This document shows positions 1 through 42,403 of a stretch of DNA of 42,403 nt, in pieces. The notes beneath the pieces are model-generated. The model had not been told where the DNA came from. It made no database searches and saw only the letters and a program-made list of their open reading frames with translations. Position 1 is the stretch's first letter; every line of letters begins with the position of its first letter. The position numbers were made by a program, and so were the translations under genes. Location: assembly GCA_027485485.1 (NCBI GenBank), contig JAIXQY010000234.1, forward strand, positions 1-42,403. The letters are read 5' to 3'. Source of the stretch: Sphingomonadales bacterium (lineage in GTDB: Bacteria > Pseudomonadota > Alphaproteobacteria > Sphingomonadales > Sphingomonadaceae).

Positions 1-818
1 AGCGCTTCCGCCTGCCGGTCGAGCGCGCGCTTCATGTTGTGGGCAAGCACCAATCGCATCGCACCCAGCCGCCCGGCTGCCTCGCCGATCTGGGCCGGCG
101 GCCGGTGCAGGCCGCGTGGTTGGCCAGGGCCTTCGGGAATGGCGTGATGCATGATGAGCAGGCCAGGCCGGCTCCCGGCCAGCACCGCGTCAAACCCAGC
201 GGAAAATTCGCTCTGGTCGCCGGCCAGCACCGCCATCTGGCCGTGGCTGCGCACGACAAAGGCCAGCGCCGGGACCACACCATGATGCACGGCAATGGCG
301 GAAAGGCGATATTCGGGGCGATCGATCAGCAGCATTTCCCGCGGCGTGTCCGTATCGGCGCTCGGCACCTCGGTGACGGCCAGCCGTGGTTGTGGCCCCG
401 CCAGCCAGTCGGCCAGATAGCGAAAGGCCCCGGTCCTTCGATCCAGCAGCGCGCGGACATGCTGGCGCGTGCCGGGGAACAGGCCGCGCCCATCCGGGCC
501 GAACAGCGCCAGACGGGCCGGCGGATCGGCGAAATTGGCTGATTTCAGGATGGCGGGCAGATCGCCGGCGTGATCGACATGCAGGTGCGACACGGCAATG
601 GCGTCGAGCGCCTCCGGCAGGGCGCCGGCTTCGCCCAGCCGCAGCAACGTGCCGGGGCCGGCATCGATCAGCAGATGCGGCCGGCCATCGACATGCACCA
701 GATAAGAAGGCCCGGCTCGGCCCTCGGCAATCGGCCCGCCCGATCCCAACACGGCAACACTGAGCCCGCTGGCGGGGCAGGCCAGTGCGCCGGCCATCAA
801 GATTGCCGCCAGCATCAT
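1..818 (-). CDS. MBL-fold metallo-hydrolase, 3' end truncated by the window edge
   Basis: Manual minus-strand translation from ATG at 816-818: [28 protein letters not shown]... with metallo-beta-lactamase motif [10 protein letters not shown]; frame open to the window start. Not in the supplied ORF list because it lacks a stop. Confidence 0.8.
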
Positions 819-1273
819 GCACTGACCGGCGCAGGCGAACGGGAACGCTCCAGACCAAGCATATGGTCGAGCGACAGGGTGCCGGGGCCGCGAGCGATGA
901 TGGGGAGCAGGATGGCAGCCCAGCTGAGATGGGTGGGCCAGGCATCGGGATAAACGAAGATCTGGATCGTGGCCGTCATGCCCAGCAAGCCCAGCGCCCC
1001 GGCCCGCGTCAACAGGCCCAGCGCCAGCAGGATCGGAAAACCATGTTCGGCATAGGTGGCGGCATGGGCGGCGATGTCGGGCGGGATCAGCGGCAGCGCA
1101 TATTCATATTCGAACAATGTGTAGGTGCTGTCCTTCAGCGTCAGCAGGCCATCCACCTTGGTGCGACCCGACAGGAAGAAGATGGCGCCACTACCGAGCC
1201 GGCAGACCAGCAGCCACAGCGATTCCGGAATCCGGGCGAGCAGGCCAACCACGGCAGCATAAAGTTTCATCAT
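815..1273 (-). CDS. DoxX family membrane protein (bufferin operon bufD-like)
   Basis: [40 protein letters not shown]... DoxX-like, with [22 protein letters not shown]. Its start overlaps the stop of the upstream DUF2063 gene. Confidence 0.82.
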
Positions 1274-1992
1274 CCGTCTCCAATGGCGGGAACAAGGGCG
1301 CCCGCCGCGGCCAGCGCCGGCAGATGGGCAAGGATGGCGGCATCCAGTGCGGCCAGGGCGGTGCGCCAATGCAGCGCATCCAGCAGCGACAGCGCGTCGG
1401 CTGGCAGAGCCGTCACCAGCACCTGACTGTCGCGCCGGCAGATCAGCGCCAATTCGCCGTGACGCGGAAAATCATCGGGCCAGACCGCGCCCGGCTGATG
1501 GGCCTGCCAAAGGCTCACGATCGGCCAATCCGATGGCAGCCAGCCGGTGGCCGGCGCCAATGGCCAGCTGCGACGCGGCGTCAGGCGGCGCGGCCGGTCG
1601 GGCGGATCGGCGGCAAACAGCGCCGTGACAACCCGCCATTCCAGCCGCGCCATGTCGGCAAGCCACGGCCAGGCAGCCAGATCGGCGCAGCCGGCCAGCG
1701 TGATGGCGAAATTTGCGCCATACAGACACAGGCGCGGATCACGCGGCGGGTGGGCCAGCACGTGGCGCCGCGCCAGGGCTGCAAAGGCCGTATCGCCCAG
1801 CATGGCGTGCACCACCGGGAAATTGCCGGCCAACGCCTCGCAGGCAGCGACCATGGCATTGTTGGCGTGCACGGCAACCGCCCGGCGCAGTGGCAGCGCC
1901 GCCGGCACCGCCTCACCCAGCAGCAGGCGAGCATACCAGGCCTCGAACCGCGCCGGTGATTGGGTTGGGCCGGTGCTTGTGTCAGCCGGCAT
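1270..1992 (-). CDS. DUF2063 family putative DNA-binding/RiPP partner protein (BufC-like)
   Basis: [83 protein letters not shown]..., typical DUF2063 pattern; overlaps the DUF692 gene upstream. Confidence 0.82.
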
Positions 1993-2863
1993 CGGCGGCA
2001 TCCAGCAGGCCTGCGGCAACCCGCGCTTCCAACAACAGATCGGCCAATGGCGGCAAATCGGCATCGCGCTCCAGCAGCACCGGACGCGGGCCGGTGCGGG
2101 CCAGCAGGCGGGCTGCCAGCCCCCACACGTCTGGTGCCACTGGGGCATCATGACTATCGATCAACAGGCCGCTTTCGGCATCCGGACGGTGGCCGGCGAT
2201 GTGGATCTCGCCCACGGCGCAAGCCGGAAGCTGATCGACCAGCCATCCCGCATCAAGGCCGAGATTGTGCGCAGAGACATGGATGTTGTTCACGTCGATC
2301 AGCAAGCCGCAGCCGGTCGCCTGCGCCAGCGCGCCCAGAAACGCATGTTCGGGCATGTCATGATTGCCGATATCGGCATAATGCGATGGGTTTTCGATGA
2401 GCAACCGGCGGCCGAGGGCATCCTGAATGCGCGCGACATTGGCGATGGCCAGTGCCAATGCCGCCTTTGTCCGGGGAAAGGGCAGAAAATCCGGCACATG
2501 CCAGCGGCCATGGGCGTGATCGACCAATTGCCAGGCCAGATGATCCGACACCAGAACCGGCCCGACCCGATCGCACAGCCGGCGCAGTCGCCTGACATGG
2601 GCAGCCGGTGCCATGCGCGTGCCGGCCAGCGCCAGGCCAACGCCGTGCAGGGAGATCGGGTGGCGGCGGGCCACGGCAAGCAAGGCCGCCAGCCGCGGCC
2701 CACCATCCACCATGAAATTTTCGGCATGAACCTCGAACCACAGGCCATCGGGCAGGGCGGCGCTGGCCCCATCATTGGCGGCCAGTTCGGCCAGATGCGG
2801 CAGGCGCAGGCCGATGCCAGCGCCCAGCCGCACCGACGGCCTGTGATCGAGTGTGCCGTGCAT
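1982..2863 (-). CDS. DUF692 family multinuclear iron enzyme (BufB/MbnB-like)
   Basis: RLGAGIGLRLPHLAEL...[15 protein letters not shown]...ISLHGVGLALAG...VSDHLAWQ...LIENPSHYADI...[16 protein letters not shown]...EIHIAGH: hallmark DUF692 motifs. Confidence 0.93.
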   Translation of the reverse strand: MHGTLDHRPSVRLGAGIGLRLPHLAELAANDGASAALPDGLWFEVHAENFMVDGGPRLAALLAVARRHPISLHGVGLALAGTRMAPAAHVRRLRRLCDRVGPVLVSDHLAWQLVDHAHGRWHVPDFLPFPRTKAALALAIANVARIQDALGRRLLIENPSHYADIGNHDMPEHAFLGALAQATGCGLLIDVNNIHVSAHNLGLDAGWLVDQLPACAVGEIHIAGHRPDAESGLLIDSHDAPVAPDVWGLAARLLARTGPRPVLLERDADLPPLADLLLEARVAAGLLDAADAG

Positions 2864-2873
2864 CAGGGCGGGA

Positions 2874-3137
2874 TCAGGCGGCGGTCAACGAACCGGAGCC
2901 CTTGGGCGTCTTGATCTTGGTGCAGGTGCCGGCCGGGACCAGTTTCCAGGCGTTTTTCTGATAATCCACCTTGGACGTGCCGGCGCAGCTGGTGCCGGCG
3001 CCGGCGGCGCAGTCGTTCTGGCCGGCCTTGGCCACACCAAAGCATTTTTCCATCTTGGGCTTGTCAGCCGCAGTTGCAGCGCTTGCCGCCAGAGCCGCCA
3101 GCACCGCAGCCCCCAACATCGTCTTGCTGTTCATCAT
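2874..3137 (-). CDS. DUF2282 family small Cys-containing exported peptide (BufA1-like bufferin precursor)
   Basis: [87 protein letters not shown]: Sec signal plus four Cys in a DUF2282 pattern, immediately upstream of DUF692. Confidence 0.9.
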
Positions 3138-3253
3138 TGCCTCCACGCGCCGCCTCCATGCCAATAGGAGCGGCTGCCGCCCGGGGTTGGGTGGTGGCAG
3201 CCGCGCCAGTGCCGGCGGGGAAAGCGGACTGTGGACGCCAGCACTATGGTCTA

Positions 3254-3320
3254 ATTCGCTCCGGCAAGCCAGACGGTTACAGAGCGCCGCCCTGTAACCG
3301 TCTGGCTTGCCGGAGCGAAT
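3254..3320. promoter_or_regulatory. Perfect 29-bp inverted repeat (9-nt loop) holding two divergent GTAACC-N16-CGAA promoter-like motifs
   Basis: Left arm 3254-3282 ATTCGCTCCGGCAAGCCAGACGGTTACAG; loop AGCGCCGCC; right arm 3292-3320 CTGTAACCGTCTGGCTTGCCGGAGCGAAT. Plus motif GTAACC 3294-3299 / CGAA 3316-3319; minus motif GGTTAC 3275-3280 / TTCG 3255-3258. Confidence 0.88.
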
Positions 3321-3390
3321 ATGCACATGTCGCAACCTTGAGGGGCGGCATCCGGCGCGACGGGATTGGCCAGCGCGCTCAGTTATGGAG

Positions 3391-3651
3391 ATGAACATGC
3401 TCGCTACCCGTATCTCGCTCGCCACGGCCGCTGCCGTTGTTGCCGTCACCGGCGCAGCCGTGGCCCATGCGGCCGCCAAGGCCGATGAAAAGGTCGTGCA
3501 CTGCTATGGCATCAACAGCTGCAAGGGCAGTTCCGACTGCGCAACCGCCAGCAGCGCCTGCAAGGGCCAGAACGCCTGCAAGGGCCAGGGCTTCAAGGCG
3601 CTGACCGTAAAGGCCTGCAAGGCTGCCGGTGGCCGGCTCACCGAGAAGTGA
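3391..3651 (+). CDS. Cys-rich exported small peptide (BufA2-like bufferin precursor)
   Basis: [86 protein letters not shown]: signal peptide plus six Cys, followed by DUF692. Start could also be 3385 or 3397. Confidence 0.87.
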
Positions 3652-3740
3652 GCCCGGGTCGGGGCCGGACCAGTTTTTGGCCGGCCCCCAACCCACCCGA
3701 TCCCATCTGAACCTGCCCGTCTTGCACCCGAGTTCGGCCC

Positions 3741-4574
3741 ATGATCCCGCCGTTGACCCACAGTCTCTATGGCCTTGGCCTGCGAAGACCGCATCACGAG
3801 GCTTTTCTGACCGGCACCGTGCCGGTGGATTTCGTCGAGGTGATCTCCGAGAATTTCATGGTCGATGGCGGCCGCCCCGCCGTTGTGCTCACCCGCGTGC
3901 GGTGCCATCACGAGGTTGCGCTGCACGGCGTATCGATGAGCCTGGGCACAAGCACCGGGCTTGATCGGGCCTATCTGGCGCGGCTGCGCCAGCTTGCCGA
4001 TGCCATCGATCCACTTTGGGTATCCGATCATCTGGCCTGGACCGGGATCGATGGCGTCAACAGCCATGATCTTCTGCCGTTGCCCTACACCGAAGAAGCG
4101 CTGGCCGTGGTATGCCGCAATGTCGATCAGGCGCAAACAGCGCTTGGTCGGCCGCTGCTGGTGGAAAACCCGTCCACCTATCTGGATTTTCACGCCAGTT
4201 GCATGACCGAGTGGGCGTTTCTGTCGGCCCTGGTCGATCGCACGGGCTGCGCGCTGTTGCTGGATGTCAACAATATCCATGTTTCGGCCCATAATCATGG
4301 CTGCGACCCCCTCGACTGGTTGGACGGGATCCCATGGCATGCCGTGCGCCAGCTGCACCTGGCAGGACCCAGCGAAGGCGATGATGGCCTGTTGATCGAC
4401 ACGCATGACACGCCGGTACCCATATTCGTGTGGGAGCTTTATGCCGAAGTGCGGCGCCGGGCCGGTCCTGTGGCCGTGATGATCGAGCGCGATGACGACA
4501 TCCCGCCCCTGTCCGATTTGCTCGCCGAACTGGACCGCGCGCGTCTGACCAAGGCCCTGAGGACCACGCAATGA
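3741..4574 (+). CDS. DUF692 family multinuclear iron enzyme (BufB-like, second copy)
   Basis: [20 protein letters not shown]...[16 protein letters not shown]...[11 protein letters not shown]...[10 protein letters not shown]...[12 protein letters not shown]...[16 protein letters not shown]...QLHLAG. Confidence 0.93.
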
Positions 4575-5287
4575 CGGGCCTGGCCGAATTTCAGCGCAGG
4601 TTTCAGGCCGGCCTGATTGCCGGGGATCTTGCCGCGCTTGCCGATGGCGTGCGGCGGCCGGCCGGCCTGGCGGTGCACACCCATGCTGCCCGCGCCATGC
4701 TGGTGGAGGGGCTGGCCGACAATTTTGCCAAGACTCTGCAATGGCTGGGCGGCGACAGCTTCACCCAGCTGGCGCTGGACTATGCCGCGATCAGCCCGTC
4801 GCATGGCTGGACACTGGCCGATTACGGCAGCGACTTTCCCGAATATCTGCGTCGGCGCCTGCCTGACGATCCGGAAGTAGCCGAACTGGCGGCACTGGAT
4901 TGGGCCTTGCGCACAGCGTTTGGGGCCGCCAATCCACAGCCGGCCACCTGGGCACAACGGGCCGATCTCGATTGGGACCGCCTGCGCGTGAAGCTGGCAC
5001 CCGGCGCGGCACTGCTGGCCTTTGCCACCAATGCCGATGCCATCTGGGCTGCCATTCCGGCCCGTCCGATCGAACCCCTGGCATCCAGCGGCTGGGTGCT
5101 GGTGTGGCGTGAGCGCCTGGAACCGCGCTTTCGTCGCACCGCCTCGGGCGAAGGCGATCTGCTGGCAGCCCTCGCCGCGGGCCAGCGATTTGGCCGCGCC
5201 TGCGATGATTGTGGTGCCACCAGCCAGGTCATCGGCGGATGGCTGCAGGGCTGGCTCAGTGACGGGCTGGTGGTGCCACGGGACTGA
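4571..5287 (+). CDS. DUF2063 family protein (BufC-like, second copy)
   Basis: [93 protein letters not shown]...; ATGA overlap with the preceding DUF692 gene. Confidence 0.85.
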
Positions 5288-6200
5288 ATTGCCGGACAGC
5301 CGCCAGTGCTAGGATCGTCAGGTTCATCACCACAAAGGCGACGATGGCGCTGAAGGCACCCGCCGGTGCCGCGCCCAGCAAAAGCGCATCATTGCCGCCG
5401 GGGATCAGGCCAACCCCAAGCATCATCAGCGTGCCACCCACCACGCTGCGGACCACTGCTGGCCAGCCGCGCCATTTGAAGTGGAGCTGCCCGCTCATCC
5501 AACCCGAGGCCAACGCACCGGCCAACGTCGCCAGCATGGTCCGCAGTCCGGCGTTGACGCTCACTGGCTGGCCAGCGGCCAGCGCGTGTGCCTGTTCGTT
5601 CACCACATCGGCCCAGGTCCAACCCGGCAAGGCCACGAACAACAGGCTGCCAGCGGCACCCATCATGGCCATGATGCCCGCCAGCCGCACCCCTTGCGAC
5701 CCGATGCGATGCAGCCTGCGCCAGGCCAGTGCCAGCACCAGAGCGCCGGCCGCCACCACCAGCAGGCCGGCGCCATCTGGATGAGCGAAGCGGCTGGCCG
5801 GCAGCATCACCTGCCAGCCCAACAGACGCCCCAGCATGTCGCCGGCAACAATGCCAAGCGGCAGCCCAAGCAGGTGCGCCTCGCCATTGCCCAGGCGCCA
5901 CAAGGATCCCACGAAACAGGCCCCGTTCACCACCGCGCCCGCGCCCAGCAGCATGGCACCCAGCACCAGCGGCGGGTCCAGCGCTGCGCTGCCCGGCAGG
6001 GTCTCGCCGCGCTCCAGCAGCCAGGCCAGTGGCAGGCACACCAGGGTGGCGGCTCCCGCTGCCACGGCAAAGCCGAACAGCAACTGCACATCACGCTGCT
6101 CCAGCCAGCGCCTTACGGCTACCACGCCACAGGTGCCGCCCTGGTGCGCGGCAAAGCCAACGATCGCCGCCGCCATCACGCAGGCCAGCATCAGCATCAT
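5256..6200 (-). CDS. YeeE/YedE (DUF395)-like multispanning membrane protein
   Basis: Hydrophobic protein with [11 protein letters not shown] and [33 protein letters not shown] motifs reminiscent of YeeE/YedE; overlaps the NDH-2 gene stop. Confidence 0.65.
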
Positions 6201-7477
6201 GTCATGTCATCCCCATGTTGGGTGATAAGCCGGGCCGATGATTCAAAGGTGAGATAGCGCCACAGCCAGTTGGCCCCCACCACCAGCCTGTTGCGGAAAC
6301 CGGCCAGGAACCACAGATGCACCGTGCACCACAGCAACCAAGCCGGCTGACCCGAAAGCCGCAACCAGCCCAGATCGGCCACAGCCCGTGATCGGCCGAT
6401 CGTGGCCATGCTGCCGCGGCGGCGATACCGGAACGGCGGCGCCGGCCGGCCTTGCTGATGGGCCAGGATGGCAAGGGCCGCATGATGTCCCATCTGCTTG
6501 GCCGCCGTGGCAACGCCCGGAACGGGCGCTCCTTCGCTGTTGGCCGCGGCGGCCGTGTCTCCCACCACGAAAATGGCAGGATCATCCGGCAGGGACAGTG
6601 CTGGGCCCACGATCACCCGGCCGCTGCTGTCGGCCGCGGCACCCAGCCATTGCGCCGCCGGCGAAGCGGCGACACCGGCCGCCCAGATGGTGACGCAGGC
6701 GACAAGACTGTCGTTGCCGATCATGATGCGGCCCGGTTCCAGCGCCGTCACGCGGGCCTGCAACCGCACTTCGACGCCAAGGCTGGCCAGCGCCCTGGCG
6801 GCTGCGGCAGACAACGCCGGCGGCAAGGCCTTCAGCAGCCGGTCACCACTGTCCACAAGCACCACGCGCACACAGTTTCGGGTGATATGGGGAAATTCGC
6901 GTTCGGCCGTGTGGCGGGCCAGTTCCGCGATGGCGCCGGCCAGTTCCACCCCGGTGGGCCCGCCGCCCACCACCACAAAGGTCAGATGCTCGGCGCGGGT
7001 CTCACGTTGTTCGGCCCGCATGGTCTCGGCCTTCTCCAGCGCCAGCAACAGGTCGCGGCGCAATCGGATGGCATCATCGATGGTCTTGATGCCGGGCGCA
7101 TGGGTGGCCCATCCGGGATTGCGGAAATAGCCATGGCGCGCACCGCTGGCCACGATCAGCTGCGAAAAACATTGTGTGCCGCCGCTGGCCAGCTGCACGC
7201 TGCGCGCCGTGCGGTCGATCCCGACCACCTGGTCCATCAGCACGCTCACCGACGGCAGGTCGCGCAAGATGCTGCGGATGGGCGCAGCAATATCGGCCGC
7301 CGACAGCCCGGCTGTGGCCACCTGATACAGAAGCGGCTGAAAAAGATGGTGATTCTGCTTGTCGATCACAACGGTGGCAACGCCAGCGGCCCCCAATGCA
7401 CGCGCCGCCGCCAGCCCGGCAAAGCCGGCACCGATGATCACCACTGGGGCAGTGCCAGACAATCGTGCATGGGCCAT
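6197..7477 (-). CDS. NAD(P)/FAD-dependent oxidoreductase (type II NADH dehydrogenase-like)
   Basis: VVIIGAGFAGLAAARALGAAGVATVVIDKQNHHLFQPLLYQVATAGLS..., VVVGGGPTGVELAGAIAELA, IFVVGDTAA: two Rossmann folds of the NDH-2 type. Start set at MAHARLSG. Confidence 0.87.
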   Translation of the reverse strand: MAHARLSGTAPVVIIGAGFAGLAAARALGAAGVATVVIDKQNHHLFQPLLYQVATAGLSAADIAAPIRSILRDLPSVSVLMDQVVGIDRTARSVQLASGGTQCFSQLIVASGARHGYFRNPGWATHAPGIKTIDDAIRLRRDLLLALEKAETMRAEQRETRAEHLTFVVVGGGPTGVELAGAIAELARHTAEREFPHITRNCVRVVLVDSGDRLLKALPPALSAAAARALASLGVEVRLQARVTALEPGRIMIGNDSLVACVTIWAAGVAASPAAQWLGAAADSSGRVIVGPALSLPDDPAIFVVGDTAAAANSEGAPVPGVATAAKQMGHHAALAILAHQQGRPAPPFRYRRRGSMATIGRSRAVADLGWLRLSGQPAWLLWCTVHLWFLAGFRNRLVVGANWLWRYLTFESSARLITQHGDDMT

Positions 7478-7512
7478 GCCTTGCAGTTCGGCGGGCGGGG
7501 CCGATGCGTTAC

Positions 7513-7546
7513 ACTGGCCACTGGCCACTGGCCACTGGCCACTGGC
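7513..7546. repeat. Short tandem repeat of ACTGGCC (about 4.9 copies)
   Basis: Direct reading: (ACTGGCC)x4 + ACTGGC, between the divergent starts of the NDH-2-like and redoxin genes. Confidence 0.95.
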
Positions 7547-7578
7547 GCGGTGAGCGCCTTGCGGTTTATGGCTGCGCC

Positions 7579-8208
7579 ATGACGCCGATAGCGCCCGCCC
7601 TGCAGGCCGAAACCGACCGGCTGTCCGCCTTTGCGGCCGATTATGATGCGCTGGTGGCGGAATTGCACAAGCGTGGTTCCGGCCGCCGCGCGCCGCGGGT
7701 GGGTCAGCGTTTCCCGGGCTTTGCCCTGCCGGATGCGCTGGGTCGTTTTCACACGCTGGCCGGGTTGCTGGCCGATGGTCAGCCGTTGGTGATCAGTTTC
7801 CACCGCGGCCTGTGGTGCCCCTGGTGCCGGGTGGAAAGCGCCGGTTGGGGCGATGCGGCTGAGGCGCTTGCGACAGCCGGCGCCCGCATGGTCACGATTT
7901 CGGCCGAGGTTGGCGGCAACAGTGCCGCTTTGGCCGATCGCGCCGGTGCACAGGCGCTGGTCGATGTCGATCTTGGCCTGTGTCTGGCGCTCGGTCTGGT
8001 GATCAGCATTCCGGCCAGTCTTGCCGATGCCTATCGGGCGGGTGGCGATGATCTGGCCGCATTGCTGAGCGGCAGCGGCCGGCTGCTGCCGATCCCGGCG
8101 ACCTTCCTGATCGATGCGGACGCTGTGGTGCGCTTTGCCTTTGTTGATCCCGATTTTCGCCGCCGGGCCGAACCGGCAGTCGTTCTGGCCGCGCTCGGGT
8201 CAGGCTGA
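7579..8208 (+). CDS. Peroxiredoxin-like / AhpC-TSA family protein
   Basis: RVGQRFPGFALPDALGRFHTLAGLLADGQPLVISFHRGLWCPWCRVESAGW...: redoxin fold with a CPWC active site. Confidence 0.8.
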   Translation: MTPIAPALQAETDRLSAFAADYDALVAELHKRGSGRRAPRVGQRFPGFALPDALGRFHTLAGLLADGQPLVISFHRGLWCPWCRVESAGWGDAAEALATAGARMVTISAEVGGNSAALADRAGAQALVDVDLGLCLALGLVISIPASLADAYRAGGDDLAALLSGSGRLLPIPATFLIDADAVVRFAFVDPDFRRRAEPAVVLAALGSG

Positions 8209-9078
8209 AGCACTGTCCCAGCGGCGCGCCCGGCTTGCGCGCACAAAACTGTCGGCAGCCAGACTGCGCCGCCGCCCCTGGATGCCGGCCAGCACAACAT
8301 CGGCCCGGATGGCGGCGCCGGCAACCGGAATGGCGCACATGGCCAGGTCGCGCGGATCCGGCATGAAACCCGTGCCAAGCCCGGCCGCGATCAGGCGTTT
8401 CAACTGCCCGACATCACGGGCAGCATGGCGCAGGTTGAGGCTGATGCCCACCACGTCCGCCTGTTCCCGCAAGGCCGCCATGCCTTCGCAATCATGATCG
8501 ATCAGCGGCTCAGCCGCCAGATCGGCCAATGCCACATTCGGCTGGTTGGCGGCGGGATGGTCGCGGCGCACCACCATGCGATAATCATGGGCAAACAGCC
8601 GCCACGCTTCGAACCGTTCGGGCGCCTCGGCCGGCGCCTCGATGATCATCAGATCCAGCTGCCCGGCCAGCGCCTGGGCCAGAAGATCGGCACTGGTGCC
8701 GCCCACCACGTTCAATTGCAGGCCCGGCATCGCTTCACCCAGTTCGGCCAGCACCGCATCGAGCGTCGTCGATTCCACCAGCGAGCACACGCCCAGCACC
8801 AACGGCGCCACCTGCCCCTTGCCAAACCCCTTGGCCAGCGCCTTGGCATCCTGGGCAGCGCGATAGGTGCGTTCAAGATGCGGCAGCATCAGCCTGCCCA
8901 GTTCGGTGAGATGGGTGCGGGCCCGTTCCCGGCGAAACAATGCTCCACCCAGTTCCTCTTCCAGTTTCTGGATGGCGCGGGTGAGCGATGGCTGCGCCAC
9001 ATTGCACTCTTCGGCAGCGCGCGTGAAATTGAGCAGCCGCGCGGACGCGAGGAAATAGCGGATCTGGTGCATTTCCAT
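8200..9078 (-). CDS. LysR family transcriptional regulator
   Basis: MEMHQIRYFLASARLLNFTRAAEECNVAQPSLTRAIQKLEEELGGALFRRERARTHLTELG: canonical LTTR HTH. Confidence 0.93.
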   Translation of the reverse strand: MEMHQIRYFLASARLLNFTRAAEECNVAQPSLTRAIQKLEEELGGALFRRERARTHLTELGRLMLPHLERTYRAAQDAKALAKGFGKGQVAPLVLGVCSLVESTTLDAVLAELGEAMPGLQLNVVGGTSADLLAQALAGQLDLMIIEAPAEAPERFEAWRLFAHDYRMVVRRDHPAANQPNVALADLAAEPLIDHDCEGMAALREQADVVGISLNLRHAARDVGQLKRLIAAGLGTGFMPDPRDLAMCAIPVAGAAIRADVVLAGIQGRRRSLAADSFVRASRARRWDSASA

Positions 9079-9221
9079 GGTGAGGGCCATCCTATCACTG
9101 CCGCAGTGCATCACAAGAGGCCGTTGCCATAGCCTGTCGGCATCAAACCCATGCACCGCTCATGGCTGTGCCAGAGCCCTTCCACCGGCAACATTAGACC
9201 CGGTGATTGGAGGGCAAGTCC

Positions 9222-9782
9222 ATGACCATGAAGGTAAAGACCACCATGGTGCCGGTACAGCCGGCCCGCAGCGACGCAACAATACACTGGTCGGAATTAA
9301 TGGCCGTCGGCCGTGCCGGCGATCGCCGCGCCTATGACCGGCTGCTGGCTGAAACAAGTGGCTGGCTCACCCGCTATTTCAGGCGGCGCCTGCCACCGGC
9401 CCATGTCGAAGATGCCGTGCAGGAAACGCTGATCGCACTGCATCATCGCCGCCATGATTTCGATTGCGAACAGCCACTACGCCCTTGGCTGGCAGCGATT
9501 GCCCGTTTCAAATGGGTTGACCGGCTTCGCCTGATGGAGCGTGAATCGGCTGCACCCGCGGTTGAATCCATTGTGATCAGCCACGAGATCGATGTCGTCT
9601 CCTGCCATGCCGTGCGCGGGCTTCTCAGCCAGCTGCGTCCAGCCCAGGCCGAAGCGATCCGCATGGTCAAGCTGGATGGGCTGTCCATCGTGGAAGCATC
9701 CGAACGCAGCGGCCAATCCCAATCGCTGGTCAAGATCAACATCCACCGCGGGCTCAGGCGCCTGGCTTCCACCTGCGCGTAA
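9222..9782 (+). CDS. ECF sigma factor, SigF-like
   Basis: ELMAVGRAGDRRAYDRLLAETSGWLTRYFRRRLPPAHVEDAVQETLIALHHRRHDFDCEQPLRPWLAAIARFKWVDRLR ... LKPAQ-like sigma-4 region LSIVEASERSGQSQSLVKINIHRGLRRLA. Start is uncertain (ORF track begins at 9207). Confidence 0.85.
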   Translation: MTMKVKTTMVPVQPARSDATIHWSELMAVGRAGDRRAYDRLLAETSGWLTRYFRRRLPPAHVEDAVQETLIALHHRRHDFDCEQPLRPWLAAIARFKWVDRLRLMERESAAPAVESIVISHEIDVVSCHAVRGLLSQLRPAQAEAIRMVKLDGLSIVEASERSGQSQSLVKINIHRGLRRLASTCA

Positions 9783-9799
9783 GCGCTCAAAGCCGGGGA

Positions 9800-10145
9800 T
9801 GGCGGAACTGGCCCGCTGAACTGGCGCGCTCCTCCTCGCCGAGAACGCGGCTTTGGCCCCGGCAATCCTTTTGGCGATGCCGGCTTCGCGCTTGGACTGA
9901 GAAGGATCGCGCCCGGCCTGGGCAGCCTTGCGCGCTTCGTCACGCGCGGCGCGCGCTTCCTTCAAACTGACCTCAGGGTAACTCCCCAACGCCAGCTTCT
10001 TTTCCTTGCCGTCCAGCCGGTACTTCAAGCGCCACAGCTTTGACCCGCTGGCAGTGACCAGCAGGTAGAGCCCTTTCTCGTCCGCGAGCTTGCAATCCTT
10101 GGATTCGAGCTTGGCCAGCCGTACCGCTGTATAAGTGAGTGCCAT
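9800..10145 (-). pseudogene. Truncated tyrosine-type integrase: only the N-terminal Arm/DUF4102 region remains
   Basis: MALTYTAVRLAKLESKDCKLADEKGLYLLVTASGSKLWRLKYRLDGKEKKLALGSYPEVSLKEARAARDEARKAAQAGRDP matches the integrase N-terminus. The catalytic domain is absent; the frame then runs antisense into the sigma gene. Left boundary approximate. Confidence 0.8.
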
Positions 10146-10320
10146 CTCACGCCCTTCCCAGCATGACTGGAAAACCGCGCTTCAAAAGGCCCCCAAAAAA
10201 GCCCCCAGAGTATATCGATTGCAGGCGAACACCGGCAACCAATGGCGGTCAACCAGAGGGCTAAACTACATGTTTTGAAGGGTTTTTTCAACCGGTCGCG
10301 CACACGCGGGACCGGTGAAA

Positions 10321-10407
10321 TGGTGCCCAGAAGAGGACTCGAACCTCCACGCCCTTGCGAGCGCCAGCACCTGAAGCTGGTGCGTCTACCAATTCCGCCA
10401 TCTGGGC
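10321..10407 (-). tRNA. tRNA-Leu(CAG), CCA end encoded
   Basis: Reverse complement GCCCAGATGGCGGAATTGGTAGACGC ACCAGCTTCAGGTGCTGGC ... GGTTCGAGTCC TCTTCTGGGCACCA: 7-bp acceptor stem, anticodon loop TTCAGGT, T-arm, class II variable arm. Confidence 0.95.
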
Positions 10408-10560
10408 ACGGGGTAGGCGGCGGCTGATATGGGTGGAATCGGGGCTTGTCAACTGCTGTGGCCAAGAAAATGCCCGCGGGCCCGGCATTTGCCGCCGTAT
10501 GGGCGTCGCCACCAAAGTGTCGCAAGACAAGGCGGGGCAAGGCCGCTAAAGCCCGGTGAC

Positions 10561-11550
10561 ATGAGCCAGAATCATGCAGACATGGCGCCGTTGCCGGCCG
10601 GCGCGCTGATCACCGTGGTGGGTGGGGCCGGTTTCATCGGGCGCTATGTGGTGCAGACGCTGGCGCGGGCCGGCTATCGGGTGCGCGCAGTGTCCCGCCA
10701 TGCCGACAGCGCCCTGTTCCTGAAGCCGCTGGGCGATCTGGGCCAGATCCAGGTGGTTTCGGGCAATATCAACAGCGATGCCGATATGGCCGCCGCCTTT
10801 GCCGGGGCCAGTGCCGGGGTCAATCTGGTGGGCATATTGGCAGAAAGCGGCAGCCAGCGCTTTGATGCCCTGCAGGCGCAAGGGGCGGGCCGCGCGGCGC
10901 GGGCAGCGGCAGCCGCCGGCGCCACGGCCTTTGTGCAGGTGTCGGCCATCGGTGCCGATGCCGGCAGCCGCATCGCCTATGCCCGCAGCAAGGGCGAAGG
11001 CGAGCAGGCGGTGCTGGCGGCGATGCCGGGCGCGGTGATCCTGCGCCCCAGCCTGGTGGGCGGGCCGGAAGACCAGTTCTTCAACCGCTTTGCCGGCATG
11101 GCGCGCATTGCGCCGTTCCTGCCGGCGATTGCGGGCAGCAGCCTGTTCCAGCCGGTCTATGTCCACGATGTCGCCAATGCCGTGCTCGCCGGGCTCACCC
11201 GGCCCGAGGCGCGCGGGCAGATCTTTGAACTGGGCGGCCCGGATGTGCTCAGCTTTGCGACCATTCTGCAGATGATTTCCGATCTCACCGGGCTGGACCG
11301 GCCGGTCGTGTCATTCTCGGACTTCACCTCGGGCCTGCTGGCGCGGGTGGGCGATGTGCTGCCGTTCATGCCGATGAATTCGGATCAGCTTGCCATGCTG
11401 AAACAGGGCAATGTCGTTTCCGCCGGCGCCCGCACGCTGGCCGATCTGGGGGTGACGGCCACACCGCTGGCGGCGTTCCTGCCGGCCATGCTGGCGCGCT
11501 ATCGCCGCGGCGGGCGCTTTGCGGCGCCGGGTCAGGACGGCACAGCGTGA
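10561..11550 (+). CDS. NAD-dependent epimerase/dehydratase-like protein (complex I NDUFA9-like family)
   Basis: ALITVVGGAGFIGRYVVQTLARAGYRVRAVSR...: extended SDR/NmrA-like Rossmann fold. Confidence 0.85.
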   Translation: MSQNHADMAPLPAGALITVVGGAGFIGRYVVQTLARAGYRVRAVSRHADSALFLKPLGDLGQIQVVSGNINSDADMAAAFAGASAGVNLVGILAESGSQRFDALQAQGAGRAARAAAAAGATAFVQVSAIGADAGSRIAYARSKGEGEQAVLAAMPGAVILRPSLVGGPEDQFFNRFAGMARIAPFLPAIAGSSLFQPVYVHDVANAVLAGLTRPEARGQIFELGGPDVLSFATILQMISDLTGLDRPVVSFSDFTSGLLARVGDVLPFMPMNSDQLAMLKQGNVVSAGARTLADLGVTATPLAAFLPAMLARYRRGGRFAAPGQDGTA

Positions 11551-12353
11551 ACCAGCCCGATCTTCTCACCATCATCCTGCTCGGCATTGTCGAGGGGCTG
11601 ACCGAATATCTGCCGGTGTCCTCCACCGGGCACCTGATCCTGGCCGGCGAGCTGCTGGGCTTTTCCGGGGAGGCCGGGGCAACCTTTGACATCGCCATCC
11701 AGTCCGGCGCGATCCTGGCGGTGCTGGTGGCCTATTGGGGGCGGTTTGTCGGCGTGGGGCGCGGGCTGCTGCAACGCGAACCATCCGCCTTTGCCTTCCT
11801 GCGCAACGTGTTGCTCGGCTTCCTGCCGGCGGCGATCATGGGCGTGCTGTTCATCAAGGCAGTCGAAGCGCTGCTGGAAAGCCCGATGACGGTGGCGGTC
11901 TCGCTGATTGTTGGTGGCGTGGCCATCCTGTGGATCGAAAAGCGCATGGGCGAGCCCAGGGTGTTTGGCGTGGAAGCGCTGACCACGCGCAATTCGCTGC
12001 TGATCGGTCTGGGCCAGTGCATCGCCATGATCCCCGGCGTGTCGCGATCGGGCGCCACCATCATGGCGGCGCTGATGCTGGGGGTGGACCGCAAGACGGC
12101 GGCGGAGTTCAGCTTCTTCCTTGGCGTGCCGACCATCTCGGGCGCCACCGTGCTGATGCTGTGGAAGAACCGCGACACGCTGGATGCCTCCAACCTTGGC
12201 GCCATCGGCATCGGCTTTGCCGTCAGCTTTGTGGTGGCACTGGCGGTGGTGAAGGGCTTTGTGGCGCTGGTCAGCCGTTTTGGTTTCGCGCCCTTTGCCT
12301 GGTATCGAATCGTGGCCGGCAGCGCGGCGTTGGTGTGGCTGACGTTGCGATAG
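11547..12353 (+). CDS. uppP: Undecaprenyl-diphosphatase
   Basis: LLGIVEGLTEYLPVSSTGHLIL, GVSRSGATIMAALMLGVDRKTAAEFSFFLGVPTISGA: BacA/UppP signature motifs. Confidence 0.95.
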   Translation: MNQPDLLTIILLGIVEGLTEYLPVSSTGHLILAGELLGFSGEAGATFDIAIQSGAILAVLVAYWGRFVGVGRGLLQREPSAFAFLRNVLLGFLPAAIMGVLFIKAVEALLESPMTVAVSLIVGGVAILWIEKRMGEPRVFGVEALTTRNSLLIGLGQCIAMIPGVSRSGATIMAALMLGVDRKTAAEFSFFLGVPTISGATVLMLWKNRDTLDASNLGAIGIGFAVSFVVALAVVKGFVALVSRFGFAPFAWYRIVAGSAALVWLTLR

Positions 12354-12503
12354 GGCCGAAGTGGCCATTATGTGGGCGAAAACAGGCCCGGATTTCGGTT
12401 CAAGCCCAGCGTTAGGGCATAAATACTGACCTAATATGCGCTTTTCCCGTGACAAGGGCGCATTGATATGGTTTGGGCTGCCGCATCGAAAGGACAGCCG
12501 GCC

Positions 12504-13937
12504 ATGGGCGCAACAAAATTGCTGAAGTTTGTCGAGCGGGACCAGGCCTATCCGGCCAAGCGCGAGGCCGAAGCACGGGCGCAGGATTTTCTGGAGATCA
12601 GCCGCCCCTTCATCCTGGCCAAGGCCGAGGAACAGGCCGGGCGTTGCAGCCAGTGCGGCGTGCCGTTCTGCCAGGTGCATTGCCCGTTGCAGAACAACAT
12701 CCCGGATTGGCTGAAGCTCACTGCCGAAGGGCGGCTGGAAGAAGCCTATGAAGTGTCCGCCGCGACCAACGCCATGCCGGAAATCTGCGGCCGCATCTGC
12801 CCGCAGGACCGGCTGTGCGAAGGCAATTGCGTGATCGAGAAGGATTTCGGCAGCGTCACCATCGGTTCGGTGGAAAAATTCATCACCGACACCGCGTGGG
12901 ACATGGGCTGGGTGAAGCCGCTGAAGCCGGTGGCCGACCGGTCAGGCCAATCCGTGGCCATCATCGGCGCCGGCCCGGCCGGGTTGACCGTGGCCGAAGC
13001 GCTGCGCGTCAAGGGCTATGATGTGCATGTCTATGACCGGCACGACCGGGCCGGTGGCCTGCTCACTTATGGCATTCCCGGCTTCAAGCTGGAAAAGCCG
13101 GTGGTGATGCGCCGGGTGGAACGGCTGGCGGCGGGCGGCGTGCACTTCCACCAGAATTTCGCCGTGGGCCGGGATGCCAGCCTGGCCGATCTGCGGGAAC
13201 GCCATGATGCCGTGCTGATCGCCACAGGCGTGTACAAGGCGCGCGCGGTGGATGTGCCGGGCGCCAACGGCCCCAGCACGCTGGAGGCGCTGGATTATCT
13301 GATCGCCGCCAACCGCGCCGATTTTGGTGACAGCGTGCCCGACGCGGCGCAGCTCGATGCCGCCGGCAAGCATGTCGTGGTGATCGGCGGCGGCGACACT
13401 GCGATGGATTGTGTGCGCACCGCCATCCGCCAGGGCGCGGCCAGCGTGAAATGCCTGTATCGCCGTGACCGCGAGAATATGCCGGGTTCGGCGCGCGAAG
13501 TGGCCAATGCCGAGGAAGAGGGCGTGGAGTTCGTGTGGCTGGCCGCCCCGGCCGAAATCACCCCCGATGGCGTGGTGGCGCAGGCGATGCGGCTGGGCCA
13601 GCCCGGCGCCGATGGCCGGCGCGCGCCCGAAGCCGATGCCGGCAACCGCTTCACTGCCCGCGCCGATCTGGTGATCAAGGCGCTGGGCTTTGATGCCGAA
13701 GATCTGCCCACCCTGTTCGGCGCGCCCGAACTGCCGGTGACGCGCTGGGGCACGGTGCGCATCGATCATCGCACGATGATGACCGGGATGGACGGCGTGT
13801 TTGCCGCCGGCGACATCGTGCGCGGAGCGTCGCTGGTGGTGTGGGCGGTGCGCGATGGGCGTGACGTGGCGGCCCAGATGCACCAATATCTGCGCGCCAA
13901 AGCAAATGTCGCGGCCGGTGCGGCGGCTGCGGCCTGA
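12504..13937 (+). CDS. gltD: Glutamate synthase small subunit
   Basis: CSQCGVPFCQVHCPLQNNIPDWLKL..., CGRICPQDRLCEGNCVI, VAIIGAGPAGLTVAEALR, VIGGGDTAMDC. Confidence 0.95.
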   Translation: MGATKLLKFVERDQAYPAKREAEARAQDFLEISRPFILAKAEEQAGRCSQCGVPFCQVHCPLQNNIPDWLKLTAEGRLEEAYEVSAATNAMPEICGRICPQDRLCEGNCVIEKDFGSVTIGSVEKFITDTAWDMGWVKPLKPVADRSGQSVAIIGAGPAGLTVAEALRVKGYDVHVYDRHDRAGGLLTYGIPGFKLEKPVVMRRVERLAAGGVHFHQNFAVGRDASLADLRERHDAVLIATGVYKARAVDVPGANGPSTLEALDYLIAANRADFGDSVPDAAQLDAAGKHVVVIGGGDTAMDCVRTAIRQGAASVKCLYRRDRENMPGSAREVANAEEEGVEFVWLAAPAEITPDGVVAQAMRLGQPGADGRRAPEADAGNRFTARADLVIKALGFDAEDLPTLFGAPELPVTRWGTVRIDHRTMMTGMDGVFAAGDIVRGASLVVWAVRDGRDVAAQMHQYLRAKANVAAGAAAAA

Positions 13938-13962
13938 TCCTGTCCGCCCCTGAGGAGTTGCC

Positions 13963-14577
13963 ATGTCGTTTCTGTCGACCATCCTGATTGCCAGCGTTGC
14001 CACCCTTGGTGGGGCCACCGCCCAGCCACCGGCTGCCCCGCGCGTGCCGCCGGCCCCGCCGCCGGTGAAGGCCGATGCCGCCACCATGCAGGCCGCCAAC
14101 GCGCTGGTGGCGCAACTGGGCATGAAGGCCAATCTGCAGCGCCAGATGAATGGCACCCTGGCCCAGATGAAGCGCGGCAATGTGATCGGCTCCATGCTGG
14201 CGCAGCAGCCGGGCTTCATCCCGGCCTATCAGGCCAACAAGGCGAAATTCGATGCGGCGCTGCAGAAGGCCGGCGCCATCCAGGCCGAGATCGCCGCCAA
14301 GGTGATCCAGCAGAACAGCAACGCCGTGCTGGCCGCCGCCGCCCAGGCCTATGCCCGGCAATATACGGCGGCCGAACTGAATGCGCTCATCGCCTTTTAT
14401 CGCAGCCCGCTCGGCGTGAAGATGGCGGCGCGGCAAAACCTGGTGCAGCAGGAAATCGCCCTGCAAACCGGGCGGTTGATCGGTGCGAAGATTGATGCCG
14501 CCATGCAGGCAAATGGCGCACGCATCGGCGCCGCGCTCGCCCCGCTGAACAGCGCCGCGCCGCCGCCCAAGAAATAA
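13963..14577 (+). CDS. DUF2059 domain-containing exported protein
   Basis: Signal peptide plus NALVAQLGMKANLQRQMNG... and YTAAELNALIAFYRSPLGVKMAARQ, a DUF2059-type pattern. Confidence 0.78.
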   Translation: MSFLSTILIASVATLGGATAQPPAAPRVPPAPPPVKADAATMQAANALVAQLGMKANLQRQMNGTLAQMKRGNVIGSMLAQQPGFIPAYQANKAKFDAALQKAGAIQAEIAAKVIQQNSNAVLAAAAQAYARQYTAAELNALIAFYRSPLGVKMAARQNLVQQEIALQTGRLIGAKIDAAMQANGARIGAALAPLNSAAPPPKK

Positions 14578-14602
14578 GCCCGTCCTTTCGGAAGCCACGC
14601 CC

Positions 14603-17600
14603 ATGACCAACCAGCCGATCTTCACCGCCAGCGCTGCCGAGCGTGCCCGCATGGCCGAACAGGGCATGTATCGCCCCGAACTGGAAGGCGATGCCTGCGG
14701 CGTGGGCCTGGTGGCCGCCACCGATGGCCGGCCGCAGCGCCGGGTGGTGACGGCGGCGATCGATGCCCTGAAGGCGGTGTGGCACCGCGGCGCCGTGGAT
14801 GCCGATGGCAAGACCGGCGATGGCGCCGGCATATTGGTGGAAATCCCGATCGATTTCTTCCACGAACATGTCGAGCGCCATGGCCAGAAGCCGGTGGCCG
14901 GCCTGCTGGCCGTGGGCCAGGTGTTCCTGCCGCGCACCGATCTGGGCGCGCAGGAAGCCTGCCGCACCATCGTCGAATCGGAAATCATCGGCTTTGGCTA
15001 CAAGGTCTATGGCTGGCGGCAGGTGCCGGTGGATATCAGCTGCATCGGCGACAAGGCGATGCTGAGCCGTCCGGAGATCGAGCAGATCATGATCGCCGGC
15101 CCGGTGGACCAGGGTGAGGACGCCAAGGAACAGTTCGAGAAAGACCTGTTCCTGATCCGCCGCCGCATCGAGAAGAAGGTGATCGAAGCCCAGATCCAGG
15201 GCTTCTACTTCTGCTCGCTGTCGTGCCGCACCCTGATCTACAAGGGGCTGTTCCTGGCGGAATCGCTCAGCGTTTTCTATCCCGATCTCAACGACGAGCG
15301 GTTCGTTTCCCGCTTTGCCATCTATCACCAGCGTTATTCCACCAACACCTTCCCGCAATGGTGGCTGGCCCAGCCGTTCCGCACGCTGGCCCACAATGGT
15401 GAGATCAACACCATCCGCGGCAACAGCAACTGGATGAAAAGCCACGAGATCAAGATGGCGGCCGCCGCGTTTGGCGAGCATTCCGAGGATATCAAGCCGT
15501 TGATCCCGGCTGGCGCGTCAGACACGGCGGCGCTGGATGCGGTGTTCGAAGCCTTTGTCCGCTCCGGCCGCGATGCGCCGACCGCCAAGCTGATGCTGAT
15601 CCCGCAGGCCTGGCAGAAGGACGACACGCTCGATCCCGCCACGCGCGCCATGTATGCCTTCTTCGCCAGCCTGATGGAGCCGTGGGACGGGCCGGCGGCG
15701 CTGGCGATGACCGATGGCCGCTGGGTGGTGGCCGGGCTTGACCGCAACGCGCTGCGGCCCATGCGCTACTGCCTCACCCGCGATGGCCTGCTGATCACCG
15801 GCAGCGAGGCTGGCATGGTGGTGGTGCCGGAAGTCGACGTGGTGAAGAAGGGCGCGCTGGGCCCCGGCGAGATGATCGCGGTGGATCTTGATGCGGCGCC
15901 GGCGCAGTTCTTCAGCGATGCCGAAATCAAGGCCAAGGTGGCCGGCGCGCAGGATTATGCCGCGCTGGTGGCCGGCTTCACCAATTTCGAAGCGCTGCCC
16001 GGCCGCCAGGGCCCCGAGCCCGGCGCGGCCTATGCCCGCGATGCGCTGCGCCGCCGCCAGATCGCCGCCGGCCAGACCATGGAAGACATGGAACTGATCC
16101 TCGCCCCCATGGTGGAAGACGCCAAGGAGGCCGTGGGCAGCATGGGCGATGATGCGCCGCTGGCGGTGATTTCCGAAAACGCCCGCAACCTCAGCCACTT
16201 CTTCCGGCAGAATTTCAGCCAGGTCACCAACCCGCCGATCGACAGCTTGCGCGAGACCCGCGTGATGAGCCTGAAGACGCGCTTTTCCAACCTCACCAAC
16301 ATCCTCGACGATGAAGCCACCCAATCGGGCGTGATGGTGATGGATTCGCCCACGCTGACCAATCGCGACTGGCAGGTGCTGAAGGATCATTTCGGCCGCC
16401 AGGTGGCCGAGATTGACTGCACGTTCGATATCGCCAGCGGCCCCTCTGGCCTGCGCGCCGCCATCGCCCGCATCCGCGCCGAAGCCGAAACGGCGGTGCG
16501 CCAGGGCAAGACGCAATTGTTCCTCACCGATGAGCATCAGTCGGCCACCCGCGCCGGCATCGCCATGATCCTCGCCACGGCCGGTGTGCACACCCACCTC
16601 GTGCGCAAGGGCCTGCGCACCTATGTCAGCATCAACGTGCGCGCCGCCGAGGCGCTGGACACGCATTATTTCGCCGTGCTGATCGGTGTGGGCGCCACCA
16701 CGGTGAATGCCTATCTGGCGCAGGAGGCGATTGCCGATCGCCATGCCCGCGGCCTGTTCGGCGCGCTGATGCTCAGCGAATGTGTCGCCCGCTACAAGAA
16801 GGCGGTTGATGACGGCCTGTTGAAGATCATGGCCAAGATGGGGATCGCGGTCATCTCCTCCTATCGCGGCGGGTACAATTTTGAAGCCGTTGGCCTGTCG
16901 CGCGCGCTGGTGCATGATTTCTTCCCCGGCATGCCGGCCAAGATTTCGGGCGAGGGCTTTGAATCGCTGTTCATCAACGCCCAGCTGCGCCACGACAAGG
17001 CGTGGGATGAGGATGTGATCGCGCTGCCGGTCGGCGGCCTCTATCGCTGGCGCGCCAATGGCGAGGCGCACGCCTGGAGCGCCCAGCTGATCCACCTGCT
17101 GCAAACGGCGGTGAGCCGCGACAGCTACAGCGATTATCAGAAGTTCAGCCGCGGCGTGCAGGCGCTGCCGCCGATTTCCCTGCGCGATCTGCTGGATTTC
17201 GTGCCGGGCACGCGCGCGGTGCCGATCGAGTCGGTCGAATCCGTCACCGAAATCCGCAAGCGCTTCGTCACGCCGGGCATGAGCCTGGGCGCATTGTCAC
17301 CCGAAGCGCATGAGACGCTGGCGATTGCGATGAACCGTATCGGCGCCAAGGCGGTTTCGGGCGAAGGCGGCGAGGACAAGGCCCGCTTCACGCCCTATGC
17401 CAATGGCGACAATGCCAACAGCGTGATCAAGCAGATCGCCTCCGGGCGCTTTGGCGTGACGGCGGAATATCTGAACGCCTGTGAGGAGATCGAGATCAAG
17501 GTCGCACAGGGTGCCAAGCCCGGCGAGGGCGGCCAGCTGCCCGGCTTCAAGGTGACCGAACTGATCGCCAAGCTGCGCCACTCCACCCCCGGCGTGACGC

Positions 17601-19153
17601 TGATCAGCCCGCCGCCGCACCACGATATCTATTCGATCGAGGATCTGGCCCAGCTGATTTATGACCTCAAGCAGATCAACACCCGCGCCCGGGTGTGCGT
17701 GAAGCTGGTGAGCAGCGCCGGCATCGGCACGGTGGCGGCCGGCGTGGCCAAGGCCCATGCCGATACCATCCTGATTTCCGGTAACGTCGGCGGCACCGGC
17801 GCCTCCCCGCAAACCAGCATCAAATATGCCGGCACGCCGTGGGAAATGGGCCTGTCCGAAGTCAACCAGGTGCTCACCCTCAACGGCCTGCGGCACCGGG
17901 TGAAGCTGCGCGCCGATGGCGGCCTGAAAACCGGGCGCGACGTGGTGATCGCCGCCATATTGGGTGCCGAGGAGTTCGGCATCGGCACCATGAGCCTGGT
18001 GGCCATGGGCTGCATCATGGTGCGCCAGTGCCACAGCAACACCTGCCCGGTGGGCGTGTGCACGCAGGACGATGCCCTGCGCGAAAAATTCGGCGGCTCG
18101 CCGGAAAAGGTCATCAACCTGATGAGCTTCATCGCCGAAGAGGTGCGCGAGATCCTCGCCCGGCTGGGCTGCCGCAGCCTGGATGACGTGATCGGCCGCA
18201 CCGAATTGCTGCGCCAGGTCAACCGCGGTGCCGAGCATCTGGACGATCTGGATCTGAACCCCATCCTGGCCAAAGTCGACGCGCCCGATGCGATGCGGCG
18301 CTGGGGCCTGGGCGATGGCCGCAATCCGGTGCCCGACAGCCTGGATGCCGACATGATCCGCGATGCGGCCCATCTGCTGGAACGCGGCGAGAAGATGCAG
18401 CTGGCCTATACGGTGCGCAACACCCACCGCGCCGTGGGCACGCGGCTTTCGGGGGAGATCACCCGCCGCTTCGGCATGACGGCGCTGGCACCCGGCCACG
18501 TCCATATCCGCCTGCGCGGGTCCGCCGGCCAGTCGCTGGGCGCGTTCGCCGTGCAGGGCGTGAAGCTGGAGGTGTTTGGCGAGGCCAATGATTATGTGGG
18601 CAAGGGGCTTTCCGGCGCCACCATCGTGGTGCGGCCCTTCCCGTCCAGCCCGCTGGCCAGTCAGGACAATGCCATCATCGGCAACACCGTGCTCTATGGC
18701 GCCACCTCGGGCCGGCTGTTTGCCGCCGGCCGCGCCGGGGAGCGCTTTGCGGTGCGCAACAGCGGCGCCACCGTGGTGGTGGAAGGCTGCGGTGCCAATG
18801 GCTGCGAATATATGACCGGCGGCACCGCGGTGATCCTGGGCGCCACCGGCGACAATTTTGGTGCCGGCATGTCGGGCGGGATGGCCTTTGTGCTCGATCG
18901 TGATGGCGGCTTCGAACACCGGGTGAACCGCGAAAGCGTGACCGTGCAGAGGCTGCAATCGGCGCATTGGGAAACGCTGGTGCATGATCTGATCAGCGAG
19001 CATGTCGCCGAAACCGGCTCGAAATGGGCCGCTGGCCTGCTGGCCGAATGGGACCGCACGCGTGAGGCGATCTGGCAGGTCTGCCCCAAGGAAATGCTCA
19101 GCCGCCTGCCGCATCCGTTGAATGACAGCCCGGCCAGCATTGCGGCAGAATAA
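14603..19153 (+). CDS. gltB: Glutamate synthase large subunit
   Basis: 1516 aa; DACGVGLVAATDG (class II amidotransferase Cys region), HQRYSTNTFPQW, GEGGQLPGFKV, CHSNTCPVGVCTQ, C-terminal glutamate synthase repeat domain. Confidence 0.97.
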   Translation: MTNQPIFTASAAERARMAEQGMYRPELEGDACGVGLVAATDGRPQRRVVTAAIDALKAVWHRGAVDADGKTGDGAGILVEIPIDFFHEHVERHGQKPVAGLLAVGQVFLPRTDLGAQEACRTIVESEIIGFGYKVYGWRQVPVDISCIGDKAMLSRPEIEQIMIAGPVDQGEDAKEQFEKDLFLIRRRIEKKVIEAQIQGFYFCSLSCRTLIYKGLFLAESLSVFYPDLNDERFVSRFAIYHQRYSTNTFPQWWLAQPFRTLAHNGEINTIRGNSNWMKSHEIKMAAAAFGEHSEDIKPLIPAGASDTAALDAVFEAFVRSGRDAPTAKLMLIPQAWQKDDTLDPATRAMYAFFASLMEPWDGPAALAMTDGRWVVAGLDRNALRPMRYCLTRDGLLITGSEAGMVVVPEVDVVKKGALGPGEMIAVDLDAAPAQFFSDAEIKAKVAGAQDYAALVAGFTNFEALPGRQGPEPGAAYARDALRRRQIAAGQTMEDMELILAPMVEDAKEAVGSMGDDAPLAVISENARNLSHFFRQNFSQVTNPPIDSLRETRVMSLKTRFSNLTNILDDEATQSGVMVMDSPTLTNRDWQVLKDHFGRQVAEIDCTFDIASGPSGLRAAIARIRAEAETAVRQGKTQLFLTDEHQSATRAGIAMILATAGVHTHLVRKGLRTYVSINVRAAEALDTHYFAVLIGVGATTVNAYLAQEAIADRHARGLFGALMLSECVARYKKAVDDGLLKIMAKMGIAVISSYRGGYNFEAVGLSRALVHDFFPGMPAKISGEGFESLFINAQLRHDKAWDEDVIALPVGGLYRWRANGEAHAWSAQLIHLLQTAVSRDSYSDYQKFSRGVQALPPISLRDLLDFVPGTRAVPIESVESVTEIRKRFVTPGMSLGALSPEAHETLAIAMNRIGAKAVSGEGGEDKARFTPYANGDNANSVIKQIASGRFGVTAEYLNACEEIEIKVAQGAKPGEGGQLPGFKVTELIAKLRHSTPGVTLISPPPHHDIYSIEDLAQLIYDLKQINTRARVCVKLVSSAGIGTVAAGVAKAHADTILISGNVGGTGASPQTSIKYAGTPWEMGLSEVNQVLTLNGLRHRVKLRADGGLKTGRDVVIAAILGAEEFGIGTMSLVAMGCIMVRQCHSNTCPVGVCTQDDALREKFGGSPEKVINLMSFIAEEVREILARLGCRSLDDVIGRTELLRQVNRGAEHLDDLDLNPILAKVDAPDAMRRWGLGDGRNPVPDSLDADMIRDAAHLLERGEKMQLAYTVRNTHRAVGTRLSGEITRRFGMTALAPGHVHIRLRGSAGQSLGAFAVQGVKLEVFGEANDYVGKGLSGATIVVRPFPSSPLASQDNAIIGNTVLYGATSGRLFAAGRAGERFAVRNSGATVVVEGCGANGCEYMTGGTAVILGATGDNFGAGMSGGMAFVLDRDGGFEHRVNRESVTVQRLQSAHWETLVHDLISEHVAETGSKWAAGLLAEWDRTREAIWQVCPKEMLSRLPHPLNDSPASIAAE

Positions 19154-19216
19154 GCCTGGCCTTGAAACCGGGCCCTTCGCTGCTATATACAAGCAACACA
19201 GTTGAAGGACCCGGTG

Positions 19217-19552
19217 ATGGCCAAGACCAATGATCCCCTGATCGAAACGCTGATGCAGCTGGCGGTCACCGCCGCGCCGCTCATCCGCAAGGCGCGCGAT
19301 TCGGGCATTTTCCGCACCGAAACCATCATGGAAGCCGAAATCGTGCGGCCGGAAGCGCCCAAGCCGCCGGAGCCGCCCAAGGCCGAAGCCGCGCCGGAAG
19401 CGCCCGCCGCCCCGGCCGCGCCCGATGCGTCCATTGGCGCGATGCAGGATATCATCGTGCGCCAGGCCCTGCGCATCAACGCGCTGGAAGCCGAAGTGGC
19501 GGCGCTGAAGGCGGCGGCCGAGCAGAAGCCCGCACCGCCGCCCGAAGCCTGA
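19217..19552 (+). CDS. Small hypothetical protein (Pro/Ala-rich, C-terminal coiled-coil-like segment)
   Basis: MAKTNDPLIETLMQLAVTAAPLIRKARDSGIFRTETIMEAEI...; plausible RBS (GAAGGA) upstream. Confidence 0.6.
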   Translation: MAKTNDPLIETLMQLAVTAAPLIRKARDSGIFRTETIMEAEIVRPEAPKPPEPPKAEAAPEAPAAPAAPDASIGAMQDIIVRQALRINALEAEVAALKAAAEQKPAPPPEA

Positions 19553-19846
19553 TCAGCCCTTCTTGAACAGCACCTTGCCGCGCTGTTCGACATAGAGCTT
19601 CTCGAACGTGGCGGGATCGAAATAGGCTTCCACCCGGCCGGTGTCGGGCATCACGCCATAAACCTCGTAACAGCCGCCATCCACCTTGGCCTTGGCCACG
19701 GTCCAGCCCTGCTTGGTCAGCTCGGCCTTCAGCGCCTCGATCGGCTTCATGTCGGCCGGGGCCACGTTGCACTTCAACTTGCCGGTGGCGAGCGCTGGGC
19801 CCGCCAGCAGCATCGCCGCCATCATCATCACAACACGCATGTTCAT
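19553..19846 (-). CDS. PepSY-domain-like exported small protein
   Basis: MNMRVVMMMAAMLLAGPALATGKLKCNVAPADMKPIEALKAELTKQGWTVAKAKVDGGCYEVYGVMPDTGRVEAYFDPATFE: PepSY-like fold pattern. Confidence 0.72.
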   Translation of the reverse strand: MNMRVVMMMAAMLLAGPALATGKLKCNVAPADMKPIEALKAELTKQGWTVAKAKVDGGCYEVYGVMPDTGRVEAYFDPATFEKLYVEQRGKVLFKKG

Positions 19847-20415
19847 GCCTTTCGCTTGCTTGGGAAAAATCGCACCAGTTGCAGCCCGCCCACGGTGGCA
19901 GCCAGTGCCAGCGCCAGACTGAAGCCATCATGCACCACCGCCATGTGCGCCAGTGCCAGCGCCGCCGCCGGCAGGGCCAGGCGTTGCACCGGCTTCCAGG
20001 CCCGGCGCAACAGCCGCATCGCGGCATCATTGCTGGCCAGCGCCGGCAGCAGCAGCAGCGCCAGCGCCAACCAGCCGGTCACTATGCCCGGCGTGAACGC
20101 CTCATCCGCCATCAGGGCCCATTCGCCGCCGGGTTCGGCAAAGCCGCGCATTGCCTCAACATACAGCCACAGATGCAGCGCGCTGCCGGCAAAGGCCGCC
20201 AGCCCCACCGCGCGGCGCAGCCACAACAGCCGCCCCAGCGGCCGCCACAACTGCGCCAGTGGCGTCATCACCACGGCCAGCGCCAGCCACGCCATCGCCC
20301 AGTTGCCGCTGGCCGCCACGGCCGCATCCGGATCATCGCCAGGCTGCGCCAACAGCAGCAGGAACGGCAGCATGAGCACCGCCCACAGGGCCAACAAGGC
20401 AGTTCGCCGCTTCAT
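19843..20415 (-). CDS. Ferric reductase-like / MsrQ-like transmembrane protein
   Basis: MKRRTALLALWAVLMLPFLLLLAQPGD...; multiple TM helices, WRPLGRLLWLRRAVGLAAFAGSALHLWLYV; ATGA overlap with the PepSY gene. Confidence 0.7.
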   Translation of the reverse strand: MKRRTALLALWAVLMLPFLLLLAQPGDDPDAAVAASGNWAMAWLALAVVMTPLAQLWRPLGRLLWLRRAVGLAAFAGSALHLWLYVEAMRGFAEPGGEWALMADEAFTPGIVTGWLALALLLLPALASNDAAMRLLRRAWKPVQRLALPAAALALAHMAVVHDGFSLALALAATVGGLQLVRFFPSKRKA

Positions 20416-20511
20416 CCCCACCTGCCTAAAGTTGTTGCGAATGATTTGCAATAGACCATCAACGGCACCCGCCCCTTTCCAAGCCGGCAAACATGATTAA
20501 GACAGGGCAGG

Positions 20512-21177
20512 ATGTGGCGACTTTACCATTTCACGCTCTGCCCGTTCAGCCGCAAGGTGCGCTTTGCCCTGGCGGTGAAGGGCGTCACGCACGATCTGGT
20601 GCAGGAACGCCCGTGGGAAAAACGCCCTGAATTCACCGCGATGAACCCCGCCGGGCAAACACCGGTGATGCGGCGCGAGGAGCTGATCCTGTGCGATTCG
20701 GTCGCCATCACCGAACATTTCGAGGAAGCGCTCGACCGCACACCCCTGCTGGGCAGCACACCCGAAGCGCGCGCTGAAACCCGCCGGCTGGTGGCCTGGT
20801 TCGATCAGAAATTCTATGCCGAAGTCGGCGCGCCGCTGCTGGCCGAACGCATGTACAAGCGCGCCGTGCTGAAAGGCGTGCCCGATGGCGGCGCCATCCG
20901 CCAGGCCGGCCGCATGGCCGACATGCATCTGGACTATATCGATTTCCTGCTCGAACGCCGCGCCTGGATCAGCGGCGGGCAGTTCGGCCTGGCCGATATT
21001 GCCGCCGCCGCGCATCTGTCGGTGGCGGATTATCTGGCCGGGCTGGATTGGGATGGCCATGAACCGGCGAAAACCTGGTATTCTGCGATCAAGTCCCGCC
21101 CCACCTTCCGCCCGCTGCTGGCCGAACGGCTGGAAGGCTTGCCGCCGCCGCTGCATTACGACAAGCTCGATTTTTGA
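20512..21177 (+). CDS. Glutathione S-transferase family protein
   Basis: MWRLYHFTLCPFSRKVRFALAVKGVTHDLVQERPWEKRPEFTAMNPAGQTPVMRREELILCDSVAITEHFEE: GST N-terminal domain. Confidence 0.9.
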   Translation: MWRLYHFTLCPFSRKVRFALAVKGVTHDLVQERPWEKRPEFTAMNPAGQTPVMRREELILCDSVAITEHFEEALDRTPLLGSTPEARAETRRLVAWFDQKFYAEVGAPLLAERMYKRAVLKGVPDGGAIRQAGRMADMHLDYIDFLLERRAWISGGQFGLADIAAAAHLSVADYLAGLDWDGHEPAKTWYSAIKSRPTFRPLLAERLEGLPPPLHYDKLDF

Positions 21178-21218
21178 TTGACCAAATCATCGCGCCGGCC
21201 AACGGTGCCTGAAACGCC

Positions 21219-22454
21219 TTGGGGAGAGGCAATTTGCAATCCGAAGCCGAAGCCCGCGCCCGCTGGCTGCTGATCACCCTGCTGTTTGTCGGCACCGCGC
21301 TGAACTATGTCGATCGGCAGGTGCTGGCGCTGCTCAAACCCACGCTGGAAGTGGAATTCGGCTGGACCGATCAGGAATTCGCCCACCTCGGCAGCGTGTT
21401 CCAACTCTCGGCCGCCTTCGCCCTGCTGGCCGTGGGCTGGTTTGTCGACAAGTTCGGCGTGCGCCTCGCCTATGGCGTTGCCGTCGCCGTGTGGAGCGCC
21501 GCCGGCATGGCCCATGCCGCTGCCGCCAATGTGGGCCAGTTCGTCGTCGCCCGATCGGTGCTGGCGGTGGCCGAAAGCGTCAACACGCCGGCCGCGGTAA
21601 AGGCATCGGCCACCTATCTGCCGCTCACCCAACGCAGCCTCGGCCTCGGCCTCGTCAACACCGCGCCCAACATCGGCGCCATCCTCACGCCGCTGCTGAT
21701 CCCGCCGCTGGCCCTGGCCTTTGGCTGGAAATCGGCCTTCATCGTCACCGGCGCCCTCGGCTTTGTCTGGCTGGCCTTCTGGATTGCCGGCACCCGCCGC
21801 CTGCAACCGGTGGGCGTCGCCAAGAAGGCCGCGCTCGAAGGCAATTGGGGCGAACTGCTGCGCGACCACCGCACCTGGACCATCGTTGGCGCCAAGGCCT
21901 TCACCGATTGCGTCTGGTGGTTCGTGCTGTTCTGGTCACCCGATTTCCTCGCCAAAACCTTTGGCCTGTCCCAAGGCCAGATCGGCGTGCCCACCGCCAT
22001 CATCTTCAGCCTGGCCGGCCTCGGTGCCCTCAGCTCCGGCTTCCTGTTCCCCGCCCTGCTGGGCCGCGGCATGAGCGTGAACAAGGCCCGCAAGAGCAGC
22101 ATGCTCTTCTACGCCGTCCTCATCCTGCCCATCCCACTCGCGATGCAAGCCCCCGGCCCCATCGCCGCCGCCCTCATCATCGGCCTGGCCCTGTTTGCCC
22201 ACCAGGGCTTCTCCACCAACATCTTCGGCCTCGCCGCCGACACCGTCCCCACCTCCCGCGTCGCCGGCGTGATGGCCCTGGGCGGCGTCGCCGGCAACCT
22301 CACCGGCACCGGCATCATCGAACTCACCGGCTGGTGTTTGACGAACGGGGTTGGCTATTGGCCTATGTTCGCGATTGCAGCGGGCGCGTATCTGACGGCG
22401 CTGGCGTTCATCCAGCTGATGCAGCCGAACATCCGCGCTTTGGACGAGGCGTGA
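21219..22454 (+). CDS. MFS transporter (ExuT/ACS-like)
   Basis: RWLLITLLFVGTALNYVDRQVLALLKPTLEVEFGWTDQEFAHLGSVFQLSAAFALLAVGWFVDKFGVRLAYG: MFS signature. Exact start uncertain (21219-21234). Confidence 0.9.
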   Translation: MGRGNLQSEAEARARWLLITLLFVGTALNYVDRQVLALLKPTLEVEFGWTDQEFAHLGSVFQLSAAFALLAVGWFVDKFGVRLAYGVAVAVWSAAGMAHAAAANVGQFVVARSVLAVAESVNTPAAVKASATYLPLTQRSLGLGLVNTAPNIGAILTPLLIPPLALAFGWKSAFIVTGALGFVWLAFWIAGTRRLQPVGVAKKAALEGNWGELLRDHRTWTIVGAKAFTDCVWWFVLFWSPDFLAKTFGLSQGQIGVPTAIIFSLAGLGALSSGFLFPALLGRGMSVNKARKSSMLFYAVLILPIPLAMQAPGPIAAALIIGLALFAHQGFSTNIFGLAADTVPTSRVAGVMALGGVAGNLTGTGIIELTGWCLTNGVGYWPMFAIAAGAYLTALAFIQLMQPNIRALDEA

Positions 22455-22462
22455 CGTAAAAG

Positions 22463-22510
22463 AGCCTCCGGCGGCCAGGGTCGAGGACCCTGGACCCGTT
22501 CGTTTTTTCT
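22463..22510 (+). terminator. Rho-independent terminator-like hairpin, copy 1 of an inverted pair
   Basis: GCCTCCGGCGG CCAGGGTC-GAG-GACCCTGG ACCCGTTCGTTTTTTCT: 8-bp perfect stem, 3-nt loop, downstream T tract; follows the MFS stop codon. Confidence 0.8.
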
Positions 22511-22553
22511 GCTAAATCCGGTTGTGAGATGGCATTCGACTGGAACAATACGG

Positions 22554-22997
22554 ATGGGCCGCGCTGAAAATTCCTTCAGCACACACCGAAAGCGGGCGCT
22601 ATCCCTCGGTGTAATCTTGATCCTGCCCTTGGCCGGATGTGAGCAACCCGATCCGCTTGTGGTTTCCTCTATAGCCTCTCCTGATGGTCAACATGTGATC
22701 TGGGTAACAGAGCAAGATGGCGGACTGGGATCTGACGTGACCTATATTCATCTCTCAGTATCTGGTGGCATGCCCGAACCGAGCAATGTCATTCTCAGTT
22801 CCCCCGAATGCGAGGGTGTACGTGTAGGCTGGTATGGCAATGACCGTGTCATAATTTCATACGACGAGATTTTTGGCCGTTTTCAATCAAAACTTCGTGC
22901 ATATGTCCCAACTGTTGCATTAATAAATAATACAAACTTGAAGAGACTGAGTTTTGATCTCGTCAATTCTGTCGTTGTGCGCTGTGATCCATATTAA
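22554..22997 (+). CDS. Hypothetical lipoprotein in a lower-GC segment
   Basis: ...RALSLGVILILPLAGCEQPDP: lipobox LAGC; no recognised family. Confidence 0.6.
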   Translation: MGRAENSFSTHRKRALSLGVILILPLAGCEQPDPLVVSSIASPDGQHVIWVTEQDGGLGSDVTYIHLSVSGGMPEPSNVILSSPECEGVRVGWYGNDRVIISYDEIFGRFQSKLRAYVPTVALINNTNLKRLSFDLVNSVVVRCDPY

Positions 22998-24018
22998 TCA
23001 TCGCGGCAGCTCCAAATCCCCGTCGCCCCGTGCTTGACACGGGTGTGGATTCACAACCGAAGTGCAACGGGTTGAAGGTTTCGGCTGGGGTTTTGAAGCC
23101 GAGGCATTTTCTGGGGGTGTTGTTGTATGCGTTGAGGATGGCGTCGATGTGTTCGGCTGGCAAGGTTGTTGGGTCGGTTTTTCTGGGCAGGTCGCGTCTG
23201 AGGCGTCCGATGGCGTTTTCGATGCCGCCTTTTTGCCATGGGGCGCGCGGGTCGCAGAAGTAGGGTTTGATGCCGATCTGGCTGGCGAGGCGCTGGTGCT
23301 TGCTGAACTCGCCGCCGTTGTCGAAGGTGATGGATTGGCGCAGCGGCGGGGCCAACGTGGTGAGCAGTGCTGCGAGGCTGTCCGCCACGCTGTCGGCCCT
23401 GATGCGGGTCTGCGGCATGGCGATGGTGAGCCGCGAGTGGCGTTCGTGGGCGATGAGCACGGCCGGGCCTGGGCTTGAGAACAGCATGCAGTCGGCCTCC
23501 CAGTGGCCCGGGCTGTCGCGCGTTGCGATGTGGGCGGGACGATCATGGATGGATGTTTTGCCGGCGCTGCGCGGCCAACCGCCCTTGGTGCGCCAGCCGC
23601 GCTTGATCTTGGCGCGCGGCAGGTAGAGCCGCCATTGCGTGATGTTGGTGCGCTTGAGCTGGGCATAGATGAAGCGGTAGATCGTCTCGTGGCTGATGAT
23701 GGCCCGCCCTGCTTCGCGGGCGAGCCGGCCGGCAACCTGTTCGGGCGACCAACCTACAGCCAGGCGATCAAGCACGCTGCCGCGCAAGGCATCGTCGCGT
23801 TCGAGCCGGGAGCCAGTCCAGCGCCGCGCTGCCGCTTGGGCCTGAGCATAGGCTGGCCGGTAACCGACCTGCTTGCCCGTATTGCGCTTCAGCTCGCGGG
23901 CAATCGTCGACGGCTGGCGATCCAGAGCTGCAGCGATTTGCCGGATCGATTGCCCGGCTTCGCGAAGCCGGGCAATCGAACAGCGCTCTTCAAGCGATAG
24001 CTGGGCATATCTCGACAT
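22963..24018 (-). CDS. IS30 family transposase
   Basis: MSRYAQLSLEERCSIARLREAGQSIRQIAAALDRQPSTIARELKRN..., GHWEADCM, TFDNGGEFSKHQ, PWQKGGIENAIGRLRRDLP: IS30 HTH and DDE motifs. Confidence 0.95.
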   Translation of the reverse strand: MSRYAQLSLEERCSIARLREAGQSIRQIAAALDRQPSTIARELKRNTGKQVGYRPAYAQAQAAARRWTGSRLERDDALRGSVLDRLAVGWSPEQVAGRLAREAGRAIISHETIYRFIYAQLKRTNITQWRLYLPRAKIKRGWRTKGGWPRSAGKTSIHDRPAHIATRDSPGHWEADCMLFSSPGPAVLIAHERHSRLTIAMPQTRIRADSVADSLAALLTTLAPPLRQSITFDNGGEFSKHQRLASQIGIKPYFCDPRAPWQKGGIENAIGRLRRDLPRKTDPTTLPAEHIDAILNAYNNTPRKCLGFKTPAETFNPLHFGCESTPVSSTGRRGFGAAAMINMDHSAQRQN

Positions 24019-24058
24019 GGCAGCACCTGTCTGAGGTGTTGCACTTCGTTTGTGAACT
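23047..24058. mobile_element. IS30-family insertion sequence (boundaries estimated from terminal inverted repeats)
   Basis: Left end TTCACAACCGAAGTGCAAC (near 23050-23068) and right end GTTGCACTTCGTTTGTGAA (24038-24056) are near-perfect inverted repeats around the transposase. Target duplication not resolved. Confidence 0.85.
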
Positions 24059-24186
24059 CAGAGGGCGCCGCTCCCGTTCATCTCGCGCAGCAAAAGGGTT
24101 GCCCGCAATCACAATGCACCGCAAAAAAGCGGGGCCACGGATCAATTCCGGGGTGACGGGAATCGAGATGGCAGCAATCGCTCCAA

Positions 24187-24522
24187 TTGCCGGCATCAAG
24201 AGGCGTGCTATTATTCGTGCATGAAAGCGGTTTTTTCGTTGCAACTTTATGCTGGAGTTCTCTCTTGGTAGAGGGCCTGTGGTCAGGCTGGAAGTTAGCG
24301 TTCCGGACCTACACAGGCTATTTGAGCGATGGGCAGGTCATGCTTTTTGTCGCAGCGCCGCTTATCATGCTTGTTCTGACAGCAAGCGCGTGGGTGCTTT
24401 ATGTAATTCTGGCGAGAAAGGCTGTGGATTTTGCCTCTGACAAGAGCACGTGGACTGTGGCGGTTGGCTTCTTGTCTCTTCTGTTATTGCTTCCATATTT
24501 GGCTGCCACGAGCGTCCTGTAA
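24187..24522 (+). CDS. Hypothetical small membrane protein
   Basis: Predicted hydrophobic helices (VMLFVAAPLIMLVLTASAWVLYVILA; VAVGFLSLLLLLPYLAATSVL); start uncertain, no family recognised. Confidence 0.4.
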   Translation: MPASRGVLLFVHESGFFVATLCWSSLLVEGLWSGWKLAFRTYTGYLSDGQVMLFVAAPLIMLVLTASAWVLYVILARKAVDFASDKSTWTVAVGFLSLLLLLPYLAATSVL

Positions 24523-24814
24523 CGTCCGCTCTTCACCGCAGGGCAGACCTGCAGCCGCGTACGGATAATGGCAGGCAGGGCCGCATTGCTCCACTGTCCT
24601 ACATGGGCGAATCCTGTCATGCTGACCATGATCGCTGTCATTAGGCAGTGCCCAGAACCAAGCAAAAATAAGGCCAAATCGCACGAGAATCGTCAAATGA
24701 GTCAAAACTGACGCCGAATACACTGCCATCGGATGGCGCGAGTGCCGGCCATCCACGAAAAAATCTGCTCTTTCTCAGATCAGCACAAGCCGCGCCGCGA
24801 GGGCAGCGCAGGAT

Positions 24815-24853
24815 CGTTCGGGTGCAGGGTCTGCGACCCTGCCCGCCGGAGGC
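24815..24853 (-). terminator. Terminator-like hairpin, inverted copy of the 22463 element
   Basis: GCAGGGTC-TGC-GACCCTGC 8-bp stem flanked by CCGCCGGAGGC; downstream (minus strand) of the methyltransferase gene. Confidence 0.7.
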
Positions 24854-24873
24854 AATCCTTGTTCTTCAACCCC

Positions 24874-25608
24874 TTACGGCTTCACGAAGCGATAGTAGAA
24901 CCGGCTGGTCTTCCCCCGCAGGGCCGGATCGAACACCAGTTTCGTCGGATCATCGCCGGTCATTTCCAGGATCGGCACGCTGCCGGCGAAGCGGAAGCCG
25001 GCGCGGGCCATGTCGGCTTTCACCACCGCGGCGTCGATGCGGTGGGTCTTGTCGGCCTGGGCGCGGCTGTCCATGCCGGGCACGCCGTGGTGATCGATGA
25101 TGATGACGACGCCGCCGGGTTTCAGCGCGGCGAACAGGCGGGCGTTATAGGCGTCCACCTCGGTGCGCGGATATTTGAACTTCTCGCTCTGCCAGTAAAG
25201 ATCATGATAGGTCAGGTGATAGAAGGCGGCATCGAGTTGTTCGGGCATGGGCGTGTCGCCGGGTGCGCCAACGATCAGTTCGACATTGCGCTGGCGCTTT
25301 TTCAGCGCGTCCCAGGCGGCGGCGGTCTTGGGATCGTCCATGTAGCTGACGGGTTCGACTGCGAAGACCTTGCCCTTGGGTCCGACATGGCGGGCCAGCA
25401 ATTCGGTGTAATAGCCTTGGCCGGCCATCACATCCATCACCCGGGCGCCCGGCCGGATCAGGCTTTGCGCCAGCACCGCGGCCGGCTGGCGGCCGGCGTC
25501 CAGCGCCACCATGGCGTCCGGCCGGCCCGGCGCAGTGACCACATCGGCCGGTGCGGCGGCGATCAACAGGCTGGCCAGACCGGCCAGCAACAGCGTGCGC
25601 TTCATCAT
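24874..25608 (-). CDS. Exported class I SAM-dependent methyltransferase-like protein
   Basis: MMKRTLLLAGLASLLIAAAPADVV signal peptide; ARVMDVMAGQGYYTELLARHVGPKGKVFAVEP motif I region; LKPGGVVIIIDHHG. Confidence 0.82.
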   Translation of the reverse strand: MMKRTLLLAGLASLLIAAAPADVVTAPGRPDAMVALDAGRQPAAVLAQSLIRPGARVMDVMAGQGYYTELLARHVGPKGKVFAVEPVSYMDDPKTAAAWDALKKRQRNVELIVGAPGDTPMPEQLDAAFYHLTYHDLYWQSEKFKYPRTEVDAYNARLFAALKPGGVVIIIDHHGVPGMDSRAQADKTHRIDAAVVKADMARAGFRFAGSVPILEMTGDDPTKLVFDPALRGKTSRFYYRFVKP

Positions 25609-25687
25609 CGTCTCTCCCCTGATTTTGCCCGATGCTGCCACAATGTGGCGCGCTTGACCATCACCGCAGCCACCGCCACTGTGCGCC

Positions 25688-26110
25688 GTGATGACGCCCG
25701 AAAGCCTGTTCAGCCTTGCCAGTGCCGCCGTCTTGCCCGGCTGGTTGGCGCTGGCCTTTGCACCGCTGGCCCGGGCGCGGCTGGTGCTGCTGGCCAGGGT
25801 GATCGCCGTGCTGCTGTCGGGCCTCTATGTCTCCCTGCTGGTCACCGGTCTGGCCGGCGATGGTCCGCCGGCGGGCGCCAGTTTCAACACGCTGGACGGC
25901 GTGCGCCTGCTGCTCTCCAGCCCGCAGGCGCTGCTGGCCGGCTGGGTGCATTATCTGGTGTTCGATCTGTGGGTGGGCAGTTGGGAGGCGGAGGACAACA
26001 GCGTGCCGCACTGGCTGCTGCTGCCGTGCCTGGCGCTCACCTTCGTCGCCGGCCCCACCGGGCTGCTGCTCTATCATCTGGTGAAGGCCGGCCGAAAGCG
26101 GCGGGCATGA
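25688..26110 (+). CDS. ABA4-like family (DUF4281) membrane protein
   Basis: ESLFSLASAAVLPGWLALAFAP...LLAGWVHYLVFDLWVGSWEAED...PHWLLLPCLALTFVAGPTGLLLYHL. Confidence 0.85.
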   Translation: MMTPESLFSLASAAVLPGWLALAFAPLARARLVLLARVIAVLLSGLYVSLLVTGLAGDGPPAGASFNTLDGVRLLLSSPQALLAGWVHYLVFDLWVGSWEAEDNSVPHWLLLPCLALTFVAGPTGLLLYHLVKAGRKRRA

Positions 26111-26298
26111 GCGAAGCCCGCACCGTGGCCAGCCCGTGCACCAACGTCTGCCGCATCGACAAGCGGACCGGCTGGTGCGAAGGCTGCAAGCGCTCGCTGG
26201 ACGAGATCGGCCGCTGGCCGCACGCCGATGATGACGAACGCCGCGCCATCCTGGCCGGGTTGCGGCACCGGGTGGTGAAGAAGGGTTTGTGGCGATGA
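26107..26298 (+). CDS. DUF1289 domain-containing protein
   Basis: SPCTNVCRIDKRTGWCEGCKRSLDEIGRW: DUF1289 Cys pattern. Confidence 0.88.
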   Translation: MSEARTVASPCTNVCRIDKRTGWCEGCKRSLDEIGRWPHADDDERRAILAGLRHRVVKKGLWR

Positions 26299-27302
26299 TC
26301 CCGCTGTCCGTTCTTGATCAGACGCCGATTCCCGAAGGCGTCACCCCGGCGCAGGCGCTGGCCAACAGCATTGATCTGGCCCGCCACGCCGAACACCTGG
26401 GTTATCAGCGGTTCTGGCTGGCCGAACATCACGCCAGCGCCGCGCTGGCCGGATCGGCGCCGGAAATCCTGATCGGGGCGGTCGCCGGTGCCACCTCCCG
26501 CGTCCGGGTGGGATCGGGCGGGGTGATGCTGCCGCATTATTCGCCGCTGAAGGTCGCCGAACAGTTCAGCCTGCTGGCCGGCCTCTATCCCGGCCGCATC
26601 GATCTGGGCCTGGGCCGCGCGCCAGGCAGTGATCAGCGCACGGCGGTGGCCCTGCAGCAGGATCGCCGCCAATATGCGCCGAACCAGTTCCCGCAGCAAT
26701 TGGCCGAACTGATTGGCTATCTTGAGGATTCGCTGCCGGCCGATCACCCCTTCCGCCCCTATGCCGCCACCCTGCCCGGACGGCCGCATGTGCCCGAACC
26801 CTGGGTTCTGGGCTCCTCACCCGACAGCGTGGCCTTCGCCGCTGATCTGGGCCTGCCTTATTGCCTGGCCGATTTCATCGCGCCACGGCTGGGCGAACTG
26901 GCGGTTCAGTATCGCGACCGCTTCACCCCCCGCCACCCCGGCGACCGGCCGCACCTGATGGTGGCGGTGTGGACGGTGTGCGCCGACACCGATGAGGACG
27001 CGCTGCGCCTGGCAGCACCGGCCCGCATGATGTTCGCGCATCTGTTGATGGGCAAATCCATCGCCGTGCCCTCACCCGATGTGGCGCTGGCCTGGCTGGC
27101 AGACCGGCCGGATGTCGCCAAGGCCTTTGCCAATCGCCGCGTGGTGGCCGGCAGCCCCGCCACGGTGCGCGCCGGCCTCAATCAGGTGATCGCCGAATAT
27201 GCCCCCGATGAGCTGATGCTGGTCAACATCCTGCACGGCCATGACGACCGCAAGCGCAGTTACAGCCTGGCCATGGAGGCAATGGCCATGGTGGATGCTT
27301 GA
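26295..27302 (+). CDS. LLM class flavin-dependent oxidoreductase
   Basis: IPLSVLDQTPIPEGVTPAQALANSIDLARHAEHLGYQRFWLAEHHASAALAGSAPEILIGAVAGATSRVRVGSGGVMLPHYSPLKVAEQFSLLAGLYPGRIDLGLGRAPG. Confidence 0.95.
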   Translation: MIPLSVLDQTPIPEGVTPAQALANSIDLARHAEHLGYQRFWLAEHHASAALAGSAPEILIGAVAGATSRVRVGSGGVMLPHYSPLKVAEQFSLLAGLYPGRIDLGLGRAPGSDQRTAVALQQDRRQYAPNQFPQQLAELIGYLEDSLPADHPFRPYAATLPGRPHVPEPWVLGSSPDSVAFAADLGLPYCLADFIAPRLGELAVQYRDRFTPRHPGDRPHLMVAVWTVCADTDEDALRLAAPARMMFAHLLMGKSIAVPSPDVALAWLADRPDVAKAFANRRVVAGSPATVRAGLNQVIAEYAPDELMLVNILHGHDDRKRSYSLAMEAMAMVDA

Positions 27303-27359
27303 CGGCTTTATTTTCCCGGCTTCACCGCCTAAGGCCGTGGCCAGCAACGGGGAAACACC

Positions 27360-27806
27360 ATGGGCAAGCGCGTGCTGGCCATCGCTTCGGGCGGCGGCCA
27401 CTTCATCCAACTGATGCGATTGCAGCCGGCCTGGGCCGGCCACGACGTGAGTGTTGCCACGGTTGATCCCAGCACCGCCGCGCTGGCCGGTGATGTGCCG
27501 TTCTTCACCTTCCGCGATGTCTCCCGCGCCGATTGGTGGCGCATTCCGGCCGCCGCGCTGGATATCGCCCGCATCCTGATCGCGGTGCGGCCGCAGGTGA
27601 TCATCACCACCGGCGCCCTGCCCGGCCTGATCGCGGCGGCACTGGGCCGGCCGTTCGGCATCAGGAGCCTGTGGGTGGACAGTATCGCCAACAGTGAAGT
27701 CATGTCCGGATCGGGTGCGCAGGCTGGGCGGGTGTGCGCCCAGGTCGTCACCCAATGGCCGCATCTGGCCACCGGCAAGGTTGATCATTGGGGCAGCGTG
27801 TTGTGA
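27360..27806 (+). CDS. Alg14/PssD-like glycosyltransferase subunit
   Basis: MGKRVLAIASGGGHFIQLMRLQPAWAGHDVSVATVDP...: GGGH motif; adjacent Alg13-like gene. Confidence 0.8.
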   Translation: MGKRVLAIASGGGHFIQLMRLQPAWAGHDVSVATVDPSTAALAGDVPFFTFRDVSRADWWRIPAAALDIARILIAVRPQVIITTGALPGLIAAALGRPFGIRSLWVDSIANSEVMSGSGAQAGRVCAQVVTQWPHLATGKVDHWGSVL

Positions 27807-28291
27807 GCGGCCTGTTCGTATCGGTGGGATCGATGATGCCGTTTGACCGGCTGACCCGCGCCATGGACGAATGGGCGGCGGCGCATCCGGAGGTGGCCGT
27901 GGAAATCCAGATCGGCAAGGGCGAATATGAGCCGCGCCACGCCCGCTGGGTGCGCAAGCTGCCGTTGAGCGAGTATCAGGCGCGGGTGCAGACCTGTGGG
28001 CTGTTCGTTGCGCATTGCGGCATGGGATCGATTATTTCGGCCATCGAAGCCGGCAAGCCGATCCTGATGCTGCCGCGGCTTGCAGCTTTGGGCGAGCACA
28101 ACAACGATCACCAGCTGGCCACCGCCAAGCATCTCGGCCACCGCCCCGGCCTGCACATCGCGGCCGATGCCGTTGATCTGCACACTCGCGCCGCGGCCCT
28201 GCTGGCCGATTCCGGCGGCACGCCGGCGCCCATCTCGCGCTTCGCCGATCCCGCCTTCACCGCCCGCATCCGCGCCTTCATCGAAAGCTGA
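27803..28291 (+). CDS. Alg13/PssE-like glycosyltransferase subunit
   Basis: SGLFVSVGSMMPFDRLTRAMDEW...LFVAHCGMGSIISAIEAGKPILMLPRLAALGEHNNDHQLATA: glycosyltransferase 28 C-terminal type; GTG start overlaps the preceding stop. Confidence 0.82.
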   Translation: MSGLFVSVGSMMPFDRLTRAMDEWAAAHPEVAVEIQIGKGEYEPRHARWVRKLPLSEYQARVQTCGLFVAHCGMGSIISAIEAGKPILMLPRLAALGEHNNDHQLATAKHLGHRPGLHIAADAVDLHTRAAALLADSGGTPAPISRFADPAFTARIRAFIES

Positions 28292-28296
28292 AGCCC

Positions 28297-29106
28297 TTGC
28301 ACCCCTTCATTCCTGTCGAGCCGACCGACCGGCCGGGCCATTACCGGATGACCGTGCCGAAGAATCTCTGCGTTGGCCCGCCCGATCGCCTGTTCATGTT
28401 CGGCGGGGTCGGCCTGGCCAGTGCGCTGGCCGCTGTGGAGGCGGCGACCGGCCGTCCGACCGTGTGGGCGGCGGCGCAATATCTGTCTTATGCCCGGCCG
28501 GGAACCGAGCTTGATCTGGAAGTGATCGTGCCGGTGGCCGGCAAATACAACAGCCAGGCCCGGGTGATCACCAGGGCCGGCGATCAGGAGATCATCACGG
28601 TCAACGCCGCCCTGGGCAGCCGGCCCGACAGCCCGCACCACCAATGGGCCGCAATGCCCGACGTGCCGCCGCCGGAGGCCTGCCCGGAAATGACCATCCG
28701 CTGGCAGCGCGACCCCGACGACATGAACAGCCAATGGGATCGCCGCGTCGCCAGCGGCAGCTTTGGCCGGGATCGTGGCAAGGCACCGCCAGCAACAGAT
28801 GGCATCGGCCGGCTGTGGGTGCGCCCCAACAACCCCGATCTGCCCATTGATCGCCTGGTGCTGGCGGTGATGGCGGATTTCCTGCCCAGCGGCGTGGGCA
28901 ATGCGCTGGGCGCCAATGCCGGCGGCAACAGCCTGGACAACACCATCCGATACCTGAATGTCGTGCCCACCGATTGGGTGCTGGCCGATATGCGCATCCA
29001 CGGCGTCCACAACGGCTTTGCCCACGGCCGGGTGCACCTGTTTGCCCGCGACGGCACCTTGATGGCCACCGCCAGCCAGAGCATGATTGTGCGAATTCAC
29101 AGTTGA
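28297..29106 (+). CDS. Acyl-CoA thioesterase-like double hot-dog protein
   Basis: LFMFGGVGLASALAAVEAATGRPTVWAAAQYLSYARPGTELDLEV...: TesB-like hot-dog domain; TTG start. Confidence 0.72.
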   Translation: MHPFIPVEPTDRPGHYRMTVPKNLCVGPPDRLFMFGGVGLASALAAVEAATGRPTVWAAAQYLSYARPGTELDLEVIVPVAGKYNSQARVITRAGDQEIITVNAALGSRPDSPHHQWAAMPDVPPPEACPEMTIRWQRDPDDMNSQWDRRVASGSFGRDRGKAPPATDGIGRLWVRPNNPDLPIDRLVLAVMADFLPSGVGNALGANAGGNSLDNTIRYLNVVPTDWVLADMRIHGVHNGFAHGRVHLFARDGTLMATASQSMIVRIHS

Positions 29107-29137
29107 GCCCTGTCAGACGCGGGCCTAGCCTTCGCGC

Positions 29138-31072
29138 ATGACACCGCATCTCATCGCACTGCTGCTTGCCAGCACCGCCGCCCAACCTGCTGCTGCCCTG
29201 CCTCAGGCCTCCCCGCAAACCCAGGCGGACAATGCGGCGCTGGCCGCGACACTGAATTGGGCAGATGAACAGGATTTCGAATTTGCCACGCGCGGCTTTC
29301 TGGGCAGCATCCCCGATGGCAAGATCAGGGATGCCAAGGGCGCGGTGCTGCGCGATCTGGCCGATGAGGCGCAGTTCACCGGACCAGCCCCGGCCACGGT
29401 GAACCCCAGCCTGTGGCGCAACGCGACGCTGGTGGCCAAACATGGCCTGTTTCAGGTGGCCGATGGGATCTGGCAGGTGCGCGGGCTCGATCTGGCCAAC
29501 ATGACGATCATCCGCGGCCAGAGCGGCTGGATCATCATCGATCCGCTGACCGGCGCCGAATCGGCCAGAGCGGCCATGCAGCTTGTCACCGAAAAACTGG
29601 GCCAGCGGCCGGTGGTGGCGGTGATCTACACCCACAGCCATGTTGATCATTTCGGCGGTGTGCTGGGCGTGGTGAACCCGGCCGATGTGGCGGCCGGCAA
29701 GGTGGCAATCTTCGCGCCGGAGGGTTTCATGGCGCATGCGGTTTCCGAGAATGTGATCGCCGGCCCTGCCATGCTGCGCCGCGCTGTCTACATGTTCGGC
29801 ACCAGCCTGCCGCACAATGCCACCGGCCACGTCTCATCCGGCCTGTCGTCGCTCAACACGCCGGGCACCTATGGCCTGATCCCGCCGACTGACAGCATCA
29901 CGGCGGCGAACAGCAACCGCGTGGTGGACGGGGTGGAGATCCAGTTTCAGCTGACGCCCAACACCGAAGCGCCCTCGGAAATGAATCTCTATCTGCCGGC
30001 GTGGAAGGCGCTGTGCCTGGCCGAAAATGCCAATGCCACCATGCACAATCTGCTCACGCCGCGCGGCGCCGAAGTGCGCGATGCCAAGGGCTGGGCGGAT
30101 TATCTGGTGGAGGCGCGGCGGCGCTGGGGCGGTGAGGCGGACGTGTTGTTCACCAGCCATTTCTGGCCGCGCTGGGGCAAGGCGCACATCAGCGATTATC
30201 TGCTGCGCCACGCCCAGGCCTATGCCTTTGTGCACAACGAAAGCGTGCGGCTGATGAACCAGGGCCTGAACGCGGTCGAGATTGGGGAGGCGATCAAGCT
30301 GCCGGAACCGCTGGCCAAGGCCTGGTTCAACCGCCCCAATTACGGCAGCCTGAAATTCAACGCCCGCGCCGTTTATCAACGCTATCTGGGTGCGTTCGAT
30401 GGCGATCCGGCCAGTCTCGATCCGTTGCCGCGCGCCGACCTCGCGCCGCGACTGGTGGCGCAGATGGGTGGCGCCAAGAAGGTGCTGTCCGCTGGCAAGG
30501 CGGCGGCTGCCAAGGGCGATGACCGCTGGGCTGCCACGCTGCTGTCCACGCTGGTGCGCGCTGCGCCCGATACGCCAGGCGCCAAGGCGGCGCTGGCTAG
30601 CGTGTATCGGCAGCTGGCCTTTCGGGCGGAAGCCGCGCCGTGGCGCAACTTCTATCTGACCGGGGCACAGGAACTGGAACAGGGGATCAGGCCCAGCCAG
30701 CCCGCCAGCGCCGCCGGCATTGCCGCCAATCTCACCGTGTCGATGCTGCTGGACAGCATGAGCGTGCGGCTGGTGCCGGACCGCGCCATTGCGCCGATGA
30801 CCATCGCGTTCGAGATTCCGGACGCCAAGGAGCGCCACCTTGTCAGCATCGGCAACGGCGTGATGCTGCACGAACAAGGCGTGGCCGATGCCGCGCAGGC
30901 GACGCTGGTGGTGCCGCGCCGGGCGCTGATCGGCCTGATCGGCGGGGCGGTGAAGGCGCCGGAGCTGATGGCGGCCGGCCAGTTGCAGATGAAGGGCGAT
31001 CTGACTGTGCTGCAGCGCTTCATGGGCCTGTTCCAGCCGCCGAAGCCGGATTTTCCGCTGGTGGCACCTTAA
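29138..31072 (+). CDS. Alkyl/aryl sulfatase, MBL-fold SdsA1-like
   Basis: GWIIIDPLTGAESARAAMQLVTEKLGQRPVVAVIYTHSHVDHFGGVLGV; SCP2-like C-terminal domain; exported. Confidence 0.92.
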   Translation: MTPHLIALLLASTAAQPAAALPQASPQTQADNAALAATLNWADEQDFEFATRGFLGSIPDGKIRDAKGAVLRDLADEAQFTGPAPATVNPSLWRNATLVAKHGLFQVADGIWQVRGLDLANMTIIRGQSGWIIIDPLTGAESARAAMQLVTEKLGQRPVVAVIYTHSHVDHFGGVLGVVNPADVAAGKVAIFAPEGFMAHAVSENVIAGPAMLRRAVYMFGTSLPHNATGHVSSGLSSLNTPGTYGLIPPTDSITAANSNRVVDGVEIQFQLTPNTEAPSEMNLYLPAWKALCLAENANATMHNLLTPRGAEVRDAKGWADYLVEARRRWGGEADVLFTSHFWPRWGKAHISDYLLRHAQAYAFVHNESVRLMNQGLNAVEIGEAIKLPEPLAKAWFNRPNYGSLKFNARAVYQRYLGAFDGDPASLDPLPRADLAPRLVAQMGGAKKVLSAGKAAAAKGDDRWAATLLSTLVRAAPDTPGAKAALASVYRQLAFRAEAAPWRNFYLTGAQELEQGIRPSQPASAAGIAANLTVSMLLDSMSVRLVPDRAIAPMTIAFEIPDAKERHLVSIGNGVMLHEQGVADAAQATLVVPRRALIGLIGGAVKAPELMAAGQLQMKGDLTVLQRFMGLFQPPKPDFPLVAP

Positions 31073-31081
31073 GGCAATCGT

Positions 31082-31172
31082 CGTCACCCCGGCGAACGCC
31101 GGGGTCCATCTCCCCAACGTGGTTGCTGGCGGCGCGGGCGGGCGATGGGTCCCGGCGTTCGCCGGGATGACG
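31082..31172. repeat. REP-like inverted repeat pair between convergent genes
   Basis: 31082-31110 CGTCACCCCGGCGAACGCCGGGGTCCATC and the reverse complement of 31144-31172 CGTCATCCCGGCGAACGCCGGGACCCATC match at 26/29 positions; each arm holds its own hairpin. Confidence 0.85.
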
Positions 31173-31189
31173 CGCCGGTTTTGCTGATC

Positions 31190-34100
31190 CTATTTCCTGA
31201 GCGGTGACCAGCCGGCCATGTCCACCCGGTCGGTCACGCGATAGGGCTGGCCATTCTCGCCCACGAAGAAGCGCTCGGTTTCCTTGCGATTGAACGGGCG
31301 TGATCCCAGCCGGCCCAGGATGGCGATCTGGCCGCCGGTCTCATCGACGGCGCGGTCGCGGTCCAGCCCCTTGGATACCGACAGCGCCGGGCGGGCCGTG
31401 CGGGCAAAGGCGATGAGCTCCGGCACCGGCTTGGGCGAGAAGCCATAGAAATTGGGCTGGCTGTCTGGGCTGGTCAGCTGCAGCAGCTTCACGCCGTTCT
31501 TGCCATCCGCCACATAGGCAAACAGCGTCGCGTTGGTGCTGGCCACCACCACATCCTCGGCATCGTTCAGCGTGCCGCCCGCCGTGAAGCGCTGGTACAG
31601 CCTGGGTGCCAGTGGCTTCTTGATGTCCACGATCACCAGCCCCTCGCCCTTGGCCGCGACATAGGCATAGGTGCGCGCCAGATAGAATTTGCGCGCATTG
31701 GCGATCGGCAGCGTGGCTTCCGGATGGTGGATGGGCCGGGACAGATCGGCGATGTCGAACAGCTCCAGGCCGTTTGCCGTCGTCACCCACAGATAGCGGA
31801 ACTGCACGGCGCTGGCCCGCGCGTCATTCAATGGCAGGCTGGCGGCCAGTTTTGGCGCCTTGGGATTATCGAGATTCACCACCACCAGCCCGCGCGGCGT
31901 GGTGACATAGGCCATGTACCCGGCCAGCGTGATGTGGCGGGCACCGTTCAGCACGCCGTCCGGGTTCCACGCCGTCTTGCCGCCGTCCAGACGCTCACGC
32001 TTCAGGAAATTGTTGCGCGGTTCGCCATCGGTGAGCGTGTCGACATTCACCAGCACAAGGCCTTCGACGGCATCGGTCACCACCGCATAGCGGTAGATCT
32101 CGTGCAATTTCTGTTCCTGGTTATAGCCGGCGAGCGGATCGGCCAGCGGCTTGCCGGCGGCGCGGGCGTCCTGCTCGCCGACCATCTTGTCGTTGCGCGG
32201 CACCGAGATGGATTGGGTGGTGGCAATCGCCATGCAGGTGGCGTTGGCGGTTTTCACCTGGGCGTCATGGCCCAAGGCCGAGAATGGCGATTTGACGATG
32301 CGTTCCGAAACGCCCTTGTTCGACAGATTGGCGATATCATAGGCGACAAAGCCACCCTTGCCTTCGGCAACATAGAGATATTCGCCGCGATTCTGGATGC
32401 AGCGCACCTCGCCCGAAGTGCCCTGGGTGATGTTGCGGATCTCCTCGGTCGGGTTGGTTTCGCCCGAAAGCTTCTTGTCGAATATGCGCCCGCGGTTCCA
32501 GTTGATCAGCTCGCGCTTGTTCTTCTCGACATGCAGCTTCCAGAAATCCGGATAGGCATATTTGTGCAAGTAAGAGCCAAACACCGCCTGCGGTTCGCCA
32601 AACTCCGTCACGCGCACCGCTTCCACGGCGCGATCGAGGCCGAAGAAGGCGTGCATGCCGACGAAATTGATGAAGTTGGTGCCCTGCAGAGTCAGCTGCG
32701 CCAGCACGGCGTTGTTGTCGTCATCCTCGCTCACATGGCAATCGGTGCAGGTCTTGGTTTCCTGCGTCCGAACAGTGTGCGGGAAGTGCGGCGCAAAGGC
32801 CTGGGATGAGAAGCCCGACGCGGCAATCGGCGTCTGCTGCACATAGATCCGCTCGCGGTTGATGTTGGTGGAGGTGAGGATAAGCGCCGAGCTGGAGCGG
32901 ATCGGCGTAATGATGCCGCCCTTGCTGGTCTGATGGCGGCCAAGCTGGAAAATCTCGTCGCGGGCGACCTGCGGGTTGTAGGTCGCGAAATTGCGCGTTT
33001 CCTGCTCCTCATATTTCTGGGTCTTGGATTTCCAGTTGGCTTCGATCGGCAGGTGGCAGCCGCCGCAGCTGGTGGTCCAACTGGTGTGGCAGGCGAAACA
33101 GGCCATGTTGTCGTCCTTGTGGGCGCGGTCTCCCACGCCGGGGCCGAAATTCATCTTGCCGCCGGTGGCTGCCAGCGTGCCCACCAGCTTGGCGCGCGCA
33201 GCCTTGGCGTTGAAATCGGGATGCTCGCGATTGACGCTGTCCTTCACCAGCTTGACGCGCCACACCAAGGCCGGATCACTGGCCGACCGTTGCAGCAAAA
33301 TGCGGCGGCCGGCAGCATCCTGGCTCCATTCAAAGCGCAGCCGGCCATCGGGGTTGCGGATGCCCGACAGATCAGTGCCCGGCGGCGGCGCGGCAAGGTT
33401 CGATGTGCGCAAGCTGGGATAGGCATCGGCGGTGCCGTGGCAATCCTTGCAGCCGATCTCCACGCTGTTGGCCACTTCGCCATGGATGAAGCCATTGCCA
33501 TGGGCATCCTGGGCGAAATGGCAATCGGCGCACTGCATGCCCACTTCGGTGTGGATATCCATCAGATGCACAGCCTTGCCGGGCTGGCCTGGTCCGGGCA
33601 CCGCGGCCGGCTTGGTGAATTGCGGCGCACCGGCCTTGCGGAATTTTTCCGGATCATCATTGGCAACAATATGGGCGCTATCGGTGCCCCAGGTCGCCAT
33701 GTTGCCGCCGGCATCGAGCAGATTGCCTTCGCGGTCGCGCTTGTACACGGCGCGGAAATTCCAGCCATGGCCGTGATAATCGGCGAACTGGGTGTCCTTC
33801 ATCTTGTCGTTGCGGTCGTTCACGGTGCGCAGGAAATCCAGATCGGACCAAGAACCATGCGCCGCTGCGCCTTCCGGGTTGCGATCATTGGTTTCGCGCA
33901 CTTCGGCCGCGGTTGGGTAACGCTGGCGCTTGAACAGCCGGTCATACTCGGCATCGCTCATGCCCGGCGGCTTGGGATAGGGATTGTCCTTGCCCGGCCA
34001 CATGCGCGGCGCGTCGCTTTCATAATCCCACATCGTGTAGCCATAATAGGTGTTCACGAACATGTTGGGCTGGTGCATGTGGCAATTCATGCACAGGCTG

Positions 34101-35395
34101 GACGGCATGGCGCGGGTGAAGCTGTGCTTGATCGGGTGGCCGGGCTCGTCCTTCTTGATGGTCGGATCGGCGGTCTGCGTCTGCCCGTCCCGGCCGGCAG
34201 CGGCATACACGGATGAGTGCCGCACTTCGCGATCATTGGCATAGACGATGTGGCAGGAACCACAGCCCGAGGTGCGATAATCGCCGGGCTGATCATTGGT
34301 GCCCATGAACCAGGTGAAGGGATCGTTGAGGCGGGTCTTGTGGATGTTGATCACCGGCACCGCGATGCGCAGACCGGTGCCGGGGCCGCGGTTGGACTGG
34401 CGGATATCCGGCCGGCCCGGCTCTTCCAGGCGCTGGATGGCGCCAAGCGAATTGGGCAGGCCGATTTCCGGGAAGGTGGGGTTGATGTTGCGGCCGCCGC
34501 GTTCGAACACCCGGAAAATGTCACCGGGCGGGATCACCTGCCAGGCCGGCAGCGGGGCAAGAAACGGCAAGGAGCCGCGCGCCTTTTCGGCATCAGACAG
34601 CACGCCAACCCCGCCGGCGCCGGGGCTGAACATCAGGGCAGGCAGGCTGTTGTCATGATGGGCGCCGCCCTTGCCGCCATGGGCCTCGCCATGACCGTCC
34701 CCGTGTCCGTTGTCATGTTTCAGGCCAATTTCGCCATGGCCCGATGCGTCGCCATTCCACGCGCCCAACATGCCGGCCGCCTGGCCCGGCCGGAAATAGG
34801 CTTCGCCCAGCACATAATTCTTATAGGGCAAGATGCCGTTGTTGTAGGACGCGCCGCCAAACAGCATGGCGCCGGTGGCCATCAGGCTGCGTTCGGCGCG
34901 TTCGATGATTTCCATGTGGCAGGCGCCGCAGGCATCGCGCGCGGCGCGATAGTCTGACGGGTTCACGAAGCGCACGAACTCCGGCGATTCCCGATTCAGC
35001 AGCGTATAGCCGCGCTTGGGATTGGCCGATGACGGGAAATGCCAGGCTTCCGGAAACGTTGGCAGCACATGGGCTTCGTCGCGCAATTTCTTGTAATTGG
35101 GGTCAGTGGCGGCCAGCGCAGCCGGCGCGATGATGTGGGAATCACCGCCATGGCAATCGGTGCAGCCCAGCACCACCGATTTGGGCGCATGCATCGTCGC
35201 TTCATCGCCGTCGGTGTGGCAGCTGATGCAGCCGGCGGATTTGGCATCGGCCAGTTCCTGCGTCTGCCATTTCGGCGCCGCCGGCGCGCGCACCCGGGCA
35301 TAATCGCGTGCCACCGGCTTTTCACCTTCCGACGCGATGGCCACCCCCATCAACGGCAGGATCAGCAGCAGGGCAAGACGCTTCCACATCATCAA
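31190..35395 (-). CDS. Decaheme c-type cytochrome fused to an LVIVD-like beta-propeller
   Basis: 1401 aa; Sec-type signal; ten CXXCH motifs (CISCH, CTDCH, CGACH, CGSCH, CMNCH, CADCH, CKDCH, CFACH, CGGCH, CTDCH); C-terminal repeats GLVVVNLDNPKAPKL, GLELFDIADLSRPI, GLVIVDIKKPLAPRL. Confidence 0.92.
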   Translation of the reverse strand: MMMWKRLALLLILPLMGVAIASEGEKPVARDYARVRAPAAPKWQTQELADAKSAGCISCHTDGDEATMHAPKSVVLGCTDCHGGDSHIIAPAALAATDPNYKKLRDEAHVLPTFPEAWHFPSSANPKRGYTLLNRESPEFVRFVNPSDYRAARDACGACHMEIIERAERSLMATGAMLFGGASYNNGILPYKNYVLGEAYFRPGQAAGMLGAWNGDASGHGEIGLKHDNGHGDGHGEAHGGKGGAHHDNSLPALMFSPGAGGVGVLSDAEKARGSLPFLAPLPAWQVIPPGDIFRVFERGGRNINPTFPEIGLPNSLGAIQRLEEPGRPDIRQSNRGPGTGLRIAVPVINIHKTRLNDPFTWFMGTNDQPGDYRTSGCGSCHIVYANDREVRHSSVYAAAGRDGQTQTADPTIKKDEPGHPIKHSFTRAMPSSLCMNCHMHQPNMFVNTYYGYTMWDYESDAPRMWPGKDNPYPKPPGMSDAEYDRLFKRQRYPTAAEVRETNDRNPEGAAAHGSWSDLDFLRTVNDRNDKMKDTQFADYHGHGWNFRAVYKRDREGNLLDAGGNMATWGTDSAHIVANDDPEKFRKAGAPQFTKPAAVPGPGQPGKAVHLMDIHTEVGMQCADCHFAQDAHGNGFIHGEVANSVEIGCKDCHGTADAYPSLRTSNLAAPPPGTDLSGIRNPDGRLRFEWSQDAAGRRILLQRSASDPALVWRVKLVKDSVNREHPDFNAKAARAKLVGTLAATGGKMNFGPGVGDRAHKDDNMACFACHTSWTTSCGGCHLPIEANWKSKTQKYEEQETRNFATYNPQVARDEIFQLGRHQTSKGGIITPIRSSSALILTSTNINRERIYVQQTPIAASGFSSQAFAPHFPHTVRTQETKTCTDCHVSEDDDNNAVLAQLTLQGTNFINFVGMHAFFGLDRAVEAVRVTEFGEPQAVFGSYLHKYAYPDFWKLHVEKNKRELINWNRGRIFDKKLSGETNPTEEIRNITQGTSGEVRCIQNRGEYLYVAEGKGGFVAYDIANLSNKGVSERIVKSPFSALGHDAQVKTANATCMAIATTQSISVPRNDKMVGEQDARAAGKPLADPLAGYNQEQKLHEIYRYAVVTDAVEGLVLVNVDTLTDGEPRNNFLKRERLDGGKTAWNPDGVLNGARHITLAGYMAYVTTPRGLVVVNLDNPKAPKLAASLPLNDARASAVQFRYLWVTTANGLELFDIADLSRPIHHPEATLPIANARKFYLARTYAYVAAKGEGLVIVDIKKPLAPRLYQRFTAGGTLNDAEDVVVASTNATLFAYVADGKNGVKLLQLTSPDSQPNFYGFSPKPVPELIAFARTARPALSVSKGLDRDRAVDETGGQIAILGRLGSRPFNRKETERFFVGENGQPYRVTDRVDMAGWSPLRK

Positions 35396-37251
35396 TAAGC
35401 CAGCACAGCGTTGAACAGCACCGAATAATAATGGCCGGTGCGGGGGGAATTGGTGAACAGGTCACGGAAGCCGGCGCCGGGCTTCAGCATCGCGCCGGAC
35501 AGGCGGAACACCAGATTCTGGTTGAACTGCGGGCGATAGGTGGCTGCCGTTGAAAAGTCCCAGCCGATATCCTTGGGGATACTGCCTTCGACGCGCAGCG
35601 CCTGCAGCGTGGCCGTGGTGGCAAACCACAGATGGTTGACGTTCCCGCTGATCCGCAGCTCGGGCAAGATGTCGAAATCGGCGCCGGCGCCCAGCAACAT
35701 GGTGCCGGGGTTGGTGAAGTTGGCCTGACCCTGTTCCTTTGAGGACCTGAGATCGTTCAAGATACCGTTGCGGCTGTTCACCGAAATGGCGCGGCCGCCG
35801 CCGGCGAACGGGATGGTCTGGCGCACCCAGTAACTTGTGTCGGCGCCGGCGAACTGCGGGTTTTCGAAGATCGCCGCAAAGCCGCTGTCCACATCATCAT
35901 GCGGGTTGGAATCGCCCGAGGCATAAAGTGCCGAGGCGCGGAAGCGGGCCCAGCCGCGATCATAGCTCGGCTCGATGGCGACGAACCAGCTGTTGATCCT
36001 GGCGCGCCGGTCCGTGAAGATGTTGTTGCGGTTGGTGCCGGTGGCGTGGGTGGCCGAAAGCGACAGGTTGATGCGGCCGATATGGCCGTCGGCGTTGTAG
36101 CTCAGATAGACCACATCATAGCTGCGGCCGCGCAAGCTGCCGAGCAGCGCCGGGCGCACCGGGAAGCCGTTGGTATCAACCTGAATGTCGTTCCGCTCAC
36201 GGTTCAGGTTCCAGATGGCGCTGACCTGGCTGGTCATCCCCGGCAGCGGCAAATCCTGGCGATAGAGATTGGCAACGAACAGCGCATCGCTGCGCGGGGA
36301 ACGCAGCACCGCGTTCAGGCCGCTGTTGCTGTCCTTCTCCAACCGCCAGAAGGCCGCGAGGTTGTATTGAATGCGATTGTTGTCGCGGTTGCCGAACAGG
36401 CGCACGCCCAGTTGGTTGTCCTGAAACAGGAAACCCCGGAAATCGCTGGAAAAGGGCTGGATGCCGATGCGGATCGAGTCGAAATCATAGCGGTCTGATG
36501 TGTTGCGCAAGTGATAATCCAGGAACAATTCCTGGACGCCCACGAACGCATCGGTGCGCAGGGAGCGCTTGGATGGCAGCACCGAGAGCACCCGCTGTTC
36601 CGGCACATCGACATGATTGACGTTGAAGGCGATGGCGGCGCGCAGCTCATATTCGGGCGGCTTGAACGCCGTGCTGCCCTTGGTCAGCGCCGCACCCAGG
36701 ATGAAGGTCTGCGCGAACACCTCGCTATACTGCCGGCCGAACACATCATTGTTGCCCGGCCGCTCGGTCGTCTGCACGCCGACGGGGATGGGAAAGCTGC
36801 GCGGTTCGGCCAGCGTGTCGGAAATGGCGGTGAGTTGCAGGAACAGATCATGGGTGCCGCAGATCGGCCGGTCACCCTTCAACGTGTTCTGATTATAAGG
36901 ATCTTTCCAGTTGGACTTGACCAGCCCCAGCGTTTCGATCAGCCGCCAGCGATCGGGCACCGGCAGATGGTCTGACGGGAAATCGCCTTGTTTCGGCCAG
37001 GCCACGGCGCCCTGGTTGGCCTGCACCACCGGATCCCACGTGCTGGGTCCGCCAGGGCCGGGCACGCGGCGGCCGGGCAGATTGCCGGCATCGGGATCAC
37101 CCGGCGTTGCGGCTTCCTCGGCCGGCAAGCGGTCCTTGGGCGGAGCGACCTTGGCGTAACAGTCAAACCATTTGCCGAACGGCTTGGCCATGGCCGGGGC
37201 TGCGCTGCCCAGCAGCGCGATGAGCATCAGGGCCCGCATCTCAGCGCGCAT
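35392..37251 (-). CDS. Probable outer-membrane beta-barrel (porin-like) protein
   Basis: Signal MRALMLIALLGSAAPAMA; alternating amphipathic strands, terminal ...TGHYYSVLFNAVLAY; DPYNQNTLKGDRPI segment; ATGA overlap with the decaheme gene. Confidence 0.75.
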   Translation of the reverse strand: MRAEMRALMLIALLGSAAPAMAKPFGKWFDCYAKVAPPKDRLPAEEAATPGDPDAGNLPGRRVPGPGGPSTWDPVVQANQGAVAWPKQGDFPSDHLPVPDRWRLIETLGLVKSNWKDPYNQNTLKGDRPICGTHDLFLQLTAISDTLAEPRSFPIPVGVQTTERPGNNDVFGRQYSEVFAQTFILGAALTKGSTAFKPPEYELRAAIAFNVNHVDVPEQRVLSVLPSKRSLRTDAFVGVQELFLDYHLRNTSDRYDFDSIRIGIQPFSSDFRGFLFQDNQLGVRLFGNRDNNRIQYNLAAFWRLEKDSNSGLNAVLRSPRSDALFVANLYRQDLPLPGMTSQVSAIWNLNRERNDIQVDTNGFPVRPALLGSLRGRSYDVVYLSYNADGHIGRINLSLSATHATGTNRNNIFTDRRARINSWFVAIEPSYDRGWARFRASALYASGDSNPHDDVDSGFAAIFENPQFAGADTSYWVRQTIPFAGGGRAISVNSRNGILNDLRSSKEQGQANFTNPGTMLLGAGADFDILPELRISGNVNHLWFATTATLQALRVEGSIPKDIGWDFSTAATYRPQFNQNLVFRLSGAMLKPGAGFRDLFTNSPRTGHYYSVLFNAVLAY

Positions 37252-39193
37252 GGCAGACATTGTTCTCAGCCGTGTCGAGGAAGGGCGCAAACGGGCAGCC
37301 AACAAAGCGCAGCCGCACCTTGGTGCCGGTCGTCAGCGGCACCTCCACCTGATCAGACCGGATGCTGGCCGGTGGCAGGCCAATGCTGCCGCCCAGCCGC
37401 AGGCCGGCATTGCTGGTGCCGAGGAAGCTGATCATGTCATCCTGATCAATACCGTCGCCCGACACGCCGATGGCCCCCACCAGCACATTGCCGCGATACA
37501 CGGGCACCGCGCCGGGAAAGATCTGGATGCCATTGGCCAGCCGGTTCTGGCCACCGGGCGTGTTCGGCAGGAAGGTGCATTGCCGCGGATCGCCGCCGCC
37601 CAGCACCTGCACCAGATTCTGCAGGATCAGCGCCGATTGCAGCCCGGTCGAGAAGGGCGACCAGCCGTTGATGTCGCGGCTCAGCGCGCCCGGCGGCCGC
37701 CCGGCCTCACCATCGGGGAAATAGGGGCGGGCGATGTTGCCGATGGCGCGGTTGGAGACGCCGACCTGGCCGGTGAGGAAGCCGGCGCTGCCGAAGAAGG
37801 CGTTGGTCTTGGTCACGAAATCGCGGACGTTGGCATCGGGCGCGCCGGCTGCCGTCACCACCGCACCCAGTTCCGCCGCGGCCCGGGCGTTGGAGAAGAA
37901 GGCCGCGGTGCGTGCCTTTTGCAGCGACACATCGATGCCGAAGATCGGCGCATCGGGTGAGCGCACCAGCCCGAGCGCCACCCCGCGCGTGTCCACCAGG
38001 CTGATAGACACCTGCGCCCGGCTGTCCAGCGGCTGGCGGATCTGCGCGCGGGCGCGGGCCATGATGGCAAAGGCTTCTTCCAATATGGCGCGAGCTTCGG
38101 CGGCGGTGAGCGGCTGCGCCACATCGCCGGCATCGCTGGCAGCACGCACCGGATAGCGATTGGCGCCGCTGCCATCGGACAACACAAAGGCATCGGGATG
38201 GTTGAACTCAGCCGCGGTGGCCGCGCGCACACCGCTGGCCTCGCTGCCATAAGCTGTGCCGGCGGCGATGCTGGCGGCATTGAAGCCGGCCACGGCCACC
38301 AAGGCGCCGGTCAGGCTGGCAAAGCTGGGCGCGGCAGCAGGGTTGGAGCGCAGGCCCGCCGCCACCGCATCGCTGTACCGCAGCAGCGTGCCGTCCACCG
38401 AAATCCGCTCGGCGCGGATGCTGGCCGGAGCCTCGAAACCGGTGGTGGCGGCAAGCGCGATATGCTCTTCGGCATCGACATCGGTGTCGGTCACTTCGGC
38501 ATCAAAGCCGTAATCGCCATCGGCCATGATGCCGACACCGCCCACCGCCACGCCATTCTTGTAGAGCGGGAAACCACCAGGATCGGCCGCCAGCCCCAAG
38601 GGCGAGCGCTTCGGCCCGATGAACGGGCTGCCGACCCCAAAGCGGGTGACAAGATCGGAACAGGGCAGTTGCGAAAACTGCACGCCATAGAGCGGGCCGG
38701 ATTCCAGCCCGACTGTGCGGGCCGACGGCGGGAAATGCGGCTGCACGATCATCGAGGCCGTGCGGGTGGAAAAGGCATTGCCGCCCGACGACAGATAGGC
38801 GCCGGTGATCGCCTTGGCGATGGCGGCCAGTTCGGCCGGCACCGTCACCCCCTGCGCATCGATGTTGGCGCCGTTGGCATTGGCCCGCGTTGTCGCCGTC
38901 GCCCGCGCGCCGGCCATGCGATAGACGGCGAGCACATTGCCCACCCGGTCCACCACGGCGATCACCGCCGGCAAGCCGCGCGCGCTGGCCTCGGCGGCCG
39001 CGCGGGTGATGATGGACTGCACATCGGCGCTGGTCAGCGCCTCGGCCGCCGGGCGGGTGAAGACGCTGGCCGGGGCAACCGAAGGCGCAGGCGTCGGGCT
39101 TACGGCGGCCGGGGTGGGCGGCGCGCTGCCGCCGCCACAGCCGGCCAACAACAGCGCCGCCCCCAGCGTGATGATGCCGGTGGCGCGGATCAT
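37241..39193 (-). CDS. Lipoprotein with apparently duplicated GlcG/HbpS-like (DUF336) heme-binding-type domains
   Basis: Lipobox LLLAGCGGGS; LTSADVQSIITRAAAEASARGLPAVIAVVDRVGNVLAVYRM and LTAAEARAILEEAFAIMARARAQIRQPLDSRAQVSISLVDTRGVALGLVRSPDAPIFGIDVSLQKARTAAFF. Confidence 0.85.
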   Translation of the reverse strand: MIRATGIITLGAALLLAGCGGGSAPPTPAAVSPTPAPSVAPASVFTRPAAEALTSADVQSIITRAAAEASARGLPAVIAVVDRVGNVLAVYRMAGARATATTRANANGANIDAQGVTVPAELAAIAKAITGAYLSSGGNAFSTRTASMIVQPHFPPSARTVGLESGPLYGVQFSQLPCSDLVTRFGVGSPFIGPKRSPLGLAADPGGFPLYKNGVAVGGVGIMADGDYGFDAEVTDTDVDAEEHIALAATTGFEAPASIRAERISVDGTLLRYSDAVAAGLRSNPAAAPSFASLTGALVAVAGFNAASIAAGTAYGSEASGVRAATAAEFNHPDAFVLSDGSGANRYPVRAASDAGDVAQPLTAAEARAILEEAFAIMARARAQIRQPLDSRAQVSISLVDTRGVALGLVRSPDAPIFGIDVSLQKARTAAFFSNARAAAELGAVVTAAGAPDANVRDFVTKTNAFFGSAGFLTGQVGVSNRAIGNIARPYFPDGEAGRPPGALSRDINGWSPFSTGLQSALILQNLVQVLGGGDPRQCTFLPNTPGGQNRLANGIQIFPGAVPVYRGNVLVGAIGVSGDGIDQDDMISFLGTSNAGLRLGGSIGLPPASIRSDQVEVPLTTGTKVRLRFVGCPFAPFLDTAENNVCHAR

Positions 39194-40548
39194 TTCAGCG
39201 CCCGCGCCCGTGCCGCGATCTGGCCCAGCGCGGCACGGAAGGCCAGCGCATCCCAGCGGTTGGCATCGCGCGCCAGCGCATAGGCACGATCCAGATCGGG
39301 CCGCAGCGCCAGCGCCGCGCCGCGATCCACCTGGCCGGCGGCGACGAGCGCGTTCAACAGCGTGTCTGCCGCCATCACCGCCTGGGCGCCGCCCTGATAA
39401 TCGGTGTAGGCACCAGCATTGGCCGCCAGCACGGCATCGATCAGCGCAAAGGTCTGCGCCCGGTCAAAACTCGCCCCGGCAAAGCGTTTGGCAAGATTTG
39501 CCGCCGTGGCCTTCAGGGTCGCCGCTGCCTTCATTGCCCCGGCACGGTCACCGCCCAAGGCGGCATGGAAGGCGCGCGACTGGCTTTCCAGACTGCGCGC
39601 CAGGTCCGGCGCGGCCACGCGGGCGGCGGCGACCAGCATGATCATCTGTTCATCATTCCATACCGGCTGGCCCGGTGGAATCGGCCGCCAGCCATTGCTG
39701 CGCGCCACCAGCGGCGCGGCCGGATCATCGCTGAACGTGCGGTGGCAGCTGCGGCAATCAAAGAAATAATAATCGGGGCCGGTCACGCTGCCCGACGCCG
39801 CCGGCAGCAGGCTCAAGGCCCGCTCCACCGCCAGCGCCTGGCCCACCGCCCAGGTCTTCACACCGCCGGCCACGCCCTTGCGGGCGCGATAATCAGCGTC
39901 TTCATCATGGTGGGATTGCAGGCTGGTGAACAGATCCAGTTCAAACGCGACGCGCGGGTGGCCGGCGGCCATGATGCGGTGAAACACGAACTGGCCCGGC
40001 TTGTCCGATCCGAAATGGCAATCCAGGCAGACCCCGGCGCGCACGGCGGGATTGTTCATCGCCCACATGCCCTTGGCCATATTGTCGGCATGGCTGGCCT
40101 TCACGCTGGCATGACTGGCCAGCCAGTTCACCGACCCGCCGTGGCAGGCTTCGCAGCCGACGCCATCACTCTGTTGCCATTTCGGCCCGCGCACCGGGGC
40201 GGGATCGCCGTGGCAATTGATGCATTCGGCGCTGGCCGCCACATTGGCGATACCCAGCCGTTTGCCGATGGCCTGGGCGCGGGGCTCGTTCAGCACCTTC
40301 CAGGCCCGCGAATGGACCCCGGTCAGGCTGGCCGGGTTGCTCCATGTGAGCACTTCATTCTGGCGCACGCGCGGGCCGGTGGCTTCCTGCCGGCCATGGC
40401 AGGTGGAACCGGCACAGGTGGCCACGCCCTGATGCAAGGCACGATCATGCGGGGCAGAGACCGCCGGCGCGCCCAGCACCAGCATGGCCATCACGGCCAG
40501 AAACCGCGCAAACCGGCTGATGCATGCAGCCAATGCCACAGTTGTCAT
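39190..40548 (-). CDS. Multiheme c-type cytochrome (cytochrome c554-like)
   Basis: CAGSTCH (CX4CH), CINCH, CEACH, CLDCH, CRSCH motifs after a signal peptide; overlaps the start of the GlcG-like gene. Confidence 0.9.
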   Translation of the reverse strand: MTTVALAACISRFARFLAVMAMLVLGAPAVSAPHDRALHQGVATCAGSTCHGRQEATGPRVRQNEVLTWSNPASLTGVHSRAWKVLNEPRAQAIGKRLGIANVAASAECINCHGDPAPVRGPKWQQSDGVGCEACHGGSVNWLASHASVKASHADNMAKGMWAMNNPAVRAGVCLDCHFGSDKPGQFVFHRIMAAGHPRVAFELDLFTSLQSHHDEDADYRARKGVAGGVKTWAVGQALAVERALSLLPAASGSVTGPDYYFFDCRSCHRTFSDDPAAPLVARSNGWRPIPPGQPVWNDEQMIMLVAAARVAAPDLARSLESQSRAFHAALGGDRAGAMKAAATLKATAANLAKRFAGASFDRAQTFALIDAVLAANAGAYTDYQGGAQAVMAADTLLNALVAAGQVDRGAALALRPDLDRAYALARDANRWDALAFRAALGQIAARARALK

Positions 40549-40805
40549 CGCTGAAACGCGACTCGCTGTTCCTTGAACGTGCACGCTCACTGTCCCCCCG
40601 GTGCGGCATAGCGTAGCAAACCGGCCCATTGATGCAAGGCTTTGCGCGGGTTGAACATCCCGGATCGGCAAAATCGCTTCGGCCACAGAATCACGTTGCG
40701 GGCAGGGAAGGGCTGTGATTATCTCCCGCTGCATTTTGGGAGGGATTGGGGTTTCACCCGGCCCGGCAGAGGCCATCCCCTTCCATGCCATTGGGGAGAA
40801 ATGCT

Positions 40806-41576
40806 GTGGACCTGCGTGCAAACCTTGCGGCCGTTTCGATCAGAGCCATGATCGATGCCAGGCCAGCGGCCGAAGCCTTGCGCGAAATCGCGCTGCAATG
40901 CAGCGGCCTGCACGTGATCGCGGCCGACAATATCGCCTCCAAGGCCCCGATGGAGGATATCGAAGGCAATATCTTGGCCGCCGATGTGTTCGGCTGGACC
41001 GGCGAGAATGAGCATTGGTGGAAGGATAGCAAGCTTGCCCTGTCCTCCCCGCTGCCGCGCGCCTGCCGGTATGAATCCGAAGTGTTCTGGGCCAATGCCA
41101 GCGGCTTCTTCACCCGTCAGCCCAACCCCTATCTCGATGAAATGAACCTCGAAAATTTCGAGAAGCGGGCGCTCACCAAGGCCGCCATCGTGGTGCCGGT
41201 GCATCTGCCGTTCGGCCAGATTGGCGCTGTGTGTTTTGTCAGCCGTGATCCGGGTCGCATTGATCTTTCGGCCGAATATGATGCCCATGCCGATGAACTG
41301 GCGCTGCTGTCACACCGTTTCCTTGCCGGTTATGTGAAGGCGCACCGCACACGCCGTTGGCTGCCGGGCGATTGCCAGCTCACCAAGCGCGAAGTGGAAT
41401 GCCTGCGCTGGGCCAGCATAGGCAAGACCGACAAGGAAATCAGCCTGATCCTGTCGCGCAGCCACGCCACCGTGCGCTTTCACATCCAGAATGCCGGCGA
41501 AAAGCTGAACGCCGTCAACCGCAGCCAGACCATCTTCAAGGCGGCCCAGCTGGGTTATCTTGGCGCTGCCGCCTGA
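40806..41576 (+). CDS. LuxR family transcriptional regulator (LuxR-solo-like)
   Basis: C-terminal HTH LTKREVECLRWASIGKTDKEISLILSRSHATVRFHIQNAGEKLNAVNRSQTIFKAAQLGYL; N-terminal autoinducer-binding-like domain; GTG start with GGGGAG upstream. Confidence 0.88.
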   Translation: MDLRANLAAVSIRAMIDARPAAEALREIALQCSGLHVIAADNIASKAPMEDIEGNILAADVFGWTGENEHWWKDSKLALSSPLPRACRYESEVFWANASGFFTRQPNPYLDEMNLENFEKRALTKAAIVVPVHLPFGQIGAVCFVSRDPGRIDLSAEYDAHADELALLSHRFLAGYVKAHRTRRWLPGDCQLTKREVECLRWASIGKTDKEISLILSRSHATVRFHIQNAGEKLNAVNRSQTIFKAAQLGYLGAAA

Positions 41577-41631
41577 CTGGCGCGAATTCCGTTCATGGCG
41601 CATGAAGCCGCCGGGGTGTAAGGCCCCGTCC

Positions 41632-42213
41632 ATGCGCAGCACCATGATCTTTGCCGTTTTGCTGGCCACACCTGCCAGCGCCACAAGCCTTGCCGATGTG
41701 GCCGCATCGTTGAAAGGCACCACCAGCCTTGCCGCCGATTTCGTGCAGCAGGGAGCCGATGGCCGCACGCTGACAGGGAAATTGTGGCTGGCCCGGCCGG
41801 GCAAGGTGCGCTTTCAATATGACAAGGCGCCAATGCTGCTGGTCGCCGATGGCCGCACCCTGGCCTTTGTCGATTATGAGGTGAAGCAGGTCAGCCGCTG
41901 GCCAGTACGCAAGACGCCGCTGCAGATCCTGCTGGCAGCCGAACCCGATCTGGCACCATTGGCCCGCATCACCCTCGATTCGCCCGGCCTGATCGAAGTG
42001 GCGGCCCGCGATCCCAAGCGGCCGGAGTTCGGCACGCTGCAAATCCGCTTCACCCGCTCAGCTGCCGCCCCCGCTGGCTTGGCCTTGGCCGGCTGGACGG
42101 CGCTGGATGCCCAAGGCGGCCGCAGCGAAGTGCGGCTGGCCAATGTGCGTTATGGCGCCAGCATGGCCGGAGTGGACTTCGGCTTTGTCGATCCGCGCAA
42201 GGCGGCGCGCTGA
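41632..42213 (+). CDS. LolA-family outer-membrane lipoprotein carrier-like protein
   Basis: MRSTMIFAVLLATPASATSLADVAASLKGTTSLAADFVQQGADGRTLTGKLWLARPGKVRFQYDKAPMLLVADGRTLAFVDYEVKQVSRWPV: LolA pattern. Confidence 0.88.
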   Translation: MRSTMIFAVLLATPASATSLADVAASLKGTTSLAADFVQQGADGRTLTGKLWLARPGKVRFQYDKAPMLLVADGRTLAFVDYEVKQVSRWPVRKTPLQILLAAEPDLAPLARITLDSPGLIEVAARDPKRPEFGTLQIRFTRSAAAPAGLALAGWTALDAQGGRSEVRLANVRYGASMAGVDFGFVDPRKAAR

Positions 42214-42403
42214 CGGGCACAAGTTTTTCAGACAACGACCGTTTCTGTTCATGGGACGGAAAGGTCAGGTCAGCCATAGATGTTCTCACAGCCGGTGTTC
42301 GGCGGTCCGGGTTTTCGCCCCTGTTGCCCGGATCGCACGCGTAACCACCATCGGCTGCATGCGTGACGAGCGCAGACAAGACCCCCGGCACCCGCCCCCG
42401 GTG

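Follow-up and report, generated by a model that had tools for sequence, protein, structure and literature searches.

A conserved four-gene multiheme cytochrome operon in Sphingomonadales as the candidate outer segment of an NAD(P)H-linked electron-export chain

MtrCAB and related porin-cytochrome conduits combine a beta-barrel with multiheme cytochromes, some of them periplasmic and others exported; the barrel, in the MtrB type, is built of 26-28 strands and surrounds a 10-heme protein, while the cytochromes at the cell surface are usually fast-diverging. Multiheme and porin parts also serve Fe(II) oxidation in the Pio and Mto systems. Sphingomonads, Caulobacteraceae and their relatives are abundant aerobes which, to our knowledge, are not usually regarded as electron exporters. 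For the MtrB-type barrel 28 strands have been predicted (PMC5877670). The part list closest to that of the system described here belongs to the Geobacter extHIJKLMNOPQS (selenite/tellurite) cluster, in which a porin, 5-heme and 10/12-heme cytochromes, a cytochrome b and an Fe-S subunit are found together in one conserved cluster (PMC5877670).

The window analysed here is a stretch of 42,403 nucleotides from a Sphingomonadales bacterium (GenBank assembly GCA_027485485.1, contig JAIXQY010000234.1). Four overlapping genes on its minus strand were followed up across other genomes, and we propose that they probably specify the periplasmic and outer-membrane segment of a seven-protein, signal-gated electron-export chain running from NAD(P)H to the outer membrane.

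Operon structure and distribution

The four open reading frames were confirmed at the positions originally predicted (Table 1), with overlaps of 4, 11 and 1 nt. The 11 nt overlap joins glcG to the barrel gene, which begins with the ATG at 37251, while the single shared nucleotide lies between the barrel gene and the large-cytochrome gene. The latter had been given a TTG start at 35395; this is possible but less likely, and the ATG at 35392 is favoured.

Table 1. Positions of the operon genes and of selected features within the window.
Feature	Position	Strand	Details
Pentaheme c-type cytochrome, predicted periplasmic	39190..40548	-	452 aa, signal peptide
CX4CH heme-attachment motif CAGSTCH, non-canonical, family-invariant	40396..40416	-	in the pentaheme cytochrome
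ATGA, overlap of pentaheme stop and glcG start, 4 nt	39190..39193	-	translational coupling
Tandem HbpS/GlcG-domain lipoprotein	37241..39193	-	650 aa, lipobox LLLAGC
Outer-membrane beta-barrel	35392..37251	-	619 aa; AlphaFold2, Foldseek, conservation map
Barrel stop codon TGA, 1 nt shared with large-cytochrome ATG (TGATG)	35392..35394	-	junction reading
Large exported 10-heme/LVIVD cytochrome, candidate terminal reductase	31190..35392	-	1400 aa
LVIVD-repeat region of large cytochrome	approx. 31391..32398	-	limits inferred from alignment
Best Pfam LVIVD stretch in large cytochrome	31586-31669	-	Pfam

It had been expected that the genes would co-occur in other genomes, and this was borne out: the order and strand of all four were the same in 39 of 40 Sphingomonadales loci from other genomes, and the arrangement is therefore not due to chance. 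In the sole exception (G250), glcG was located on another contig of the same genome. Where the pentaheme gene and glcG were not adjacent to the other genes, they were found elsewhere in every genome tested; the pentaheme gene was present in 9/9 genomes tested, in 7 of which it lay away from the core.

The barrel was found at full length in 75 of 301 Sphingomonadales genomes. A 76th match, in genome G048, was discarded as spurious (a 68 aa fragment containing stops, E 3e-4). Named hosts include Sandarakinorhabdus, Polymorphobacter, Sphingobium, Novosphingobium, Sphingomonas, Sphingopyxis, Erythrobacter, Pontixanthobacter, Tsuneonella, Phenylobacterium and Caulobacter, and the four genes recur in Caulobacteraceae/Phenylobacterium. 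The closest named isolates, judged by the barrel, were Sandarakinorhabdus (loci L091-L093, 87-88% identity), and a Sandarakinorhabdus-like bacterium is therefore the most likely source of the window. In some Sphingobium strains the system is carried on replicons of 0.9-1.3 Mb.

Proteins of the four-gene operon

The first gene had been described as encoding a c554-like cytochrome with four heme motifs. The relationship was supported by a Pfam Cytochrome_C554 match (1.9e-8) and by a profile match to the cytochrome c554 structure 1bvb (3.9e-7), which point to a distant relative of that cytochrome, but the motif count was revised to five (four CXXCH and one CX4CH, the last invariant in the family alignment). 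Homology to the Nitrosomonas protein is partial, and the window protein differs from it in its five motifs including CX4CH, in being twice as long and in its genetic context.

The second protein matched the Pfam HbpS-like family (PF03928) in three stretches (1.1e-21), scoring 77.6 bits against a gathering score of 25, and its PDB profile matches were to the EfgA/GlcG/HbpS family. The tandem domains and lipobox originally reported are present in this copy; the lipid anchor cannot be generalised, because most relatives outside Sphingomonadales and Caulobacterales carry an ordinary signal peptide and not a lipobox.

The third protein, for which no match was obtained in a PDB sequence search, was predicted by AlphaFold2 from a 52-row alignment to form the expected outer-membrane barrel, with 18 long strands (pLDDT 79, pTM 0.79, and pLDDT mostly >85 within the barrel part) and a disordered N-terminus. 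Foldseek returned AlgE first (3e-17) and OprD/Occ porins next, and on this model the barrel appears to be of the AlgE/OprD type and not of the large MtrB type. The predicted fold is shared with the AlgE alginate exporter and the OprD-Occ porins, but identity is only ~8-13%, the score against Pfam Alginate_exp (PF13372) is 14.2 bits and under the gathering cut-off of 25.2 (6 of the 52 barrel family members matched it at E 0.1), and the window barrel has a long insertion of 72 residues (445-516) between strands, which is among its most conserved segments.

The fourth and largest protein combines an N-terminal 10-heme domain (10 CXXCH, all invariant in the aligned set) with C-terminal LVIVD propeller-type repeats (Pfam LVIVD, 1.8e-15), and a further 14 histidines are conserved at >=90% among 69 homologues. 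It has a signal peptide and no lipobox, and any position at the cell surface would be putative. Weak similarity to ExtM (72.6 bits, 2e-20) and ExtN (5e-9) was detected, while a PDB sequence search gave no matches and the AlphaFold2 model of the 10-heme domain (pLDDT 49.5) was too poor for a fold comparison or a search for an open heme. As a possible counterpart, the tellurite reductase from the AAP Erythromonas ursincola was weighed; once purified, that enzyme has subunits of 62 and 55 kDa (PMC5488091), a poor match to the 10-heme protein.

A co-occurring inner-membrane module and the proposed chain

The original prediction noted that no NapC/CymA-type quinol oxidase was present in the window and considered that the electron source could not be named. 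The first point holds genome-wide, since no match to the NapC/NirT family (PF03264) was found in the window's genome (96% complete) while the E. coli control was positive; the second does not, since what looks like the electron source, judging from its domains, is a co-occurring module of an NAD(P)H-type flavoprotein, a cytochrome b and a decaheme protein.

This inner-membrane module was seen in deeper relatives from other alphaproteobacterial families (L195-L211), where the glcG-barrel-10-heme core is embedded with it in a larger cluster. Its first part is a flavoprotein of ~800 aa in which an FAD/NAD(P) oxidoreductase is combined with a pair of cyclic-nucleotide-binding domains and with a ferredoxin region whose four [4Fe-4S] motifs hold 16 invariant cysteines. 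Profile comparison relates it to YpdA, to the tandem CNB domains of PKA/PKG and to HycB-type ferredoxins, and it differs from all of these in that such domains are fused into one electron-transfer subunit. The second part, a membrane protein of ~285 aa, weakly resembles cytochrome b561 and has invariant histidines, and the third combines ten CXXCH with an FHA-like N-terminus and a single transmembrane helix. A role for the FHA-like domain as a phosphothreonine reader was considered and set aside, as the copy in the window's genome gave a weak score.

One low-GC genome outside the Alphaproteobacteria (G952, from a different class of the phylum) carries all seven genes as a single co-directional run in the order flavoprotein, cytochrome b, FHA-like decaheme, GlcG, barrel, 10-heme/LVIVD and pentaheme; downstream of it are encoded TPR and FecR proteins, a large cadherin/Ig-repeat protein, a metallo-beta-lactamase-fold protein and a CHASE2 cyclase. 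A CHASE2-type cyclase, often together with FecR, is encoded beside the module in many genomes, but it was rejected as a universal part, as no close homologue was found in the window's genome (only matches of ~33% identity). In Sandarakinorhabdus the inner module adjoins ccmF/G/H/I genes.

The window's own genome is fragmented, with the flavoprotein on contig C80 and the decaheme protein and cytochrome b on C136; these genes sit at the edges of their contigs, consistent with the layout in the close relative G124. The flavoprotein of this genome retains 16/16 Fe-S cysteines and, in its two CNB domains, both phosphate-binding cassettes intact (GEVGLISGRRRGATI, GEMAVIDGKPRTATV). Because both cyclic-nucleotide pockets keep the cassette, gating of the flavoprotein by cyclic nucleotides is plausible.

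The barrel and the flavoprotein were the pair whose co-occurrence was scored directly, the remaining parts being checked in subsets. The two were found in the identical 75 of 301 Sphingomonadales genomes, with no genome carrying only one of them (Fisher P =8e-73, not corrected for kinship); a more robust statement than this P value is that the system is spread patchily over 24 of 80 genera. Their loci were 0.05-1.9 Mb apart in at least 9 of the 75 genomes, and linkage therefore does not explain the match.

Gene content, operon structure, co-occurrence, domain make-up and the fold of the barrel were established computationally. In the chain whose carrier order we infer, the cytoplasmic flavoprotein would oxidise NAD(P)H through its YpdA/thioredoxin reductase-related FAD/NAD(P) domains, and electrons would pass by way of the four [4Fe-4S] clusters to the membrane cytochrome b and the decaheme protein anchored in the inner membrane. 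From there the pentaheme cytochrome would ferry them through the periplasm. Their recipient would be the 10-heme/LVIVD protein, acting as the terminal reductase at the outer membrane in company with the GlcG/HbpS protein and the 18-strand barrel. The two tandem cyclic-nucleotide-binding domains of the flavoprotein would turn the chain on or off. Export appears to be the best-supported direction of flow, because NAD(P)H is the only recognisable entry and the genome has no NapC/NirT.

Of the five parts measured, the 10-heme protein was the most conserved, with a mean pairwise identity of 0.67 across 16 matched loci; the barrel reached 0.61, GlcG 0.58, the pentaheme cytochrome 0.475 and the FHA-like decaheme protein 0.40, and the value for the flavoprotein, from a smaller set of pairs, was 0.66. 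Such conservation would fit a terminal reductase role for the 10-heme protein. Constraint on the 10-heme protein and the flavoprotein, the two presumed ends of the chain, beside variable presumed carriers is the pattern to be anticipated if a terminal reductase and an entry enzyme each have defined partners or substrates.

Alternative readings and relation to known systems

A variant of the proposed chain, which we hold as a tentative alternative, is that the 10-heme reductase is outer-membrane-associated or periplasmic and that the barrel moves its substrate, the AlgE-like pore importing or exporting a small molecule or polymer with no electrons crossing the outer membrane. The AlgE/OprD fold is that of substrate-specific channels, both the large cytochrome and the barrel insertion are very highly conserved, in keeping with such a pairing, as is the weak ExtM/ExtN similarity, and in Geobacter the porin ExtI, from a cluster rich in cytochromes, has been proposed as a selenite channel (PMC5877670). 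Against this, no catalytic motif was recognised.

We consider it unlikely that the locus encodes an MtrCAB-type conduit, with the barrel sheathing the pentaheme cytochrome and electrons crossing the outer membrane to a surface 10-heme/propeller protein. The part list (barrel, periplasmic multiheme and large exported multiheme) is the same and tightly co-occurring, but four features that define MtrCAB-type systems are absent. An 18-strand barrel with AlgE/OprD top matches, in place of one with 26-28 strands, makes the classical cytochrome inside a porin doubtful; going by known relatives it would be too narrow to enclose a 5- or 10-heme protein in the manner of MtrB, an arrangement that is not supported, and no electron path across the outer membrane is evident. 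The inner cytochrome is a pentaheme in place of a decaheme MtrA/DmsE (TIGR03508, 10.6 bits vs a cut-off of 192). The large cytochrome, with its LVIVD fusion, scores 20.8 vs 30 bits against Pfam MtrC/MtrF, lacks the lipobox of an OmcA/MtrC surface lipoprotein and is the best conserved of the parts measured, where fast divergence would be usual for a surface cytochrome. An NAD(P)H module, moreover, stands in place of a CymA/quinol supply, PF03264 being unmatched in the window's genome. The original reading, in which the locus was not recognised as MtrCAB-, Omb/Omc- or Pio-type, was upheld, and of the trans-envelope electron or heme conduit then suggested, the multi-component envelope electron-transfer system is supported while an MtrB-like geometry is not.

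The flavoprotein could be an electron acceptor instead of a donor. With flow in the inward direction, the 10-heme protein would oxidise an extracellular donor (e.g. Fe(II), Mn(II) or a sulfur compound) and feed respiration or NAD(P)+ reduction. Most hosts are aerobes, phototrophs among them in several cases, and parts of these types serve Fe(II) oxidation in Pio/Mto systems; we nevertheless regard this reading as improbable, as transfer from c-type hemes to NAD(P)+ is uphill, the genome has no NapC-like quinone-reactive protein and a cyclic-nucleotide-gated NAD(P)H flavoprotein is better suited to export. Heme acquisition or degradation by the HbpS-like protein, barrel and cytochromes can hardly be credited: it gains nothing beyond the name of the HbpS-like (PF03928) domain, whose relatives in the PDB include EfgA/GlcG proteins not named as heme proteins, and it sits poorly with the absence of a TonB-dependent receptor match, with 25 predicted covalent hemes in three proteins and with an obligate NAD(P)H/Fe-S/cytochrome b partner.

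Literature searches of open-licence papers returned no description of a system of this kind, the main text of a large-scale survey of outer-membrane multiheme cytochromes (PMC11475568) mentions none of the taxa searched for, and the proposed electron-export chain is apparently previously undescribed. A conserved 25-heme chain in about one quarter of the sampled Sphingomonadales genomes, with perfect presence/absence coupling, would represent a sizeable redox function. It may possibly, though we would not press the point, constitute a new class of trans-envelope export chain in aerobic alphaproteobacteria, fed directly by cytoplasmic NAD(P)H and leading to the outer membrane or beyond, with a valve that a cyclic nucleotide would open or close by binding to the PKA/PKG-like domains of the entry enzyme; if true, second-messenger control acting directly on the enzyme through which electrons enter such a chain would be a principle not seen before. 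As cultured hosts are available (Sphingobium, Novosphingobium, Sphingopyxis, Sandarakinorhabdus), the system is open to experiment.

Beyond the weak ExtM/ExtN similarity, no homologous pathway that has been characterised and whose substrate is known was found, a result that would have counted against the original prediction had it been otherwise, the scores against the ExtM equivalog being 45.9 and 72.6 bits vs a cut-off of 800. An Ext-type set of parts does occur in one cluster in L192/L250 and L195-L211, as an analogy of parts which are not each homologous. Ext has the Rieske protein ExtO and the rhodanese ExtH, neither type of which was recognised in the clusters read here, whereas the window system has an NAD(P)H-flavin-cNMP-ferredoxin protein, along with LVIVD, GlcG and FHA-like parts not reported for Ext. 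Judged by its sequences, the window system would work like an envelope electron-export chain and is not a member of any named one.

Genes flanking the operon

The SdsA-type alkyl sulfatase gene was found to be convergent with the operon, with a thioesterase gene upstream of it and LuxR/LolA genes on the operon's opposite side; these neighbours retained their positions in 4 same-genus loci and were not in place in the remaining loci read. The 3' end of the operon lies approximately 7 kb from an IS30-type transposase gene. The pentaheme cytochrome gene of S. limnophila DSM 17366 is broken at approximately residue 145, which may be either a draft error or a real frameshift.

Features of the window and of loci read in other genomes or contigs (L numbers)
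Feature	Location	Strand	Remarks
SdsA-type alkyl sulfatase	window 29138-31072	+	Alkyl_sulf_dimr/C domains
IS30-type transposase	window 22963-24018	-	HTH_38 and rve domains
521-aa ORF	window 24733-26298	+	DUF1289 at C-terminus; long N-terminal part otherwise without assignment
Split pentaheme gene, S. limnophila DSM 17366	L033:12570-13891	-	two reading frames
Cytochrome c maturation genes adjoining flavoprotein gene	L229:3221-7664; L231:4405-7439; L232:6481-7592	-; -; -	
~150-aa exported protein	L199, L202-L208; e.g. L203:12309-12755	- (L203)	conserved
Calcineurin-like phosphoesterase	L035:3662-4513; L224:3-698; L229:13316-14170	+; -; +	
CHASE2-cyclase/FecR-domain genes	L038:2514-5759; L249:12169-14388; L192:4974-6221	; -; -	

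Neighbours of the inner-membrane module

In Sandarakinorhabdus the flavoprotein gene is adjoined by ccmF/H/G/I-type genes, and homologues of ccmH/G-type genes are its neighbours at L232. The FHA-like decaheme gene is often adjoined by a calcineurin-like phosphoesterase gene, as is also the case in the window's own genome. At 8 loci (L199, L202-L208) the FHA-like decaheme gene and glcG are separated by a gene for a conserved exported protein, which had no Pfam or NCBIfam match.

Possible second-messenger input

CHASE2-cyclase and FecR-domain genes repeatedly adjoin the system in many genomes, including G952 (low-GC, non-alphaproteobacterial, with all seven genes in one run), and this recurrence suggests that the electron-transfer system has a dedicated second-messenger input.
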